Assembly: GCA_017415425.1 (NCBI GenBank)
Contig: JAFQGT010000016.1
Span: forward strand, 95,911-159,910
Origin: Oscillospiraceae bacterium
GTDB lineage: Bacteria > Bacillota > Clostridia > Oscillospirales > Oscillospiraceae
Reading direction: 5' to 3'
Length of the DNA stretch: 64,000 nt
The first letter of the stretch is position 1; every line of letters starts with the position of its first letter. The notes under the pieces were generated by a model. It was not told the origin of the DNA, searched no databases, and saw only the letters and a program-made list of their open reading frames with translations. Shown here in pieces: positions 1 through 64,000 of this stretch. The position numbers and the translations under genes were made by a program.

Positions 1-768
1 AGTGTAAATGGGTGTACCGGACTGAATATAGATAGCAATATCCGGGTTTTTGCTGCGAATATTATCCACCAGCTTGGCCCAGTTTTCCATCGTCTTGTTG
101 ATGCCCCACAGAGCAATATCGTTCATACCCAGCTGGATAAACACCTTTTTCGCGCCGCAGGCTGCCAGCGCATCTTGAGGTGTCATATCCTGTCCCTGAT
201 AGCTCAAATACATCGAATTATGCACTGCGTGGGAAACAGAATAGCTGCCCTGGCACAGGAAGGTTACCTTTCCCATACGGCCGGTAGCCATATGGTAGTT
301 ACGCAGCTTCAGTGTTACCGAGTCGCCGATGAAGGCTGCATCGGACAGGAACTCTGCCAGTGCTGCGTAGTCTCCATCAGAGGCCGGAGGATCTGCCACT
401 GCAGGAGGAACCTGGGTAGGCTCTGTGGGCTGGGGTACGGGGGTATAATAGGTCTCCTCGGTGGGATCCAGCGTGCGGTCTTCAGTAGGTTCCTCGGTGG
501 GTTCTTCCGTAGGTTCTTCTGTGGATTCTTCGGTGGGATCCTCAGTAGATTCTTCCGTGGGATCTTCAGAAGGCTCTGTATCGGTAGCATCCGTTGCGTC
601 GGTAGCATCTGTTACCTCAGAAGCATCCGTTTCCTGTGTTCCGGTAGAGCCGTCGGTTTGGGATGCCGTAGTATCGCTGGGTTCTGTAGCATTATCTTTG
701 CCGCAACCTACCAGCAGCAAGCTGATCACCAACAGCAGGCAGACAAGTACATTCCATATCATTTTCAT
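1..768 (-). CDS. SGNH/GDSL-type lipoprotein hydrolase, 3' end outside window
   Basis: The visible 256 codons start with a short signal segment ending in a lipobox (LLLVGC at about residues 17-22), so the product should be a lipid-anchored protein outside the membrane. Residues 23 to about 110 form a low-complexity linker of Thr, Glu, Pro and Ser with repeated PTEE/STEE units. The rest looks like an SGNH-fold esterase: block I is seen as FIGDSV and block III as LGMND; the catalytic Asp/His block lies beyond the left edge. Family members remove acyl groups from cell-surface glycans, but the substrate here is not shown. The start at 768 has a GGAGGG site with good spacing and a promoter at 802-830. 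The next gene to the right is an exopolysaccharide sugar transferase, with a terminator between, so they are separate units. Confidence 0.8.
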   Translation of the reverse strand, partial: MKMIWNVLVCLLLVISLLLVGCGKDNATEPSDTTASQTDGSTGTQETDASEVTDATDATDATDTEPSEDPTEESTEDPTEESTEEPTEEPTEEPTEDRTLDPTEETYYTPVPQPTEPTQVPPAVADPPASDGDYAALAEFLSDAAFIGDSVTLKLRNYHMATGRMGKVTFLCQGSYSVSHAVHNSMYLSYQGQDMTPQDALAACGAKKVFIQLGMNDIALWGINKTMENWAKLVDNIRSKNPDIAIYIQSGTPIYT

Positions 769-801
769 AGGATTCCCTCCCAGTATCTTTTTATCTGTTT
801 T

Positions 802-830
802 ATTATAGTGGTTGTCTTGGTTTTTTTCAA
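802..830 (-). promoter_or_regulatory. sigma-A-type promoter for the lipoprotein gene
   Basis: On the minus strand a -35 box TTGAAA (825-830) and a -10 box TATAAT (802-807) are 17 bp apart, about 35 bp before the start codon at 768. Confidence 0.7.
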
Positions 831-855
831 CATATTTCTTTCTTTTGCAACATAA

Positions 856-883
856 AGCGGTGCGTTCTTCAGAACGCACCGCT
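856..883 (-). terminator. intrinsic terminator of the sugar transferase gene
   Basis: A perfect 13-bp inverted repeat (AGCGGTGCGTTCT and its complement) lies 4 bp past the stop codon. It is followed on the minus strand by a weak T run (TTTATGTT). Confidence 0.75.
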
Positions 884-887
884 CATA

Positions 888-1538
888 TTATACCGCACCT
901 TTTCCGGTCAATACCACCCGGATGGTCATAAGTATGATTTTTAGGTCTGTCCACAGACTTCTTTCCCGAATGTACCGCATATCCTCTTCCACCCACTGGT
1001 CAAAATTGTGATTATCGCTGCGACCACAGCACTCGTGATAGCAGGCAAGGCCGGTCTTCACATCCAGCCGGTGCCGCTGATAAGGTGTGTACTCCGCTAC
1101 CTCCCGGGGCAGGGGAGGACGGGGTCCGATGATGGTCATATCGCCCTTGATGATGTTCACCAGCTGGGGCAATTCATCTATACTGGTTTTGCGGATAAAC
1201 TTGCCGATCTTGGTGATTCTGGGATCATCTGCGATCTTAAAGGCAGGGCCTTCCATCTCGTTTTGATCCATCAGCTGATCCAGCATCTGGTCGGCATTTA
1301 CACACATAGAGCGGAATTTGTACATACCAAACTCTTTGCCGTTTTTGGTCAGCCGCGTCTGTTTATAGATGGGCGAACCGCCGTCGTGGGCTTTGATGGC
1401 GATGGCCACCACCAAAAGCAGGGGACTTAATACGATCAGTGCAAAAACACTTAAAATCAGATCAAAAAAACGTTTAAAAAAATCATATACAGGCTTGGGT
1501 TTTGTACCCTCATAAACTCTTTCTGCTACCGTCTGCAT
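888..1538 (-). CDS. exopolysaccharide sugar transferase (polyprenyl-phosphate glycosyl-1-phosphate transferase)
   Basis: 216 residues, typical of the short WcaJ/PglC-like bacterial sugar transferases that move a sugar-1-phosphate onto undecaprenyl phosphate and so start a surface polysaccharide repeat unit at the inner face of the membrane. Seen in the sequence: one membrane segment at about 25-48, the KFRSM motif near 74-78, the DELPQ motif at 121-125 and the PRPP motif near 139-142, all in the family order. The ATG at 1538 is chosen because GGAGAAA lies just upstream and a promoter sits at 1584-1612; a longer reading frame would begin inside that promoter. It has its own promoter and terminator. 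The sugar carried cannot be told from the sequence. Confidence 0.9.
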   Translation of the reverse strand: MQTVAERVYEGTKPKPVYDFFKRFFDLILSVFALIVLSPLLLVVAIAIKAHDGGSPIYKQTRLTKNGKEFGMYKFRSMCVNADQMLDQLMDQNEMEGPAFKIADDPRITKIGKFIRKTSIDELPQLVNIIKGDMTIIGPRPPLPREVAEYTPYQRHRLDVKTGLACYHECCGRSDNHNFDQWVEEDMRYIRERSLWTDLKIILMTIRVVLTGKGAV

Positions 1539-1583
1539 ATTTATTTCTCCTATGTTTCTTCTTTTTCTTATGCATTTGACCCC

Positions 1584-1612
1584 ATTATACCAATATTGCC
1601 GCTGTTTTGCAA
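1584..1612 (-). promoter_or_regulatory. promoter of the sugar transferase gene
   Basis: Minus-strand TTGCAA (1607-1612), 17-bp spacer, TATAAT (1584-1589), about 45 bp before the ATG at 1538. Confidence 0.75.
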
Positions 1613-1650
1613 GTCCATTTTCTGTCATCATAACCATAGGCTGCAAAAAC

Positions 1651-1678
1651 CGCAGGCGCACCCAAAGGTGCGCCTGCG
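1651..1678 (-). terminator. terminator at the end of the trkH-to-rnc operon
   Basis: A 12-bp perfect GC-rich stem with a four-base loop is followed on the minus strand by GTTTTTG, six bases past the rnc stop codon. Confidence 0.9.
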
Positions 1679-1684
1679 AAATCG

Positions 1685-2368
1685 TTATTTTTCTGGGAAC
1701 AGCTGCTCCATCGCCGCACGGGCGGCATCTTGCTCAGCCCGCTTTTTGCTGGAACCTGCACCCTTGCCCACAACCTTGCCATTGAGGAATACTTCCACAA
1801 AAAACTGCTTGTCGTGATCCGGGCCGTCCTCACCTACCAGTGTATAACTGAGCTGCTGATTTTTCTTCTGCTGCACCAGTTCCTGCAGAGCGGTCTTATA
1901 GTCCTGATTCTGCAGCCGTTCGGAAGGCACATTGGTCAGAATAAATCGCAGGATGATCCCTTCCGCTGCGGCCATTCCGCCGTCCAGGAAGCTGGCTGCG
2001 ATCACTGATTCCATCGCATCCGCCAGAATGGATGCCCGGTTTCTGCCGCCGCCCTGTTCTTCACCGTGACCCAGCAGCAGATGCTTTCCCAGATCCACCT
2101 TAGCGGCAACCTTGGCCAAGCTGGTTTCACAGACCATATCCGCACGCATTCTTGTCAGCTCACCCTCCGGGCGATCGGGAAAGTTTCGGTACAAATGCTC
2201 CGCCACCACCATACCCAGAATGGAATCCCCCAGAAACTCCAGCCGCTCATTGCTGCGCAAGCTGTTATGCCAGCGCTCATTGGCATAGGAGGAATGGGTT
2301 AGGGCATTTTGCAGCAGCGTGATATTATGAAACCGATAGCCGATAGCCGCTTCCAGATCCTTAATCAT
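1685..2368 (-). CDS. rnc: ribonuclease III
   Basis: 227 residues. RNase III cuts double-stranded RNA during rRNA processing and in antisense regulation. The N-terminal catalytic domain carries the signature ERLEFLGDS at about 41-49, with its metal-binding acidic residues, and a second acidic cluster (LADAMES) near 117-123. A C-terminal double-stranded-RNA-binding domain covers about 155-227 and ends with the usual KKRAEQDAA segment. The ATG at 2368 overlaps the plsX stop by 8 bp (1685-2368 against 2361-3395) and has AGGAG upstream, so translation is probably coupled to plsX. It is the last gene of the long operon; a strong terminator follows. Confidence 0.96.
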   Translation of the reverse strand: MIKDLEAAIGYRFHNITLLQNALTHSSYANERWHNSLRSNERLEFLGDSILGMVVAEHLYRNFPDRPEGELTRMRADMVCETSLAKVAAKVDLGKHLLLGHGEEQGGGRNRASILADAMESVIAASFLDGGMAAAEGIILRFILTNVPSERLQNQDYKTALQELVQQKKNQQLSYTLVGEDGPDHDKQFFVEVFLNGKVVGKGAGSSKKRAEQDAARAAMEQLFPEK

Positions 2369-3395
2369 CCGAATTCTCCTCTTTTGCCAATGCCTGCAGA
2401 CTTTGCTCGAGTTCTGCGGAAAAATCGTTCTTTGCCGCATCCACGGCCTGACGGACAGCGTGATAGAAGGCCACATCGTCAGAAGAACCGTGAGCCTTGA
2501 TCACCGGCTTGCGAATACCCAAAAACTGCGTGCCGCCGGTGAGCCGATAGTCCAGAAGGCCGGTGATATGCCGGATGCCGGACTTGCAGAACAGGGCGCC
2601 CAGCATTGTCAGCACATTTTTCTTAAACATCCGCTTCAGCAAGCTTCCCATAAACATCGCCGTGCCCTCAATAGACTTGAGCAATACATTGCCGGAGAAG
2701 CCATCGCAGACCACCACATCCACCATTCCCAAGGGCACATCCCGCGCCTCGGCATTGCCTATAAAGTTGATAAGGCCCTTGTTGTGGGCATCGGTCAGAA
2801 GGGCATAAGCCACCTTCTGCAGCGGTGTACCCTTGGTATCCTCCGCACCGATGTTCAGTAGACCCACCTTGGGATTTTCCACCCCTAAGTACTTTTTGGC
2901 ATACAGCGAGCCAATCACGCCGAACTGCAGCAAAAACTCCGAACTGCACTCAGCATTGGCGCCGCAATCCAAAATCACCGTCTTGCCCCCTGCTTTATTG
3001 GGAACAACAGGACCCATCGCAGCCCGGCGGATGCCCTTGACCCGCTTGACGATCAAAGTTGCGCCGGTAAGCAGCGCGCCGGTGGAGCCGGCGGAGATAA
3101 AAGCATCTCCCTGACCATCTGATAGCATTTTCAGACCCAGCATCATAGAGGAGTCCTTATGCTTTCTCACCGCGGCGGTGGGATCCTCATGAATATCCAC
3201 TACATCCTCGGCGTTAACCAGTTCCACGCCCTGAGGCAAATTATCAATGCCGTTGTCACTGAGCGCCTTCAAAATCTCTGCGCCGCGACCAACCAATGTG
3301 ATCTGGACACCAAAATCCTTGGCTGCCCGGACAGCACCCAAAACCGGTGCCAAAGGCGCATTGTCGCCGCCCATTGCGTCAAGAATAATCTTCAT
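2361..3395 (-). CDS. plsX: phosphate acyltransferase PlsX
   Basis: 344 residues, normal for PlsX, which turns acyl-ACP and phosphate into acyl-phosphate, the donor for the first glycerol-3-phosphate acylation (PlsX/PlsY route) in Gram-positive phospholipid synthesis. It is a peripheral membrane enzyme. The N-terminus (ILDAMGGDNAP) is the family signature, and VILDCGANAEC in the middle and DGFSGNVLLK near 235 are also typical. The start has GAGG nearby. It lies 17 bp behind trmFO and overlaps rnc. It is separated here from the fab genes that are its neighbours in many Bacillota, so it is co-regulated with RNA and DNA maintenance genes instead. Confidence 0.96.
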   Translation of the reverse strand: MKIILDAMGGDNAPLAPVLGAVRAAKDFGVQITLVGRGAEILKALSDNGIDNLPQGVELVNAEDVVDIHEDPTAAVRKHKDSSMMLGLKMLSDGQGDAFISAGSTGALLTGATLIVKRVKGIRRAAMGPVVPNKAGGKTVILDCGANAECSSEFLLQFGVIGSLYAKKYLGVENPKVGLLNIGAEDTKGTPLQKVAYALLTDAHNKGLINFIGNAEARDVPLGMVDVVVCDGFSGNVLLKSIEGTAMFMGSLLKRMFKKNVLTMLGALFCKSGIRHITGLLDYRLTGGTQFLGIRKPVIKAHGSSDDVAFYHAVRQAVDAAKNDFSAELEQSLQALAKEENSDD

Positions 3396-3412
3396 TGCCG
3401 CACCTCTTTCTC

Positions 3413-4717
3413 TTATAAACCTGCCTGTACCATTTCCTCAATGATCGCCAAAGAGCGATTGGCAATGGCCAGATTTTTTTCTGCTTTCTTCCGGATCCGT
3501 TGCTCCAAGGGCGCTACGATGCTGAAATTCACATTCATAGGCTGGAAATTTTCGATCCGTTCATCGCTGATATACAGACCCAGCGCGCCGATAGCCGTCT
3601 CCTTGGGGAAATCGGGCACTTCCCTGCCCTGCACCTTGGCCGCCATAGCGATGCTGGCCAACATACCGGACGCAGCGCTTTCCACATACCCCTCCACGCC
3701 GGTCATCTGCCCGGCAAAGGCAACCAGAGGATCGCGGCGGTCGGCATAGTACCGATCCAGCAGCTTGGGGCTCTGCAGGAAGGTATTCTGGTGCATCACA
3801 CCGTAGCGGACAAACTCCGCATTCTTCAGTGCTGGGATCATAGAGAACACCCGCTTTTGCTCACCAAACTTCAAATGGGTCTGGAAACCCACCAGATTGT
3901 ACACGCTCTTGGCGGCATTGTCCTGCCGCAGCTGGACCACCGCGTAGGGCTCCTTGCCGGTCTTGGGATCTACCAAACCCACCGGCTTTAACGGGCCGTA
4001 GCGCAAGGTATCCTGACCCCGACGGGCCATCACCTCCACCGGCATACAGCCTTCAAAGACCCGCTTGTCTTCAAAGCCGTGAACCTCCGCTTCTTCGGCG
4101 GAGATCAATTCCTTCAGAAATGCCTCATACTGCTCCTTGTTCATGGCGCAGTTTACATAATCCGGCGTTCCCCGATCATACCGGCTCTGCCACCAAGCTT
4201 CCTCCATATCCACAGACTCTGCGGTCACCAGCGGCGCCGCCGCATCAAAGAAATGCAGATAGCCGGTACCGAAGTACTCGCCGATAGCCTTGGACATATC
4301 GTCGGAGGTCAGTGGGCCTGTGGCGATAATCACAGGGCCTTCCGGCACCTGGGTGATCTCCTCCGCCACCACGGTAATATTGGGATGATTGCGGGTCTTC
4401 TCCGTAACCAAATCGGAAAATCCCTGCCGATCCACCGCCAGACAGCCGCCTGCCTCCACGCGGGTGGCATCGGCGCAGGCGATGATCAGGCTACCCAGCC
4501 GGCGCATCTCCTCTTTTAGAAGACCTACAGCGTTTTCCAGCTTATCGCCCCGCAGGGAATTGGAGCAAACCAGTTCGGCAAAGGTATCCACGTGGTGAGC
4601 AGGACTCTTCTTGTGGGGCTTCATCTCATAAAGCACCACCGAGATGCCCCGCTGCGCCAGCTGCCAGGCCGCTTCCGCGCCGGCAAGACCGGCACCGATG
4701 ACTTTTACAGTTGCCAC
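3413..4717 (-). CDS. trmFO: methylenetetrahydrofolate-tRNA (uracil-54-C5) methyltransferase
   Basis: 434 residues. This folate- and FAD-dependent enzyme makes ribothymidine at position 54 of the tRNA T-loop, the job done by SAM-dependent TrmA in enterobacteria. The N-terminal dinucleotide-binding motif VIGAGLAGAEAA covers about 6-17; the family blocks ELVCSNSLR (about 47-55) and GYVESAASG near the C-terminus are present. The start lies 2 bp from the topA stop, so the two are surely co-transcribed. The order dprA-topA-trmFO is conserved in Bacillota, which supports the assignment over a GidA paralogue. Confidence 0.96.
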   Translation of the reverse strand: MATVKVIGAGLAGAEAAWQLAQRGISVVLYEMKPHKKSPAHHVDTFAELVCSNSLRGDKLENAVGLLKEEMRRLGSLIIACADATRVEAGGCLAVDRQGFSDLVTEKTRNHPNITVVAEEITQVPEGPVIIATGPLTSDDMSKAIGEYFGTGYLHFFDAAAPLVTAESVDMEEAWWQSRYDRGTPDYVNCAMNKEQYEAFLKELISAEEAEVHGFEDKRVFEGCMPVEVMARRGQDTLRYGPLKPVGLVDPKTGKEPYAVVQLRQDNAAKSVYNLVGFQTHLKFGEQKRVFSMIPALKNAEFVRYGVMHQNTFLQSPKLLDRYYADRRDPLVAFAGQMTGVEGYVESAASGMLASIAMAAKVQGREVPDFPKETAIGALGLYISDERIENFQPMNVNFSIVAPLEQRIRKKAEKNLAIANRSLAIIEEMVQAGL

Positions 4718-4719
4718 GG

Positions 4720-6963
4720 TTATGCCTCCTTGCTCTTGGCGGTCTTCTTTGCCGCGGTTTTTTTCTTGGTTGTTTTTTTTGCCGTCTTCTTGGCGGCAGG
4801 CTTACTCTCCGGCGCTGCGCCTTCAGGCAGCACCTCGCCGGGTTCTGCGGTGCTTACAGACTTCTTCTTATAGTAACCCCGCTTATCCTCCGGCAGGAAG
4901 TTCTCGCAAGCTCCATTTACACAGAAAGGCTTGTTCCGACCCCGACCGGACTTCTTGAACATGGTCTGTCCGCACTTGGGACAATCCTCCGCTGTGGGGA
5001 TATCCCAAGTCATAAATCCGCAATCCGCGCCCCGCTCGCAAGCATAGTAAGCATAGCCCCGCTTGGATTTGCGCTTGAGGATGGTGCTGCCGCACTTGGG
5101 GCAGCGACCGGGCATCTTCTCCACGATGGGTTTGGTGTTGGTGCAGGTGGGGAAACCGGGACAAGCCAGGAATTTGCCGAACCGACCGATCTTCACCACC
5201 ATATTTCTGCCACAGATCTCGCAGATCTCCTCAGTGACCTCCTCGGGCACTTTCAAACGGACACCCTCCAGGGCAGACTCCGCCTCTACCATTTCCTTGT
5301 GGAAACCTTTATAGAAATCGGCAAGGACAGCTTTCCATTCCTGGTTGCCTGCCTCCACCTCGTCCAGCCGGGTCTCCATATTGGCGGTAAACTCCGCGTC
5401 GATGATATCCGTGAACCGCTCCATCATCAGGCTGTTGACCACCTCGCCCAGGGCTGTAGGCTGCAGGCGCTTGTCTACCTTATTGACATACTCTCTGTCC
5501 TGAATGGTGGACACGATGGTGGCATAGGTGGAGGGACGGCCAACACCCTTTTCCTCCATCGCCTTCACAAGGCTTGCCTCGGTATACCGGGCGGGAGGCT
5601 GGGTGAAATGCTGTTCCTGCTTCAACTCTGTCATATTCGCAAGCTCACCCTCCTGCAGATCTGGCAGGGGGCTGCCCACGGCCTCGACCTCCTCATCCCG
5701 CCCCTCTTCATAGACGGCCAGGAATCCGGAGAACTTGACGCTCTGGTGGGTGGAGCGGAACATATGACCGGCGCACATCGTGTCGATGGTCACAGTATCA
5801 TAAACGGCGCTTGCCATCTGGGTTGCCAAGAAACGGCTCCAGATCAGCTTATACAACCGATACTGCTCCCGGGTCAGGCTGCTTTGAATCCGTTCCGGAT
5901 CCAGCTCCACGTGGGTGGGACGGATGGCCTCGTGGGCATCCTGGGCGCTGGATTTGGTCTTAAAGGTATGGAATTTACCATAATAATAATCTTTTCCGTA
6001 CCGGGTCTTAATAAAGTCTGCTGCAGCGGCCATAGCCTCATCGGACAGCCGCAGAGAATCGGTACGCATATAAGTGATCAGACCCAAAGTGCCCTCGCCG
6101 GCCACATCCACGCCCTCATAGAGCTGCTGGGCAACGGCCATGGTGCGCTTGGGGGTCATATTCAGCTTCCGGGACGCCTCCTGCTGCAAGGTAGAGGTGG
6201 TAAAAGGAGGCGCGGCGGTACGCTTTTTATCGGCTCTCTTCACACCGGTAACAGTAAAGGTCTTGCCGGTAATGTCGACAATGATCTGCTGAACCTGCTC
6301 CTGGGTTTCCAGCTCACGCTTTTTATCCTCTCCGTGATAACGGGCAAGGAACATACCAGGCTTACCAATCCGGCTGAGTTTCACATCCAATGACCAGTAT
6401 TCTTTGGGAATAAAGGCGCGGATCTCATTTTCTCTGTCCACCACAAACCGGGTGGCAACCGATTGGACTCTGCCTGCTGACAGACCGCGGCGAACCTTCT
6501 TCCACAACAGCGGTGAAAGCTGATAGCCTACGATTCTGTCCAGAATCCGGCGTGCCTGTTGGGCATCCACCAGACACTGGTCAATGGCTCTGGGATTGGC
6601 AATAGATTCTTTGACTACCTTCTGGGTGATCTCGTTAAAGGTGACTCTGCGAGTCTTCTCCTCCGGCAACGCCAGCAATTCTTTCAGATGCCAGGAGATC
6701 GCTTCACCCTCTCGGTCCGGGTCAGTTGCCAGATATACCATATCCGCCTTTCTGGCTGCCTTGCGCAGATCGTCAATGATCTCGCTTTTGGCGCTCAAGG
6801 CGATATACTCCGGGTCAAAACTGTCCAGATTCACACCCATCGTGCTCTTTGGCAGATCCCGCAGGTGGCCCATACTGGCCTTGACAGTATACTCCGGACC
6901 TAAATATTTGGATATCGTCTTCGCCTTGGAGGGCGACTCCACGATGACAAGATTGGAACTCAT
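4720..6963 (-). CDS. topA: DNA topoisomerase I
   Basis: 747 residues. Type IA topoisomerase that relaxes negative supercoils by single-strand passage. The Toprim domain is at about 3-115, with DPDREGE at 81-87. The active-site tyrosine is Y298 within ITYMRTDS. Three four-cysteine zinc ribbons follow near 570-690 (CEIC, CPKC, CPKC starts). The last 30 residues are a Lys/Ala-rich tail of AKKT-like units, probably a DNA-contacting extension and also the source of biased base composition at 4,730-4,800. It is 18 bp behind dprA and 2 bp before trmFO. Confidence 0.97.
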   Translation of the reverse strand: MSSNLVIVESPSKAKTISKYLGPEYTVKASMGHLRDLPKSTMGVNLDSFDPEYIALSAKSEIIDDLRKAARKADMVYLATDPDREGEAISWHLKELLALPEEKTRRVTFNEITQKVVKESIANPRAIDQCLVDAQQARRILDRIVGYQLSPLLWKKVRRGLSAGRVQSVATRFVVDRENEIRAFIPKEYWSLDVKLSRIGKPGMFLARYHGEDKKRELETQEQVQQIIVDITGKTFTVTGVKRADKKRTAAPPFTTSTLQQEASRKLNMTPKRTMAVAQQLYEGVDVAGEGTLGLITYMRTDSLRLSDEAMAAAADFIKTRYGKDYYYGKFHTFKTKSSAQDAHEAIRPTHVELDPERIQSSLTREQYRLYKLIWSRFLATQMASAVYDTVTIDTMCAGHMFRSTHQSVKFSGFLAVYEEGRDEEVEAVGSPLPDLQEGELANMTELKQEQHFTQPPARYTEASLVKAMEEKGVGRPSTYATIVSTIQDREYVNKVDKRLQPTALGEVVNSLMMERFTDIIDAEFTANMETRLDEVEAGNQEWKAVLADFYKGFHKEMVEAESALEGVRLKVPEEVTEEICEICGRNMVVKIGRFGKFLACPGFPTCTNTKPIVEKMPGRCPKCGSTILKRKSKRGYAYYACERGADCGFMTWDIPTAEDCPKCGQTMFKKSGRGRNKPFCVNGACENFLPEDKRGYYKKKSVSTAEPGEVLPEGAAPESKPAAKKTAKKTTKKKTAAKKTAKSKEA

Positions 6964-6981
6964 AGTTTCCTCCGCTGTTGA

Positions 6982-8202
6982 TTATTTCAAGCTGACCCGA
7001 CCGCCGGGATGCTTCAAAACCAAACCCTTTACGGTAAGCACAGTCAGCACTGACAGCACCCGCCCCGACGGCAATTGCGCCCGGGCAATGATATCTGCCG
7101 GCTCCTGTGGATGGCGGGTCAGCAGCGCCAAAATGGCCTGCTCTTCCTCATTTAGGGCAGTTTGCTTGTTATTTAACACACTATAAGTGGAAATTCTTTC
7201 GTTGTCAATGGGTATTTTTTCGTCTTTTTCCGGATTCTTTTGCATTTTTCCCGGCAATTCTGTGTTCTCAGCCACTTTCCAACCGGATGCTTGTTCCGGT
7301 GCAACAGAATCCTTTTGCGGCATTTTCACCACCCCGGGGTAGCAGGATTCATACTCCTTCAGCACATCCCAGCCGGAGAAAACTGCCATAGCCCCCTCCT
7401 GCAGCAGCTGGTTGCTTCCGGCGCAGCTGGCGGTATTGATGTTGCCGGGAACTGTAAATACATCTCTTCCCTGTTCCAGCGCCAAATTGGCAGTGATGAG
7501 CGCTCCGGACTTTTCCGGTGCTTCCGCCACCAAAATACCGTTGCAGATGCCGCTGATAATTCGATTGCGGTGAGGAAAATGCCAATGCAGTGGTTTTGTG
7601 CCCGGCGGATATTCCGAAAGCAGGCAGCCGTCCTCTACCACTCTGGCAAACAGACGCCGGTTGCTTGAAGGGTACACCACATCCACGCCGCATCCCAGCA
7701 CACCCACGCAAGGCTTTCTCGCGTCCAACGCACCCTGCATTGCAGCAGTATCCACGCCAAACGCGCCACCGGATACGATCATACCGCCTCCTGCGGCGAT
7801 CTGGCTGCCCATTTGATGGGCTACCTGCAGACCATAGCCGGAGGCTTTCCTGGTGCCTACGATTCCAATAAAGGGGCATTCATCCCAATCCGGCAGGATA
7901 CCATTATAATATAGTACCAGCGGCGCGTCTGTGGTATTCCTTAACCGATTAGGATACGCTGCATCCATCAGTGTAAAAACACCGATTCCCTTCCGGCGGC
8001 ACTGGATCAAGATTTGCTCTGCTTCCACAAGATCCTTCTGCTGCAGACTCTTTGCCTGCTTATCCGTCAAATTGCGTTCTGTTAAAGCCTCTGCAGACGC
8101 ATAATAGATGTTTTCCGGGTCACGAAAACGTTCCAGCAGGCGGTGTTTCTGCAATACAGACAAATCTGCAAGCTGAGAAAACCAAATCCAGTACAGTAAC
8201 AT
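6982..8202 (-). CDS. dprA: DNA-processing protein DprA
   Basis: About 406 residues. DprA loads RecA on incoming single-stranded DNA during natural transformation and is also kept in species not known to transform. The Rossmann-like core shows GIVGTRKASGYG near 116-127, SGGAFGVDTAAM near 146-157 and the PHRNRIISG motif near 213-221. A C-terminal winged-helix (DprA_WH) follows a poorly conserved linker, at about 345-406. The ATG at 8202 is preferred to a GTG at 8208 because the AAGAAGG site is 8 bases from the ATG but only 2 from the GTG. It sits between an rRNA methyltransferase gene (21 bp upstream) and topA (18 bp downstream). Confidence 0.95.
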   Translation of the reverse strand: MLLYWIWFSQLADLSVLQKHRLLERFRDPENIYYASAEALTERNLTDKQAKSLQQKDLVEAEQILIQCRRKGIGVFTLMDAAYPNRLRNTTDAPLVLYYNGILPDWDECPFIGIVGTRKASGYGLQVAHQMGSQIAAGGGMIVSGGAFGVDTAAMQGALDARKPCVGVLGCGVDVVYPSSNRRLFARVVEDGCLLSEYPPGTKPLHWHFPHRNRIISGICNGILVAEAPEKSGALITANLALEQGRDVFTVPGNINTASCAGSNQLLQEGAMAVFSGWDVLKEYESCYPGVVKMPQKDSVAPEQASGWKVAENTELPGKMQKNPEKDEKIPIDNERISTYSVLNNKQTALNEEEQAILALLTRHPQEPADIIARAQLPSGRVLSVLTVLTVKGLVLKHPGGRVSLK

Positions 8203-8223
8203 TTTCACACCCTTCTTTCTCTA

Positions 8224-8967
8224 TCATTTCATCTGCCACATAACAATGGTAGCCGCCACCGCAGCATTTAACGATTCACATCTGGGGTTCATCGGAATAA
8301 TCAATTCCTCCTGAGCACTGTCCAGGATTTCTTTACGGACACCCTGCCCCTCGCTGCCAATGACCACTGCCATCGTGCTCAGCTTTACTTCCCGCAGATC
8401 CTTGGCCCGGTCTGACAGAGCGGTCACTGCCACAGAGATCCCCGCCTCATCACAGGCGGTTTTCAACTGCTGCCAGGTGCTTTGCACCACCGGAGTACGG
8501 AACACCGCACCCATACTGGAGCGAACCACCTTGTGGCTATAGGGGTCTGCGCAGCCCTCCAGCAGAACCACCGGAATCTCCAAAGCGTCGGCTGTCCGCA
8601 GGATCGTTCCCAGATTGCCCGGATCCTGAATGCCATCCAGCAGCAGCATACCCGGTCTGGGAACAAATTCCTTCTGGGGACAAAACCGGCACAGGAACAG
8701 CGCTCCCTGGGGGGTCTGCATAGGAGAGATGGATTCCATCACATCCTTCGGCACAACCACAGTACGTACGCCCTCTGGAATTTGGGCAGTAATATCCTCG
8801 GACAAGATCACCGTATCCAGACCTGGCCACCATTTGACTGCTTCTTCCAACAACTTTGTGCCGTCGGCTACAAACAATCCGGCGCTCTCCCGTTCTTTCC
8901 GGGAGACCAGCAGTTTTCGCACCTGCTGCAGCAGGGGGTTTTTTCGACTTGTAATATACTCTGTCAT
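8224..8967 (-). CDS. TrmH/SpoU-family RNA 2'-O-methyltransferase
   Basis: 247 residues. SPOUT-class methyltransferases put a methyl group on ribose 2'-OH in rRNA or tRNA. Seen: an N-terminal substrate-binding segment (SRKNPLLQQVRKL) typical of the rRNA-type subgroup, motif I DGIQDPGNLGTILRTA near 110-125, motif II VVIGSEGQGV near 196-205 and motif III IPMNPRCESLNAAVA near 222-236; these form the SAM knot. The exact target base cannot be assigned; RlmB-like or YsgA-like activity is most likely. Its start codon overlaps the trkA stop by 4 bp (ATGA), so it is translationally coupled to the K+ uptake genes. Confidence 0.9.
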   Translation of the reverse strand: MTEYITSRKNPLLQQVRKLLVSRKERESAGLFVADGTKLLEEAVKWWPGLDTVILSEDITAQIPEGVRTVVVPKDVMESISPMQTPQGALFLCRFCPQKEFVPRPGMLLLDGIQDPGNLGTILRTADALEIPVVLLEGCADPYSHKVVRSSMGAVFRTPVVQSTWQQLKTACDEAGISVAVTALSDRAKDLREVKLSTMAVVIGSEGQGVRKEILDSAQEELIIPMNPRCESLNAAVAATIVMWQMK

Positions 8968-9611
8968 AGCTTCTGCACGGCGCTCAAGGCGTCCATACCT
9001 CCCAATACCACCATCACATCCCCGGGACAGATCACATACTCTGCCGCAGGAGATACATTGATGCTGCGTTCCTGTTTCACTGCAATAATGTTGACACCCA
9101 GCTTTGCCCGAACATTGAGTTCTTTCAGAGATTTTCCCTGCCAGACAGCCGGGGCCGGCACTTCAATGATTCCATACTCCTGAGCCAGTTCGATATAATC
9201 CAGCACATTGGGGCTGACCAGACTTCTGGCAAGCCGGGTAGCCTGTTCCTGTTCCGGAATCACTACCTTGTCGGCGCCCAGTTTCATCAGCACCTGCCGG
9301 TGAGTCTCATCAAAAGCCTTGCAGACCACATAAGGAACACCCAGCTCCTTCAAATTCATCGTCGCCAGCACAGAATCGGCCAGACTGTCACCGATGGCTA
9401 CCACCGCACAGTCAAAATCCGCTACACCCAGCGCCTTCAACACATCCTTATCCCGGGCATCACCTACCACAGCCTGGGTCACTTCATTACTGATGTGCTG
9501 AACCAGCTCCTGCCGGTTATCCACCACCAGCACATCACAACCCAACTGATACAGCCGCCGGGCGATCTGGCTGCCAAATCGGCCAAGGCCGATGATCACA
9601 TACGATTTCAT
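8964..9611 (-). CDS. TrkA/KtrA-type potassium uptake regulatory subunit
   Basis: 215 residues. Cytoplasmic gating ring of a Ktr/Trk K+ channel; it binds nucleotide in an N-terminal RCK (TrkA-N) domain and ligand in a C-terminal TrkA-C domain. The nucleotide motif is VIIGLGRFGSQIA at about 5-17, followed by the acidic VVDN end of strand 2 and VVAIGD near 75; TrkA-C covers about 135-215. The start has AAGGAGGG upstream and is 12 bp from the membrane subunit, so both parts of the transporter are made together. Confidence 0.93.
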   Translation of the reverse strand: MKSYVIIGLGRFGSQIARRLYQLGCDVLVVDNRQELVQHISNEVTQAVVGDARDKDVLKALGVADFDCAVVAIGDSLADSVLATMNLKELGVPYVVCKAFDETHRQVLMKLGADKVVIPEQEQATRLARSLVSPNVLDYIELAQEYGIIEVPAPAVWQGKSLKELNVRAKLGVNIIAVKQERSINVSPAAEYVICPGDVMVVLGGMDALSAVQKL

Positions 9612-9623
9612 ATTGTACCCTCC

Positions 9624-11009
9624 TTATCCGATCAGCAAGTTGGTGTCGGCGTAGCGGAACCGATCCTGCGCTTGATTTCCCATCAGGAATCCAAGGCTGA
9701 TGGTCAGCACACCTACCCGTCCGAAATACATAAATAAGATAATCAAAAGCTGGGCAGGTACGCCCATCACCGGAGTCGCACCGGCGGTCAGCCCCACCGT
9801 TGCCAACGCCGAAACCGCCTCATAAAGACCGTCGGTGAAGCTCACCGGCACTGGGGATGTTGCGGTAATAAAGAATCCGCCGAAAAAGGCAAGTGTCACC
9901 ATAATGAAGAAGATCGTCATCGCGTTGATGGCTTTTGCCTCCGGAATGGTGCGACAGAATACGTGAACACTGCTTCTGCCCCGGGCCTTGGCTACCATAA
10001 ACAGTACCAGCACCACAAAAGTCACGGTCTTCATACCGCCAGCTGTAGAGCCGGAGGATCCGCCGATGAGCATTACCACCATTGAGATGGCTTTCCCGCT
10101 GTCGGACAGCCCTGCCTGATCCAACGAAGCGAATCCGGCAGTCCGCAGGGTCACAGTCTGAAACAGGGCATTGAGGATCTTTTGCCACACCGGCATAGGG
10201 CCGAGGGTTTGGGAATTATTCCACTCCAGCAGCAGGAACATTCCCGTTCCCAATACGATAACGGATGCTGTGGCGATCAGCACCAGCTTGGTATACACAC
10301 TGAATTTTCGGAAGGAACGAACTCTTGCCAGCTCCTCCCACACGAAAAAGCCCAGACCGCCCACGGTGATCAGCACCATCAGTGTGATCAGCACCACAGG
10401 ATCATTCTGAAAGGGGATCAGGCTCTGTCCCGGAGACAGCTTACCGAAAATATCAAAGCCTGCATTACAGAATCCAGACACCGCGTGGAACACGCCCCAG
10501 ACCAGGGACTGCCGGAAGCCATATTCCGGCCAAAACCGCAGTAGCAGCACCAGCGCACCGGCAAGCTGTACGGTCAGGCTGCCCAGAATCACCGTCTTCT
10601 GCAAATGCACCACGCCCTGCATATCGTTCAGGCTCATCGCCTGGGCCATAATCATCCGCTGGCGCAGACCCACCTTTTTCCGCAGCAAAAATACCACCAT
10701 TGCCGCCGCGGACATAAAGCCCAAACCGCCCACCTCGATCAGCAGCAAGATCACCGTCTGACCGAAGCCGCTCCATTGGGTCCAGGTATCAAACAGCACA
10801 AGACCCGTCACGCAGGTGGCGGAGGTGGCGGTAAACAGCGCAGGAAGAAATCCGCAGGATTCCCCACTACGGGATGCCGCAGGAAGAAGCAATAATCCAG
10901 TTCCAACCAGAATGATCGCTGCAAAGGTCAGTGCAATGATCTGGGTAGCGTCCAAATTCAGCTTGCGGCTCTTTTTCCACAGCTTCAGTGTCCATTTTCC
11001 TCCTGTCAC
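9624..11009 (-). CDS. TrkH/KtrB-type potassium channel subunit
   Basis: 461 residues and about ten membrane segments. The protein forms the K+-conducting pore. Four pore-loop motifs are recognisable: TATSATCVTGL near 81-91, NAGFDIFG near 187, TAGFASLDQ near 300 and ATVGLTAG near 407; the glycines form the selectivity filter. The GTG start at 11009 is chosen over an ATG at 11042. It has GGGAGA five bases upstream, and the ATG would lie upstream of the transcription start predicted from the promoter at 11045-11074. This is the first gene of the eight-gene operon that ends with rnc. Confidence 0.92.
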   Translation of the reverse strand: MTGGKWTLKLWKKSRKLNLDATQIIALTFAAIILVGTGLLLLPAASRSGESCGFLPALFTATSATCVTGLVLFDTWTQWSGFGQTVILLLIEVGGLGFMSAAAMVVFLLRKKVGLRQRMIMAQAMSLNDMQGVVHLQKTVILGSLTVQLAGALVLLLRFWPEYGFRQSLVWGVFHAVSGFCNAGFDIFGKLSPGQSLIPFQNDPVVLITLMVLITVGGLGFFVWEELARVRSFRKFSVYTKLVLIATASVIVLGTGMFLLLEWNNSQTLGPMPVWQKILNALFQTVTLRTAGFASLDQAGLSDSGKAISMVVMLIGGSSGSTAGGMKTVTFVVLVLFMVAKARGRSSVHVFCRTIPEAKAINAMTIFFIMVTLAFFGGFFITATSPVPVSFTDGLYEAVSALATVGLTAGATPVMGVPAQLLIILFMYFGRVGVLTISLGFLMGNQAQDRFRYADTNLLIG

Positions 11010-11044
11010 GGTGTTCTCCCCTTTCTGTATACTTTCACACATAT

Positions 11045-11074
11045 ATTATATAACAGGTATATAGTGCTTTGCAA
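11045..11074 (-). promoter_or_regulatory. promoter of the trkH-to-rnc operon
   Basis: Minus-strand TTGCAA (11069-11074) and TATAAT (11045-11050) with an 18-bp spacer. No other clear promoter or terminator lies between here and 1,651, so this probably drives all eight genes. Confidence 0.7.
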
Positions 11075-11110
11075 GCAGGGTTTTTATGAATACCCATTTT
11101 CTGTATGTAA

Positions 11111-11138
11111 AAAGAGCGGTTCTGCAGAACCGCTCTTT
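11111..11138 (-). terminator. terminator of the chromate transporter pair
   Basis: AAAGAGCGGTTC and its exact complement flank TGCA; A and T runs on both sides make it usable from either direction. It lies directly after the stop codon at 11141. Confidence 0.85.
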
Positions 11139-11140
11139 TC

Positions 11141-11716
11141 TTACGACCAGATTCCCAAATAACCGGCAATGATACCCGCCAACGCGGACAGGCACACGAT
11201 CACAATGGGATGCACCTTTTTCAGCGCCAGCACCAGCATCACCGCGAACAGGCCCAACGACACATAAAACGCCGCTCCGGAAAGCACGCCTAAGCTCAAT
11301 CCCGCAGGAAAGAACACCGTCATCGCCACATTCAGCACCGCCCCGGCGATCATACCCACCACCGCAGGCTTCAGACCGGTCATACAGCCTTTGACCACTG
11401 AGGAATCCCGGAACTTTTCATAGCACTTTGCAACGATCAAAATAATGATAAAGCTGGGCAGCACCACACCCATCGTACTGCAGAACGCCCCAAACAGGCC
11501 GCCCATTTCCGTGCCCACATAAGTAGCCATATTCACCGCAAAGGGGCCGGGGGTAGACTCGCTGACCGCCACAAAATCCACGATGGCCTGCTCAGAGATT
11601 TTATCTCCCCACCGGGCAGCCACCTCCGACTGGATCATCGGCAGCATCGCGTAACCGCCGCCAAAGGTGAAGGCGCCGATCATAAAAAAGGTGCAAAACA
11701 GTTCCAGATAGATCAC
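11141..11716 (-). CDS. chromate transporter family protein (second half-size subunit)
   Basis: 191 residues, about six membrane segments. CHR-family proteins occur either as one double-length chain or, as here, as two half-size genes side by side. The family motif FTFGGGYAMLP is near 18-28 and a conserved ESTPGPFAVNMATYVG block is near 61-76. The first known members export chromate, but most genomic members have no tested substrate. The GTG start at 11716 follows AGGAGG by 8 bases and overlaps the stop of the upstream half by 4 bp (GTGA), so the two halves are made together, probably as a heterodimer. Confidence 0.87.
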   Translation of the reverse strand: MIYLELFCTFFMIGAFTFGGGYAMLPMIQSEVAARWGDKISEQAIVDFVAVSESTPGPFAVNMATYVGTEMGGLFGAFCSTMGVVLPSFIIILIVAKCYEKFRDSSVVKGCMTGLKPAVVGMIAGAVLNVAMTVFFPAGLSLGVLSGAAFYVSLGLFAVMLVLALKKVHPIVIVCLSALAGIIAGYLGIWS

Positions 11717-12267
11717 GCCTGTGTCCTCCTTGCCATATATTTCGCTGTGATCAGACCGAACACGGCGCAGCCGATCAGCACCGGGAACACACTCACATCC
11801 AAAATGGCTGTCAGCAGGAACGCTCCTGCCATAATGATATAGGAAACCCAATTTTTGGGGTTTTTCTTAAACATATTCCACAGCGCCTTGCAAAGCAGCG
11901 CCAGTACACCAGCACGAATGCCGTAGAAGGCATACCGGACAGCTTTCAACGATTGGAACTGCCGCAGCACAAAGGAGATGGCATATATCAGGATAAAAGA
12001 AGGCAGCACCACACCTAACGTAGCGCACACAGAACCCCATACACCGCAGGTGCGGTATCCCACAAAGGTCGCCGCATTGATAGCGATGGGGCCGGGAGTG
12101 GACTCGGCGATGGCCACGATCTCCAGAATATCCTCGTCACTGATCCAGTGGTGGGTCTCCACCGTTTCCTTTTGGATCAGCGGGATCATAGCGTAGCCGC
12201 CACCGAAGGTAAACGCGCCGATCTTAAAGAACGTGATAAATACCTTCCATAGTTCACGAAATTTCAT
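11713..12267 (-). CDS. chromate transporter family protein (first half-size subunit)
   Basis: 184 residues, paralogous to the next gene. The same FTFGGGYAMIPL motif lies near 19-30 and AESTPGPIAINAATFVG near 65-81. Start at 12267 is set by AAGGAGA nine bases upstream; the reading frame is open for a few more codons but without a better start. The region up to 12,406 holds divergent promoters for this pair and for tcdA. Confidence 0.87.
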   Translation of the reverse strand: MKFRELWKVFITFFKIGAFTFGGGYAMIPLIQKETVETHHWISDEDILEIVAIAESTPGPIAINAATFVGYRTCGVWGSVCATLGVVLPSFILIYAISFVLRQFQSLKAVRYAFYGIRAGVLALLCKALWNMFKKNPKNWVSYIIMAGAFLLTAILDVSVFPVLIGCAVFGLITAKYMARRTQA

Positions 12268-12302
12268 ATGTCCGTATCTCCTTTCCAAAACGATATATAC
12301 TT

Positions 12303-12331
12303 AAGATACTCCAATGCAGTGATTTTTGCAA
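12303..12331 (-). promoter_or_regulatory. promoter of the chromate transporter pair
   Basis: Minus-strand TTGCAA (12326-12331), 17-bp spacer, TATCTT (12303-12308), about 36 bp before the start at 12267. The -10 box is imperfect. Confidence 0.5.
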
Positions 12332-12349
12332 CTGTTTTGGCTGTATCAT

Positions 12350-12378
12350 TTGACTCCAAGCCAAAATCGTGATACCAT
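12350..12378 (+). promoter_or_regulatory. promoter of tcdA
   Basis: TTGACT (12350-12355), 17-bp spacer, TACCAT (12373-12378), 28 bp before the start codon. Confidence 0.55.
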
Positions 12379-12406
12379 AAATCCAGAAAAATGAAGGAGG
12401 GGTCTT

Positions 12407-13132
12407 ATGAATCCCTATTCCCGCACCCAATTTGTGCTGGGGGAAGCCGCTATGCAGAAGTTATGGGATGCCCGTGTGGCCGTATTTGGTCTGGGGGGCG
12501 TGGGTGGTTATGTGGTGGAAGCGCTGGCTCGCAGCGGCATTGGCACGCTGGATCTGATCGACCACGACACCATCAGTCCCACCAACATCAATCGACAGAT
12601 CCTGGCCACTCAGCAGACCATCGGCCGGGACAAGGCAACCGTTGCCGCTGAGAGAGTGGCAGCCATCAATCCCGATATCCGGGTCAACGCCTGGAAGACC
12701 TTCTACCTGCCGGAGACCGCAGATAGCTTTGATTTCACCCAATACGACTATGTGGTGGATGCCATTGACACCGTCACCGGCAAGCTGACTCTGGTGGAGG
12801 CTGCCAAAGCCGCGGGAACCCCCATTATCAGCTCTATGGGCACTGGCAACAAACTGGACGCTACCGCCTTCCAGGTAGCGGACATCTCCGAAACCTCCGT
12901 GTGTCCCCTGGCCCGGATTATCCGCAAGGAGTGCCGCAAGCGGGGCATTGACCGGCTGAAGGTGGTCTACTCCACCGAAGACCCCATTGACACTACCCTG
13001 CCTCCCGACGATCCTGCCTGGGCAGAGTTGCCTGAGGGGCGCAACGCCTTGCCCGGCTCTGTGTGCTTTGTACCGGCTGTGGCCGGTATGATCATCGCAG
13101 GTGAAGTGATCAAGGATATTGTAAAAGAATAA
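12407..13132 (+). CDS. tcdA: tRNA threonylcarbamoyladenosine dehydratase (TcdA, ThiF-like)
   Basis: 241 residues. E1-like enzyme that uses ATP to cyclise the t6A base at tRNA position 37 into ct6A. The nucleotide-binding motif FGLGGVGGYV is at about 27-36, then DHDTISPTNINRQ near 53-65, which is typical of the ThiF/MoeB fold and carries the catalytic arginine. The CPLAR segment near 166 and the length match TcdA rather than MoeB, which has a zinc site not seen here. AAGGAGGGG lies before the ATG. It is a single-gene unit with its own promoter and terminator. Confidence 0.92.
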   Translation: MNPYSRTQFVLGEAAMQKLWDARVAVFGLGGVGGYVVEALARSGIGTLDLIDHDTISPTNINRQILATQQTIGRDKATVAAERVAAINPDIRVNAWKTFYLPETADSFDFTQYDYVVDAIDTVTGKLTLVEAAKAAGTPIISSMGTGNKLDATAFQVADISETSVCPLARIIRKECRKRGIDRLKVVYSTEDPIDTTLPPDDPAWAELPEGRNALPGSVCFVPAVAGMIIAGEVIKDIVKE

Positions 13133-13134
13133 GC

Positions 13135-13160
13135 AAGACCCTCCATCCGGAGGGTCTTTT
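13135..13160 (+). terminator. terminator of tcdA
   Basis: AAGACCCTCC and its complement with loop ATCC, followed by TTTTCC, two bases after the stop codon. Confidence 0.85.
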
Positions 13161-13166
13161 CCTGTC

Positions 13167-13195
13167 TTGCCACAGGAAAACAACTGTGTTATACT
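13167..13195 (+). promoter_or_regulatory. promoter of the DUF5058/peptidase operon
   Basis: TTGCCA (13167-13172), 17-bp spacer, TATACT (13190-13195), 30 bp before the GTG start at 13226. Confidence 0.75.
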
Positions 13196-13225
13196 GTTTT
13201 TTGACAATATTTGGGAGGTGTTTCC

Positions 13226-14056
13226 GTGGAATTTTATGTAAACCACCCTGTTCTGTTCATTCTGGCAGGGTTGCTGGTAGCTGTGGTATTGGCTCAGTCT
13301 GTCTTCTTTCTGCTGAAAGCCGTACGCCGCAGCAAGGAGCTGGGTATGGATCAGACCAAGATCAAAAAAACCATCAAAACCGCTGCTATCTTTACCATCG
13401 CTCCGGCGGTAGCCATCGTCATCAGTGTAATGACTTTGAGCAAAAAACTGGGACTTCCCCTACCCTGGCTGCGGCTGAGCGTTGTAGGCTCTATGAGCTA
13501 TGAAACCATCGCTGCCAATAACGCCTTGAGCGTGATGGGTCAGAGTCTGGGTTCCGATGTGCCAATCACCGCCCAGCAATATGTCAATGTGCTGCTGGTG
13601 ATGACCATCAGCATTATGGCAGGCATTTGGCTCGTCCCCGCCATCGGCAGAAAACTGCAAACCGGTATGCAGAATATGGGTAAACGGGATGCCAAATGGG
13701 CAGACCTGTTCAGCAATTCCCTGTTTATCGGTATGATTTCCGCATTTTTGGGCTATGTTTTCTGTGATGTTTCCCGCCTGTGGACCGCTGACGAAAACGG
13801 TCAGGTGATTGTGAACGTCAGCCAGTTTCTGGAGGACGGCTCTAAGGTTACCGTACCTGTTGCCTATACATCCACCTCCGGTCTGGTGCCGGTATGCACG
13901 ATGGTAGTCTCTGCGGTAGCGATGCTACTGTGCGGTCTGCTGATGCGCAAGCCGAAGCTGAAATGGCTCAGCGAATACGCCCTGCCTATCAGTCTAATCA
14001 TCGGAATGGCCGCGGCCATCCCTTTGACCGCGCTTCTGGGAATGGAGGTATCGTAA
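13226..14056 (+). CDS. DUF5058-family multi-spanning membrane protein
   Basis: 276 residues with about seven to eight hydrophobic segments (first at about 8-30). The sequence resembles the DUF5058 family, membrane proteins of unknown function found beside a second small membrane protein and a peptidase in clostridia. The GTG start at 13226 is used because GGGAGG lies seven bases upstream; a TTG at 13211 would sit inside that site. The next gene begins 1 bp after the stop. The operon ends with an M20 peptidase, so an uptake role for a peptide or amidated amino acid is a reasonable inference but is not shown by the sequence. Confidence 0.8.
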   Translation: MEFYVNHPVLFILAGLLVAVVLAQSVFFLLKAVRRSKELGMDQTKIKKTIKTAAIFTIAPAVAIVISVMTLSKKLGLPLPWLRLSVVGSMSYETIAANNALSVMGQSLGSDVPITAQQYVNVLLVMTISIMAGIWLVPAIGRKLQTGMQNMGKRDAKWADLFSNSLFIGMISAFLGYVFCDVSRLWTADENGQVIVNVSQFLEDGSKVTVPVAYTSTSGLVPVCTMVVSAVAMLLCGLLMRKPKLKWLSEYALPISLIIGMAAAIPLTALLGMEVS

Positions 14057-14057
14057 T

Positions 14058-14723
14058 ATGAAAAAGCCTATGACCTATTTAGATTCTGTCCACCGGGACG
14101 GTACCATCTGGAACTTAAGTGTGATGGTTTTGCTGTTTTTGTTCCCAGTTGCTGTAGCAATGCTCTTTGGGGTTACTCCCGATTGGAACGCGCTTTTGCT
14201 GGGTCTGATTGCCACCGCTCCGATGTACTGGACAGTGGGTGTGATCGAAACCGTTACCTATGTGCCGATGCTGGGCGCAGGCGGTTCTTATTTAAGCTTC
14301 GTCACCGGTAACCTGACCAATCTGAAGATGCCCTGAGCCATCAACGCTCTGGAGCAGAACGAAGTCAGTGCCAACAGCGAGGAGGGCGAAGTGATCTCCA
14401 CCATTGCCATTGCCACCTCCAGCATCGTCACCACCTTGATCATTGTGGCAGGCGTGCTTATGATCGTTCCTCTGACACCTCTGCTGGGCGCACCGGTGCT
14501 GCAGCCTGCCTTCCAGCAGATCCTGCCGGCGCTGTTTGGCGGTTTGGGTGTGGCCTTCGTATCTAAAAACTGGAAGATCGCCGTAGCCCCTGTGATCCTG
14601 ATGCTGGTTCTGTTTATCTTTGTTCCTGCCCTCAACTCCGGCACGGTGGGTCTTATGGTGCCTGTCAGCGCCCTGTTTACCATCGTGGTCGCTCGGATCC
14701 TGTACAGGAAGGGAGTACTGTAA
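14058..14723 (+). CDS. conserved membrane protein with an in-frame TGA at codon 93
   Basis: The frame encodes a 92-residue N-terminal part ending ...NLTNLKMP, then TGA (14334-14336), then continues in the same frame as AINALEQNEVS... to a TAA at 14721-14723. Without the TGA it would be a 221-residue protein with about six membrane segments. Hydrophobic pattern and codon use are the same on both sides, and the second part lacks a ribosome site close to its first ATG (14391). From memory of this family the position after LK[IVM]P is usually Cys, and TGC to TGA is one change. So this is either a fresh nonsense mutation (pseudogene), a base error, or a UGA that is read through. It lies between the DUF5058 gene and the peptidase gene. 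Confidence 0.7.
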
Positions 14724-14724
14724 T

Positions 14725-16158
14725 ATGATCGGCTGGATTCTTCTGGGTATCCTCCTCTTGTTTTTGGCAGTTTTGGTGATTCGCGCATTGCGGTTCACTC
14801 CCAAACCCCAGCGGCAGACCGAAGACAGTCAGATTGTTTTTGATCAAGATGCCGCTGTGGCCGCTCTGCAGAAACTGGTGCAGTGTAAAACCATTTCCTA
14901 CAATGACCACACCCAAGAGGACGATGCGGAATTCCAAAAGCTCACCCGCCTGCTGCCGGAACTGTATCCCGATGTATTTCGTGTTTGCTCTTTTCTGCAG
15001 CTGCCCGACCGGGGTCTGCTGCTGCGCTGGAAAGGTAAATCTTCAGAAAAACCCTCTGTGATGATGTCCCACTACGATGTAGTGCCTGTCCAGGAGGAGA
15101 TGTGGGAAAAGCCCCCCTTTGCGGGTATTATCGAAGACGGTTTCCTGTGGGGTCGGGGCACGCTGGACACCAAGGTAACCTTAAACGCCGCACTGTTTAG
15201 CGCCAACCAGCTGATCGCCGAAGGATTTGTCCCGGAAAACGATGTGTATTTTGCTTTCTCCGGCGGTGAAGAGGTCAACGGCAAGGGCGCCGTCCACATT
15301 GTCAATTACTTCAAAAAGCAGGGCATCGCCCCTGAACTGGTACTGGATGAAGGCGGCGCTGTGGTGGAGAATGTATTCCCCGGTGTTAGCGTTCCCGGCG
15401 GTATGATCGGCATTGCAGAAAAGGGTATGATGAATGTGCTCTACACCGTCCGCTCCGGCGGCGGCCACGCCTCTGCACCTCCCCCGAAGACCCCTATTAC
15501 CACGCTTGCCTCCGTTTGCCGCAAGGTGATTGACCACCCCTTCAAAATGGATTTGAATTTCCCGGTGCGGCAGATGTATGATACACTGGGTCGGCATTCC
15601 ACCTTCCTCTACAGGCTGATCTTTGCAAACCTGTGGTGCTTCAAACCGGTTCTGGATTTGATCTGCAGAATGAACGGCAAGGAAATGAATGCCCTGGTCC
15701 GTACCACCACCGCCTTTACCCAGGCTGAAGGAAGCAGCGCGCGGAATGTAATTCCCGCCCAGGCACATCTTGTTTCCAATATGCGCTTGAGTCCCGCCAC
15801 CACGGTGGAAGGCGCGGAGGCTTTTCTAAAGAAAGTGGTAAACGATCCTCAGGTGGAACTGACTGTGCTGGAAAGCTGCCCGCCCAGTCCCATCTCCGAA
15901 ACCGATTGCGACAGCTACTATAAAGTAGCAGACGCAGTGGCAGCAACTTGGAAAGGCTGCATTGTGACCCCCTATATAATGGTACAATGCTCCGATTCCC
16001 GCCACTACCGGGACATTTCCCGGCACGTGTACCGATTCTCCGCTATGGATTTGACCGCCGAGGAGCGCAAGACCATCCACGGTAACAACGAACGCATCCG
16101 GCTGGAGGTAATCGCAAAATCTGTAGAATTTTATCTTCGTATCCTGGGCAAATGTTAA
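14725..16158 (+). CDS. M20-family metallopeptidase, membrane-anchored
   Basis: 477 residues. M20 peptidases use two zinc ions to split dipeptides or acyl-amino acids. An N-terminal membrane segment covers about 3-22. Metal ligands seen: SHYDVVPV near 114-121 (His, then Asp two residues on), GRGTLDTK near 143-150 and FSGGEEVNG near 175-183 (the Glu pair). A dimerisation insert follows, then a C-terminal QCSDSRHY block with the last His ligand. The ATG at 14725 has GGAAGGGAG upstream and lies directly after the preceding stop. It closes the DUF5058 operon. Confidence 0.9.
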   Translation: MIGWILLGILLLFLAVLVIRALRFTPKPQRQTEDSQIVFDQDAAVAALQKLVQCKTISYNDHTQEDDAEFQKLTRLLPELYPDVFRVCSFLQLPDRGLLLRWKGKSSEKPSVMMSHYDVVPVQEEMWEKPPFAGIIEDGFLWGRGTLDTKVTLNAALFSANQLIAEGFVPENDVYFAFSGGEEVNGKGAVHIVNYFKKQGIAPELVLDEGGAVVENVFPGVSVPGGMIGIAEKGMMNVLYTVRSGGGHASAPPPKTPITTLASVCRKVIDHPFKMDLNFPVRQMYDTLGRHSTFLYRLIFANLWCFKPVLDLICRMNGKEMNALVRTTTAFTQAEGSSARNVIPAQAHLVSNMRLSPATTVEGAEAFLKKVVNDPQVELTVLESCPPSPISETDCDSYYKVADAVAATWKGCIVTPYIMVQCSDSRHYRDISRHVYRFSAMDLTAEERKTIHGNNERIRLEVIAKSVEFYLRILGKC

Positions 16159-16161
16159 TAC

Positions 16162-16198
16162 AAAACGGGAGTGTTCTTTCGAACACTCCCGTTTTTTT
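16162..16198. terminator. bidirectional terminator between convergent genes
   Basis: A near-perfect stem CGGGAGTGTTC/GAACACTCCCG is flanked by AAAA and TTTTTTT. It serves the M20 peptidase gene on the plus strand and the DHHW gene on the minus strand, whose stop codon it overlaps. Confidence 0.92.
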
Positions 16199-17300
16199 AC
16201 TTCATAGCGCCGCTGCTGTTAAGGATCAGGGTACTGTACATAAACAACACATCCTGGTTGGTAAACTGGATATACTGACTCAGCAGCGCGGAGCTGATAT
16301 ACCGCAGATCCACCACGGTCACCTTCTTGTAGTTTTCCACCAGCAGCGGAGTCATAGAGCTGCCGAAGGAATCCCGGAACACGATCAGTTCCTTATCGCT
16401 GGTAGCCTTGGGGTTCTCGATGGTCAGAAGCGCCTGAGCACCGGACAGGAACACATCATAAGGATCGCTGCCAAACAGCTTCTGCATATCATAGATCCGC
16501 TGATACCGCTTAGTCTCGTGATTGTACACCTTGCAGGCATCCAGCACCCGGCTCTTCATAATATACAGTTCTTCTGCGTCCATCGGCAGAGCAGCCTGAC
16601 CGTAATACACACCGTAGAAGGGTTTATCCATCAGCGTAGGGGTATAGTTTTCTGCCTTGGGGGGTGTCACGCCCATAGCCTCACACAAAACGGCGGCGGC
16701 ATCCAGGATTTTCTCCTGTCTCCAATGGGTATCGGTGTAATAGTAGTCGGTAACATCCAGAGCGCCTGTCAGATCGATGGGCGTTGCCCAGGACATACCC
16801 TCTTCCATCTTGGTGAACAGAGCCTCGTAATCCATTGCAGGATACCCGTTCTGTTCTGCCAAATAGTATCCCTTGTCAGGAACTACAGCCATATAGAGAG
16901 ATACATTGGTGCCCTCCAGATTCTGCTGGTAGATGTTGTTGAAGATCTTCAGAGCATAGTTGATGGAGGTTTCATTGAGTTTGGCGTCCAGCTTGGCGGC
17001 GTAGCCATCCACAATGTAGATGCCGTTGTTATCCTTCTGCTGCATAACGCCATAGGTATACAGGGATTTTAAGGTGCGGAAGGCATCCCGCAAGGGGAAC
17101 TGATCCAGGGTAAAGTCCTCAAATTCTCCCATAAAGCTGCCGCCGAGAATGCTCTCTAAGGTAATATCCGGCATCTGATCCAAGGGCCGGCGCTCCGACG
17201 CAGAAACATCCTGCCGAGGGCCAAACCACATAAATCCTGTGAGAACTACCCACAGCACTACCAAAATACCTGCGCCGATGGCGCGAATTTTTTTATTCAT
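16197..17300 (-). CDS. DHHW-family protein, partner of MBOAT acyltransferase
   Basis: 367 residues. An N-terminal signal anchor at about 5-25 places the rest outside the membrane. The family name motif appears as YTDTHWR near 178-184 and a nucleophile-like FRDSFGSS near 305-312; this is the AlgX/AlgJ-like SGNH pattern. Such proteins act together with a membrane O-acyltransferase to acetylate secreted polysaccharide or wall glycans. It lies 13 bp behind the MBOAT gene, with AAGGAGG before the ATG at 17300. The glycan acted on is unknown. Confidence 0.87.
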   Translation of the reverse strand: MNKKIRAIGAGILVVLWVVLTGFMWFGPRQDVSASERRPLDQMPDITLESILGGSFMGEFEDFTLDQFPLRDAFRTLKSLYTYGVMQQKDNNGIYIVDGYAAKLDAKLNETSINYALKIFNNIYQQNLEGTNVSLYMAVVPDKGYYLAEQNGYPAMDYEALFTKMEEGMSWATPIDLTGALDVTDYYYTDTHWRQEKILDAAAVLCEAMGVTPPKAENYTPTLMDKPFYGVYYGQAALPMDAEELYIMKSRVLDACKVYNHETKRYQRIYDMQKLFGSDPYDVFLSGAQALLTIENPKATSDKELIVFRDSFGSSMTPLLVENYKKVTVVDLRYISSALLSQYIQFTNQDVLFMYSTLILNSSGAMK

Positions 17301-17313
17301 ACCGTAACCCTCC

Positions 17314-18699
17314 TTAGAAGCGGAAATACAGGAAGGGGCTGAAGGAGCCATCTACCAAAAATGCCGTACACAGCAGCAGCAGCGCGATCAGCACGATGGG
17401 CTCCAGAATGGCGCCCACCTTGGTCTTGTAGACCCGGTTGCCCAGATTCTTTACTACAGGTGTGCAGCCTACAAAGCCCAGCACAAATAAGATGGCAAAG
17501 CTACCCAGATAGTAGAGAGTCTGCTGGGTCACCAGAGGAACACCGGCAAAGCCGAACATACCCATCAGGTCACCGCCTGCCTGTGCAAAATCTTCAGCGT
17601 TGAACAGCACAAAGCTGATGCAGACCGCCAGCAGCACATAACCCCGGCGCAGAATCGTAGGCAGTTTCTGCAGAGCAGGTACCCACTTCTCCAGAAGCAG
17701 CAGCACCGCAAACATAAGTCCCCATACGATAAAGTTCCAGGCAGCGCCGTGCCACATACCGGTGAGCATCCAAACGGTGAGAATATTCAGCACCCAGCGG
17801 GATTTCTTCACCCGGTTACCGCCCATCGGAATATACACATAGTCCCGAAACCAGCTGCCCAAGCTCATATGCCAGCGACGCCAGAACTCGGTGACACTCT
17901 TGGAAGTGTAGGGATAGTTGAAGTTTTCAATAAAGTGGAATCCGAACACTCTGCCCAAACCGATGGCCATATCGGAATAGCCGGAGAAGTCAAAGTAGAT
18001 ATTCAGCATAAAGGCGGTGGCGTAGATCCAGTAAAACAGCACAGAAGGCGCATCGGTTTCCCGGAACATCTTCATCACCAGAGCAAACTGGTCGGCGATC
18101 AGGACTTTCTTGGCAAGACCGATAATGAATCGCCGCAAACCTTGGGCGATCTCATCCCAGCTGTGGGTTCGACTGTCCAGTTCCCGGGCAACATCAATAT
18201 ACCGCACGATAGGGCCAGCAATCAGCTGGGGGAACAGGGTCACATACGCACCGAAGCTGATGGGATTGCGCTGCACAGGCACATCACCCCGGTAAACATC
18301 GATGGTGTAGCTGAGGCTCTGGAAGGTGTAGAAGCTGATACCAACCGGCAGAGCCAGACGCAGCAGAGGAACGCTGAGACCGGTAGCCGCGTTGAAGCTG
18401 GTCACAAAGAAGTCGGCATACTTGAAGATACCCAGAAAACCCAAGCCGACGACCACAGATACGATCAGCCAGAATTTCTTCCAGCTTTGCTTCTGTGCCT
18501 TTCCGATAGCCAGACCGCAGCCGTAGAACAGGGCAATGGTAGCGATCATCAAAAACACATATTTGGGCTCACCCCAGGCGTAGAACACCAGACTGAACAG
18601 CAACAGCACTGTGTTTTTCAATGCTCTGGGTACCAAAAAGTAGCAAAGCACTACCGCCGGCAGAAAATAATACAAGAATGGGATGCTGGAAAACAGCAT
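17314..18699 (-). CDS. MBOAT-family O-acyltransferase (AlgI/PatA-like)
   Basis: 461 residues with about eleven membrane segments. MBOAT proteins carry an acyl group across the membrane to an extracellular acceptor. The conserved block WRRWHMSLGSWFRDYVY is near 288-304 and the catalytic His lies in MWHGAAWNF near 327-335. The ATG at 18699 is set by GAAAGGAGAG. A strong promoter (18876-18904) and a leader of about 170 nt with a terminator-like hairpin precede it. With the DHHW gene it forms a two-gene unit. Confidence 0.93.
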   Translation of the reverse strand: MLFSSIPFLYYFLPAVVLCYFLVPRALKNTVLLLFSLVFYAWGEPKYVFLMIATIALFYGCGLAIGKAQKQSWKKFWLIVSVVVGLGFLGIFKYADFFVTSFNAATGLSVPLLRLALPVGISFYTFQSLSYTIDVYRGDVPVQRNPISFGAYVTLFPQLIAGPIVRYIDVARELDSRTHSWDEIAQGLRRFIIGLAKKVLIADQFALVMKMFRETDAPSVLFYWIYATAFMLNIYFDFSGYSDMAIGLGRVFGFHFIENFNYPYTSKSVTEFWRRWHMSLGSWFRDYVYIPMGGNRVKKSRWVLNILTVWMLTGMWHGAAWNFIVWGLMFAVLLLLEKWVPALQKLPTILRRGYVLLAVCISFVLFNAEDFAQAGGDLMGMFGFAGVPLVTQQTLYYLGSFAILFVLGFVGCTPVVKNLGNRVYKTKVGAILEPIVLIALLLLCTAFLVDGSFSPFLYFRF

Positions 18700-18869
18700 A
18701 CGATCTCTCCTTTCAAAAAGCAGCCATATTCCCGCTGCCAATGATGCAAACTTAAGAGAGGACTTGGTTTTCGTCCTCTCTTGCCATAAAAAACTCTGCA
18801 CAGATATCCTGACGCAGAGCAGCTCCTATTTGAGAGCGATCTGCCAAGCAAGCCAAACACTCCCTTTTA
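18700..18869 (-). promoter_or_regulatory. leader of the MBOAT operon with possible attenuator
   Basis: Read on the minus strand, the leader contains a CTCTGC...GCAGAG hairpin (18794-18819) followed directly by TTTTTT (18788-18793), which is terminator-like. It then has a second hairpin of ten pairs (18754-18782) before the ribosome site. I could not match it to a known riboswitch. An open frame runs through the leader but has no convincing ribosome site. Confidence 0.45.
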
Positions 18870-18875
18870 AGGGGC

Positions 18876-18904
18876 ATTATAACAACCACGCAAGGAGGTG
18901 TCAA
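18876..18904 (-). promoter_or_regulatory. consensus promoter of the MBOAT/DHHW operon
   Basis: Perfect TTGACA (18899-18904) and TATAAT (18876-18881) boxes on the minus strand with a 17-bp spacer; one of the strongest promoters in the window. Confidence 0.85.
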
Positions 18905-18957
18905 GGACTTTACAAAAAGTTTATAGTACCGTCAATATTTGGTCAAATCTGGAATTT

Positions 18958-19890
18958 TTATTGCCATTTTCGGAAGATTACCTGCTCCTTCAGCTTTCGC
19001 ACCAAATCCTCCCGGGGCGCCTGAGAACCATCTTGCATCACGCTGGCGGCACCCATAGCCATTGCCAGCCGGATGGTCTGTTGCTCCGACAAGCCGCGGC
19101 TTTCCGCAAAGGCCATCGCCGCCACCATAGAATCCCCTGCTCCCACGGTGCTTTTCACCGGCACAGATAGGCTGTCCGCCTGATAAATACCACCCTCCAG
19201 CAGAAACAGCGCCCCGGCTCCGCCCATAGAGATCACAACCTTGGCAATTCCTCTGCTTTGCAGTTCCTTGCCTGCGGCTAACAGTGCCTCCGGGGTTTTC
19301 AGTTCCCGACCCAGCACCCGGGAAAGCTCAGTTTCATTGGGCTTGATCAGATAAGGTACGGCATCCATTCCCCGGGCCATTGCCTCTGCATCTGCGTCTA
19401 AAAACACTTTTACACCCTTCCGGGTCAACGCATCCACCCAAACTGCATAAGTATCCGACCGCGCGCCTGCAGGCAAACTGCCGGATAGCACTGCAATATC
19501 CCCCGGCATTACCCGCTGCAGCATCTTATCCAGCAACTGGGCCAGCGGCTGGGGCGCTATCCGGGGGCCCGGCTCATTGATATCCGTATTTTCTCCCCGC
19601 ACCGGGTCGATCAGCTTCAGATTGGTGCGGGTCTCCCCCTCCACCCAGACGGGCAGCGTAGCGATCCCCTCTTCTGCCAGCAGCGCGATCAGCTGATGCC
19701 CTGCCTGCCCCGCGGCAAGCAGCACCGCCAGAGAGTCCTCCCCCAGCGCTTTCAGACACTTGGAGACATTGATACCCTTGCCCCCGGCATCCACCCGAAC
19801 ACTTTGGATCCGATTCACCTGTCCGGGGATAAAATCCGGCAAAACCGCCGTTTTATCAAGGGCAGGATTCAGCGTCACAGTATAAATCAT
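18958..19890 (-). CDS. 1-phosphofructokinase-type PfkB-family sugar kinase
   Basis: 310 residues. PfkB-fold kinases of this subgroup phosphorylate fructose-1-phosphate or tagatose-6-phosphate. The N-terminus TLNPALDKT is the subgroup mark; DAGGKGINVSKCL (34-46) binds sugar, and TVGAGDSMVAAMA near 251-263 holds the catalytic Asp. No PTS or transcription regulator gene is next to it, which is unusual for fruK, so the exact sugar is open. Its start overlaps the stop of a small upstream membrane protein by 4 bp (ATGA). Confidence 0.9.
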   Translation of the reverse strand: MIYTVTLNPALDKTAVLPDFIPGQVNRIQSVRVDAGGKGINVSKCLKALGEDSLAVLLAAGQAGHQLIALLAEEGIATLPVWVEGETRTNLKLIDPVRGENTDINEPGPRIAPQPLAQLLDKMLQRVMPGDIAVLSGSLPAGARSDTYAVWVDALTRKGVKVFLDADAEAMARGMDAVPYLIKPNETELSRVLGRELKTPEALLAAGKELQSRGIAKVVISMGGAGALFLLEGGIYQADSLSVPVKSTVGAGDSMVAAMAFAESRGLSEQQTIRLAMAMGAASVMQDGSQAPREDLVRKLKEQVIFRKWQ

Positions 19891-20105
19891 TCCTGTTCTT
19901 CCTTTTCCTTTTTCACGTGGTACAAAATACCCCGGACACTGTAATACACACCCAGAAGACCAACCACCAACGTGACTGCGGCCGTATTCCGGGATAATTC
20001 AGAACCCACCACACCAGCCAAAGTCAGCGCATCATAGATCACAGAAGCCAGTGCCAATACCAGCACAGCGATCCAGGTTTTCTTACTGTATTTGCGAATA
20101 TCCAT
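19887..20105 (-). CDS. small two-helix membrane protein, function unknown
   Basis: 72 residues. A basic start (MDIRKYSKK) is followed by two hydrophobic segments at about 10-32 and 42-60, and a highly charged KKEKEEQE tail. AAAAGGAG lies before the ATG at 20105, and a promoter sits at 20131-20159. It is translationally coupled to the sugar kinase gene. I do not recognise a named family. Confidence 0.75.
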   Translation of the reverse strand: MDIRKYSKKTWIAVLVLALASVIYDALTLAGVVGSELSRNTAAVTLVVGLLGVYYSVRGILYHVKKEKEEQE

Positions 20106-20130
20106 AACCGTACTCCTTTTTGTTTTTTCT

Positions 20131-20159
20131 ATCATACAATAATTCCAACCGATTGGCAA
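20131..20159 (-). promoter_or_regulatory. promoter of the small membrane protein / sugar kinase unit
   Basis: Minus-strand TTGCCA (20154-20159), 17-bp spacer, TATGAT (20131-20136). Confidence 0.7.
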
Positions 20160-20170
20160 CCAAAAGGATA

Positions 20171-20203
20171 AAAAAACACGAAGGCCGCTGCTTGGCAGCG
20201 GCC
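20171..20203 (-). terminator. terminator of the M23 peptidase gene
   Basis: Stem GGCCGCTG/CAGCGGCC (20183-20203), then on the minus strand TTCGTG and a run of six T. Confidence 0.7.
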
Positions 20204-20240
20204 CCCGTACAAAGAGGAAAAAATGAAGAAGTTGGTTTGG

Positions 20241-20906
20241 TTATTCCTGAGCTAAAAACTCTGCCGGATCCACAGGTTCCCCGTTACAGCTGACGCTGAA
20301 GTGGAGATGATCTCCCAGGGCGCTCTCCAGCAGTGCGGTATTGCCCACATAGCCGATGGTGTCCCCTGCGGCCACCTCCATACCTGGCTCTGCCACTACC
20401 TGCTCAGACAGGCTGGCATAGCAGGTGGTGTACCCATTCTGATGGCGGATGACCACGGTTGTGCCCATTGTGTCGTCCTCATAGACCGTGTAGACCTCCC
20501 CTGCGGCGGCAGCCAGAACTTTGGTGCCGCTTTCCGCGGCAATATCCACACCGTCGTGGGTGCGCCAATCCCGGGTAGTCTGATTATAGGTCAGCTGATC
20601 CATAGCGAATACCGCCAGAGTCTGGCCTTCTACAGGCGCCACCGTTTTCATTTTGTCGGGCTTGGAGACCGTAGGGGTCTGCTGCTGTCCCTGCTGGCTG
20701 TCCACGGACGGCTCCGGGGACACCACAGGTAGCTTATCCTCTTCATCCTGCTGTGCATCAGCAGGAATCGTCTGCTGCAGAGAATCCTTGGTTTTGTCGG
20801 CATTGCGATAATAGAGGAATCCGGAGATTCCGATGGCAGCGGCACACAGCAACAGGGCTATGTAGTAGCCCTTACCGCTGACGCTGCCGTTTTTTTTGTT
20901 GCGCAT
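20241..20906 (-). CDS. spoIIQ: M23-family metallopeptidase, SpoIIQ-like
   Basis: 221 residues. One membrane segment (about 15-32) is followed by a Gln/Asp/Pro-rich linker and a C-terminal LytM domain. Zinc ligands are seen as THDGVD near 116-121 and HLHF near 199-202. The size, single anchor and lack of other domains fit SpoIIQ, the forespore half of the channel that joins mother cell and forespore; clostridial SpoIIQ keeps the catalytic residues that Bacillus lost. A sigma-F-like promoter (20928-20955) lies upstream. A general wall endopeptidase is the alternative. Confidence 0.7.
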   Translation of the reverse strand: MRNKKNGSVSGKGYYIALLLCAAAIGISGFLYYRNADKTKDSLQQTIPADAQQDEEDKLPVVSPEPSVDSQQGQQQTPTVSKPDKMKTVAPVEGQTLAVFAMDQLTYNQTTRDWRTHDGVDIAAESGTKVLAAAAGEVYTVYEDDTMGTTVVIRHQNGYTTCYASLSEQVVAEPGMEVAAGDTIGYVGNTALLESALGDHLHFSVSCNGEPVDPAEFLAQE

Positions 20907-20927
20907 TATTTAGCACCTCCGAAATCC

Positions 20928-20955
20928 AGTATTGCCAACTGGCTGGTTTTTATAC
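20928..20955 (-). promoter_or_regulatory. possible sigma-F-type sporulation promoter
   Basis: On the minus strand GTATA (20951-20955), 14 bp, then GGCAATACT (20928-20936). This fits the GGnnAnAnT form of the sigma-F -10 region; the spacer is one base short and no sigma-A boxes are obvious. Confidence 0.4.
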
Positions 20956-21024
20956 CATTTTCCGGAAAAATTTTTCCTTTTCTCTCCTGTGTATATTGCC
21001 GCGTCTGTTCTGATAAAAACGCCG

Positions 21025-21053
21025 TTGACAAATGTCGTATTATCGGTTATATC
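21025..21053 (+). promoter_or_regulatory. promoter of the polyamine transporter operon
   Basis: TTGACA (21025-21030), 17-bp spacer, TATATC (21048-21053); a second AT-rich box TATAAT lies at 21054-21059. Confidence 0.6.
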
Positions 21054-21103
21054 TATAATATTAAGGGTTACCTTATACCTATATAAAGAAACGGGGGAGG
21101 ATA

Positions 21104-22225
21104 ATGTCCAAAGAACTCATCAGACTCCAGGATCTTACAATGGAGTTCGACGGGGAACGGATACTTGATGGTATCAATCTCTATTTTAACGATCACGAAT
21201 TTCTCACGCTGCTGGGCCCCTCCGGCTGCGGCAAAACCACCACTCTGCGAATTATTGGCGGGTTTTTAACCCCCACCTCCGGCAGGGTGCTTTTTGACGG
21301 AAACTGCATCAATGATGTGCCGCCTTATCAGCGGCAGATCAATACCGTTTTTCAGCGTTACGCCCTGTTCCCTCACCTGAATGTGTACGATAACATCGCA
21401 TTCGGTCTGAACGTGGCCAAACTGCCCAAGGCCGAGATTAGTCAGCGGGTGGAAGAGATGCTGGAAGTAGTCGGTCTGCAGGGGTTTGCCCACCGCCACA
21501 TTGACTCTCTGTCCGGCGGTCAGCAACAGCGTGTTGCCATTGCCCGGGCGCTGGTGAACCGGCCCAAGGTTCTGCTTTTGGATGAACCGCTGGCGGCTCT
21601 TGACCTGCGTCTGCGCAAAGATATGCAGAACGAACTGAAGCGGATCCAGCAGGCTATGGGCATCACATTTATTTATGTGACCCACGATCAAGAAGAGGCA
21701 CTCTCTATGTCCGATACTGTGGTGGTTATGGACAAGGGCCGTATCCAACAGATCGGCAGACCTGAGGATATTTATAACGAGCCGAAAAACGCCTTCGTGG
21801 CAGACTTTATCGGCGAAAGTAACATTCTGGACGGCGTGATGCTGTCTGACTATAAGGTCAAATTCTTCGGTCGGGTCTTTGACTGCGTGGACGCCGGCTT
21901 TGCTCCCAACGAACCGGTGGATGTGGTCATCCGTCCCGAAGACATTGACTTTGTGCCTGCCGGCGAAGGCCATTTGGTGGGTACGGTTACCAGTGTGACC
22001 TTCAAGGGTCTTAATTACGATATTATTGTGGACTTCCGCGGTTTTAAGTGGCTGATTCAGACCACCGACTACCACGGCGAAGGCGAGACCGTTGGCATCC
22101 GTCTGAACCCCGAGGACATCCACATTATGCACAAGAGTGAATACTCCGGTATGTTCGGCGACTACAGCTCCTACTCTGCCGAGTACGACGAGCTGACGGA
22201 GGATGCAGACAATGAAGAAGAATAA
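21104..22225 (+). CDS. potA: spermidine/putrescine ABC transporter ATP-binding protein
   Basis: 373 residues. Drives uptake of polyamines through the PotB/PotC pore. The nucleotide-binding domain shows Walker [10 protein letters not shown] near 38-46, the signature [10 protein letters not shown] near 138-147, Walker [12 protein letters not shown] near 159-169 and the switch His in THDQEEA near 193-199. A TOBE-type regulatory domain fills about 275-365. GGGGGAGGA precedes the ATG. The stop overlaps the start of potB by 14 bp. Confidence 0.94.
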
Positions 22226-23036
22226 GTCTATCCTTCTGAGCGGCCCGTATATTCTATGGATGCTGGTGTTTACACTGATTCCCCTTGGGGTGGTGGGCTA
22301 CTATGCCCTAACCGACCCGGACACCGGTGCCTTCACCTGGGGAAACATTCAGGATCTTATGCTGTTTATCCCCACGCTGGGTACTTCTGTGTGGTATTCT
22401 CTGGTTTCCGCATTGATCTGCCTGTTGCTGGGTTATCCGGTGGCTTATTTCATCGCCCACCGGGGTCCTACCGCCCAAAAGATCCTGTATATGCTGGTGA
22501 TGCTGCCGATGTGTATGAGCTTTTTGCTCCGCACACTGGCTTGGGTAGGTCTTCTGGAGTCCAACGGTATTATCAACCAGTTTTTAGGACTTCTGGGTCT
22601 TGGATCTGCCAATATGATCGGCACACCCGGCGCAGTGATCCTGGGTATGGTATATAATTATCTACCCTATATGATCCTGCCTCTGTACGCCATCATCGTA
22701 AAGATCGACAATCGCCTCATTGAGGCTGCGGAAGATTTGGGTTGTACCCCAAAACAGGTCTTTGCAAAGGTGGTTCTGCCCCTTTCTATGCCCGGAATCC
22801 TCTCCGGCATCACGATGGTGTTTGTACCGGCTGTCTCCACCTTCTATATTTCCCAAAAACTGGGCGGCACCGATACTACTTTGTTGATCGGTGACGTAAT
22901 CGAGCGGCAGTTCAAATCCGCCGGCAATCCCAATCTGGGCGCTGCGCTGAGCTTGGTGCTGATGCTGCTGGTGTTTATCTGCACCGGTATTATGAACCGG
23001 TTCGGCAGTGATGAGGAAGGCGGTGTGGTGGTATGA
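22212..23036 (+). CDS. potB: spermidine/putrescine ABC transporter permease PotB
   Basis: 274 residues and six membrane segments. The EAA loop that docks on the ATPase is seen as [20 protein letters not shown] near 174-193. The ATG at 22212 is preferred to one at 22203, because the GGAGG site (22198-22202) would touch the earlier codon but is nine bases from the later one. The stop overlaps the next start (ATGA). Confidence 0.93.
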
Positions 23037-24940
23037 GAAAAACAAACCGCATTTTCTCCGTTCTGATCTTCATTTTCCTGTATATCCCTATGGCTGTGCT
23101 GATCCTGGCCTCCTTCAATACCGGAAAGAATATTGCCATTTTTGAAGGGTTTACCTTTGATCAGTACAAGGAGCTTTTCCGGGATCGGGATCTTCTGGCG
23201 CTTTTGGGTAACTCCCTACTGATCGCCATTTTATCCACCGCCATCGCCACCGCCTTCGGCACCTTTGCTGCGGTGGGCATCCACAGCTTAAAACCCCGGA
23301 TGCGCAAAGCGGTTATGACCCTGACCAATATCCCTATGACCAACCCGGATATTGTGACCGGTATTTCCCTTTCCCTGCTGTTTGTGTTTATCGGCACCGG
23401 TATGCTGGGTCAGAAGCAGAGTCTGAACTTTTGGACACTGCTGATCGCCCACATCACCTTCAACCTGCCCTATGTAATTCTGAATGTGATGCCCAAACTG
23501 CAACAGATGAATCCCGCTCTGCAGGACGCTGCGATGGACTTGGGCTGCACCCCTGTAAAAGCCTTTTTCAAAGTCACCCTCCACGAGATTATGCCCGGTA
23601 TGGTTGCCGGTGCCATTATGGCTTTTACGATGAGTCTGGACGACTTTGTGATCAGCTACTTTGTCACAGGCACAGAATTTGTAACATTGCCGGTGAAGAT
23701 CTACTCCTTTACTAAAAAGCCCATCCACCCCAAGATTTACGCAATGTTTACCTTGCTGTTTTTGCTGATCTTCGTACTGATGGTAACGATGAACCTGCTG
23801 CAACTGCGTGGTGACAAAAGAAAGCAGGACCGCCGTATCAAGATGGCCAGCCGGGGTATGCGGGTCTTCCGCCGAGCGATCGCCATTATCTGCACGGTGG
23901 CACTGATCTGCGGCAGCGCGTTTCTGATCATCCGCTCCCGGAAAGATAAGATCACCCTCAATGTGATGAACTGGGGGCAGAACATCGCCGACGGCAGCGA
24001 CGGAACGATAGATCTGATCGCAGCCTTTGAGGAGGCTTACCCATATATCGACGTGAATTACTCCGAGTACGCCTCCAATGAAGAACTGTATTCCAAGCTC
24101 TCCAACGGCGGTCTGGTGGTGGATCTGATCATCCCCTCGGACTATATGATCGCCCGGATGATCTCGGAGGATATGCTTCTGCCCCTGGATTTTGGCAACA
24201 TCCCCAACTACAAAAATGTAATGGACACCTACAAAGACCAGGCCTATGACCCGGAGAATCAGTATTCCGTGCCTTACACCTGGGGAACGGTAGGTATCAT
24301 CTACAATGCAAAGTATGTGGACGAAGCCGATGTGACCGGCTGGGATCTCCTTTGGAATGAAAAATACAAAGGTCAGATCCTGATGTTCGACAATTCCCGG
24401 GATGCTTTCGGCATCGCTCAGTATAAGCTGGGCTACAGCGTCAATACCACAGATAAAGAAGAGCTGCAGGCCTGTGCCGATGCACTGTCCGCCCAACGGC
24501 CGCTGGTGCAGCAGTATGTAATGGACCAGGTCTATGCCAAGATGGAAGAAGAGAATGCCTGGATCGCCCCCTACTATGCCGGCGACGCAATGATGATGAT
24601 GGAAAACAACGAAAACCTTCGGTTCTATCTGCCGGAGAACGAGTCTTTCAATCTGTTCATTGATGCGATGTGCATACCCTACTGCTGTCAGGAGAAGGCA
24701 GCTGCCGAGCTGTTTATAGACTTTATGTGCAACCCGGAGATCTCCGGTGCCAATATGGACTACATCTGCTACGGCTCTCCCATTGAAGGCGCCACCGAGT
24801 ATATGGACGAATACCTGGCGGAAAGCGAAGTGATCTATCCCCCTGCTGAGATTTTGGAGCGGGGCGAAAGCTACGGCTTCCTGCCGGAGGACATCACCCG
24901 GTATGTGGAAAACCTGTTCCTGCAGGTACGACTCAATTAA
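23033..24940 (+). CDS. PotC-PotD fusion: polyamine ABC permease joined to substrate-binding protein
   Basis: 635 residues. Residues 1 to about 262 are a six-helix PotC permease with an EAA-like loop (DAAMDLGCTPVKAFFKVTL near 164-182). After a basic loop a further hydrophobic segment (about 281-302) crosses the membrane, and about 308-635 is a PotD-type periplasmic-binding fold (starts TLNVMNWGQ; contains IIPSDYM, PYTWGTVGIIYN and IDAMCIPYCC). The binding domain is therefore tethered outside the cell as part of the permease. The frame is continuous with no break, so the fusion is real and not a missed stop. It completes the potABCD set; a terminator follows. Confidence 0.93.
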   Translation: MRKTNRIFSVLIFIFLYIPMAVLILASFNTGKNIAIFEGFTFDQYKELFRDRDLLALLGNSLLIAILSTAIATAFGTFAAVGIHSLKPRMRKAVMTLTNIPMTNPDIVTGISLSLLFVFIGTGMLGQKQSLNFWTLLIAHITFNLPYVILNVMPKLQQMNPALQDAAMDLGCTPVKAFFKVTLHEIMPGMVAGAIMAFTMSLDDFVISYFVTGTEFVTLPVKIYSFTKKPIHPKIYAMFTLLFLLIFVLMVTMNLLQLRGDKRKQDRRIKMASRGMRVFRRAIAIICTVALICGSAFLIIRSRKDKITLNVMNWGQNIADGSDGTIDLIAAFEEAYPYIDVNYSEYASNEELYSKLSNGGLVVDLIIPSDYMIARMISEDMLLPLDFGNIPNYKNVMDTYKDQAYDPENQYSVPYTWGTVGIIYNAKYVDEADVTGWDLLWNEKYKGQILMFDNSRDAFGIAQYKLGYSVNTTDKEELQACADALSAQRPLVQQYVMDQVYAKMEEENAWIAPYYAGDAMMMMENNENLRFYLPENESFNLFIDAMCIPYCCQEKAAAELFIDFMCNPEISGANMDYICYGSPIEGATEYMDEYLAESEVIYPPAEILERGESYGFLPEDITRYVENLFLQVRLN

Positions 24941-24942
24941 AC

Positions 24943-24972
24943 AAAAAGAGCAGGCTCTGCCTGCTCTTTTTT
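24943..24972 (+). terminator. terminator of the potABCD operon
   Basis: AAAAAGAGCAGG and its complement around CTCTG, ending in a run of six T, just after the stop codon. Confidence 0.92.
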
Positions 24973-24981
24973 CAACCGTAT

Positions 24982-25016
24982 AAAAGACTCCCCGGCAGAA
25001 AAATCCGCCGGGGAGT
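24982..25016 (-). terminator. terminator of aspS
   Basis: Ten-pair stem ACTCCCCGGC/GCCGGGGAGT (24987-25016), then CTTTTAT on the minus strand. Confidence 0.82.
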
Positions 25017-25024
25017 TGTTATGC

Positions 25025-26800
25025 TTACAGGTGCGCTTCGTTGATCAGGATATGCACATCATCCAGCTGCTTCTGGGAGACCGCGGTGGGCGCATCCATC
25101 ATCACGTCCTGGGCGTTCTTGTTCATTGGGAAGGTGATGACCTCACGGATGGACTCCTCGCCGGTCAGCAGCATTACCAGACGGTCAACGCCGGGTGCTG
25201 CGCCTGCGTGGGGAGGCGCACCGTAGGTAAAGGCGTTGTACATTGCGGGGAACTTGGCCTTTACATCTTCTTCGCCCAGACCTACCATCTGGAAAGCCTT
25301 GACCATAATCTCAGGATCGTGATTCCGGACAGCGCCGGAGGCAGACTCGTAACCGTTGACCACCAGGTCATACTGGTCAGCATTGATGGCCAGCAGTTTT
25401 TCTACATCGCCCTCGGCATCCAGCAGGGTCTGCATACCGCCCTGGGGCATAGAAAACGGATTGTGACAGAATTCCAGCTGACCGGACTCCTCACCCATCT
25501 CGTACATGGGGAAGTCCACGATCCAGCACATAGCGTACTGCTCCTCGTCGAAGTGACCGGGGATGCGCTTGCCCATCATGGTGCGGATCACGCCGGCGGT
25601 CTTCTGGGCAGAGAGTTTCTTGCCGGCAGCCATACATACGAAAGAGCCGGGCTTCAGGTTCAGCTTGGCGGTGAGCGCATCCGTGTAGTCGGTAAGGAAC
25701 TTGGAAACACCACCGGTGAACTGACCGTTCTCATCCACCTTGATCCAGCAGGCCTTGTTTCCGGTCTGGACCTCTACGTCATTTAACAACTTGTCGATCC
25801 ACTTGCGGCCCTCGCCGAAGTTGTCCACGGCAACCGCCTTGACGGTAGCATTCTGGAAAGGTCCGAATTCGCAGTCCGCCACCTCAGCGGTGATATCCTG
25901 CACCTCCAGGTCGATTCGCAGGTCGGGCTTGTCGGAGCCATAGCGTTCCATTGCCTCATTAAAGGGAATATGGCGGAAAGGCGCCTGAGAGATCCGCTTG
26001 TACTTGCCGAACTTCTGGAATACGGGAACCAGCACCTCTTCCAAAGTGGTCAGCACGTCGTTCTGGGTGGCAAAGGCCATCTCCATATCCAGCTGATAGA
26101 ATTCGCCGGGAGTGCGGTCCGCCCGGGCATCCTCATCCCGGAAGCAGGGTGCGATCTGGAAATAACGGTCGAAACCGGAGGTCATCAGCAGCTGCTTGAA
26201 CTGCTGAGGCGCCTGGGGCAGAGCATAGAACTTGCCGGGGTGATTCCGGGCGGGAACCAGATAGTCACGGGCACCCTCGGGAGAGGATGCGGTGAGGATG
26301 GGGGTGGTGATCTCCAGGAAGTTCTTCTCGGTCATCAGACGACGCAGCTCCGCCACCACCTGGCAGCGCAGGATGATATTGGACTTTACCGCCGGATTCC
26401 GCAGATCCAGATACCGGTACTTCAGTCTGACATTCTCGTCTGCATCCCGGCTCTTGTTGATCTCAAAGGGCAAGGAGTTGTGGATGCACTTGCCCAGCAC
26501 CTTGATCTGGGTAGGAACAACTTCGATATCGCCGGTGGCCTGCTTAGGATTCTTGCTCTCCCGCTCCCGAACTGTGCCGGTGACAGAGATGGTAGTCTCC
26601 TTATTCAGGCCCTTGATGGCCTGCATCATCTCTTCGGTCTCGATGACAACCTGAGTAGTACCGTAGAAGTCACGCAAAACCACAAAAGCGAAGTTTGCGC
26701 CCACCTCGCGGACATTCTCCATCCAGCCTGCAATGGTCACATTCTGACCGGCATTGGCAAGGCGGAGCTCTCCGCAATTATGTGTTCTGGATTGCATCAT
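25025..26800 (-). CDS. aspS: aspartate-tRNA ligase
   Basis: 591 residues, the length of bacterial AspRS with the inserted GAD domain. It charges tRNA-Asp in the cytoplasm. An N-terminal OB-fold anticodon-binding domain (about 1-105) has IAGWMENVREVGANFAFVVLRD. Class II motif 2 is seen as FRDEDARADRTPGEF near 221-235 and motif 3 as GVDRLVML near 534-541. Two ATGs stand side by side at 26800 and 26797; AAGGGG is nine bases from the first. Whether it also charges tRNA-Asn cannot be told from the sequence. Upstream lies a TTGACA promoter. Confidence 0.96.
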   Translation of the reverse strand: MMQSRTHNCGELRLANAGQNVTIAGWMENVREVGANFAFVVLRDFYGTTQVVIETEEMMQAIKGLNKETTISVTGTVRERESKNPKQATGDIEVVPTQIKVLGKCIHNSLPFEINKSRDADENVRLKYRYLDLRNPAVKSNIILRCQVVAELRRLMTEKNFLEITTPILTASSPEGARDYLVPARNHPGKFYALPQAPQQFKQLLMTSGFDRYFQIAPCFRDEDARADRTPGEFYQLDMEMAFATQNDVLTTLEEVLVPVFQKFGKYKRISQAPFRHIPFNEAMERYGSDKPDLRIDLEVQDITAEVADCEFGPFQNATVKAVAVDNFGEGRKWIDKLLNDVEVQTGNKACWIKVDENGQFTGGVSKFLTDYTDALTAKLNLKPGSFVCMAAGKKLSAQKTAGVIRTMMGKRIPGHFDEEQYAMCWIVDFPMYEMGEESGQLEFCHNPFSMPQGGMQTLLDAEGDVEKLLAINADQYDLVVNGYESASGAVRNHDPEIMVKAFQMVGLGEEDVKAKFPAMYNAFTYGAPPHAGAAPGVDRLVMLLTGEESIREVITFPMNKNAQDVMMDAPTAVSQKQLDDVHILINEAHL

Positions 26801-26835
26801 ATAGAAAATCCCCTTATTTGTAAATTTATCGATTT

Positions 26836-26864
26836 ATTTTCTCACAAAATCCGCAAAATGTCAA
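26836..26864 (-). promoter_or_regulatory. promoter of aspS
   Basis: Minus-strand TTGACA (26859-26864), 17-bp spacer, GAAAAT (26836-26841). The rest of the 354-bp stretch 26,801-27,154 between aspS and trmL holds the trmL promoter; I saw no T-box-like specifier structure and no other gene. Confidence 0.55.
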
Positions 26865-27064
26865 TCATCTGTTGCCCTGCGGACAGGCAAAAACAATGGT
26901 GCTCTACACGCCCCTGCCGGGATCGGCAGAAGCAGAATCCTTTGCAAATTCTTCCTGCGGAAAAAACGTCCCTTTCTCCTGTCTGCAAAATCCACAAAAT
27001 TCCCACTTTCAGAAAAGTTTTTATGTGAATACTATGAAAAGTTGATTTTTTTGCAATTTTTTGA

Positions 27065-27093
27065 TTGATTTTATGGTTCTTTTGACATACAAT
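27065..27093 (+). promoter_or_regulatory. promoter of trmL
   Basis: TTGATT (27065-27070), 17-bp spacer, TACAAT (27088-27093). The leader then carries a loose inverted repeat. Confidence 0.5.
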
Positions 27094-27154
27094 AGTTTGA
27101 CGACAGGACCATAACCATTTTATGGAATGTCAAAGCATCCACTGAGGTGAAATT

Positions 27155-27637
27155 ATGCTGAACATCGTACTGGTGGAGCCGGAGATTCCGCAGAATTGCG
27201 GCAATATTGCCCGCACCTGTGCCGCCACCGGCTGCAATCTGCATTTGATACGTCCGTTGGGGTTTGACATCTCCGAAAAAGCCGTGAAGCGGGCAGGTCT
27301 GGACTATTGGCATCTGGTCAATGTGCAGGTCTACGACAATTTGCAGGACTTTTTCGCAAAGAACCAAGTCAGTCAAATGTGGTGTCTGTCCACCAAAGCG
27401 CCCCGCGCCCATACAGAGGCCGCCTATGAGGACGGTTGCTACCTGTTCTTTGGCAAGGAGACCAAGGGGCTGCCGGAGGATTTTCTGCAGGCGCATTATA
27501 GCAGCTGTGTCCGGATTCCTATGCGGCAGGAAGCCAGAAGTTTGAATCTCAGCAACGCTGTGGCCATTACTGTGTATGAGGCCCTGCGGCAGCTGGACTT
27601 TCCCCACCTGCAGGACTTCGGTAAAATGAGAAAATAA
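27155..27637 (+). CDS. trmL: tRNA (cytidine/uridine-34-2'-O) methyltransferase TrmL
   Basis: 160 residues, a minimal SPOUT knot enzyme. It methylates the wobble ribose of tRNA-Leu species. The start NIVLVEPEIPQNCGNIARTC (3-22) is the family signature; FGKETKGLPEDF near 106-117 and IPMRQEARSLNLSNAVAI near 128-145 complete the SAM site. The start has GAGGTGAA upstream. pgk follows 24 bp later, so these genes may share a transcript. Confidence 0.94.
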   Translation: MLNIVLVEPEIPQNCGNIARTCAATGCNLHLIRPLGFDISEKAVKRAGLDYWHLVNVQVYDNLQDFFAKNQVSQMWCLSTKAPRAHTEAAYEDGCYLFFGKETKGLPEDFLQAHYSSCVRIPMRQEARSLNLSNAVAITVYEALRQLDFPHLQDFGKMRK

Positions 27638-27661
27638 CATATAACTATGGAGGAAATAACT

Positions 27662-28861
27662 ATGAACTACAACAAGAAGTCTATTGAAGATATCGACGTA
27701 GCCGGTAAGCGCGTTCTGTGCCGCTGCGACTTCAATGTCCCCACCAAGGAAGGCCGAATCACTTCCGACAAGCGGATCGTGGCTGCTATGCCCACCATCG
27801 AGTATCTGGTAAACAAGGGCGCCAAGGTCATTCTGTGCTCCCATATGGGCAAGCCCAAGGGCGAATGGAAGCCCGAGCTGAGCCTGAAAGTGGTTGCTGA
27901 CCGTCTGTCCCAGCTGCTGGGTAAAGAAGTGATTATGGCTTCCGACGTAGCCGGCGAAGATTCCAAGGCGAAGGCTGCCGCTCTGAAAAACGGCGACGTG
28001 ATGCTGCTGGAGAACACCCGTTACATTAAGGGCGAGACCAAGAACGATCCCGAACTGAGCAAGGCTCTGGCTGATCTGGCTGACATTTTTGTCAATGACG
28101 CATTCGGTACCGCCCACCGGGCTCACTCCTCCACCGCCGGCGTAGCCGACTACCTGCCTGCTGTTTCCGGTTACCTGGTGCAGAAGGAAGTGTCCATTAT
28201 GGGTAAGGCTCTGGCTAACCCCGAGCGTCCCTTCGTGGCAATCCTGGGCGGCGCAAAGGTCTCCGATAAGCTGAATGTTATCAATAATCTTCTGGAGAAG
28301 GTGGACACCCTGATCATCGGTGGCGGTATGGCCTATACCTTCCTGGCCGCTCAGGGCTACTCCGTAGGCAAGAGCCTGGTTGACAATGAGAAGCTGGACT
28401 ACTGTAAAGAAATGATGGCTAAGGCCGAGGCTAAAGGCGTTAAGCTGCTGCTGCCTGTGGATACCGCTATCGCTGCCTCCTTCCCCTCCCCCATCGACGC
28501 TGAGATCCCCGTAGAATATGTGGATTGCACTGCCATCCCCGCTGACCAGATGGGTCTGGACATCGGCCCCAAGGCTTGCGCAGAGTTTGCTGCCGCTGCC
28601 AAGGCTGCCAAGACCGTTGTCTGGAACGGACCTATGGGCGTGTTCGAAAACCCCACTCTGGCAAAGGGTACCATCGCTGTTGCACAGGCTCTGGCTGATT
28701 CCGACGCTGTGACCATCGTCGGCGGCGGCGACTCTGCAGCTGCTTGCGAGCAGCTGGGTTTTGCAAACGCAATTACCCACATCTCCACCGGCGGTGGCGC
28801 TTCTCTGGAATTCCTGGAAGGCCTGGAACTGCCCGGCATTGCTTGCCTGGAAGACAAATAA
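27662..28861 (+). CDS. pgk: phosphoglycerate kinase
   Basis: 399 residues, normal length. Makes ATP from 1,3-bisphosphoglycerate in glycolysis. The N-terminal signature [12 protein letters not shown] is near 15-26 and the nucleotide-binding GGGDSAAA near 356-363. The ATG at 27662 is the real start: an in-frame ATG at 27647 lies inside the GGAGGAAA ribosome site. tpiA follows after a hairpin-bearing gap. Codon choice is strongly biased, as expected for a highly expressed gene. Confidence 0.97.
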
Positions 28862-28883
28862 TTCATATTTTCAAAATGACCTC

Positions 28884-28912
28884 ACTCCGGCCGGGTCATT
28901 CCCGGCCGGAGT
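28884..28912 (+). promoter_or_regulatory. GC-rich hairpin between pgk and tpiA
   Basis: A 12-pair perfect stem (ACTCCGGCCGGG and complement, loop TCATT) is not followed by a T run. It may be an mRNA processing or stabilising hairpin rather than a terminator. Confidence 0.5.
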
Positions 28913-28972
28913 CCCTATGTAAATTACATCGTTTTACCGATGTGTATATATTGACCGAAGGAGAGATTCAAT

Positions 28973-29752
28973 ATGAACAGAAAATATCGTAAGACCGTCA
29001 TTGCCGGCAACTGGAAAATGAACAAGACCCCCTCCCAGACCAAGGAGTTTATGACCCAGCTGAAGGCCATTATGCCCAAGGGCCGTTGGTGCGATGTTGC
29101 ACTGTGCGTGCCCTCCGTTTGCATTCCCGCCGCTGTCCGCGCTATGCGTGAGACTCGGGTAGGCATCGGTGCAGAAAACTGCAACGCCAACCCTTCCGGC
29201 GCATACACCGGCGAGCTGGCCACCAATATGCTGGTAGACGCCGGCTGTAAGTACGTAATTATCGGCCACTCCGAGCGCCGTGAGATGTTCGGTGAGACCG
29301 ACGCAGACGTCAACGCAAAGGTTCTGGCCGCTCTGGATGCCGGTCTGATCCCCATTATGTGCTGCGGCGAGACTCTGGAGCAGCGTCAGAAAGGCGTCAC
29401 CGCTGAACATATCACTATGCAGATCAAGCTGGGTCTTGCCGGCGTGCCTGAGGAGAAGATCCGCAAGGTTATCATCGCTTACGAGCCCATCTGGGCCATT
29501 GGCACCGGTCTGACCGCCACCCCCGAGCAGGCTGAGGAAGTTTGTGAAATGATCCGTACTGTGGTCCGCAAGCTGTACTCCTCCAAGAACGCCCGTGCCA
29601 TCTCCATTCTGTACGGCGGCAGTATGAACGAGAAGAATGCTTTCGAGCTGCTGGCTCAGCCGGACATTGATGGCGGTCTCATCGGCGGCGCTTCCCTGGT
29701 TCCCGAGAAATTCGTTCAGATCATCGAAGCTGCTAACCAGCACACTGTGTAA
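28973..29752 (+). CDS. tpiA: triose-phosphate isomerase
   Basis: 259 residues. Interconverts dihydroxyacetone phosphate and glyceraldehyde-3-phosphate. Substrate Asn and Lys are in AGNWKMNK near 11-18, the catalytic His in GHSERRE near 100-106, the catalytic Glu in AYEPIWAIGTG near 172-182, and the phosphate loop in LYGGSMN near 216-222. GAAGGAGAG is at the right distance from the ATG. A terminator follows. Confidence 0.97.
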   Translation: MNRKYRKTVIAGNWKMNKTPSQTKEFMTQLKAIMPKGRWCDVALCVPSVCIPAAVRAMRETRVGIGAENCNANPSGAYTGELATNMLVDAGCKYVIIGHSERREMFGETDADVNAKVLAALDAGLIPIMCCGETLEQRQKGVTAEHITMQIKLGLAGVPEEKIRKVIIAYEPIWAIGTGLTATPEQAEEVCEMIRTVVRKLYSSKNARAISILYGGSMNEKNAFELLAQPDIDGGLIGGASLVPEKFVQIIEAANQHTV

Positions 29753-29761
29753 TGCCCTTTC

Positions 29762-29790
29762 GGAGCAGCTGCCCCAGCAGCTGCTCCTTT
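29762..29790 (+). terminator. terminator of the pgk-tpiA unit
   Basis: GGAGCAGCTG and its complement around CCCCAG, then TTTCGCTTTTT. Confidence 0.75.
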
Positions 29791-29831
29791 CGCTTTTTAC
29801 CACGATGGAATTCATCCACGGAGGACTTTTT

Positions 29832-30866
29832 ATGAAAACGCTTGTGTTGCCTGCGAATCTGCAAAGCACTGCAGAAAAGGCGGCAAATATTATCAAAATT
29901 GGAGAGCTGGTGGCCATTCCCACAGAGACTGTCTACGGTCTGGGTGCGGACGGGCTGAATCCGGAGGCGGTGGCCAAGATCTTTGTTGCCAAGGGCCGTC
30001 CCCAGGACAATCCCCTGATCCTCCACGTGGCAGAGGCCAAGGACATAGAAAAATTCTGTCACAGCATTCCGGCAGCCGCCTATGCTTTGGCGGAAGCCTT
30101 CTGGCCCGGTCCTCTGACGATGGTATTGCCTGCCCGGGACACCGTACCTAAGTGCACTACCGCAGGTCTGCCCACGGTAGCTGTCCGGTGTCCGGATAAT
30201 ACCGTCACCCGGCAGATCATTCGGCTGGCCGGCGTTCCCATCGCCGCGCCCTCTGCCAATCTCTCCGGGAAGCCCTCCACCACCACCGCTGACCACGTCC
30301 TTCACGACCACGACGGAAAAATTGAGGCTGTGGTGGACGGCGGACCCTGCAAGATCGGCGTGGAATCCACCATTGTGGATCTGACCGAGGACAGACCCCG
30401 TTTACTTCGTCCCGGCGGCATCACCCCGGAACAGCTTCTGGAGGTTCTGGGAGATCTGGTGGTAGACAAAGCCGTCACCGCTCAGATCGACAAAGATGCC
30501 GTTGTGAAAGCACCCGGTATGAAGTACAAGCACTATGCCCCCCAGGCGGAGGTGCTGATCGTGTCCGGCAGCCGGGAAAAGGCCGCCGCCTATATTCGCA
30601 ATCATTTTGCCCCCGGCGACCGGGTGCTATGTTTCGAAGAAGAACTGCCCCTGTATGGTGGGTGCAGCCCGCTGGCCTACGGAAAAGAATCCGATGTGCA
30701 GACACTGTCTGCCGGTCTGTTTGCCGCTCTGCGACAACTGGATGATCCCAATATCGGAACAGTATACGCCCGCTGCCCCGTGGGCGGAGGTGTGGCATAC
30801 GCGGTGCAGAACCGGCTGAAAAAGGCCGCCGCTTTCCGGATCATTGACGGGGAGGCAGAAGTATGA
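29832..30866 (+). CDS. L-threonylcarbamoyladenylate synthase (Sua5/YwlC type)
   Basis: 344 residues. Makes threonylcarbamoyl-AMP from threonine, bicarbonate and ATP, the first step to t6A37 in tRNA. The YrdC-like domain (about 10-210) shows IPTETVYGLGADG near 34-46, KGRPQDNPLILHV near 56-68 and the SANLSGKPSTT block near 139-149. A C-terminal Sua5 domain (about 235-344) joined by a PGMKYKHYAP linker marks the long form. The ATG at 29832 has GGAGGA upstream. Its stop overlaps coaE (ATGA). tcdA, which acts on the t6A product, is elsewhere in the same window. Confidence 0.94.
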   Translation: MKTLVLPANLQSTAEKAANIIKIGELVAIPTETVYGLGADGLNPEAVAKIFVAKGRPQDNPLILHVAEAKDIEKFCHSIPAAAYALAEAFWPGPLTMVLPARDTVPKCTTAGLPTVAVRCPDNTVTRQIIRLAGVPIAAPSANLSGKPSTTTADHVLHDHDGKIEAVVDGGPCKIGVESTIVDLTEDRPRLLRPGGITPEQLLEVLGDLVVDKAVTAQIDKDAVVKAPGMKYKHYAPQAEVLIVSGSREKAAAYIRNHFAPGDRVLCFEEELPLYGGCSPLAYGKESDVQTLSAGLFAALRQLDDPNIGTVYARCPVGGGVAYAVQNRLKKAAAFRIIDGEAEV

Positions 30867-31459
30867 TCATTGGTATCACCGGCGGTACCGGCTGCGGAAA
30901 AACCACCGCCCTGCAGGCGATCCGGCAGCTGGGGGGTATGGTCATTGACTGCGATGCGGTCTATCACCGGTTGCTACAGACCGACAAAGAAATGCTCCGG
31001 GCCATTGAAACCCGATTTCCCGGAGTGGTGGATGGCGGTATGCTGGATCGAAAGAAGCTGGCCGGCATCGTCTTTTCTCAGGAACAAGCGCTCCGGGACT
31101 TAAACGCCATCACCCACATTGCTGTGAAGCAAGAAGTCCTTCGGCTTTTACAGGACACCCCTCCTCTGGCTGCCATTGATGCCATCGAACTGTTCGACGG
31201 AAATCTTGCTCCCCTGTGTGATGTGACCGTTGCCGTCACAGCCTCAGAGAAGGACCGGATCGCCCGGCTTTTGAATCGAGATGGCATTGACCGGGCGCAG
31301 GCGACCGCCCGAATCCGAGCGCAGAAACCGGAAGCCTATTTTCGAAGAATGTGTGATTATGTGCTGGAAAATTCCGGCACGGCAGAGGATTTTCTGGAGA
31401 AATGCCTTGTGTTTTTTAAGAATCTAACTATAATAAAAGAAAGACCCGTAAAGGAGTAA
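30863..31459 (+). CDS. coaE: dephospho-CoA kinase
   Basis: 198 residues. Last step of coenzyme A synthesis: phosphorylates the ribose 3'-OH of dephospho-CoA. The P-loop is GGTGCGKTTA near 7-16, then DCDAVYH near 29-35, which binds the acceptor, and an RxxR-type lid (RMCDYVLENSG near 172-182, the usual ...D.VI.N.G form). Translation is coupled to the preceding gene by a 4-bp overlap. Confidence 0.94.
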   Translation: MIIGITGGTGCGKTTALQAIRQLGGMVIDCDAVYHRLLQTDKEMLRAIETRFPGVVDGGMLDRKKLAGIVFSQEQALRDLNAITHIAVKQEVLRLLQDTPPLAAIDAIELFDGNLAPLCDVTVAVTASEKDRIARLLNRDGIDRAQATARIRAQKPEAYFRRMCDYVLENSGTAEDFLEKCLVFFKNLTIIKERPVKE

Positions 31460-31464
31460 CGATT

Positions 31465-32844
31465 ATGGAAGAACTTCGTAAAGCACTTTTCGCTGACCCC
31501 AAAAACGGCTATACCTCTCTGACCCAACAGCAAAGAGCAGAAATGGAAGAATACTGCAAGCGGTATGCCGCATTTATGGATGCCTGCAAGACCGAACGGG
31601 AGGCAACCACCTGGACGGTGGCCACTGCTCAGGCTAACGGTTTCCAGGAACTAAAACCCGGTATGGCAGTCAAACCCGGCGACAAAGTGTATATGAATAA
31701 TCGGGATAAAAGCATACTTCTGGCTGTGATCGGCAGCGAATCTCTGGCAAAGGGCGCTAATATCTGTGCCGCCCACGTGGACTCCCCCCGGATGGATCTG
31801 AAACCCAATCCCCTGTATGAGGATTCTGAAATTGCTTATTTCAAGACCCACTATTACGGCGGCATCAAGAAGTACCAGTGGGCCACCATTCCCCTGGCGC
31901 TCCACGGCGTTGTTTACCGCAAGGACGGCACTGTGGTCACCGTTACCATCGGTGAGGACGACAACGACCCCATCCTGTGCGTGTCTGACCTTTTGATCCA
32001 CCTGTCTGCTGACCAGATGCAGAAGACCGCAGCCAAGGTCATCGAAGGTGAACAGCTGAATGTGATCCTGGGTACAGAGCCCCTGAATGGTGACGGCGCT
32101 GATATGGTGAAGCTGCACATTATGAAGCTGCTGAACGAAAAGTACGGTCTGATCGAAGCGGACTTCCTGTCTGCGGAGCTGACCATTGTGCCTGCCGGTC
32201 GCTGCCGCGAGGTGGGTCTGGACCGTAGTCTTTTGGGCGCATACGGCCACGACGACCGGGTCTGCGCCTTCGCAGAGATCGATCCTCTGCTGACAATGAG
32301 TACTCCCAAGCACACTGCTGTGTGCATTCTGGCCGACAAGGAAGAGATCGGCTCTGTGGGCATCTCCGGTATGCAGAGTCAGGCCTTTGAGTACTTTATG
32401 GATATCCTGTGCGACGCTCAAGGCGTAAAGCTGAGTCACTGTTTCGCCAACTCCTTCTGCCTGTCCGCAGACGTTTCCAACGCTTTTGACCCCAACTTCC
32501 CCGAAGTCTCCGACCGTCGCAATAACAGCAAGCTTAACTATGGCATCGCCATCTGCAAGTACACCGGTTCCCGGGGTAAAGGCGGCGCATCTGATGCCTC
32601 TGCCGAGGCAATGGGTCACGTACGTACCACACTGGACAATGCAGGTGTTCTGTGGCAAATCGCAACCTTGGGCAAGGTAGACCAGGGCGGCGGCGGTACT
32701 GTGGCTGCTTATATGGCTAACCGGAACATCGTTACCGTAGACGCAGGTGTACCTGTACTAAGTATGCACGCCCCTATGGAGCTGGTCAGCAAACTGGACT
32801 GCTATATGACAATGCTGGCCTGCAAGGCCATCTATCTGGCATAA
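31465..32844 (+). CDS. M18-family aminopeptidase
   Basis: 459 residues. M18 enzymes are cytosolic, zinc-dependent aminopeptidases that form large tetrahedral complexes and prefer acidic or neutral N-terminal residues. Metal ligands: AAHVDSPRMDL near 94-104 (His, Asp), the DKEEIGSVG block near 291-299 (Glu pair) and the C-terminal SMHAPMEL His near 435. The start at 31465 is only 5 bp after the coaE stop and has AAAGGAG. The sequence is closest in feel to the clostridial 'probable aminopeptidase 1' group. Confidence 0.92.
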   Translation: MEELRKALFADPKNGYTSLTQQQRAEMEEYCKRYAAFMDACKTEREATTWTVATAQANGFQELKPGMAVKPGDKVYMNNRDKSILLAVIGSESLAKGANICAAHVDSPRMDLKPNPLYEDSEIAYFKTHYYGGIKKYQWATIPLALHGVVYRKDGTVVTVTIGEDDNDPILCVSDLLIHLSADQMQKTAAKVIEGEQLNVILGTEPLNGDGADMVKLHIMKLLNEKYGLIEADFLSAELTIVPAGRCREVGLDRSLLGAYGHDDRVCAFAEIDPLLTMSTPKHTAVCILADKEEIGSVGISGMQSQAFEYFMDILCDAQGVKLSHCFANSFCLSADVSNAFDPNFPEVSDRRNNSKLNYGIAICKYTGSRGKGGASDASAEAMGHVRTTLDNAGVLWQIATLGKVDQGGGGTVAAYMANRNIVTVDAGVPVLSMHAPMELVSKLDCYMTMLACKAIYLA

Positions 32845-32860
32845 TTTTACAAAACTTACA

Positions 32861-32893
32861 GAGGAGGCGCTCTGTTGCGCCTCCTCTTCTTTT
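32861..32893 (+). terminator. terminator after the M18 aminopeptidase gene
   Basis: GAGGAGGCGC/GCGCCTCCTC stem, loop TCTGTT, then TTCTTTT. It excludes the upstream TTG start that the next reading frame would allow. Confidence 0.85.
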
Positions 32894-32922
32894 CACTTCA
32901 TTTAAGAACCGAGGCGTTTCTT

Positions 32923-33840
32923 ATGGACAATGTATTATTAAAATCAGCAGCTTTTATTTTTTTGATCGCATTGGGGTACTTTCTGAAATGCAAAGGCGTT
33001 TTCGGCAAGCAGGATTATAAGATTCTTGTACGTATCGTCACCTGTATCACTATGCCCTGCGCGGTACTGATCAGCTTTGCCTCCTACCCGGCAGATTTTT
33101 CTCTACTGATGATCGTGGGTCTGGGTCTTGGTATGAACTGTCTGATGCTTCTTTCCGGTTTCCTGCTCAGCAAGAAATACCCCCGTCGCACCCGGGCTGT
33201 CTGGCTTAACTGTGTGCCCGGCTACAACATTGGCGCGTTCGCTATGCCTTTCGTTCAAAGTTTTCTGAGCCCTGCCAGTCTGGTGGGTACCTGCCTGTTT
33301 GATCTGGGCAATGCGCTGATGTGCAACGGCACCACCTTTGCCCTGTCCAAAAACATTCTCGACGGCACCAAGGGCGTGAATTTTAAGCGCATCGGACAGA
33401 CACTGCTGCATTCTGTGCCTTTTTTGGCTTATGTTATTTTTCTGCTGCTGACTCTTTTGCAGATCAAGATCCCAGAGCAGGTAATCACTTTTGTGACCCC
33501 GATGGCCAATGCCAACGCTTTTCTGGCGATGATGATGGTGGGTATGATGCTGGATCTGCGGATCGAAAAGGCCATTTTCAAGGAAGTAATCGGTATGCTG
33601 GCTACCCGTTTTATCGGCGCAGCACTGGCATCTGCGGCGTTCTTCTTCCTGCTGCCCCTGTCGCTGCCTATCCGGCAGGCACTGGCTGTTACAGTCTTTG
33701 CCCCTGTCAGTATGGTATCCACCGCTTTTACCCCCAGCGCCGGCGGTGATCCCGCTGTGGCCGCCTGTGTCAACTCCTTCTCCATCATCATTTGCATTCC
33801 CTGCATTATGACCCTGTTGGCGGTATTTGGTATCCTGTAA
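32923..33840 (+). CDS. AEC-family (auxin-efflux-carrier-like) transporter
   Basis: 305 residues, about ten membrane segments in the two five-helix halves typical of the AEC superfamily. Bacterial members move malate, malonate or other organic acids; the substrate here is unknown. The broken-helix motifs PCAVLISFA near 43-51 and the late ASAAFFFLLPL and SMVSTAFTPSAGGDP stretches fit the family. The ATG at 32923 has a modest GAGG site. It has no obvious regulator beside it. Confidence 0.85.
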   Translation: MDNVLLKSAAFIFLIALGYFLKCKGVFGKQDYKILVRIVTCITMPCAVLISFASYPADFSLLMIVGLGLGMNCLMLLSGFLLSKKYPRRTRAVWLNCVPGYNIGAFAMPFVQSFLSPASLVGTCLFDLGNALMCNGTTFALSKNILDGTKGVNFKRIGQTLLHSVPFLAYVIFLLLTLLQIKIPEQVITFVTPMANANAFLAMMMVGMMLDLRIEKAIFKEVIGMLATRFIGAALASAAFFFLLPLSLPIRQALAVTVFAPVSMVSTAFTPSAGGDPAVAACVNSFSIIICIPCIMTLLAVFGIL

Positions 33841-33843
33841 GTG

Positions 33844-33872
33844 TTTACTTTTTCCACAGAAAATGCTATAGT
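33844..33872 (+). promoter_or_regulatory. promoter of the SEDS gene
   Basis: TTTACT (33844-33849), 17-bp spacer, TATAGT (33867-33872), 25 bp before the start codon. Confidence 0.65.
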
Positions 33873-33896
33873 AAGTCTATCAAAGGAGGTGGGGCA

Positions 33897-35048
33897 ATGA
33901 GACGGTATATTCAGCAGCTGAAAACTGCCATCCGTAAGGGTGACTGGATGCTGTTGCTTTTGTGTGTGGTGGCTACCGCATTCGGCGTTTTGATCATTGC
34001 CAGCGCCACCAACTACTTAGACTCTATGCGATATGTGATTATGCAGATCGTGGGCGCGGTCATCGGTATTCTTCTGTATGCGGTGATCTCCTCCATCGAC
34101 GCGGAGGTCTTTTCAGAACACCGCATCGTCCTTGTAATCATCAACATCGCCATTCTCTCCCTGCTGATCCCCTTCGGCGTGGATATTAACGGCAACAAAA
34201 GCTGGGTCAAGCTGCCCTTCCTGCCCTTTAATATTCAGGTGGCGGAGATCTGTAAGATCACCTATATCCTGATAATGGCATCGGTGATGAACGCCCACAA
34301 GGAGCGTATCTCCTCCTACAAATCTGTCTTACATATGGCCGCCCATCTGATAATTATGTTTGTTCTGAGCTACGGCCTTTCCCATGACTTGGGCGTGACG
34401 CTGATCTTCGTGTTTATCTTCGCGGCGATGGCCTTCTCCGGCGGCGTGAATGTGATGTGGTTTATTGCTGGCGTAGGCGCAATCGCCATCCTGGCACCTT
34501 TCATTTGGCCACACCTGGATGAATACCAGCAGCTGCGGATCGGTGTCCTGTTCAATCCGGATCTGGACGCCTCGGGACTGGGCGTGCGTTATCAGTACAA
34601 TCTGAGCCTGAGCTCCCTCACCGGCGGCGGTATGACCGGACAGGGCCTGTTCAACGGTCACCGCACCCAAAACGGCGCTCTGTGGGCGCAACACACCGAC
34701 TTTATTTTCTCCGCCCTGGGCGAAGAGCTGGGCTTTGTGGGCTGCGCTTTCGTGCTGGTGCTGCTGGGTCTGATCGTTGCCCGGTGTATCTGGGTGGGCA
34801 ATCACAGCCAGGACTACAACCGCCGGCTGATCTGCTTTGGCGCGGCCGCCGCGCTGATCTTCCAGATCATCATCAATGTGGGTATGTGCATCGGCGTGAT
34901 GCCGGTCATCGGTCTGACCCTGCCCTTTATCAGCTACGGTGCCAGCTCCATTGCGTCGCTGTACGCTATGCTGGGACTGGTATCCGGTGTGTATGCCCGA
35001 CCTGCCGCCACTTCCCAGGAGCTGTACATCCGTCCCCCGCGCTATTAA
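33897..35048 (+). CDS. RodA/FtsW/SpoVE (SEDS) peptidoglycan polymerase
   Basis: 383 residues, about ten membrane segments. SEDS proteins join lipid II units into glycan strands with a class B PBP. The catalytic Asp is in YGLSHDLGVTLIF near 159-171; the signature HTDFIFSALGEELGF near 266-280 and the C-terminal LPFISYGASSIAS near 342-354 are clear. The first residues and the absence of a cell-division cluster favour a RodA (elongation) role, but SpoVE cannot be excluded. The start has AAAGGAGG. It has its own promoter and a strong terminator; no PBP gene is adjacent. Confidence 0.92.
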   Translation: MRRYIQQLKTAIRKGDWMLLLLCVVATAFGVLIIASATNYLDSMRYVIMQIVGAVIGILLYAVISSIDAEVFSEHRIVLVIINIAILSLLIPFGVDINGNKSWVKLPFLPFNIQVAEICKITYILIMASVMNAHKERISSYKSVLHMAAHLIIMFVLSYGLSHDLGVTLIFVFIFAAMAFSGGVNVMWFIAGVGAIAILAPFIWPHLDEYQQLRIGVLFNPDLDASGLGVRYQYNLSLSSLTGGGMTGQGLFNGHRTQNGALWAQHTDFIFSALGEELGFVGCAFVLVLLGLIVARCIWVGNHSQDYNRRLICFGAAAALIFQIIINVGMCIGVMPVIGLTLPFISYGASSIASLYAMLGLVSGVYARPAATSQELYIRPPRY

Positions 35049-35055
35049 ACAGCAA

Positions 35056-35090
35056 ACCCCCGGTCCTGCAAGACCGGGGGTGTTTTTTTA
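35056..35090. terminator. terminator between the SEDS gene and the P-type ATPase
   Basis: ACCCCCGGTC/GACCGGGGGT stem followed by GTTTTTTT on the plus strand. The T run overlaps the end of the convergent ATPase gene. Confidence 0.9.
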
Positions 35091-36962
35091 TTTTAATGCA
35101 CGAATGGCATTGAGTACCGCCAGCACCATCACGCCCACATCGGCAAAAATAGCAAGCCACATATTGGCGATGCCTGCCGCGCCCAGCGCCAGGCAGGCAA
35201 ACTTGACTGCCAGCGCAAAAATAATATTTTGATAGACGATGGAAATGCACTTGCGGGAAATACGGATACCCTGCAGCAGCTTTACCGGGTCATCATCCAT
35301 CAGCACCACATCCGCTGCCTCGATGGCAGCATCCGAACCCATCGCACCCATTGCGATGCCGATGTCCGCCCGGGCCAGCACGGGAGCATCGTTGATGCCG
35401 TCTCCCACAAAGGCCAGACGGTCATTGTTCCCCCTGCCCTCCAGCAGTCGCTCCACTGCAGCAACCTTATCTGCCGGCAGCAGCTGGCTGTGGACTTCAT
35501 CCAGCCCCAACGCCGCGCCTACAGTCTGTGCAGCGCCGTCAGCATCTCCGGTGAGCATCACAGTTTTCCGAATGCCGGCTTTCTTTAGTCCCTCGATCGT
35601 CTCGTGGGCAGTGGGCTTCAGACTGTCGGAAATGCGGATGTACCCGGCGTATGTCCCATCCACCGCAATATGGACCGCTGCTGCCATATCAGCGCACACT
35701 TTCCGGTCAACGCCGATTTTCTCCATCAGTTTGCTACTGCCAACAGCCACCGCTTTTCCGTCTACCTTTGCCACCATACCATAACCGCTGATTTCTTGCA
35801 GTTCCGCCACCCGGCTGCGGTCAACTTCCTGCCCGTATGCAGAAAGAATGCTCTTGGCGATGGGATGGGAAGAAACCGCTTCCACGCAGGCAGCAAGTTC
35901 CAACAGTTGCTGCGGCTGCATTTGTTCCGGATAGATGCCGATCACTTCAAACACGCCTTTGGTAAGGGTGCCGGTCTTATCGAAAACCACCGTTTTTACC
36001 TTAGCCAGGGTCTCCAAATAGTTGGAACCCTTGATCAACACACCTGCCCGGCTGGCACCACCAATACCGGCAAAAAAGCTCAGCGGAATGCTGATCACCA
36101 GCGCACAGGGACAGCTGATTACGAGAAAGGTCAGCGCCCGGTACACCCAGGTTGCAAAATCCGGCGGCAGCTCCAGAAACAGCCACCGTACCACAGGAGG
36201 CAGCAGTGCCAGCACCAAGGCACTGCAGCACACTGCCGGGGTATAGACCCGGGCAAACTTTGCGATAAAGTTTTCAGATTTGGATTTTCTGGAGCTGGCA
36301 TTTTCCACCAGATCCAAAATCTTGGACACCGTGGATTCCCCAAAAGATTTGGTGGTGCGCAGCTTCAGAACACCGGTTAGGTTGATGCAGCCGCTGATCA
36401 CATCGTCTCCCACCGCCACATCCCGGGGCAGGCTCTCACCGGTAAGGGCACCGGTGTTTAAGGAGGCGCTTCCCTCTATGACCACGCCGTCAATAGGAAT
36501 CCGCTCTCCCGGTTGCACCACCAAGATGCTGCCCACCGCAACCTCTTCCGGATCCACCTGGGTCAAAACGCCGTCGGTTTCGATCCGGGCATAATCCGGG
36601 CGAATGTCCATCAGCTGGCTGATGCTGCGTCGGCTTTTCCCCACGGCATAGCTCTCGAACAGCTCTCCGATCTGGAAAAACAGCATTACCGCGATGGCTT
36701 CCAGATACTCTCCGCTGCGGCTGTATACCGCCAGAGCAACAGTGCCAAGGGTTGCTGCCGCCATCAGGAAACTTTCACTGAAGATCCGTCCTGCCAGGAT
36801 GCCCCGTCCGGCTTTTCTTAAAATGTCATATCCGATCAGCAGATAGGTCAGCAAGGACAGCACCGCATTCAGAACCGGATGCCAACAGATCACATTCAGA
36901 AGCACCGCCATAATGGCGGTGATCACGATTCGGGTCAGCATCCGTTTTTGCTTTTTATTCAA
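35088..36962 (-). CDS. heavy-metal P1B-type ATPase (Zn/Cd/Pb type)
   Basis: 624 residues. Exports divalent heavy metals with ATP. About eight membrane segments; the metal site CPC is in SCPCALVISIP near 282-292, the phosphorylated Asp in DKTGTLTKG near 326, the HP motif in SSHPIA, and the hinge GDGINDAP near 520. The usual N-terminal HMA domain is absent; it is made by the separate 72-residue gene 37 bp upstream. CPC with a CadA/ZntA-like context points to Zn/Cd/Pb rather than Cu. No metal-sensing regulator gene is next to it. Confidence 0.92.
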   Translation of the reverse strand: MNKKQKRMLTRIVITAIMAVLLNVICWHPVLNAVLSLLTYLLIGYDILRKAGRGILAGRIFSESFLMAAATLGTVALAVYSRSGEYLEAIAVMLFFQIGELFESYAVGKSRRSISQLMDIRPDYARIETDGVLTQVDPEEVAVGSILVVQPGERIPIDGVVIEGSASLNTGALTGESLPRDVAVGDDVISGCINLTGVLKLRTTKSFGESTVSKILDLVENASSRKSKSENFIAKFARVYTPAVCCSALVLALLPPVVRWLFLELPPDFATWVYRALTFLVISCPCALVISIPLSFFAGIGGASRAGVLIKGSNYLETLAKVKTVVFDKTGTLTKGVFEVIGIYPEQMQPQQLLELAACVEAVSSHPIAKSILSAYGQEVDRSRVAELQEISGYGMVAKVDGKAVAVGSSKLMEKIGVDRKVCADMAAAVHIAVDGTYAGYIRISDSLKPTAHETIEGLKKAGIRKTVMLTGDADGAAQTVGAALGLDEVHSQLLPADKVAAVERLLEGRGNNDRLAFVGDGINDAPVLARADIGIAMGAMGSDAAIEAADVVLMDDDPVKLLQGIRISRKCISIVYQNIIFALAVKFACLALGAAGIANMWLAIFADVGVMVLAVLNAIRALK

Positions 36963-36999
36963 GCTACTTCCTCCCCTGTTTCTGTCCGGTCCAACGCCC

Positions 37000-37218
37000 T
37001 TAGAATGCGATCTGGCAGTCCGGTTCTATTTTTTTGCAGACCTTCAGCACCGCCTGCATCACCGTCTGCACATCCGCACCCTCGGAAAATTCCACTGTCA
37101 TCTTCTGGGTCATATAATTCACAGTTGCGGAAGCCACGCCCGCAGTTTTGCGGGTGGCATTTTCCATCAGATTGGCGCAGTTTGCGCAATCTACTTCGAT
37201 TTTGTAGGTTTTGGTCAT
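37000..37218 (-). CDS. small HMA-domain metallochaperone
   Basis: 72 residues, a complete heavy-metal-associated domain and nothing else. The metal-binding CxxC is in VDCANCANLM near 9-18; the DCANCA form is that of CadA/ZntA N-terminal domains rather than the GMTCxxC of copper chaperones. It precedes the ATPase that lacks this domain, so it most likely delivers metal to it. AGGAGA precedes the start. Confidence 0.9.
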   Translation of the reverse strand: MTKTYKIEVDCANCANLMENATRKTAGVASATVNYMTQKMTVEFSEGADVQTVMQAVLKVCKKIEPDCQIAF

Positions 37219-37279
37219 ATAGGTTATCTCCTTCTGATTTTCCTCTGCAACTCGATATTTGCTTTATCGTTATGGTCAT

Positions 37280-37308
37280 AGTATAACGGGGGCTGCATAT
37301 GAAGTCAA
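37280..37308 (-). promoter_or_regulatory. promoter of the metal-export operon
   Basis: Minus-strand TTGACT (37303-37308), 17-bp spacer, TATACT (37280-37285). The spacer has normal length, unlike MerR/ZntR-type promoters (19-20 bp), so repression by an unlinked ArsR-type protein is more likely than MerR-type activation. Confidence 0.7.
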
Positions 37309-37434
37309 GGGCGCGGCAAATCTGCACCAAAATTCCTGTTGTTGCGTGTGATTCCAACAATCGAACAAGGAAGCTGTTCTTTCCTCTCATTTTTTACGAT
37401 CATTATCCCTTTTTCTAAAAGAAACAACAAAAGG

Positions 37435-37460
37435 AACCCCCCGGTAAAACCGGGGGGGCT
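37435..37460 (-). terminator. terminator of the giant repeat-protein gene
   Basis: CCCCCCGG/CCGGGGGG stem with loop TAAAA, followed on the minus strand by TTCCTTTTGTTG. Confidence 0.75.
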
Positions 37461-37484
37461 TTTTAACGGGATGCGTTTTGGGGT

Positions 37485-40400
37485 TTATTTCTTGCTGATG
37501 GTAACGGTATTGGTTGTGACGGTGTTACCATACTGATCGGTGATGACGCAGTAGAGCTGGTAGCCGTTTCTGGCTGCGGTCATTGTGGTAGAGTAAACAG
37601 CAGTAGTCTGAGAAGACTTTACGAAGCTGCCGCCAACAGGCTTATAGTACCACTGATACTTCAGACCATCGCCGGTGGCAGACACGGAAACCTTGGCAGT
37701 TGCGCCGTTGGAAACGGACACAGATGTGGGCTGCTTGGTGATCTTCACAGCGGTCTGCATCTTGATGGTAACTGTATTGGTTGTGACCGTATTGCCATTC
37801 TGATCGGTGATGACGCAGTAGAGCTGGTAGCCGTTTCTGGCTGCGGTCATCGTGGTAGAATAGGTAGCTGTTGTCTGAGAGGACTTCAGGAAAGCGCCTC
37901 CAGATGCGGGTCTATAGTACCACTGATACTTCAGGCCACTGCCGGTAGCAGATACGGAGACCGTGGCAGTTGCGCCGTTAGCAACGGTGACGCCAACAGG
38001 CTGATTGGTGATGGTCAGAGATGCCTGCATCTTGATGGTGACCGTATTGGTTGTGACGGTCTTGCCGTACTGATCGGTAATGACGCAGTAGAGCTGATAA
38101 CCATTTCTGGCTGCGGTCATCGTGGTAGAATAGGTAGCAGTTGTCTGAGAGGACTTCAGGAAAGCGCCTCCAGATGCGGGTCTATAGTACCACTGATACT
38201 TCAGGCCACTGCCGGTTGCAGATACGGAGACCGTGGCAGTTGCGCCGTTAGCAACGGTTGCGCCAACAGGCTGATTGGTGATGGTCAACTGTGTCTGCTG
38301 AGCCTGCATCTTGATGGTAACCGTATTGGTTGTGACGGTCTTGCCGTACTGATCGGTAATAACACAATAGAGCTGGTAGCCGTTTCTGGACGCGTTCATC
38401 GTGGTAGTATAAGTGGCGGTGGTATTGGAAGACTTCATGAAGCTGCCGCCAACAGGCTTATAGTACCACTGATACTTCAGGCCACTGCCGGTTGCGGTTA
38501 CGGAAACCTTAGCAGTTGCGCCGTTAGCAACGGTAGTGCCAACAGGCTGCTTGGTGATGGTCAACGGGGTCTGCTGAGCCTGCATCTTGATGGTAACCGT
38601 ATTGGTTGTGACGGTCTTGCCGTACTGATCGGTGATGACGCAGTAGACCTGGTAGCCGTTTCTGGACGCGTTCATCGTGGTGGAATAGGTTGCCGTGGTA
38701 TTGGAAGACTTCAGGAACGCGCCTCCGGTTGCGGGTCTGTAGTACCACTGATACTTCAGACCGTCGCCGGTTGCGGTTACGGAAACCTTAGCAGTTGCAC
38801 CGTTAGCAACGGTAGTGCCAACAGGCTGCTTGGTGATGGTCAACGGTGTCTGCTTGGTGAGAGTAGCGACCTGAGTTGTGACGGAGCTGCCGTACTGGTC
38901 GGTAATCACACAGTAGACCTTATAGCCATCTCTTGCGTCGGTCATAACCGTAGTATAAACAGGTGTGGTATTGGAGGACTTGCTGTAGCTGCTTGCCGTG
39001 GCAGACTTGTAGTACCACTGGAAGGTCAGGCCGTCGCCGGAAACATCCACGCCGATCTCCACAGCGCCGCCGTTTTCTACGCTAACAGATTCAGGCTGCG
39101 CCAGGAGCTCCAACGGAGTCCGCATCCACAAGGTAACAACATTTGTTAAAATATCATTACCATACTGGTCCATGACCTGGCAATAAACCTCGTATCCATT
39201 TCTTGCCTCGGTCATTGTGGTGGTATAAGTATCCGTTGTCTGAGAGGACTTCAGGAATTCTTCTCCATTTGAAGGCTTGTAGTACCACTGGTAGGTCAGA
39301 CCATCGCCCTCTGCTTCCACGCTGACAGATACCGTCTCGCCAAGATATGCAGAATTATCCATCGGTTGTCTGACCAGTTCCAAAGGTGTGCCGGATTTGT
39401 TGATCACTGTCCACTCATCGCAGATGGAGCAGTACATCTTCAGCTGATTACCCTCAGCTTCCAGATGCATTTCGTTACCGGTGGCGTTGCAGTGGACGGT
39501 GTAGTCGCCTTCATAGAACCACTTTTCCACATTGTTCCACTGTTCCTCAGTGCCCTTGTAGAAAATGTGGGTGACAGAAGAATCAATAAAGGCATTATAG
39601 ATGTATTCCACGCCTGCAGGGATCACAACTGCCTGGAGGTTGGTACATTCCGCAAAGGCGCTGCCGCCAATGCCTATCAGATTCTCCGGCAAGGTAACAC
39701 TACGCAGGTTCCGGCAGCCCTTAAATGTGCCGTAGACCAGATCTGTAACTCTGGGAGAAACAGTCACTTTGGAATAATCAGCGCCTTCGAAAACCATCTC
39801 ATTCAGAGTGGTCACGGTCGCAGGCATAATGAAGCTGCCTTCGGTATTTTTGTTTACATAGTACAGCTTGGAAACATCCTTGTTGTATACCGCGCCGTCA
39901 ATGACCACATAGTCGGTGACGCCGGTGCCGAATACGATGTCCAGGCTCTCGTACCGCTGGATATAGTCAACCAGGTTGGTCACATCGGTAACCGTGTTGG
40001 GCACTGTATGCTGACCTGTCTTGCCTGCGGGGACGAAGAGCAGCTTGGTGACGGCCTTATTGTAAACAACGCCGTCCACGCTCTTAAGGTCGGGATTCTG
40101 GCTGCTGATCACAACTTCCTCCAGGTTCTTTGCCCAGATCATATTCTCCCAGTTGCAGCCGGTGATGCCCTTGCCCAGGGTGATCTTCCGGGCAACAGAA
40201 CCGCCGAAGATATAGTTGCCCAACTTTGTCACGGAATCGCCAACCACGATTTCCTTTGCGTAAAGCATCGCGCTGCCCAGGTGTTCCACTGCGACAACAG
40301 GATAGCCGTTCAGAGTCTGGGGGATCACCAGTACTTCGTCGGTGCAGACGCTGTCGTAGATGATTGCCTTGCCGTCGTTGACCAGATATTCGAATCCACC

Positions 40401-43400
40401 CTCCCAGATACCGTTGGCGATGGTGATGGAAACATCGGCCTCTTTACCGATCACAGAGATCTTCAGGGTGTAGGTGTTGCCCACTTCCATCCGGTTGTCG
40501 TAACCGCCGTAGTATTCGGAGGCAATGTAGTAATCCGTGCCGTCATAACTGAAATGCGTGCCGGTGCCGTAAATCTCGGTGCCATCTCTCAGTTGAACAG
40601 TGTAGGACATTTCGCTTTGCCAGTCATACTCGAACCACTCTACATAACCGACGCCCTCGATCCAGTCTTCATTCCACCAGCCATTGTTTTCGGTTTTCAT
40701 AACCACGGGGTTGGGGGTAATGCTTACGATGGGACACGGCTCAACGGTGACGGAAACGGGATAGGTGTTGCCCAGGATCTCTACTTCCACCTCATAGGTT
40801 TCTTCGGCGATCCAGGGATCATTTTCCTGATCCTGGTAAGAGTAACTGATCGGGAATCTCATTCCCTTATAGGAAATGGATGCTCCATCGACGGGGACGA
40901 CTGTTCCGTCTGCAAAGGTGACAGAGCCGGAGAGACGATTCCACCAGGTATAGATCGGGATGCCACCCACCATCATATGCTGGTTATCCACGTCCTCTTT
41001 CATAACGATGGGGGCAATGTCGACTGCCTGGATATCCACGCTGATTACTTTGATGCTGTAGCTTGCTGCGCTATAAAACTTAGTAGCCTTCAGATAATAG
41101 GTCTTTCCAGCAGAAAGCTTTCCGGAAAACATAAAGTTGCCATTTCCGGCCTCGTCATCGGAATAAGCCAACTCCAGCATATCTTCATCATACAGATAAC
41201 CCTTGGGGTCGCCATATCCCTTATTGAGGGAGAAGAATATATAGGTGCCGTCTTCTTCCGGTGTGAAGGCAAAGAAGATGCTGGAATCGCCTTCAGGAAG
41301 CTGCACCGGGTAATTCGTATCCGGGACGATCTGCTCTGCCTGGGGATTCTCAACCGTTACGCTTATCTGTTCGTGATAGCCTACAACAACCAGCTCCGGG
41401 GTATAGGTGTTGCCCACTGTCCAAGGATTCTCATAGGACTGGTCATCATTCCAGCCCAGCCAGTATACCTCACCCTGGTAGATAAATTGTCTGTCTTCAA
41501 TGGGAGCGGTGGTGCCATCCTTGAAGGTCACTGTGCCGGTGATATGATTCCACCAGTAGTAACGGTAGTATTCGTTGTAAGTTTCGCCGGTTTCCTCGTT
41601 CCAGCTGCTGTCCCAGCCACCGTCCTGTCTATTGACAACGGTAATGGGATCGATCTGAAGATCTACAACCAGAGCGTATTCAATGGTGATATTGGCATTT
41701 GCGGTATAATTGAGCGCGCTCAATTCCGGTGTGTAGGTGCCTACATCCCACTGATTGTCATAGGACTGCTCGTCTTGAGGCTCCAGCCAGATATCCCGAT
41801 CCCTGTAGGTAAAGCGTCTGTCTACAATGGGAGCGGTGGAGCCGTCCACAAAGGTCACCGTGCCGGTGATCTTCTCACTGGCATACCACTCGTAATGGAA
41901 GTAAGCGGGTGTAGATTCGCCGGTTTCTTCATTCCAGTCGCCGGTCCACCAGCCGTTCTCCTCTTTGTTCATCACAATGGGGTCGAGCTGAATATCTGCG
42001 ATGGGCGTAGTGATAATGGTTATGCTTACCGGCTTATAACAGCCCCTAACAGAAACCTGCTGGATATAGGTATTGCCTGCCGTCCACCGATTGTCATAGG
42101 ACTGATCATCCGGATAATCCAGCCAGTATTCCTCACCCTGGTAGGTAAAGTGTCTGTCTACAACAGGGGCGGTGGTGCCGTCCTTGAAGGTCACTGTGCC
42201 ATTAACATAATTCCACCAATCGTAACGGAAGTAGAGATCTGTCCACTCGCCGGTTTCTTCATCCCAGTGATCCTGCCACCCGCCGTCATATTCCTCGATC
42301 ACAACAATGGGATCGATCTGGATATCCACAACCAGAGAATATTCCAGGATCACATCTACCGTTCCGGTATAATTCAGCACAACAACTTCTGCCGTGTTGG
42401 TGCCTACATCCCACTGATTCTCAAAGGACTGTTGGTCGGGCCGCTCCACATAATAGTTGCAGTCACGGTAGTAAAACTCTGCGTTTACGATGGGGGCGGT
42501 GGTGCCGTCCTTGAAGGTCACCGTGCCGTTGATCTTTTCATTGTAATACCAATCGTAATGGAACCAGTTACCCAGCCAGTTGTCGTCTTCATCATACTCG
42601 CTCTGCCACCAGCCGTTTTCCTCTTTGATCAGGGTAATGGGATCAAGCTGAATGCTGGCGACGGGTGTGGCTTCAATGATCACGCTTGCATAACCTGTAT
42701 AATTCAGCGCAGTAAATTCCGGTGTGTAAGCGCCTGCTGTCCACTCGTTATCCAGGTACTGATCGTCTTGCGCTTCCAACAGGTACTCATTGTTACGATA
42801 GGTAAACCATCCGTTATTGATGGAGGTGGTAGAGCCATCCTTGAAGGTCACTGTGCCATTGATTCTATCGCGCCAATTATAATAGTTGTAGCTACCCAGC
42901 CATTCGCCGTTTTCATCATCAGCGCTGCGCCATTCGTTGTCCAGCTCCTGGTACATAACCACAGGCTCCAGCTGAATATCCGCAATGGGTGTAGCTTCAA
43001 CAGTTACGCTTATTTGTTCGGTATAGTTCAGTGCAGTGGCTTCCACCGTATAGGTACCCACCGTCCACTGATTGTCATAGGTCTGGTCGTCCTGATACTC
43101 CAGCCAGTATTCCTGTCCCCGGTAGGTAAAGCCGCCGTGGGCAATGGGAGTGGAAGAGCCGTCCTTAAAGATCACCTTACCGGTAACACGATCCTCCCAG
43201 TAGTAATGGTTGAATTCCTCCCACTGGCTGGTTTCCTCATTCCAGCTACTGCTCCAACCATCATCCACGCCCTGATACATCACGATGGGATCGATCTGAA
43301 TCTCTTCGATGGGGGTGGTGATCACGGATACGCTTGTCTGCCCATAGCAGCCCTCGGCAGATACCTCTACCGCATAGGTGTTACCCACCGTCCAGGGATT

Positions 43401-44693
43401 TTCTTCGGACTGGTCATAGTGAAAAGTCAGACCGTAAGTCTCGTCCTGGTAGGTAAAGTGTCTGTCCACAATGGGGGCGGTGGTGCCGTCCTTGAAGGTC
43501 ACTGTGCCTGTGACATAATTATACCACTCGTAATAGAAGTAGGTTCTTACCCATTCGCCGGCCTCTTCATCCCAGCGATCCTGCCAACAGCCGTCATATT
43601 CCTCGATCACGGTAATGGGATCCAGCTGGACATTTGTGACCAGAGAATATTCGATGGTCACTTCTACTTCTGCGGTGTAATTCAGCGTGTTAAGCTCCTG
43701 CGTGTAGGTGCCGATCGTCCACTGATTCTCATAGGACTGCTTTTCCTCATAGCTCACCCACTGTGTGGTGCCCTGGTAGGTAAAATGTCCGTCTTCAATG
43801 GTGGCAGTGGAGCCGTCCACAAAGGTCACCGTGCCGTTGATATAATTATCCCAATCGTAGAAAAAGTAGCGATTCCATTCGCCGGTCTCCTCATCATAAT
43901 CGCTGTAATTCCAGCCGCTTTGCTCTTTGAACAGCACGATGGGATCGAACTGAATATCCGCGATGGGGGTGGTCACAACGGTGATGCTGACCGGCGCGGA
44001 ATAGCCCATAGCAGACACCGTTGCGGTATAGGTGTTACCCACCGTCCAGGGATCCTGGGGGAACTGTTCATCCCAATAACCCAGATAGTAATCCTCTCCC
44101 TGGTAGGTAAAATATCTGTTGGTAATGGGCGCAGTGGTACCGTCTTTGAAGGTCACTGTGCCGTTGACATAGTTGTACCACTGATAGTAGAAATAAGGAA
44201 GATATTCGCCGGTTTCCTCATCCCAGCTGTCGGACTCATAGCCGTCTTGTCCCTCAATGACATAAATAGGATTGATGTCAATGCTGGCGATGGCGCTTCC
44301 CCGCAGAACAACGGAATATGTACACGCTTCACCGTAAGCACTAACCCCATAGAAATAGGTCTTACCGGCTTCCATCTGGCATTCCAGCTGGAAATTCAGA
44401 CCATCACTATCATCATTATAGGCCAGTTGGTTGCCTGCAGCATCGTATACATACCCATAAGGGTCGCCTTCTTCTGCCTGGCTTTTCAGGATATACGCGC
44501 CGGATTCCGCCGGGGTGAAGGAAAGGTATACATTTTTCCCACCGGAAATGGTTACATACTGCGGCGTATCCAGCTGCAGCGGAGTCGCCCCCGCGGCTTC
44601 CGGAAAAGATTCAGCATTGGCCACAATGCCCATTGCCGCCACAAGCAGTGTCAGCAACAGGAATATGCCAAGCATCCGTACAAAACGTTTCAT
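37485..44693 (-). CDS. giant secreted multi-repeat protein with LRR and Ig-like domains (2,402 residues)
   Basis: Signal peptide 1-27 (cleavage near ANA/E). Then: a PPC-like domain (about 45-132); nine units of about 109 residues (about 136-1,115), each starting I.[LI]DPI, rich in Trp, Tyr, Asp and Glu, with GTVTFKDGTTAPI and WTVGNTY inside; a second PPC-like domain (about 1,118-1,210); two more diverged units (to about 1,425); a BspA-type leucine-rich segment (about 1,430-1,715); a CxxC-bearing stretch; and seven C-terminal Ig-like repeats of about 90 residues (about 1,766-2,402), each with LKYQWYY and GYQ[VL]YCVITDQYG. No LPXTG, SLH, LysM or C-terminal membrane helix is visible, so anchoring is unexplained. 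It lies 22 bp behind a transpeptidase-like gene. I infer an adhesin or matrix protein; function is not known. Confidence 0.88.
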   Translation of the reverse strand: MKRFVRMLGIFLLLTLLVAAMGIVANAESFPEAAGATPLQLDTPQYVTISGGKNVYLSFTPAESGAYILKSQAEEGDPYGYVYDAAGNQLAYNDDSDGLNFQLECQMEAGKTYFYGVSAYGEACTYSVVLRGSAIASIDINPIYVIEGQDGYESDSWDEETGEYLPYFYYQWYNYVNGTVTFKDGTTAPITNRYFTYQGEDYYLGYWDEQFPQDPWTVGNTYTATVSAMGYSAPVSITVVTTPIADIQFDPIVLFKEQSGWNYSDYDEETGEWNRYFFYDWDNYINGTVTFVDGSTATIEDGHFTYQGTTQWVSYEEKQSYENQWTIGTYTQELNTLNYTAEVEVTIEYSLVTNVQLDPITVIEEYDGCWQDRWDEEAGEWVRTYFYYEWYNYVTGTVTFKDGTTAPIVDRHFTYQDETYGLTFHYDQSEENPWTVGNTYAVEVSAEGCYGQTSVSVITTPIEEIQIDPIVMYQGVDDGWSSSWNEETSQWEEFNHYYWEDRVTGKVIFKDGSSTPIAHGGFTYRGQEYWLEYQDDQTYDNQWTVGTYTVEATALNYTEQISVTVEATPIADIQLEPVVMYQELDNEWRSADDENGEWLGSYNYYNWRDRINGTVTFKDGSTTSINNGWFTYRNNEYLLEAQDDQYLDNEWTAGAYTPEFTALNYTGYASVIIEATPVASIQLDPITLIKEENGWWQSEYDEDDNWLGNWFHYDWYYNEKINGTVTFKDGTTAPIVNAEFYYRDCNYYVERPDQQSFENQWDVGTNTAEVVVLNYTGTVDVILEYSLVVDIQIDPIVVIEEYDGGWQDHWDEETGEWTDLYFRYDWWNYVNGTVTFKDGTTAPVVDRHFTYQGEEYWLDYPDDQSYDNRWTAGNTYIQQVSVRGCYKPVSITIITTPIADIQLDPIVMNKEENGWWTGDWNEETGESTPAYFHYEWYASEKITGTVTFVDGSTAPIVDRRFTYRDRDIWLEPQDEQSYDNQWDVGTYTPELSALNYTANANITIEYALVVDLQIDPITVVNRQDGGWDSSWNEETGETYNEYYRYYWWNHITGTVTFKDGTTAPIEDRQFIYQGEVYWLGWNDDQSYENPWTVGNTYTPELVVVGYHEQISVTVENPQAEQIVPDTNYPVQLPEGDSSIFFAFTPEEDGTYIFFSLNKGYGDPKGYLYDEDMLELAYSDDEAGNGNFMFSGKLSAGKTYYLKATKFYSAASYSIKVISVDIQAVDIAPIVMKEDVDNQHMMVGGIPIYTWWNRLSGSVTFADGTVVPVDGASISYKGMRFPISYSYQDQENDPWIAEETYEVEVEILGNTYPVSVTVEPCPIVSITPNPVVMKTENNGWWNEDWIEGVGYVEWFEYDWQSEMSYTVQLRDGTEIYGTGTHFSYDGTDYYIASEYYGGYDNRMEVGNTYTLKISVIGKEADVSITIANGIWEGGFEYLVNDGKAIIYDSVCTDEVLVIPQTLNGYPVVAVEHLGSAMLYAKEIVVGDSVTKLGNYIFGGSVARKITLGKGITGCNWENMIWAKNLEEVVISSQNPDLKSVDGVVYNKAVTKLLFVPAGKTGQHTVPNTVTDVTNLVDYIQRYESLDIVFGTGVTDYVVIDGAVYNKDVSKLYYVNKNTEGSFIMPATVTTLNEMVFEGADYSKVTVSPRVTDLVYGTFKGCRNLRSVTLPENLIGIGGSAFAECTNLQAVVIPAGVEYIYNAFIDSSVTHIFYKGTEEQWNNVEKWFYEGDYTVHCNATGNEMHLEAEGNQLKMYCSICDEWTVINKSGTPLELVRQPMDNSAYLGETVSVSVEAEGDGLTYQWYYKPSNGEEFLKSSQTTDTYTTTMTEARNGYEVYCQVMDQYGNDILTNVVTLWMRTPLELLAQPESVSVENGGAVEIGVDVSGDGLTFQWYYKSATASSYSKSSNTTPVYTTVMTDARDGYKVYCVITDQYGSSVTTQVATLTKQTPLTITKQPVGTTVANGATAKVSVTATGDGLKYQWYYRPATGGAFLKSSNTTATYSTTMNASRNGYQVYCVITDQYGKTVTTNTVTIKMQAQQTPLTITKQPVGTTVANGATAKVSVTATGSGLKYQWYYKPVGGSFMKSSNTTATYTTTMNASRNGYQLYCVITDQYGKTVTTNTVTIKMQAQQTQLTITNQPVGATVANGATATVSVSATGSGLKYQWYYRPASGGAFLKSSQTTATYSTTMTAARNGYQLYCVITDQYGKTVTTNTVTIKMQASLTITNQPVGVTVANGATATVSVSATGSGLKYQWYYRPASGGAFLKSSQTTATYSTTMTAARNGYQLYCVITDQNGNTVTTNTVTIKMQTAVKITKQPTSVSVSNGATAKVSVSATGDGLKYQWYYKPVGGSFVKSSQTTAVYSTTMTAARNGYQLYCVITDQYGNTVTTNTVTISKK
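37488..39395 (-). repeat. seven tandem ~270-bp coding repeats (Ig-like domains)
   Basis: The 3' part of the giant gene consists of seven tandem copies of about 270 bp. Copies three to six (about 37,740-38,850) are near-identical over long stretches; the first two are more diverged. Such an array can expand or contract by recombination and is a likely place for assembly error. Confidence 0.85.
41340..44288 (-). repeat. nine tandem ~327-bp coding repeats (Trp/Tyr-rich units)
   Basis: Nine in-frame copies of about 327 bp encode the 109-residue units of the giant protein. They are clearly related but diverged, so they are older than the C-terminal array. Two further diverged copies lie downstream, after a second PPC-like domain. 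Confidence 0.8.
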
Positions 44694-44715
44694 AATGTCA
44701 GTTCTCCTTTTCTAC

Positions 44716-46083
44716 CTATGATGTTGCGTGGTGTGTGCATTTGCCTAATTGGGTATTTGCTGCGTAATAGCCGGTTTCCGTTGCCGGGCAGGCATCGGTA
44801 GCAGCCATTGCGCTTTGTGTACAGTATTGGATCTCTACGATTTCGCCGTAATTTTCAAAGGCGGCGGGCTTTTCGCTGCCCGCATAGATCTCGTCCATAA
44901 TCGCGGCAAAGATCTCCGGAGCCAAATTCTCACTGTTCTGCCCGTGACGGACAGCACAGCTGTAGCCGGGGGTAACGCCTACAAACCAGTTGATGCTCCG
45001 GTCGTCCCGGATACCGGTCTGTCCGGCAACCTCTACCGATTGGCAGGCGGCTTTTTCGCCCACACCGCCCTGGGATACCACTCCCTGGAGCATCTTCCGG
45101 ACGATATCCGCAGTTTCCGGACTGACTGTCTGATAACTTCCGGGCTGACCGGCATAGATGCGGTTTCCTTCGCTGTCAAGGATCTGTGTCAGCGCGGAAA
45201 ACTGGGTATACTTGCCGCCGGTGGCAAAAATCTGGTAGCAGCCTGCCATATCCACTGCAGACACGCCGGTCTGCAAGTGACCCAAGGCAATGTTACCAAT
45301 GATCTCCTCTTCCCCCTCCTGCTCCAGGCGCATCGCCTCGGTGTCCAGGTTTAAGGGAAAATTTCCCTGCAAAAACGCGATAGCAGGAGCCACGCCCAGA
45401 TCCGCAAGACTTTTTACGGCAATGGTATTCAGGGAGTTTTTCACCGCCTGGTACATAAACACCTTTTCTCTGCTATAGGTGCCCGAAGCATTGGACGGCC
45501 AATCGAAACCGCCGCTTTCCGCCGGCAGCTGCTTGTAAGGAGAATCCTCATAGCGCACCGACCAGCGGGAGATGCCTGCCTCAACAGCCGGGGCATAGAC
45601 ACTGAGGGGTTTTAATGTGGAATAGGGCGAGGTTTGAAGTCTTGCCTGGTTTTCCTGGCCGGGGGTGCTGTAAATCGCTACCAGGTTACCTTCCAGGTCT
45701 ATTATGGCGCAGCCTATGGGAAAATCCTCTCCCCACTTTTCTCCCGCCTTTTCCACAGCGGCAAACACTGCCGGGTCGAAGGCGGTTTTTAACACATAGT
45801 TGCCATTGAAAAGCAACTTAACTGCTTCTTCCTGGGTAACAGCATTTTGCTTGGCATAGACCCAGGCCGCTTCATCTATGGCATATTCCAAATAGGCCCA
45901 CCGGTCATCTTCCTGCAGCGCCTGTGGTGAGGACAGCTCGGCCATCACCTGACCCTTACTGTCCAGCACCGTCAGAGATGCCTGCTGCTGTGTTTGCATT
46001 TTGTTGATGCCGAGGATCAGCATCACTGTAATCGGTATCACCGCCAATAAAAGGCCCGGTATCACGTATCTTAATTTTTTCAC
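44716..46083 (-). CDS. penicillin-binding transpeptidase-like protein with altered KTG box
   Basis: 455 residues. An N-terminal membrane anchor (about 8-27) precedes a class-A-PBP-like transpeptidase domain without a glycosyltransferase domain. SxxK is S155-T-L-K158, SxN is S217-L-N219, but the third motif reads GQTG (Q355) where active enzymes have K[TS]G. The context VEVAGQTG otherwise matches VAGKTG. This suggests an inactive or altered transpeptidase, perhaps a scaffold. The GTG start at 46083 has GGAGG upstream and overlaps the stop of the upstream gene (GTGA). It ends with a Cys-containing tail and is followed by the giant surface protein. Confidence 0.83.
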   Translation of the reverse strand: MKKLRYVIPGLLLAVIPITVMLILGINKMQTQQQASLTVLDSKGQVMAELSSPQALQEDDRWAYLEYAIDEAAWVYAKQNAVTQEEAVKLLFNGNYVLKTAFDPAVFAAVEKAGEKWGEDFPIGCAIIDLEGNLVAIYSTPGQENQARLQTSPYSTLKPLSVYAPAVEAGISRWSVRYEDSPYKQLPAESGGFDWPSNASGTYSREKVFMYQAVKNSLNTIAVKSLADLGVAPAIAFLQGNFPLNLDTEAMRLEQEGEEEIIGNIALGHLQTGVSAVDMAGCYQIFATGGKYTQFSALTQILDSEGNRIYAGQPGSYQTVSPETADIVRKMLQGVVSQGGVGEKAACQSVEVAGQTGIRDDRSINWFVGVTPGYSCAVRHGQNSENLAPEIFAAIMDEIYAGSEKPAAFENYGEIVEIQYCTQSAMAATDACPATETGYYAANTQLGKCTHHATS

Positions 46084-47645
46084 TGACCGTCGCCTCCTAA
46101 TCCGGCAATATAAGCCTGCACCGAATCAGACAGCTCCGTGATCGGCTGGACGCTGAGCCTTTTTCCCAAATGACTCAGCCGATGGGCGTTAGCTGCCAGC
46201 TTTGCCTGGGCAGCCAGCAGCTCCTGCTGACAGATCTTCACGCTCTCCCAATCCCCGGCTTGGGCATAAGCCTCAATGCCGCTGATCAGCATTTCACAAT
46301 ATTCCTGATACTGTCCGTAGCCAAAAGGATTTGCCTGGAAGCCTTTGTTTCTGTTTTCAATCAGTCCGGCAAAATCACCTCTGGAGTAGCAGTATTTCGC
46401 CTTCACACCGTAAGGGGGATAGTACTTTTGGTTCTGACGGAGGATCCGTTCTGCCAGTTCATTGGCCTGCTTCATATCCTCCGCATCTTCCAGCATCACC
46501 AGCATATTGGCAGTATTGTAGGGATACAAGGTATCTGCCAGGGTGCGCTGCCCAATATGCGCCAGCCCCAGTGCCGTAGCCATATATAAGCTGAGAGCCA
46601 GCACAACCGTCAAAATCGCCTTGACGGAAAACGTATTCTTTATCACAATCTGCTTTTCTCCGCTTGTTCTGTGGGTCAAAAGCAGCAGCAGCATACCCAT
46701 CGCCATAAATTGAAGGTCAAAGTCCAGCAGGGCGTGAAAACACAGCGCTCCTGCCACTACCTTGTCCCCTGCGGGAATGCTTTTCTTCAGGAACCAGCGG
46801 ATCAATGCCGCGATCAGCAGGATCCCGGGAATCCAGCCAATGTCCAAAAAGACCTGAAGAAAATCGTTATGTACATAGGTGGTGGCATACATACCCGTCT
46901 GCACACTGTGCTGCACATAGTAGTAGCCCATATAGCCCATACCGAAGGGATATTTCAAAAGCAGGGGCAGACTGTCCAGCATATAGAGCAGTCTGTCCAC
47001 CAGGGAGGTTTTCAGTAAAGAGGCAATCTGATACCGATGCAGAACAGAATGTTCGTCCAATGCCAGTAAAAAGCCAGCCAGCAGAAGTCCCAAGATGGAA
47101 AGCGCCAAGGGGATCCTGCTTTTTTTCGGCAGGCAAACAAAAAGCATCGCCGCGTTGGAAAGCAGGAATACTACAAATACCACGCGACTGCCACTGTACA
47201 GGATTCCTCCTGTCAGCGCCAGCACGATCAAATAATCCCAGACCGTTTTCTCCTCTTTTTTCATCACAAGGAGCTGGCAAACAAGAAGGAATATGGCAAA
47301 GGTGTTCGGGTATTGAAAAAAGCCTGCAATACGGCCATCTACAGAAAAGAAACCGGTAAGCCGGGGAAACTGCATACCCAAAGCAGAAACTCCTATGCAG
47401 ACAAGACCAAAGTAAGGCAATACCTGCAGAATTTTTCCATCTTCCCCATTCTGCCACAAGCAGATCCCGTAAAGTCCAAGAGGGAGGTATTTCAAAAATC
47501 CCACAAATGCCATACCCCGATCCACCGCCCACAGGCAGGTGATCCCATAACCCAGACACAAGGCGGCAACGGTCCACAGATACAGACCCTTTTCGATCTG
47601 AATTGTTTTTCCGTCCGCCAGCCGAAGCAGCAGCCAAAACACCAT
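46080..47645 (-). CDS. O-antigen ligase/polymerase-like membrane protein, 5' end truncated
   Basis: At least 521 residues: about ten to eleven membrane segments followed by a soluble, TPR-like C-terminal region (about 380-521). The family motif region TTYVHNDFLQVFLDIGWIPG near 253-272 fits Wzy/WaaL-type proteins, which polymerise or ligate surface glycans. The ATG at 47645 has no ribosome site. The frame is open further upstream to a TAA at about 47,774 and encodes what looks like a missing first membrane helix, but with no ATG, GTG or TTG. Base composition drops at about 47,745. I conclude that the low-GC insertion removed the true start. GTGA overlap with the transpeptidase gene shows operon structure. 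Confidence 0.75.
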   Translation of the reverse strand: MVFWLLLRLADGKTIQIEKGLYLWTVAALCLGYGITCLWAVDRGMAFVGFLKYLPLGLYGICLWQNGEDGKILQVLPYFGLVCIGVSALGMQFPRLTGFFSVDGRIAGFFQYPNTFAIFLLVCQLLVMKKEEKTVWDYLIVLALTGGILYSGSRVVFVVFLLSNAAMLFVCLPKKSRIPLALSILGLLLAGFLLALDEHSVLHRYQIASLLKTSLVDRLLYMLDSLPLLLKYPFGMGYMGYYYVQHSVQTGMYATTYVHNDFLQVFLDIGWIPGILLIAALIRWFLKKSIPAGDKVVAGALCFHALLDFDLQFMAMGMLLLLLTHRTSGEKQIVIKNTFSVKAILTVVLALSLYMATALGLAHIGQRTLADTLYPYNTANMLVMLEDAEDMKQANELAERILRQNQKYYPPYGVKAKYCYSRGDFAGLIENRNKGFQANPFGYGQYQEYCEMLISGIEAYAQAGDWESVKICQQELLAAQAKLAANAHRLSHLGKRLSVQPITELSDSVQAYIAGLGGDGQ

Positions 47646-47745
47646 CGCAGCCGAAAGGATGCAGGAAATATACTCATAAAATCCGCCTACAAAAGTCAGC
47701 GCACACAGAAGAATTCCGTCAGTAAACCGAAATTTGACAACTAAT

Positions 47746-47983
47746 ATTTCGTGAATTATTATCGCTTATTGTTAGGTGTTAATAAAATTCTCTAAAAGTC
47801 TTATAAATAAAGGGGTTTTCGCAAACAACTCGTTTCAACTTGTTATGACTTATTATTTCATTTTAACCTTGCCCGAAAGTATTATAAGGGCAAAATTAAG
47901 GGCAAAAATCATTAGAATTTCAGTTTAAAATTAGGAAAACGAACTGTTGCAATGTGAATTTACAAATGAATTGAGGAATTATC
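47746..47983. other. left junction region of the accessory segment
   Basis: 238 bp of A/T-rich sequence without a gene. It holds TAAGGGCAAAA twice in direct orientation (47885-47895 and 47897-47907, 12 bp apart) and one inverted TTGCCC (47869-47874). Short repeats of this kind next to an element end resemble arm-type integrase sites, but this is only a resemblance. Confidence 0.35.
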
Positions 47984-48895
47984 GTGAAGATAACCAAATT
48001 GTTTGCAATCACATTGCAGTCAAAAATAAGAATTGCTTTCTTGATAGTCGCACTTTTATATAATTTTGTTTTAGGATTTTATTTGAAGGATTTTCTTGTT
48101 TTATCTCAAACACTTACGGTGTTCTATTTATTGTCGATCTTAGCGTGCTTGTTTTTAATAGTTGAGATAAAAACAAAAGCAATGATAATAGCGGTTTATA
48201 TTTCGCTGATGCTCATTGCTTGTATGAATATTGTTTATGCGATTTATTGTCGCAGAGTATTTCCTTTTTTAGCACTTCTGTCACTAGCCATTGTTTTCCT
48301 GTACCTTATTGCCTTTGCTAACAAAATCGGTAAAGATAATCTGCTGACGAAAATTTATACATTGGTGGTATCGGCCATTATTGTGGCACTGATTTTCAAC
48401 GCATATGTTATCGTCTACAAACAAGAGAATGTTTCTCTTGCCAATGGTCAGGCAACGCTGTGGCATACAAAGACGGTAGAACTTGCTGACGAGATTTGTA
48501 CCGACTGTGATACTGATGAAGAAAAGGTAAAATCAATATATGAATGGATGATATATAATTTTGAGTATGACAATGATAGCGAACCTTTTATCCAATATTT
48601 TAACATAAGAAAGACAATTAAAACTAAAAAAGGAATTTGCTATGACTTTGCTCATTTATTTGCAGCACTCTGTCGCAGCCAAAGCATCCCTTGCTTTGTG
48701 ATTGACGGAACAAAAATTGACGTTGCAAATTATCATCACACTTGGAACAGAGTTTACTTTAATGGCTCTTGGTGGAATATCGATGTTACCTTTGATATTG
48801 TTCAAACTAAAACAAAAGGAGAACTTTACGGTTTCCGTACAATTGATGGTGCATTCGTTGACAATGAAGGCTTTTTCATAACAAAGGTATATTAA
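47984..48895 (+). CDS. membrane protein with extracytoplasmic transglutaminase-like domain
   Basis: 303 residues. Five hydrophobic segments fill about 15-145; the C-terminal half is a transglutaminase-core domain with the triad C219 (in KKGICYDFAHL), H252 (YHHTWNRV) and D267 (WWNIDV). Bacterial members of this fold act as peptidases, amidases or crosslinkers; none can be chosen here. The GTG start at 47984 has TTGAGGAA upstream. It is the first gene inside the low-GC segment. Confidence 0.82.
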   Translation: MKITKLFAITLQSKIRIAFLIVALLYNFVLGFYLKDFLVLSQTLTVFYLLSILACLFLIVEIKTKAMIIAVYISLMLIACMNIVYAIYCRRVFPFLALLSLAIVFLYLIAFANKIGKDNLLTKIYTLVVSAIIVALIFNAYVIVYKQENVSLANGQATLWHTKTVELADEICTDCDTDEEKVKSIYEWMIYNFEYDNDSEPFIQYFNIRKTIKTKKGICYDFAHLFAALCRSQSIPCFVIDGTKIDVANYHHTWNRVYFNGSWWNIDVTFDIVQTKTKGELYGFRTIDGAFVDNEGFFITKVY

Positions 48896-48906
48896 CGAAA
48901 ATATCA

Positions 48907-48941
48907 AAAGGGTGATGACATTTGAATGGTCACCACCCTTT
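48907..48941. terminator. hairpin between convergent genes
   Basis: AAAGGGTG...CACCCTTT with further inner pairs (TGAC/GTCA region), ending near T-rich sequence; placed between the transglutaminase-like gene and the convergent methylase gene. Confidence 0.6.
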
Positions 48942-48949
48942 AAATGTTC

Positions 48950-50104
48950 TTATTGAACTGCAGTTTGGTAGTTGATAAAAAGAGATACTGCCTTTTTAAC
49001 TTGAGATCGTACTGATGTAGAGATTGCCTTGAATTGAGGCGAGTTTTCTAGTTGATACAGGTAAAATGAGTCGGGAGTATCGTTTATACGAAGAATTGAA
49101 TTTGCTCTGCGAATTCTAGACACAACATCCTTAGCTGAGCGTTCTGTGTATTGTTGCGTGTCAATGAGCCAAGCAATGAGTTTGCCATAATCAACACAAA
49201 CAGGCATTTCGCAACCATCAATAAACTCTTTTAATGTGGAAGCCACGAACTCTGCAAGTTTTACAGGAACGGCATTTCCGATCATCTGTTCCATATCGGT
49301 TTTATTACCTATCCATTTATATTGTGGTGGAAATGTTTGAATTAAAGAACGCTCAATTGTAGTAAGTGCACGAATAGAGTCGTTCAATGGACAAGCATCG
49401 TTAGGATTACCAGGATATCCTTTTGGAACAGGTCTATTTACACCTCTCATAGTAGGAGCAGGTTCATCTATTGAAAAAATGGCTCGCCTACTATAATTAC
49501 GAGGATGACGATAATAATATTCAAAATCTAGTCCGTCACCAAAATAGTCACGCAAAGTGGTCTCGTGTTCGGAAATCTTATCATTTAATCTACTTAATAG
49601 AAAACCATCAGGCTGATTTATAGCACCTATGCAGAAAAAACGCTTTCTTTTTTGGGGTATTCCACAACGAGAAGCATCTAACACAATTTCAGTAAGACCA
49701 TATCCAGCAGATTTGAAAATATCTCTTGCCTTTGCATATGCGTTACTTTTCTGTGCTCTATCAACATTCTCCATTACAAAATAAGTAGGAGATATTTCCT
49801 TGACAATCTCAGCAAAATTTTCAGTAAGACTTGCTCTGCCGCCTTCAATTCTTTTTCCTGCGTGTGAAAAGTCTTGGCATGGCGGTCCACCGATAATGAT
49901 GTCAGGTGAAAGTTTTCGAATAGAGTTTACAGCATTACTGACTTTTGAAAGGTCCTCCCTAAATAACGGGTGATTAAAGTTTCCTTCATAACATTTAGCG
50001 GCAGACTCCCACAACTCATATGCACCAACAATATTAAAGTCAGCGTTTTGAAATCCTAGAGACATTCCGCCACAGCCACAAAATAAATCTACAATTTTAT
50101 TCAT
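48950..50104 (-). CDS. DNA (cytosine-5) methyltransferase of a type II R-M system
   Basis: 384 residues. Motif I is DLFCGCGGMSLGF at 6-18, the catalytic Cys is C76 in GGPPCQDFS, motif VI is FVMENVDR near 110, motif VIII is QKRKRFF near 153-159 and motif X appears as MIGNAVPVKLAEFVA near 276-290. A C-terminal stretch of about 95 residues beyond motif X has no match I recognise. The ATG at 50104 has GAGGTGAT upstream. It is divergent from a HindVP-type endonuclease gene, so it should protect that enzyme's site, GRCGYC or a variant. Confidence 0.93.
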   Translation of the reverse strand: MNKIVDLFCGCGGMSLGFQNADFNIVGAYELWESAAKCYEGNFNHPLFREDLSKVSNAVNSIRKLSPDIIIGGPPCQDFSHAGKRIEGGRASLTENFAEIVKEISPTYFVMENVDRAQKSNAYAKARDIFKSAGYGLTEIVLDASRCGIPQKRKRFFCIGAINQPDGFLLSRLNDKISEHETTLRDYFGDGLDFEYYYRHPRNYSRRAIFSIDEPAPTMRGVNRPVPKGYPGNPNDACPLNDSIRALTTIERSLIQTFPPQYKWIGNKTDMEQMIGNAVPVKLAEFVASTLKEFIDGCEMPVCVDYGKLIAWLIDTQQYTERSAKDVVSRIRRANSILRINDTPDSFYLYQLENSPQFKAISTSVRSQVKKAVSLFINYQTAVQ

Positions 50105-50156
50105 TTTTCGATCACCTCTATACAAAAACCGAAGAATGTGTTATAATATGTAAAAG

Positions 50157-50185
50157 ATTATAACTCATTTTTTCGTTGACGTCAA
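50157..50185 (-). promoter_or_regulatory. methylase promoter whose -35 box lies in a GACGTC palindrome
   Basis: Minus-strand TTGACG (50180-50185), 17-bp spacer, TATAAT (50157-50162). The -35 hexamer is half of the palindrome TTGACGTCAA at 50176-50185. Confidence 0.75.
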
Positions 50186-50199
50186 CATATTGACGTCAA
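50176..50199. promoter_or_regulatory. double palindrome (operator or self-site) between methylase and endonuclease genes
   Basis: Two identical 10-bp palindromes TTGACGTCAA (50176-50185 and 50190-50199) are separated by CATA. Each contains GACGTC, an instance of GRCGYC. They sit in the 129-bp divergent promoter region of the R-M genes. Confidence 0.75.
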
Positions 50200-50233
50200 A
50201 AATATTATTAAATTCAAGAAAGGAGATATCAAT

Positions 50234-51292
50234 ATGCCTAACGGATTATTTGGTATCCATCACTCAAATAGAACAGTTGATGACCATTGGGGCAAGAACT
50301 GTTTTAATTCCAGCTTCCCTGCTGCGATGGCAAGCTATATGTTTGATAGAAATATGTCCGCCATTTACATTAAAGTGGATGTAGTGGACGGTGAATTAAA
50401 AATCGTTCCTACAGAAATACCTATTAGAGAAGTCTTCAATGCTGGAACTCGCGGCTTAGATGACTTGTATTTTAGTTTCGAGTCAGTATTTGAACCTTAT
50501 CAACAATATTCGTTTGATACCATCGACGGTATTGATTTGGTAATGAAAGATACAGATGGAAATTACCTCGCTCCGCTTGAAGTAAAGCTAACCGTTTTGC
50601 CAACATCACAAACAAGCACACAATCAGAAGATAAATGGGGTTCCGAAATTGTTGTAAGATCGGCAACAACCTCCTATTGTGCTTTGGGAATGTTTGATTC
50701 TGTTAAACACGATGACCGTGCTATTAGGGAAATTTTCGAAGAAGCGTGCGCCTCAATACAGATGTGGGATAACAACTATGAGATGACTCACAAATTGCCC
50801 AACTTAATCAACGCTATAAATACCTTTGAAAAGAGATATTATACATATCAAAAGCCCTTATTAATGCAAACGCTTTGGAAAACTCAGGGTCAATCTCCCG
50901 TGTTGGCTGATCAAGCATTTGATATCGTTATTTGGAGTGATTATGCGTTTTCGAGATTGTTCATTGATGGTTCAGAGCAACCCTCCGATACTATGAAACG
51001 TGGTATGAGAGCAACTGCTCGACTTGCAAGATGCTTATGGGAATTGAGTAAATCGGGTAAGATTCGAGTAACTGATATTTATAAACAGATGGCATTTGGA
51101 AACCAGACTGATAAGGAATTCGCTATAGGCGGTTCCCTCTGGCGCAAATATGTTACATCTGATCGAATAACCAATCTTGCATTGAATAAATGTGTTATTG
51201 ACGAAATTATTGAGCCTGGATATATTGAAAGACTTAGACCTGAGCGTAGATTTGACCAAACTTTATATTTTACGGTTAGAGTAAACGAATAA
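50234..51292 (+). CDS. HindVP-family type II restriction endonuclease
   Basis: 352 residues. The N-terminus GLFGIHHSNRTVDDHWGKN followed by FNSSFPAAMASYM is, as I recall, the mark of the HindVP family (recognition GRCGYC). A PD-(D/E)xK-type site can be read as D101 (IDGIDLVM), E116 and K118 (APLEVKLT). AAAGGAGAT lies before the ATG. It is divergent from the C5 methylase. Recognition sequence is inferred from family only. Confidence 0.85.
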   Translation: MPNGLFGIHHSNRTVDDHWGKNCFNSSFPAAMASYMFDRNMSAIYIKVDVVDGELKIVPTEIPIREVFNAGTRGLDDLYFSFESVFEPYQQYSFDTIDGIDLVMKDTDGNYLAPLEVKLTVLPTSQTSTQSEDKWGSEIVVRSATTSYCALGMFDSVKHDDRAIREIFEEACASIQMWDNNYEMTHKLPNLINAINTFEKRYYTYQKPLLMQTLWKTQGQSPVLADQAFDIVIWSDYAFSRLFIDGSEQPSDTMKRGMRATARLARCLWELSKSGKIRVTDIYKQMAFGNQTDKEFAIGGSLWRKYVTSDRITNLALNKCVIDEIIEPGYIERLRPERRFDQTLYFTVRVNE

Positions 51293-51304
51293 CTAACAAA
51301 CATT

Positions 51305-51328
51305 AAAGCCGCCCGATTGGGCGGCTTT
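51305..51328. terminator. bidirectional terminator
   Basis: AAAGCCGCCC/GGGCGGCTTT with loop GATT, then T residues; shared by the endonuclease gene and the convergent XRE gene. Confidence 0.88.
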
Positions 51329-51332
51329 TGAT

Positions 51333-51644
51333 TTACTTATTGGAATTTAATGTGCGGATCATCTGCATAACCGCTTTTTTCTGTTCGGCTGTGAGGCTAA
51401 CCCAAGAGTCAAAGAGTTCTTTAATTTCAGGAGTCATCTCAACCATATCACCATCTGCAAAGAACTGGGATATTGTAATGCCAAATCCGGCACAAATAGC
51501 CTCTAATGTGCTTATTGAAGGCAATGTATTTCGTCTAAAAATATTAGCAAGAGTTGATTCGGACAAACCACATTCTTTAGATAATCTATATTCGGTCCAT
51601 CCACGCTCATTTAATAGCTGACGAAGTCTCTTATGTGTATCCAT
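51333..51644 (-). CDS. XRE-family helix-turn-helix regulator
   Basis: 103 residues. An HTH_3 domain covers about 5-62; the recognition region is YRLSKECGLSESTLANIFRRNTLPSISTLEAICAGFGITISQFF, which I read in parts as helix 2 (LSKECGL) and helix 3 (SESTLANIFRR). The C-terminal 35 residues are acidic and helical. The ATG at 51644 has AAGGGGTGAG; a longer frame would run through its own promoter. It is divergent from the SLOG-type gene, whose promoter it probably controls. A controller-protein role for the R-M genes is possible but they are not divergent from it. Confidence 0.85.
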   Translation of the reverse strand: MDTHKRLRQLLNERGWTEYRLSKECGLSESTLANIFRRNTLPSISTLEAICAGFGITISQFFADGDMVEMTPEIKELFDSWVSLTAEQKKAVMQMIRTLNSNK

Positions 51645-51662
51645 AGCCTCACCCCTTTCATA

Positions 51663-51740
51663 ATTATATTTTACCGCTAAACTAAACGGCTTTATACCCA
51701 ATACTTGTAATGTCGTTACCGTTATGTTAAACTGTATAAT
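51663..51740. promoter_or_regulatory. divergent promoter/operator region of the XRE and SLOG-type genes
   Basis: A -10 box for each direction is visible (minus-strand TATAAT at 51663-51668, plus-strand TATAAT at 51735-51740). Two related 17-bp repeats, ACCGCTAAACTAAACGG (51673-51689) and ACCGTTATGTTAAACTG (51718-51734), each lie next to one -10 box, as expected for operator sites. Confidence 0.5.
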
Positions 51741-51768
51741 ATATTTAAGTTGAAAGGTATTAAGTGTA

Positions 51769-52239
51769 ATGTTAGAAATTTTCACCGTTGCATTCTTCGG
51801 ACATAGGTATATAGATAATATGTTTAAGGTCGAAGAACTACTAGAAGAACAAATAAGAAAACTTATTAACGAAAAAGAATATGTGGATTTTCTGGTGGGA
51901 CGTAACGGAGAATTTGACCAATGCGTTTCATCAACAGTGCTTCGTGTACGAAAAAATGTGAGAGATGATAACAGTGCCCTGGTGTTGGTGCTGCCTTATC
52001 CCACGGCAGAGTATCTTAATAACGAAAATTATTTTCATGACTATTACACGGACATAGAGATATCTCACGCTGCGTCTGTGGCACACCCAAAATCTGCAAT
52101 CCAAATTCGTAACCGTGAAATGGTTGATAGGGCTGACTTGGTTATTTGTTATATTGAGCACGAAAAAGGCGGTGCCTGGCAGACCGTTAAATATGCAATT
52201 GAACAAGGAAAAACGATAATCAATCTTTCCAATTTTTAA
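51769..52239 (+). CDS. SLOG-superfamily (YpsA/DUF1273-like) nucleotide-binding protein
   Basis: 156 residues. A Rossmann-like fold beginning VAFFGHRYID near 7-16 and carrying VGRNGEFD near 43-50, DLVICYIEHEKGGAWQTVKYA near 129-149 and a final TIINL strand fits the SLOG family, which binds nucleotide-derived ligands and recurs in phage-defence and toxin-linked genes. A catalytic role is not evident. The ribosome site is weak (AAAGG, rather far). The gene is alone between divergent XRE and a terminator. Confidence 0.7.
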   Translation: MLEIFTVAFFGHRYIDNMFKVEELLEEQIRKLINEKEYVDFLVGRNGEFDQCVSSTVLRVRKNVRDDNSALVLVLPYPTAEYLNNENYFHDYYTDIEISHAASVAHPKSAIQIRNREMVDRADLVICYIEHEKGGAWQTVKYAIEQGKTIINLSNF

Positions 52240-52271
52240 TACTTTAACTGCTAATAACACTATTCACACTA

Positions 52272-52303
52272 TCCCACCGATAAAGAATCGGCGGGATTTT
52301 TTT
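52272..52303 (+). terminator. terminator of the SLOG-type gene
   Basis: TCCCACCGAT/ATCGGCGGGA stem with one mismatch, then seven T. Confidence 0.85.
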
Positions 52304-52315
52304 ATTTTAATAAAA

Positions 52316-52360
52316 CTTAAACATTTTAAAAACAAGTCAAAAACATTGACAGTATATAAT
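52316..52360 (+). promoter_or_regulatory. response-regulator box A with -10 (first of two tandem promoters)
   Basis: Octamers CTTAAACA (52316), TAAAAACA (52327) and CAAAAACA (52338) are 11 bp apart; TATAAT starts at 52355, 17 bp after the start of the third. There is no ORF between this promoter and box B, only a CGCAAT/ATTGCG hairpin at 52382-52397, so it makes either a longer leader or a small RNA. Confidence 0.65.
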
Positions 52361-52421
52361 TCTCTTGTACGGTGAGGGAAGCGCAATAAGCATTGCGAAA
52401 GAAATTTTGAAATTAACAAAA

Positions 52422-52466
52422 CTCAAACATTTCTTAAAAATCTCTCAAACAACCGAAAGGTATAAT
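52422..52466 (+). promoter_or_regulatory. response-regulator box B with -10
   Basis: CTCAAACA (52422), CTTAAAAA (52433) and CTCAAACA (52444) at 11-bp steps; TATAAT starts at 52461, again 17 bp after the third. It drives the 90-residue protein gene at 52501. Confidence 0.72.
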
Positions 52467-52500
52467 GAACTCACAAAATCAAGAAAAGGAGATTATTACA

Positions 52501-52773
52501 ATGAATAATAAGCAGATGGAAATGATGGCAAGAGAACACGATATGTCCGGTATTGATGCAGAATTTGCAGAGGAAGTCGTGCAGGTTGCAGCTAACGGTG
52601 CCAAAAGTACCTATCAGAAAATTGAAGATGCTGTAGTTGGCGGCTACAAGAAGATTGAAACTGGTGTGGTTGAAGGCTTCGGGAAAGTGACTGACAAGTG
52701 TGTTGAAACACTCTTTGCCAAAGACGGCGAAACTGTAGAGGATGCAAAGAAAAGACTGAACGGCGAAAAATAA
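52501..52773 (+). CDS. small amphipathic repeat protein, first gene of the envelope locus
   Basis: 90 residues, no signal peptide or membrane segment. The middle contains two related units, AVVGGYKKIE and GVVEGFGKVT, and the end reads GETVEDAKKRL. Similar small VVGGYKKIE proteins are, as I recall, common but unnamed in clostridia; they look like membrane-surface or envelope-stress proteins. The ATG at 52501 has AAAAGGAGA upstream and is preferred to one at 52465, which lies three bases after the -10 box. Its promoter carries box B. Confidence 0.75.
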   Translation: MNNKQMEMMAREHDMSGIDAEFAEEVVQVAANGAKSTYQKIEDAVVGGYKKIETGVVEGFGKVTDKCVETLFAKDGETVEDAKKRLNGEK

Positions 52774-52799
52774 TCGTTGTTCTTTCGGAGGAAATCAAA

Positions 52800-53189
52800 A
52801 TGATGGAAAATACTTTCAGCTATAAATACTCTGCTAAAGAAAATGCAGAGGTACAGGCAATCAGAAAAAAATACCTTCCCAAAAGCGAAAGCAAATTGGA
52901 AGAGCTAAAGCGTCTTGATGAAACAGTTCAGGCTTCGGGAATGGTTGAATCCTTATGCGCCGGTATTGGTGGTGCGTTAATCTTCGGGTTGGGACTTTGC
53001 CTTGCAATGCAGGTAATCGGAAGTGGACTGGTGATGATGATCATTGGAGTTCTGGTCGGCATCGTAGGTATGGCAGGAATGCTCGTGGCATACCCCGTAT
53101 ATCGCAAGGTGTTCAGCGCAACCAAAGAAAAATATGCGCCGAGAATCCTTGAACTCACGGCAGAACTTACCGGCGAAAAAACAGAGTGA
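52800..53189 (+). CDS. two-helix membrane protein, paralogue of 61,599-62,006
   Basis: 129 residues. The N-terminus FSYKYSAKENAEVQAIRKKYLPKSE is soluble and basic; two hydrophobic segments at about 48-70 and 75-97; then a charged tail (FSATKEKYAPRILELTAEL). The same layout and many of the same residues occur in the gene at 61599, so the two are paralogues standing at opposite ends of the locus. GGAGG is eight bases before the ATG. Function unknown. Confidence 0.8.
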   Translation: MMENTFSYKYSAKENAEVQAIRKKYLPKSESKLEELKRLDETVQASGMVESLCAGIGGALIFGLGLCLAMQVIGSGLVMMIIGVLVGIVGMAGMLVAYPVYRKVFSATKEKYAPRILELTAELTGEKTE

Positions 53190-53200
53190 TTTTAATAAAA

Positions 53201-53245
53201 CTCAAACATTTCTCAAAACTTTTAAAAACATCGGCACGATATAAT
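53201..53245 (+). promoter_or_regulatory. response-regulator box C with -10
   Basis: CTCAAACA (53201), CTCAAAAC (53212) and TAAAAACA (53223) at 11-bp steps; TATAAT starts at 53240, 17 bp after the third. It drives the 100-residue protein gene and probably the genes beyond. Confidence 0.72.
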
Positions 53246-53319
53246 GTGCCTGTAAGATATGGTATCTATGGCTTATGCCGTGAAAATAAAAAATTATGAA
53301 AGGTTATAGGTGAACAACA

Positions 53320-53622
53320 ATGGCAAATTTTTTGAAGAAAGCATTTCAGGACATGAAGGAGAGCGCTCAGGCTCAGCACGAAGTTAGCAAGGCAGAGTTT
53401 GAGGCTGCAAAAGCTGAGAGCAGAGCTAATTTTGAGGAAAACAAAGGACATAACTCTATGGCCAGAGCGAAGGCGCAGGCAAAGAAGAGCTGGGATGATG
53501 CTCATATGACTCCCGCCGAGAGAGCTGCCAAGATGCAGGAAGAACGTGACGCACAGATAGCTGCGGCAAAAGCAAGAACAGCTGCTGCGAATGAACGTTA
53601 CGATGCAGCGAAAAAGAAATAA
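53320..53622 (+). CDS. small Ala/Glu/Lys-rich coiled-coil protein
   Basis: 100 residues with no membrane segment. Almost the whole chain is helical and charged (FEAAKAESRANFEENKG, AKARTAAANERYDAAKKK), with heptad-like spacing, so a coiled coil is likely. AGGTGAA precedes the start. It comes first after box C; a hairpin separates it from the cardiolipin synthase gene. No family is recognised. Confidence 0.75.
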   Translation: MANFLKKAFQDMKESAQAQHEVSKAEFEAAKAESRANFEENKGHNSMARAKAQAKKSWDDAHMTPAERAAKMQEERDAQIAAAKARTAAANERYDAAKKK

Positions 53623-53637
53623 TTAGACTGCCAATAA

Positions 53638-53660
53638 GCGAGGTGTGCTTTGCACCTCGC
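53638..53660 (+). promoter_or_regulatory. intra-operon hairpin before the cardiolipin synthase gene
   Basis: GCGAGGTG/CACCTCGC with a seven-base loop and no T run, so probably an mRNA processing or partial-attenuation site that sets more of the upstream small protein than of the downstream enzymes. Confidence 0.5.
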
Positions 53661-53685
53661 TATCGGTCTATTGTGGAGGTGCAGT

Positions 53686-55248
53686 ATGAAAAAGACAATA
53701 AGCTATGATGTGAATAACAAAACGGTGGAACGGGAGGTAAACTATATCCCTTTCCGCTATATTCTTGCTGTGCTTATTACGCTTTTTGAAGTTCTTTGCG
53801 TTATTGCGATTGTGGCTGCTCTCTGCTATTATGTACCGTATTTTTACTTAGCGGCTTGGGCAACGGAGATTGTCTGTGTTATTCGCATTATTGCCTCTGA
53901 TGACAACCCCGATTATAAAGTGCCGTGGCTTCTGTTTGTGCTGATCATTCCGATCGCCGGCTTTATGCTGTATTTTATGTTCTATTCCAGAACGTTGCAA
54001 AAGAAATTTATCAAGAGAATGAATGAGCTGAAAAGCCATACCTATAAGCAAGACGATAGTGATTTGTTACATACTCTTCGGGAAGAAAATCCCACAGCCG
54101 CTGCACAGGCAAAAATGCTGATGGGCATTGCGGATACACACCTATTCACAAACACAAAGCAGGAGTATTTCCCGCTTGGTGAGGATATGCACAGACGGTT
54201 GCTTCAGGATCTTGAAAGCGCCGAGAAGTTTATTTATATGGAATATTTCATCATTGAGGAAGGTAAGTTCTGGAATTCGGTATTGGATATTCTAAAAGCA
54301 AAAGCTGCCGTAGGCGTCGAAGTCAAGGTTTTATACGACGACATCGGTTGTATGGCAACCCTCCCCGGCGATTACCACAAGACATTGAAAACTTATGGTA
54401 TTGAAGCAACGCCTTTTTCAAGGCTTAAAGGTAATGCGGATAGTGAATTTAACAATCGCAGTCACCGCAAAATCACGGTTATTGACGGAAAAATCGGTTA
54501 TACCGGCGGCGTGAACATCGCTGATGAATATATCAACGAGATCGTAAAATATGGTCATTGGAAGGATACCGCCATTTGCCTTGAGGGTGAAGCTGTATGG
54601 GAACTGACAAAGCTGTTCCTTGTGGACTTCGGTATTAATGTAAAGAAACTGCCCGTTGTCAGAGAAGATCTGTATCCAACATTCCAGATCGATGAAGATG
54701 GCTACATCATTCCGTTTGGCGATGGCCCGCATCCTATTTATGAACGCAGAGTCGGCAAAAGTGTGATTCAAAATATGCTGTCTGCCGCCACACGCTATGC
54801 CTGGATGACCTCACCTTACCTTATTATCGACAACGATCTGTGCACCGATCTTGAAAATGCGGCTTTGCGTGGTGTGGATGTTCGCATTATTGTTCCGCAC
54901 ATTCCCGATAAAAAGCTCGTATTTGGTATGACACAAAGCTTCTACCACAGACTGATGGCGGCAGGCGTGAAGATATACGAATACGAACCCGGTTTCATTC
55001 ACGCTAAAAGTTATCTCGTTGATGACGAGTACGCTATGATCGGCACGATAAATCTTGATTACCGAAGTCTTGTTCACCACTTTGAAAACGGGGTATGGAT
55101 GTATGGGTGTGAGTCGATCAAAGACCTAAAGACAGATATGGAAGATACCTTGAGCAAAAGCATAGAGGTAACACCCCAAATGCTGAAAACAAATCTGCTG
55201 CAGCGGTTTATCCGTGCAGTAGTAAGAATATTTGCGCCGATGATGTAA
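53686..55248 (+). CDS. cls: cardiolipin synthase
   Basis: 520 residues. Condenses two phosphatidylglycerols to cardiolipin at the membrane. Two or three N-terminal membrane segments (about 24-52, 56-70, 80-100) precede two phospholipase-D motifs: H260-x-K in NRSHRKITVIDG and FIHAKSYLVDDE near 436-447 (HxKx4D form in both). Length and layout are normal for Cls. GGAGGTG precedes the ATG. Its place in an antimicrobial-peptide-type operon suggests it changes membrane charge or packing when the envelope is attacked. Confidence 0.95.
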   Translation: MKKTISYDVNNKTVEREVNYIPFRYILAVLITLFEVLCVIAIVAALCYYVPYFYLAAWATEIVCVIRIIASDDNPDYKVPWLLFVLIIPIAGFMLYFMFYSRTLQKKFIKRMNELKSHTYKQDDSDLLHTLREENPTAAAQAKMLMGIADTHLFTNTKQEYFPLGEDMHRRLLQDLESAEKFIYMEYFIIEEGKFWNSVLDILKAKAAVGVEVKVLYDDIGCMATLPGDYHKTLKTYGIEATPFSRLKGNADSEFNNRSHRKITVIDGKIGYTGGVNIADEYINEIVKYGHWKDTAICLEGEAVWELTKLFLVDFGINVKKLPVVREDLYPTFQIDEDGYIIPFGDGPHPIYERRVGKSVIQNMLSAATRYAWMTSPYLIIDNDLCTDLENAALRGVDVRIIVPHIPDKKLVFGMTQSFYHRLMAAGVKIYEYEPGFIHAKSYLVDDEYAMIGTINLDYRSLVHHFENGVWMYGCESIKDLKTDMEDTLSKSIEVTPQMLKTNLLQRFIRAVVRIFAPMM

Positions 55249-55268
55249 GGCGGAAAGAGAGGATAAAA

Positions 55269-56171
55269 ATGAACGCTATTGAAATCAAAAATCTATCCAA
55301 AAGCTTTCGTGGTATGTATGCGGTAGATCATCTGAATATGACCGTGCCGGCAGGTAGCATCTACGGCTTTATCGGTGAAAACGGTTCGGGTAAATCCACC
55401 ACTATGAAGCTTATCTGCGGACACCTTGTTCCCGACAGTGGTCAGATCAAGTTGTTCGGTAAAAAATACACCGATCCCGGTGTGAGAGTTCGTGTCGGCG
55501 CACTGATCGAGAACGCAGGCTGTTTCCCCGGCTCCAGCGTATATCAGAATCTTATGATGCAGTGCATCAATCTCGGTATCCAAAATGCTGACGACGAAAT
55601 CAGCCGTGTGCTTCGCATTGTTCGTATGGAGGAACACGCACAGCTTAAATTCAAAAAATGTTCTCTTGGTATGAAACAAAGAATCGGTATTGCTATGGCT
55701 CTACTTGGCGATCCGGCTCTGCTTATCCTGGACGAACCTATCAACGGACTTGATACCGACGGTATGCGAATTATGCGTGAAATCCTCGTGGATATTACAA
55801 AAAATTACGGTTGCACCGTTCTCATTTCCTCACACATTCTCGGTGAGCTTGAGAAGATTGCTACGCACTACGGCATTATTCGTCAGGGCAAGATGATTAT
55901 GGAGCTGTCTGCCAAAGAAATGGACTCAAGAGCGCAGGTGTTTACAACACTTAAAACCAAGGATATGAGGGGCGCTATGGAGGCGCTTCGGGCAAAGTTT
56001 GCCGATGTACGATATGAGAATGGTATGATTCGTGTATATGATGTGGATGATACCGCACGCATTGTTGATACTTTAATGAAAAACGGTCACGTTGTCAGCG
56101 AAATCAAAAAGAACAAAATCGGTCTTGAAGAATACTACATCGAACTGATGTCGGCAAAGGAGGTAAAATAA
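55269..56171 (+). CDS. BcrA-type ABC transporter ATP-binding protein 1
   Basis: 300 residues. ATPase of the bacitracin/lantibiotic-immunity type. Walker A GENGSGKSTT near 38-47, a signature-like KKCSLGMKQRIGIA near 126-139 (LGMKQR replaces LSGGQ, typical of this group), Walker B LLILDEPINGLD near 149-160 and switch His in ISSHILGE near 186-193. The C-terminal 80 residues are the variable BcrA tail. It is 1 bp ahead of its permease and about 65 per cent alike (by eye) to the second ATPase at 57023. Confidence 0.92.
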   Translation: MNAIEIKNLSKSFRGMYAVDHLNMTVPAGSIYGFIGENGSGKSTTMKLICGHLVPDSGQIKLFGKKYTDPGVRVRVGALIENAGCFPGSSVYQNLMMQCINLGIQNADDEISRVLRIVRMEEHAQLKFKKCSLGMKQRIGIAMALLGDPALLILDEPINGLDTDGMRIMREILVDITKNYGCTVLISSHILGELEKIATHYGIIRQGKMIMELSAKEMDSRAQVFTTLKTKDMRGAMEALRAKFADVRYENGMIRVYDVDDTARIVDTLMKNGHVVSEIKKNKIGLEEYYIELMSAKEVK

Positions 56172-56172
56172 A

Positions 56173-57009
56173 ATGACAAGAGAACTGAAATTCAGAAATC
56201 CGAGCTTTACGGAAAGAATCAAGGGTATGCTCGGCGTGGATTTTTACCGTCTGTTCCATACCCCTATGTTTTATATTTTCCTCGCCATTGCCGCCATTAT
56301 CCCTGCAATGGTTTCGGCTATGACGATGATGCCCGACCAAAACGGCAACACGATGGAACCCCTGTACTCAAACGTATGGCAGATCATTGCCGCTTCCGAA
56401 CCGCTTTATGTAATTAAAGGCATCGCCGATTATGCCAATATGAATATGGTCTTTATTTTCGGCGGTATTATGGTTTCCATTTTTATCGGACACGATTATA
56501 AGAGTGGATATGTAAAACAGCTCTTTACCACCCACGCAAAGAAGCAGGACTATATGATCTCCAAAACGATTACCTGCGCTTTTGCTATGGCGTGTATGTG
56601 TGTTACTTATCTTATTGGTGGTACACTCGGCGGAATATTCGCCGGATATTCTATGGAGGTCAATGTGGGCTCACTATTCATCGCCATTCTCGGTAAGATG
56701 ATTATGAGTATCGGCTGGGCAAGCCTTTACACCTTCCTCAACATCATTTTCAGAAGATATTTCGGTATTTCCATTGCTTCCTCTTTCTTCTTCGGAACAG
56801 GTATTTTGATTATCGGTGTAGCCGCTATTGTGGAAAATTTGTCTCTCCCGACTGCCTTTTTGAATCTTTTCCTCTATGGTTCGTCGGTGAATGCTTGCCT
56901 TGTATCGGGCATCGGAGCACTGCTTACCTGTATTGTCGTGTCGGTAGTGTGGGCTGTTATTTATAATCTGCTCGGCACGTGGATTCTTTACAAGAGCGAT
57001 GTATATTAA
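56173..57009 (+). CDS. ABC-2-type permease 1
   Basis: 278 residues, six membrane segments (first at about 28-48). Pairs with the preceding ATPase. The N-terminal MLGVDFYRLFHTPMFYIFL segment and the DYKSGYVKQLFTTHAKKQDYMISK loop near 115-138 recur in the second permease as MLKVDFRRMFKSKLFYILL and DFRSGYAKNLFTVRAKKGSYVVSK, so these two units are duplicates. Such pairs pump peptide antibiotics out of the membrane. GGAGG precedes the start. Confidence 0.88.
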   Translation: MTRELKFRNPSFTERIKGMLGVDFYRLFHTPMFYIFLAIAAIIPAMVSAMTMMPDQNGNTMEPLYSNVWQIIAASEPLYVIKGIADYANMNMVFIFGGIMVSIFIGHDYKSGYVKQLFTTHAKKQDYMISKTITCAFAMACMCVTYLIGGTLGGIFAGYSMEVNVGSLFIAILGKMIMSIGWASLYTFLNIIFRRYFGISIASSFFFGTGILIIGVAAIVENLSLPTAFLNLFLYGSSVNACLVSGIGALLTCIVVSVVWAVIYNLLGTWILYKSDVY

Positions 57010-57022
57010 GGAGGTGGCATAA

Positions 57023-57922
57023 ATGCACGCAGTTGAAATTACAAATCTTTCTAAAAACTTTGGTAATAAACAGGCTGTTAATGGACTGAACATGACTGTA
57101 CCGATGGGTGCAATCTACGGCTTCATCGGTGAAAACGGTTCAGGCAAATCCACCACTGAGAAAATGATCTGCGGTTTGATTCCGAAATCCGGTGGCTCCA
57201 TTAAGCTCTACGGAAAAGACCATACAGATGCGGCAGTCCGTGCAAACATAGGCGTACTGATTGAGTCTCCCGGCTGTTTCCCCGGTCTTACCGTTTGGGA
57301 CAATATGATGCTTCAGGCGGCTAACCTTGATATTCCTAATGCCGAAAAAGAGGTCGTAAAGATTCTGAAGTTGGTGAGAATGGAAGGTGCCGCAGGCAAC
57401 AAATACAAAAACTGTTCTCTCGGTATGAAGCAGCGAATCGGTATCGCAATGGCTCTGCTCGGCAATCCTGCCTTGCTTGTTCTTGACGAGCCTTTGAATG
57501 GTCTGGATGCTGACGGCATGCGCATTATGCGAGAAGTGCTTTGTGATATCATAAAAGACGGTAAACGCAGTATTTTAGTTTCTTCCCATCTGCTTGGAGA
57601 ACTGCAAAAGGTCGCAACACATTACGGTATCATCCGTCACGGTAAAATGATCTGCGAGATGACTGCCGCTGAGCTTGATGCAAGCTGCCGTACTTACGTT
57701 GCTTTGCAGGCAGAAGATATGAACAAAGCCAAAATGCTGCTCGGACATAAATGTTCCCGTGTAGAGCTGGACGAAGCAGATTATCTTCGTGTTTACGATA
57801 TGACCACACCCGAAGAAATCGTAACCTATCTGTATCAGAATGGTGTCACGGTTACGGAAATTAAAACCGACAAAATCGGTCTCGAAGAATACTATATCGA
57901 CCTTATGAAGGGAGGCAAATGA
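57023..57922 (+). CDS. BcrA-type ABC transporter ATP-binding protein 2
   Basis: 299 residues, a paralogue of the first ATPase over the full length: Walker A GENGSGKSTTEK, signature NCSLGMKQRIGIA, Walker B LLVLDEPLNGLD, and VSSHLLGE. It follows its neighbour after 13 bp with AAGGAGGTG before the ATG. The duplication of a whole ATPase-permease unit suggests two related but distinct substrates or a heteromeric pump. Confidence 0.92.
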   Translation: MHAVEITNLSKNFGNKQAVNGLNMTVPMGAIYGFIGENGSGKSTTEKMICGLIPKSGGSIKLYGKDHTDAAVRANIGVLIESPGCFPGLTVWDNMMLQAANLDIPNAEKEVVKILKLVRMEGAAGNKYKNCSLGMKQRIGIAMALLGNPALLVLDEPLNGLDADGMRIMREVLCDIIKDGKRSILVSSHLLGELQKVATHYGIIRHGKMICEMTAAELDASCRTYVALQAEDMNKAKMLLGHKCSRVELDEADYLRVYDMTTPEEIVTYLYQNGVTVTEIKTDKIGLEEYYIDLMKGGK

Positions 57923-57924
57923 GA

Positions 57925-58773
57925 ATGGAAAATACGATAAAATTTAAGCGAGTTAGTTCGTCGAAAGAAATAAAGAGTATGCTGAAGGTTGATTTCAGAA
58001 GAATGTTCAAATCAAAGCTCTTTTACATTTTGCTTCTCTGCGCCCTTGTTATACCGGTTCTTATGACCGTTATGATGACGATGATGGACGGATCGGTTTC
58101 TGTCGATCCTCAAACAGGTGTAGAAACCGTTATACACGGCCCCGAAAATGCGTGGCAGTCTATCGGTACATTGCCCACCGATGACGCAGTACACGGTGAA
58201 AACACCGAAGGTGATGCCGCAGCAATGATGGGCGGTATGGATATTATGAGTATGTGTAACATCAATATGATGTTTATGCTTGTAGCGGTGTTTATCTGTC
58301 TGTTTATCTCGGATGATTTCAGAAGCGGATATGCCAAAAACCTATTCACCGTGCGAGCTAAAAAAGGCAGCTATGTTGTTTCAAAAACAATCGCAGGCTT
58401 TGTCTGCGGTGCACTGATGCTCATTCTTTACTTTGTCGGTGCTATGCTCGGCGGTGCAATTTCCGGTCTGTCCTTTGACCTTGGAACTCTGAGTATCGTA
58501 AATATTGTGATGTGTATGATAGCAAAGGTTCTTCTGATGCTCGTATTCGTTCCAATCTTTGTACTTGTAAGTGTTGGAGCAAAGCAAAAGGCGTGGCTTG
58601 CTATTTGCGGTTCTCTCGGTGCAGGAATGCTTCTCTTTATGATGGTTGGAATGATTACTCCTCTTAATTCTACCATTATGCACATTGTAATGTGTCTTGC
58701 CGGCGGTGCAATGTTCAGCATTGGTCTCGGCGCTTGTAGCAAGCAGGTGTTAAATAAAACAAGTTTGGTATAA
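57925..58773 (+). CDS. ABC-2-type permease 2
   Basis: 282 residues, six membrane segments. Compared with permease 1 it has an extra extracytoplasmic stretch of about 45 residues after the first helix (about 52-97, with DGSVSVDPQTG and HGENTEGDAAAMMGGMD). The ATG at 57925 is preferred over 57919 because the GGAGG site is nine bases away rather than three; the earlier one overlaps the upstream stop. A strong terminator follows. Confidence 0.87.
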   Translation: MENTIKFKRVSSSKEIKSMLKVDFRRMFKSKLFYILLLCALVIPVLMTVMMTMMDGSVSVDPQTGVETVIHGPENAWQSIGTLPTDDAVHGENTEGDAAAMMGGMDIMSMCNINMMFMLVAVFICLFISDDFRSGYAKNLFTVRAKKGSYVVSKTIAGFVCGALMLILYFVGAMLGGAISGLSFDLGTLSIVNIVMCMIAKVLLMLVFVPIFVLVSVGAKQKAWLAICGSLGAGMLLFMMVGMITPLNSTIMHIVMCLAGGAMFSIGLGACSKQVLNKTSLV

Positions 58774-58779
58774 CGATTT

Positions 58780-58813
58780 AAGGCAACGTCATATCGGCGT
58801 TGCCTTATTTTTT
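58780..58813 (+). terminator. terminator of the cls/ABC operon
   Basis: AAGGCAACG/CGTTGCCTT stem, then ATTTTTTT. It separates the effector operon from the regulator operon. Confidence 0.9.
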
Positions 58814-58902
58814 GAAATCAACACTTTTTAAGGATTGTGTTGTTCAGTTGTGAATATAAAAACGATAAAATAAAAGTGCGATTTTTTCAAAAAACCTCGA
58901 AA

Positions 58903-58943
58903 CGCAAACAAAACTTTAACATTTGGGTGTTATACTGTATAAT
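58903..58943 (+). promoter_or_regulatory. response-regulator box D with -10 (autoregulation)
   Basis: CGCAAACA (58903) and CTTTAACA (58914) are 11 bp apart; TATACT starts at 58931, again 17 bp after the last octamer. A second -10-like TATAAT is at 58938. It lies upstream of the response regulator gene itself. Confidence 0.65.
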
Positions 58944-58972
58944 GAATTATAGTAAATAGCGGAGGTAACACG

Positions 58973-59644
58973 ATGTTTAAGATATTAGTTGTAGAGGATG
59001 ACAAGGAGCTGAATAAGACTGTTTGCTCTTTTTTGAACAACAGTGGCTATGAGGCAGTAGGATGTCTGAATGCGAATGATGCCTATGACGCTATGTATGA
59101 GAATATGTTCGACCTTATCGTATCCGACATTATGATGCCCGGCATTGACGGTTTTGAGTTTGCCCGAAATGTGCGGGAGCTGAACGAGGACATTCCGATC
59201 CTCTTTATGACCGCCCGTGATGATATTGCCTCCAAGCAAAGAGGTTTTCGTATTGGCGTCGATGATTATATGGTAAAGCCGATTGACCTTGACGAACTAT
59301 TTTTACGCATCGGTGCTCTGCTTCGCCGTGCCAAGATTGCATCAAGCCGTAAACTTGAAGTCGGAAGTTTTGTAATGGATGCCGATGAGCACACCGCTTA
59401 TTTGGGGGATGAAGAAATATCTCTCACCAACCGTGAGTTCAGCATCCTTTATAAACTGCTCAGTTATCCGAAAAAGACCTTTACACGCCAGCAGCTTATG
59501 GATGAATTTTGGGATGCGGATACCGAAACCGCACCGAGAGCTGTAGACGTGTATATGACAAAGCTCCGCACTAAACTCAGCGATTGTGAAGATTTTGAGA
59601 TAAAGACCGTTCACGGGCTTGGCTACAAGGCGGTGATCAAATGA
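58973..59644 (+). CDS. OmpR/PhoB-family response regulator
   Basis: 223 residues. Receiver domain 1-118 with acidic pair D9-D10, phosphorylated D52 (IVSDIMMPG), Thr near 80 (FMTAR) and Lys near 102 (VKPID). A winged-helix DNA-binding domain fills about 127-223 (FSILYKLLSYPKKTFTRQQL, then VDVYMTKLRTKL). AGCGGAGG precedes the ATG. OmpR-type regulators bind tandem sites about 11 bp apart, which fits boxes A-D. Its stop overlaps the kinase start (ATGA). Confidence 0.95.
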   Translation: MFKILVVEDDKELNKTVCSFLNNSGYEAVGCLNANDAYDAMYENMFDLIVSDIMMPGIDGFEFARNVRELNEDIPILFMTARDDIASKQRGFRIGVDDYMVKPIDLDELFLRIGALLRRAKIASSRKLEVGSFVMDADEHTAYLGDEEISLTNREFSILYKLLSYPKKTFTRQQLMDEFWDADTETAPRAVDVYMTKLRTKLSDCEDFEIKTVHGLGYKAVIK

Positions 59645-60708
59645 AAAAGCCGACACTGAAAAGTATATTGGGGTCGATCAGTAGCTTCCTGCTGTTCTTT
59701 CTGACGGTAGGGTTTATAGTGTCCTGCAGTATGATGCTGTTTGTCAATATATTGGCAGACACAATGGAGCTCACGCTTACTCAAGAAAATATTGCTACTG
59801 CGGCAAAGGTTACTTTTTGGAATGTGATATTAATTACACTCCTTTTCAAGTTAGCGGATTACATTCGCCGTAAAATAATGGTGGAACGGCCAACGAAAAT
59901 TATTACCGAAGCCACCGAAAAGATTATGTCCGGTGATTTTTCTGTATGTATCAAGCCAATGCAAAGCTCCGGTATGGAAGGATTCAATCAGATTGCTGAA
60001 GCGATCAACCAAATGGCCGAAGAACTTGGGAGCGTTGAAACACTCCGCACCGACTTTATTGCCAACGTTTCCCACGAAATGAAAACGCCCCTTGCCGTGA
60101 TGCAGAATTACGGCACACTTTTACAAGTTACCGATTTGCCCGATGAAAAACGTGTAGAGTATGCAAAAGGCGTAACCGATGCTTCCCGCCGTCTGGCTGA
60201 AATGATGACAAATATTCTGAAGCTTAACCGCCTTGAAAATCAGCAGATTTTTCCCGAAATCACCGAGTTTGATTTAGGCGAACAACTTTGCGAATGTTTG
60301 TTGCAATTTGAGAACGTGTGGGAAAAGAAAAATATCGAAATTGATACTGATATTGCCGAAGATATCAAGGTGGCTGCAGATGCAGAGCTTCTATCACTCG
60401 TGTGGAATAATTTGTTTTCCAATGCCTTTAAATTCACCGAGGAAGGCGGCACGGTATCATTATCTTTAACTGCTACTGAGCATCACGCCATTATCAGAGT
60501 GAGGGACACCGGTTGTGGAATGACTGCCGAGATAGGCGCACATATCTTCGAGAAGTTCTATCAGGGCGATACTTCCCATTCTGCACAGGGTAACGGTCTT
60601 GGCCTTGCTCTTGTGAAGCGTGTGATAGATATTATGCAGGGTGAAATCGGCGTTGAGAGCGTAGTCGGCAAGGGCTCTACCTTCACCGTAAAAATCCGGA
60701 GGGTTTGA
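59641..60708 (+). CDS. sensor histidine kinase
   Basis: 355 residues. Two membrane segments (about 12-38 and 52-74) with only a short outside loop, as in the intramembrane-sensing kinases tied to ABC transporters; then a HAMP-like linker, HisKA with H145 (ANVSHEMKTPLA), and a HATPase domain with N box (WNNLFSNAFKF), DTGCGM and GNGLGLALVK. The short loop suggests that the signal comes through the membrane or a partner protein, not by direct ligand binding. Coupled to the response regulator gene. Confidence 0.94.
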   Translation: MKKPTLKSILGSISSFLLFFLTVGFIVSCSMMLFVNILADTMELTLTQENIATAAKVTFWNVILITLLFKLADYIRRKIMVERPTKIITEATEKIMSGDFSVCIKPMQSSGMEGFNQIAEAINQMAEELGSVETLRTDFIANVSHEMKTPLAVMQNYGTLLQVTDLPDEKRVEYAKGVTDASRRLAEMMTNILKLNRLENQQIFPEITEFDLGEQLCECLLQFENVWEKKNIEIDTDIAEDIKVAADAELLSLVWNNLFSNAFKFTEEGGTVSLSLTATEHHAIIRVRDTGCGMTAEIGAHIFEKFYQGDTSHSAQGNGLGLALVKRVIDIMQGEIGVESVVGKGSTFTVKIRRV

Positions 60709-60709
60709 T

Positions 60710-61609
60710 ATGGACTGGAAGAAAATCGGGAAAGCCTTGTTGTTTCCTCACATTGCTATAATGATAATTCTGCTTCCTATCGCCACGGTGTTTTTGGTAT
60801 ATTCCTTAGTGTTTATGGGGACGGATTCCATTATTGCCATTGTGTCCTATGTACTTGCGTTTTACACGCTTGTGGTCTGGACTCTGAAAGTGCCGTATTT
60901 AATTCAGTTTTTTAAGACTTTCAAAGATGAAAACAAATACGCAAGACGGTGGCAGGACGATGAAAGACTGCGAGTAAACGTATCGCTTTACGGTACGCTG
61001 ATTTGGAACACGGCTTACGCACTCTTGCAGCTCGGTATGGGATTTTGGCATCACACATTTTGGTTTTATTCCCTTGCGGGGTATTATATCGCCTTAGCGG
61101 TTATGCGCTTTTTCTTAGTGCGGCATACAAGCCGTCATAAACCCGGCGAGCTTATGAAAGAAGAACTTATTAAGTATCGTGCCTGCGGGATTGTGTTCCT
61201 TTTAATGAACTTGGCTCTTGCGCTCATTATTTTCTTTATGGTGTATTGGAACAGGACTTTCAATCATCACGAAATTACTACGATTACGATAGCTGCATAC
61301 ACCTTTGCCTCACTGACAATGGCGATTATGAACGTGGTGAAATACCGTAAATATAACAGCCCCGTATATTCTGCTTCCAAGGCTATTAGCCTTACGGCAG
61401 CCTTGGTATCAATGCTCACCTTGGAGTCTACAATGCTGACAACCTTCGGTGACGGTACGATGGATCTGACAACCAGACGCATTATGCTTGGAGCTACGGG
61501 CGGTGTGATTTCGGTATTTATCATTGGAATGGCAATTTATATGATTGTGCAGAGTAATAAAAAATTAAAGCTGTTAAGAACAGCGGAGGATGAAAAAGAT
61601 GGAGAATAA
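60710..61609 (+). CDS. multi-spanning membrane protein of unknown function in the regulator operon
   Basis: 299 residues and about seven membrane segments (near 12-34, 40-62, 100-120, 124-140, 165-185, 195-215, 262-285). No catalytic motif is evident. It starts 1 bp after the kinase stop, with GGAGGG upstream, and its 3' end overlaps the next gene. Position between kinase and small membrane protein suggests a sensing or accessory role, which is inference only. Confidence 0.8.
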   Translation: MDWKKIGKALLFPHIAIMIILLPIATVFLVYSLVFMGTDSIIAIVSYVLAFYTLVVWTLKVPYLIQFFKTFKDENKYARRWQDDERLRVNVSLYGTLIWNTAYALLQLGMGFWHHTFWFYSLAGYYIALAVMRFFLVRHTSRHKPGELMKEELIKYRACGIVFLLMNLALALIIFFMVYWNRTFNHHEITTITIAAYTFASLTMAIMNVVKYRKYNSPVYSASKAISLTAALVSMLTLESTMLTTFGDGTMDLTTRRIMLGATGGVISVFIIGMAIYMIVQSNKKLKLLRTAEDEKDGE

Positions 61610-62006
61610 AGAGAAAGAAACCTTTAACTATACCTATTCTGCAAAACAGCAGGAAGAAATCAAAGCAATCCGAAAGAAATATTCCGCACCCGAAGAAAAA
61701 GAGGACAAAATGGCACAACTTCGCCGTCTTGACCACGGTGTGACGCAAAAAGCTCAGGCAGTTTCTCTTGTGTTCGGTGTAATTGGTGCTTTGATTTTAG
61801 GGTTTGGAATGAGTCTTGCAATGACCGATTTGGGCGAAATCCTTGGTTCATACAGAGGAATGTCTATGCTGTTTGGAATTATAATCGGTGTTGTCGGTAT
61901 CATTCTCGTGAGCCTCGCTTATCCTCTTTACAACCGCATTGTTAAGAAAGAGCGTGAGAAGATTGCTCCTGAAATTCTTCGTCTGACAGACGAACTGATG
62001 AAATGA
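61599..62006 (+). CDS. two-helix membrane protein, paralogue of 52,800-53,189
   Basis: 135 residues. FNYTYSAKQQEEIKAIRKKYSAPEEKED near the start, two hydrophobic segments at about 52-75 and 84-106, and a KIAPEILRLTDEL tail match the paralogue in order and spacing. The ATG at 61599 has GGAGGA eight bases upstream; it overlaps the preceding gene by 11 bp. Function unknown. Confidence 0.8.
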   Translation: MENKEKETFNYTYSAKQQEEIKAIRKKYSAPEEKEDKMAQLRRLDHGVTQKAQAVSLVFGVIGALILGFGMSLAMTDLGEILGSYRGMSMLFGIIIGVVGIILVSLAYPLYNRIVKKEREKIAPEILRLTDELMK

Positions 62007-62016
62007 GGATGGCTGT

Positions 62017-62472
62017 ATGAATACCCCTAACAATAAGCGATACCGGGATATAGAGGAAAGCATAAATGCAGCTTTTATTTCCTTGCTTCAGGATAAGGAA
62101 CTGCGTAAAATTACCGTTACAGATATATGTGAGCTCGCCGGTATAGAGCGCAGTACCTTCTATGCTCACTATGAAGATGTGGCGGCATTGGCAAATGCTT
62201 ATGCGGCCCAAGTTGAAAAGCAGGTGTCCGAGCAACCGCATACTGAAAATGATTTTTCTTGGATATTTGACTACATAAAAGAACATCCCGACCTTTTCAG
62301 GATTTATTTCAAACTCGGTGTCAGTCAAGTGTCTACAGACTATAAGACTATCTTTTTCAGAAACGGCGCTTATTCCGTTGCGAAAATGTGGTTTGAGGAA
62401 GGATGTGTTGAGTCCTCTGAACAAATGGGAACGATAGTAAAACGGGAATACAATAAAATCCATAGTAATTAA
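62017..62472 (+). CDS. TetR-family transcriptional regulator
   Basis: 151 residues, shorter than most TetR proteins. The N-terminal HTH reads TVTDICELAGIERSTFYAHYEDVAAL near 34-59 (the recognition helix includes STFYAHY). The ligand domain is reduced (about 70-151). It is 10 bp behind the small membrane protein gene, so it is probably the last gene of the regulator operon. Its targets are not evident. Confidence 0.85.
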   Translation: MNTPNNKRYRDIEESINAAFISLLQDKELRKITVTDICELAGIERSTFYAHYEDVAALANAYAAQVEKQVSEQPHTENDFSWIFDYIKEHPDLFRIYFKLGVSQVSTDYKTIFFRNGAYSVAKMWFEEGCVESSEQMGTIVKREYNKIHSN

Positions 62473-62476
62473 GTTG

Positions 62477-62510
62477 AAAGACGGCGGATTTATTTCGCCG
62501 TCTTTAATAT
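62477..62510 (+). terminator. terminator of the regulator operon
   Basis: AAAGACGGCG/CGCCGTCTTT stem, then AATATTTC. Confidence 0.82.
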
Positions 62511-62704
62511 TTCTCTGGACTTGTGGAAAGTGTTGTGATATAAAAAGACGGCAAACTCACGGCAGCTATTCCCAGCTCTGATAATCGAAGATATGTTTTT
62601 ATTGTAACGTTCACAAAATGTTTACAAACTGCAAAAACGGTCCTTTTTCGTCCTATAACAACCTATAACGTTTAATAAACGCAAATAATCGCGTTTTTCG
62701 CGAT

Positions 62705-62733
62705 TTGACAATTGAATAAACATATGCTAAAAT
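62705..62733 (+). promoter_or_regulatory. promoter of the attenuator leader
   Basis: TTGACA (62705-62710), 17-bp spacer, TAAAAT (62728-62733). About 165 nt of leader follow before the leader peptide. Confidence 0.8.
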
Positions 62734-62898
62734 AACAATGGTTTTATTAAATAGGGTGAAACGAAAAGGATATTCGTTTCTTTGTCAGCTAGTAACTGAC
62801 AACGGATTTTCTGTGCGAAAATCTGCCATAAGCAGGAGTGTTTTTAAAAGATAACGAAAATTGCAATGTTCCGAGAGGGTTAATTGCGCTTGTTTGTT

Positions 62899-62949
62899 AT
62901 GCTAAACTATACTCCTGTGTATAGGACAAGGCAAAATGACAGCAAGTGA
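62899..62949 (+). CDS. 16-residue leader peptide of a Tn916/tet(M)-like attenuator
   Basis: ATG at 62899, sixteen codons giving MLNYTPVYRTRQNDSK, stop TGA one base before the terminator stem. Its position just before a terminator, and the later gene start behind a clear ribosome site, are the layout of the Tn916 tet(M) leader, where ribosome speed on the leader peptide decides whether RNA polymerase stops. No strong ribosome site is seen. Start and length rest on the layout only. Confidence 0.5.
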   Translation: MLNYTPVYRTRQNDSK

Positions 62950-62978
62950 GCACTTACCTTTCGGGGTGGGTGCTTTTT
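62950..62978 (+). terminator. attenuator terminator in the leader
   Basis: GCACTTACC pairs fully with GGTGGGTGC (two G-U pairs), loop of six, then TTTTTG. It resembles the terminator upstream of tet(M) in Tn916-type elements. Confidence 0.8.
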
Positions 62979-63062
62979 GTTATCTTTTTGCCTTCTTTTT
63001 ATGTTTTGTTCTCCGGTAAGTGACGGAGCCAAAATAAACACATAAAAGAAGGAGTATTCAAA

Positions 63063-63092
63063 ATGATTGTATTTAACAACACGGGAAGTTAG
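63063..63092 (+). pseudogene. interrupted gene start after the attenuator
   Basis: An ATG with a perfect AAGAAGGAG site nine bases upstream is followed by nine codons (MIVFNNTGS) and TAG. The TAG falls at the edge of the structured insertion. If the 9-bp repeat marks an insertion, the frame would have gone on as GSCTC... from 63,991. The identity of the gene cannot be told from so few residues. Confidence 0.45.
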
Positions 63093-63099
63093 TTGCACC
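63091..63099 (+). repeat. 9-bp direct repeat, left copy
   Basis: AGTTGCACC; the same 9 bp recur at 63987-63995, 896 bp away. The two copies bound the structured segment and could be a target-site duplication or a splice/recombination border. Confidence 0.5.
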
Positions 63100-63986
63100 A
63101 AAGGATTGGTGCCGAGTGCTACAGTCTGAGTTCTGCGACGGACTGAGAATCACTAGCAGAAAACCCTTGAGGTCGGGTTAGGCTTCATCAGTCGATGCTC
63201 TAAGGCTGATTATCTGTATAACCGTCATAACAGGAAATACAGAATTAAAGAGCTATCACCGTTTTGGCAACGGACAGGATGATATATTAAATGGGCATCA
63301 CGCAATACAAGTGACCTATTACGTTGCTCAGGTTTATGATTACCCGTAATTAATCAGATCCCACTTTCACGCAGTGGTCCAAAACAGGATAGTAGGAAAA
63401 GCCGTGATATACAAAGCCCTTCACGAAGGCGATGTGAATTAAAACGTGCGGACAGCAGAGCCGTTACGAAACGAGGATTGTTCGACTGCGAACCTGTTTT
63501 CACTTATAACAGTGTTCTGTGAACGAAAATAAGTGCATAACAACGGTTCGGATTCAACCTAAGTTATTGACGAAAATTTATGGAATCCACGACGTTTGGG
63601 AGTTCCGTCGGTAAATAAAACTGCTCAAGCGGTTGTGCTACCGTCCTTTAAGGGAATTGACGGTTCCTTATTGGAATTGCATACGAAGTTTCCGGGATTT
63701 AATCGTTGTTAAAAACAGAATGAAAATTCCCGCCGAACGAGTTGTTTAGTCTCGGCAGGCTGAAATGCCTTGCACTCGGCGTAGCGTCAGCAAGCAATAC
63801 AAGGTTGTTTGCACTCTTGAACTACAAGAGAACACGCACGGAAAATCTATTAATCTTGCGTTGAAGTGAGAATAGATTAAGCCAAGTACTAACCTTATTT
63901 TACAGCAGAATACCAGAACAGAATTTTCTTTTCGATATGATTTATGACTGTCTCTTCGAGAGTATATGATTTACTTTTCGAGAGCA

Positions 63987-63995
63987 AGTTGCACC
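63987..63995 (+). repeat. 9-bp direct repeat, right copy
   Basis: AGTTGCACC, the second copy of the repeat that starts at 63091; after it the sequence continues CTGCGC to the window edge. Confidence 0.5.
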
Positions 63996-64000
63996 TGCGC

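Follow-up and report, generated by a model that had tools for sequence, protein, structure and literature searches.

What reads the short direct repeats that precede four promoters in a single gene cluster of an Oscillospiraceae bacterium, and to what effect? The cluster lies in the window analyzed here, a stretch of 64,000 nucleotides (assembly GCA_017415425.1, contig JAFQGT010000016.1, positions 95,911 to 159,910 of the forward strand). The four promoters, called A to D, and two signals near D are as follows, with positions counted from the first letter of the window.

52304..52360, + strand: promoter A, half-sites at 52305 (TTTTAATA), 52316 (CTTAAACA), 52327 (TAAAAACA) and 52338 (CAAAAACA); -10 TATAAT at 52355-52360, read directly
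52410..52467, + strand: promoter B, half-sites at 52411 (AATTAACA), 52422 (CTCAAACA), 52433 (CTTAAAAA) and 52444 (CTCAAACA); -10 TATAAT at 52461-52466, read directly
53189..53246, + strand: promoter C, half-sites at 53190 (TTTTAATA), 53201 (CTCAAACA), 53212 (CTCAAAAC) and 53223 (TAAAAACA); -10 TATAAT at 53240-53245, read directly
58779..58813, + strand: terminator-like hairpin with a 12-pair stem and a T tail, downstream of the pumps and ahead of the regulator operon
58898..58943, + strand: promoter D, half-sites at 58903 (CGCAAACA) and 58914 (CTTTAACA); extended -10 TGT-TATACT, with TATACT at 58931
58916..58943, + strand: second promoter overlapping D, sigma-type, TTAACA(58916)-16-TATAAT(58938), 11/12 matches

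The initial annotation had described octamers at these four promoters that step by 11 bp, the start of the last one always 17 bp from the start of the -10. Read directly, the sequence has the octamers at the positions above, the 11-bp steps at A, B, C and D alike, and the 17-bp distance at all four sites. The three octamers described for each of A, B and C are all present, but a fourth half-site had been overlooked there, the highly conserved TTAAYA found 11 bp further upstream (52305, 52411 and 53190). The third of the four half-sites at A, B and C, i.e., the middle of the original three, is degenerate, and D has two half-sites and an extended -10. The claim that none of the four has a good -35 is correct for A, B and C, the -10s of which are not used by any sigma-type match in a promoter scan. 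D holds TTAACA-16-TATAAT, and the missing -35 therefore applies to A, B and C only. The layout from A to D is that of class II-type promoters, with a site over the -35 position, a fixed 17 bp to the -10, and a poor -35, the exception being D, where a good -35-like hexamer is present for a second -10. An alternative view of D is that of an ordinary sigma-type promoter with TATAAT 58938 as its -10. Compared with B and C, promoter A is the weaker one, and the stretch between A and B has no convincing gene.

The genes of the cluster are all encoded on one strand.

52501..52773, + strand: P1, 90 aa, with 11-residue repeats of the GYKKIETGVVE type
52800..53189, + strand: P2, small protein with hydrophobic segments
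53320..53622, + strand: P3, 100 aa, small, Ala/Lys/Glu-rich
53683..55248, + strand: cls, cardiolipin synthase (TIGR04265, PLDc_2)
55269..57009, + strand: first ABC pair, ATPase 55269-56171 and permease 56173-57009
57023..58773, + strand: second ABC pair, ATPase 57023-57922 and permease 57919-58773
58973..59644, + strand: response regulator with receiver and winged-helix DNA-binding domains (PF00072, PF00486)
59641..60708, + strand: histidine kinase (HisKA, HATPase_c), overlapping the regulator gene by 4 bp
60710..61609, + strand: MEM, hydrophobic protein
61590..62006, + strand: P2b, P2-like small membrane-type protein, at the end of the conserved core

P1 is the presumed target of B (and A) and presumably shares one transcript with P2. 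Neither of these two proteins matched a Pfam or NCBIfam family, nor did MEM match a Pfam family or P2b an NCBIfam family; P2 and P2b resemble each other, as seen from cross-hits in searches. Among 60 genomes, the organism's own included, P1 is present in 22, P3 in 6, and MEM in 33. The cardiolipin synthase scores 330.6 bits against TIGR04265, with a cut-off of 290. The first ATPase belongs to ABC_tran, and its nearest NCBIfam model is TIGR03740 (lantibiotic protection); it resembles the ATPases of LanFEG-type lantibiotic-protection ABC transporters but, at 206.9 bits, stays below the cut-off of 309.75. The first permease is just under the ABC2_membrane_4 cut-off (26.6 bits vs 27) and the second scores 40.8 bits, and the second ATPase is named from its translation, not from the family scan. 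By its domains the regulator is of the OmpR/PhoB type (PF00072 at 91.2 bits, PF00486 at 76.3 bits; each exceeds its cut-off), and against three NCBIfam VanR models it scores 137.8 to 147.2 bits, not reaching cut-offs of 350 to 480. Its conservation across 75 ungapped sequences, window included, averages 0.87 in both domains; that of the DNA-binding domain is not above that of the receiver. A TetR-like protein is encoded at 62017.

Two models were built without the window sequence. R1 represents the four-site type and comes from 18 relatives' sites, and R2 represents the regulator-type box and comes from 15, after 2 of 17 AAACA-25-TANNNT matches that stood before P1 rather than the regulator had been dropped. 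In the organism's own 1.73-Mb genome, the top three places for R1 are C (E 1.9e-11), B (6.2e-10), and A (8.3e-6), with a large gap before the fourth (0.066), and D is the sole significant place for R2 (E 8.3e-12; runner-up 1.2). The genome scan that the initial annotation had proposed as a check thus returns no comparable R1 or R2 matches outside A to D, and both operator architectures are confined to one locus in this genome.

The phasing is also kept in homologous loci, both those of the relatives and those held out. Loci in which 300 bp were identical to fetched relatives' loci or to each other were removed from the held-out set, in which near-identical ones stay; relatives share descent, and counts of loci are not counts of independent events. 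In 72 of 75 held-out loci, the 300 bp upstream of the regulator orthologue contain an R2 match (E <= 0.028), in a list that omits six matches not near the regulator, with E from 0.0078 to 0.084 and five of them overlapping P-type boxes, so that the class of matches away from the regulator is empty by construction. Near the regulators of the other three loci (L235, L246, and L248) there is no R2 match. Both exact half-sites precede the regulator in 61 of 74 held-out promoters, all 61 have a -10 at exactly 17, and 56 of them have a TG extended -10. Simple motif counts point the same way: AAACA stands 25 bp before TANNNT in 59 of 74 held-out regulator upstream regions and 36 bp before it in 41 of 48 held-out upstream regions of small-protein, cls, and ABC genes, a set that leaves out 27 of the 75 loci (no recognized upstream gene or too little sequence). 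The maximum at any one distance in 200 dinucleotide shuffles is 7 pairs. Other distances exceed the shuffle level too, reaching 11 pairs in the small-protein, cls, and ABC set and, in the regulator set, 46 pairs at 11 bp, because the TTAACA half-site itself produces them, and up to 18 elsewhere. The upstream TTAAYA half-site is found in 38 of 41 P-type promoters with AAACA at -36.

The two types of box also sort by gene. Small-protein, cls, and ABC genes of relatives have the four-site type, and among R1 matches at E <= 5.1e-5 in 80 loci, 52 of 55 are followed within 700 bp by a homologue of one of the cluster genes (47 of 48 with five training loci set aside). Conservation of the box is highest immediately upstream of the regulator gene. 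In the window the pumps lack a box of their own; in relatives, cls and ABC genes are found with the four-site box immediately in front of them, which supports their inclusion in the regulon. The regulon is found in many uncultured gut Clostridia, with at least 80 loci.

Could such repeats arise with no regulator involved? The sites were first spotted by eye in A-rich DNA, and when up to 3 mismatches are allowed, a loose pattern of two octamers gives 14 matches in the genome vs 13 for its reversed control; signal and noise are inseparable at that level, and the pattern was therefore dropped as a test. The models made from relatives only and the held-out loci contradict a chance likeness among A+T-rich intergenic stretches, and chance, rejected on the R1 and R2 genome ranks and refuted by held-out conservation, keeps a negligible probability. 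Phased A-tracts, strengthening promoters by curvature or as UP-like elements, are a very improbable cause. The sites are indeed A-rich and in phase with the helix, and among 40 held-out sites chosen by AAACA at -36, runs of at least four A occur in 23/40 and 27/40 of the two promoter-proximal octamers. However, the two best conserved octamers have such runs in 0/40 (TTAAYA) and 3/40 (at -39), half-sites such as CGCCAACA stand in the same phase in relatives, and the boxes accompany the regulator gene. On the A-run counts, curvature was rejected as the main cause.

Which protein reads the box, and in which direction it acts, can be judged from the company that the box keeps. With regulator orthologues called at E <= 1e-85, R2 matches at E <= 1e-6 occur in 20 of the 21 genomes with an orthologue vs 0 of the 39 without one, and in 5 of the 6 regulator genomes outside the R2 training set; genome G025 has the regulator and a weak box (E 0.008). 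R1 has a match in 4 of the 7 regulator genomes outside its training set and, at E <= 1e-4, none in regulator-bearing G008, G010, and G025, and regulator-less genomes, e.g., G026 and G051, can have R2 matches too, though weaker ones (E 0.0019 to 0.1). That the repeats are operators of another DNA-binding protein, either another OmpR-type regulator or the TetR-like protein, is quite unlikely given how closely R2 tracks the orthologue and how well the box is conserved before the regulator gene. Two genomes favor such a reader, with four-site boxes and no close regulator orthologue: G056 (box E 3.9e-9; best regulator match 36% identical) and G007 (locus without regulator and kinase; best regulator match elsewhere 48%). 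More distant OmpR-type paralogues (48-49% identity) are present in G007 and G041. As for TetR, 11-bp direct repeats fit OmpR/PhoB proteins and not TetR dimers, and of 7 loci where the TetR gene accompanies MEM and P1 but regulator and kinase are both missing, 0 have the box, a count on which TetR was rejected as the reader. The octamer matrix used there, the first to be made, took its training sites from the window itself and served for this control only; with it, scores exceed 12 at 15 of 20 regulator loci, L044, L081, L096, L098, and L103 being the others. Repression at D, i.e., negative autoregulation by a box that overlaps the -35 of TTAACA-16-TATAAT, has a low but appreciable probability. 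It draws on the 11/12 consensus match at 58916-58943, from a scan that yields as many matches in total as shuffled sequence does, and on TANNNT at 24 bp in 18 of the 61 held-out regulator promoters. All 18 also have the -10 at 17 and none has the one at 24 only, and the prevalent TG extended -10 and a geometry that is the same as at the target promoters likewise argue against it.

Two genomes bear on the reach of the regulator. In G035, a boxed P3 gene and the regulator lie well inside different contigs (C56 and C18), an arrangement in one MAG that suggests action at a distance. In G033, a box before ABC genes is on another contig than the regulator; both are near contig ends and may be neighbors, and this genome was not counted as a case of trans action.

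The preferred reading, predicted from sequence and with a probability of about 0.87, is that the OmpR/PhoB-type regulator encoded at 58973 binds the repeats and, from its place over the -35, switches on the cluster that encodes it. The kinase encoded beside the regulator would phosphorylate it, and dimers of the phosphorylated protein would then bind head-to-tail to direct repeats of the [T/C][T/C]AA[A/C]A type, which step by 11 bp. At A, B, and C the four half-sites would take up two dimers, covering about -62 to -22, and at D the two half-sites would take up one, covering about -40 to -22. The last half-site would sit over the missing or weak -35, on one helix face and always the same number of bp from the -10, which would allow contact between the bound regulator and RNA polymerase. 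Such contact would amount to class II-type activation, which is PhoB's way. The regulator would raise its own operon via D, P1 and P2 via A and B, and P3, cls, and both ABC pumps via C, the pumps by read-through. We infer binding, phosphorylation, and activation rather than repression; the presence of cls, the pumps, and the small proteins further suggests a role under membrane stress or antimicrobial-peptide stress. The local, self-regulated regulon proposed in the initial annotation is supported by the lack of comparable matches elsewhere in the genome, the conserved phasing, and the tracking of the regulator by the box.

A close likeness is to PhoB and the pho box, with a regulator of the same type and direct repeats at 11 bp. 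In the E. coli K-12 sequence, the phoA promoter has a period of 11 and its last repeat starts 17 bp before TATAGT, presumably the -10 of phoA; period and distance are the same as at A to D. There are differences: the half-site here is AAACA/TTAAYA and that of the pho box is TGTCA, a shift of about 2 bp may separate the registers of the repeat cores, the targets are cls, pumps, and small proteins rather than phosphate genes, and the regulator scores 169.2 bits against the PhoB model TIGR02154, not reaching its cut-off of 296.2. Excerpts of the cited papers describe the pho box as two 11-nt direct repeats with head-to-tail binding (PMC4415409) and a strict spacing of PhoB to the core promoter (PMC10294691). 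In an excerpt on E. coli ArcA, sites have two to five direct repeats, mostly 11 bp from center to center, and are many and varied genome-wide (PMC3798270); the multiple repeats at 11 bp are shared, whereas here two fixed architectures occur at one locus of the genome. By its targets the system resembles EdsRS of Bacillus anthracis, a two-component system that responds to envelope damage by raising its own operon and one in which ABC transporter genes are joined by a cardiolipin synthase gene (PMC7157781). In that account the helix-turn-helix of EdsR is GerE-type and EdsS contains a HisKA3 domain, a regulator class other than the OmpR/PhoB-type one here, and the terms "direct repeat" and "binding site" are absent from the main text of the paper.

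Phased direct repeats that replace a -35 are an already known principle. What appears to be new is the regulon, its half-site, and the way in which the boxes separate cleanly into two types, one of four sites for effectors and one of two sites for the regulator's own operon; no description of this regulon was found in the portions of the literature searched. The case is one of a well-supported new regulon with a mechanism of the classic kind, in which binding by the regulator is predicted. More tentatively, the cluster may be a membrane-protection system of gut Clostridia, in which one dedicated two-component system co-induces cardiolipin synthesis, two pumps, and P1 through two fixed operator architectures, one that takes two dimers at effector promoters and one that takes a single dimer and has an extended -10 at its own promoter, and in which the synuclein-like 11-residue repeats of P1 coat anionic membrane. 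The exact operator grammar applies to a regulon of many uncultured gut Clostridia, and the regulon targets of a genome can therefore be listed by sequence alone. It also ties the regulator to cardiolipin synthesis, pumps, and unstudied repeat proteins, and thus gives a pointer to the role of those proteins.

A local, self-regulated regulon, as the initial annotation proposed, is well supported, and its operator system is real, conserved, and specific. Checked directly on the sequence, all of the annotated coordinates were correct: the octamers step by 11 bp, and the start of the last octamer lies 17 bp ahead of the -10 hexamer at all four promoters (A, B, C, and D, with D preceding the response regulator gene at 58973). 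The -10 hexamers, as read on the sequence, are:

Promoter A, TATAAT at 52355
Promoter B, TATAAT at 52461
Promoter C, TATAAT at 53240
Promoter D, TATACT at 58931

Some octamers are indeed near CTCAAACA, but the set is not uniform, and others deviate at two or three positions. Alignment of sites from relatives also reveals an extra upstream half-site, overlooked initially, at 52305, 52411, and 53190. The claim that no promoter has a good -35 box fails at D, where TTAACA-16-TATAAT is present; this leaves the main reading unchanged and could allow the regulator to be expressed at a basal level. Promoters A and B (52304-52467) form a tandem pair spaced by 106 bp and lack a convincing gene between them; a comparable box pair, 108 bp apart, is found in a related locus (L188:6732-6897).

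The window is part of contig C3 in an assembly of 1.73 Mb in 41 contigs. The gene order is small proteins P1, P2, and P3, cardiolipin synthase (cls), two ABC pairs, a terminator, regulator, kinase, the hydrophobic protein MEM, and small protein P2b. The cls product scores above the TIGR04265 cut-off, and the regulator combines a receiver domain with a winged-helix domain. No Pfam family matched P1, P2, P3, or MEM, and no NCBIfam family matched P1, P2, P3, or P2b. P2 (52800-53189) and P2b (61590-62006), located at the flanks of the cluster, are alike by cross-hits, and several relatives carry two or more copies of such a gene.

Sixty genomes, including that of the window, were searched with P1, P3, and MEM (found in 22/60, 6/60, and 33/60), and the neighborhoods were then fetched without looking for the box. 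The regulator is present in twenty loci outside the window. Upstream of it, with the near-identical L044 excluded, AAACA and TANNNT form 15 pairs at 25 bp and 15 at 11 bp, the latter because the TTAACA half-site forms TANNNT itself. Upstream of other cluster genes, the 43 pairs at distances up to 45 bp include 16 at 36 bp, 6 at 14 bp, and 3 at 25 bp. The 11-bp peak aside, these peaks agree with the prediction from 11-bp phasing and a 17-bp offset. Two architectures are found. The P-type box, with four half-sites, lies before small-protein, cls, or ABC genes and reads TTTTAAYA - 3 - CTCAAACA - 3 - degenerate - 3 - half-site - 9 - TANAAT. The D-type box, with two half-sites before the regulator, reads CGCAAACA - 3 - CTTTAACA - 6 - TGn - TATNAT and has an extended -10.

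Models were trained from sequence alone on relatives only, using 18 P-type sites for R1 and 15 D-type sites for R2. In the window's own genome, R1 recovered C (1.9e-11), B (6.2e-10), and A (8.3e-6), with the next match at 0.066, and R2 recovered D (8.3e-12), with the next at 1.2. These genome searches scored the best 150 of 537 (R1) and 681 (R2) first-look candidates, so weak sites may escape; with filters off in the window, A, B, C, and D were again prominent.

The box also tracks the regulator, which is present at E <= 1e-85 in 21/60 genomes. R2 matched at E <= 1e-6 in 20 of these 21 versus 0/39 others (Fisher 5e-15), missing only G025 (E 0.008), and in 5/6 versus 0/39 when genomes used in R2 training were set aside (Fisher 4.9e-6). 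Some regulator-less genomes, e.g., G026 and G051, do show R2 matches, at weaker E-values of 0.0019 to 0.1. R1 at E <= 1e-4 matched 18/21 regulator genomes (not G008, G010, or G025), including 4/7 outside its training, versus 2/39 others (G007 and G056, both in its training set). These two genomes are the chief evidence that the link between box and regulator is not exclusive. The G007 locus (L079, G007:C58) keeps the box, P1, and two P2-like genes; it appears to have lost the regulator, the kinase, and all but the end of MEM, through either genuine deletion or an assembly fault, and the best regulator match elsewhere in that genome is 48% identical. G056, which belongs to another family, carries a strong four-site box (L042, G056:C24:44685-44743), and its best regulator match has 36% identity. 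Seven loci (L082, L084, L086, L088, L091, L093, and L095) have a divergent TetR gene with MEM and P1 and lack the regulator and kinase. A window-trained matrix found no box scoring above 12 in any of the seven, a threshold passed by 15/20 regulator loci, and R1 likewise found none in these loci, with weak matches in G029 and G047 on other contigs only. In this variant the TetR-type gene takes the place of regulator and kinase and would put the same effectors under a different regulator.

Further loci were taken as the best 80 among the matches listed, at 79 to 96% regulator identity. Judged by the regulator, the closest relatives that carry names are MAGs, many of them of ruminant gut origin, with labels that include Oscillospiraceae, Clostridia, Ruminococcus, and Lachnospiraceae. 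Removing five loci already used left 75 held-out loci, some perhaps still close kin of used ones; they share common ancestry, and the counts are not independent events. In 72/75, an R2 match (E <= 0.028) lies no more than 300 bp upstream of the regulator; the exceptions are L235, L246, and L248. Six other R2 matches lie away from the regulator (E 0.0078 to 0.084), and five of these coincide with P-type boxes. Of the 74 loci whose upstream sequence was long enough, 59 have AAACA 25 bp ahead of TANNNT; the half-site itself produces the 46 pairs at 11 bp. The first small-protein, cls, or ABC gene was recognised in 48 of the 75 loci, where the pairs fall at 36 bp (41/48), 14 bp (35/48), and 25 bp (8/48). 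Other distances gave up to 11 pairs in the effector set and 18 in the regulator set, and 200 dinucleotide shuffles of both sets gave at most 7 at any distance. Both exact D-type half-sites occur in 61/74 regulator promoters, with TANNNT at 17 in 61/61, and the extended -10 TG in 56/61; another TANNNT occurs at 24 in 18/61, always together with that at 17. Of 41 P-type sites, 38 carry the upstream TTAAYA half-site. Across the 80 loci, 52/55 R1 matches at E <= 5.1e-5 have a cluster-gene homologue within 700 bp downstream, or 47/48 without the five repeated loci, L204 being the exception.

In relatives, P-type boxes precede P1-, P2-, and P3-like genes, as well as cls (G016, L252) and the first ABC gene (G006, G033, L201). 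Inclusion of cls and both pumps in the regulon, as originally claimed, is therefore supported. The window pumps have no box of their own and are separated from P3 and cls upstream by short gaps; they would be transcribed from promoter C, via P3 and cls. Other genes lie behind the box in L180, L181, L182, and L204. Named by eye, they encode a ~400-residue condensation-domain acyltransferase-like protein in G018 and G028, a radical-SAM-like protein in G035, where the box is weak, and an epimerase-like protein in L204, all possible lipid- or glycolipid-related members.

P1 (52501-52773) and its homologues in L185-L263 contain two to four GYKKIENGVVx repeats, the number differing among relatives. 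Across 18 homologues, two of which entered with a longer upstream frame, identity is 0.225 at lag 11, 0.155 at lag 22, and <=0.104 at others. The hydrophobic period is 3.65 to 3.80 in both homologues examined, and the 11-residue repeats are compatible with an 11/3 amphipathic helix that looks like the synuclein or perilipin type. The P1 gene shares its cluster with the cardiolipin synthase gene. A single open frame in L218 (6562-7875) joins an epimerase-like protein to terminal P1-type repeats, tying the two gene kinds together.

The box geometry would place an OmpR/PhoB-type activator over the -35 position, putatively as two dimers on the four half-sites of each of A, B, and C and as a single dimer on D. 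In the E. coli K-12 phoA promoter sequence, repeats are likewise 11 bp apart and the last starts 17 bp before TATAGT, which we take to be its -10; repeat start is a convention, and by cores (phoA TGTCA, here AAACA) the registers may be ~2 bp apart. The mechanism is ordinary, and the novelty lies in the regulon. The pho box is described as 11-nt direct repeats bound head-to-tail (PMC4415409), PhoB as strict in spacing (PMC10294691), and ArcA sites as holding two to five repeats with an 11-bp period (PMC3798270). The closest described logic that we met is EdsRS of B. anthracis, which upregulates itself and an ABC-cls operon and has a regulator of a different class from the one here (PMC7157781). 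That cls would be regulated jointly with ABC exporters and small membrane-related proteins points to a response to membrane stress or peptide antibiotics.
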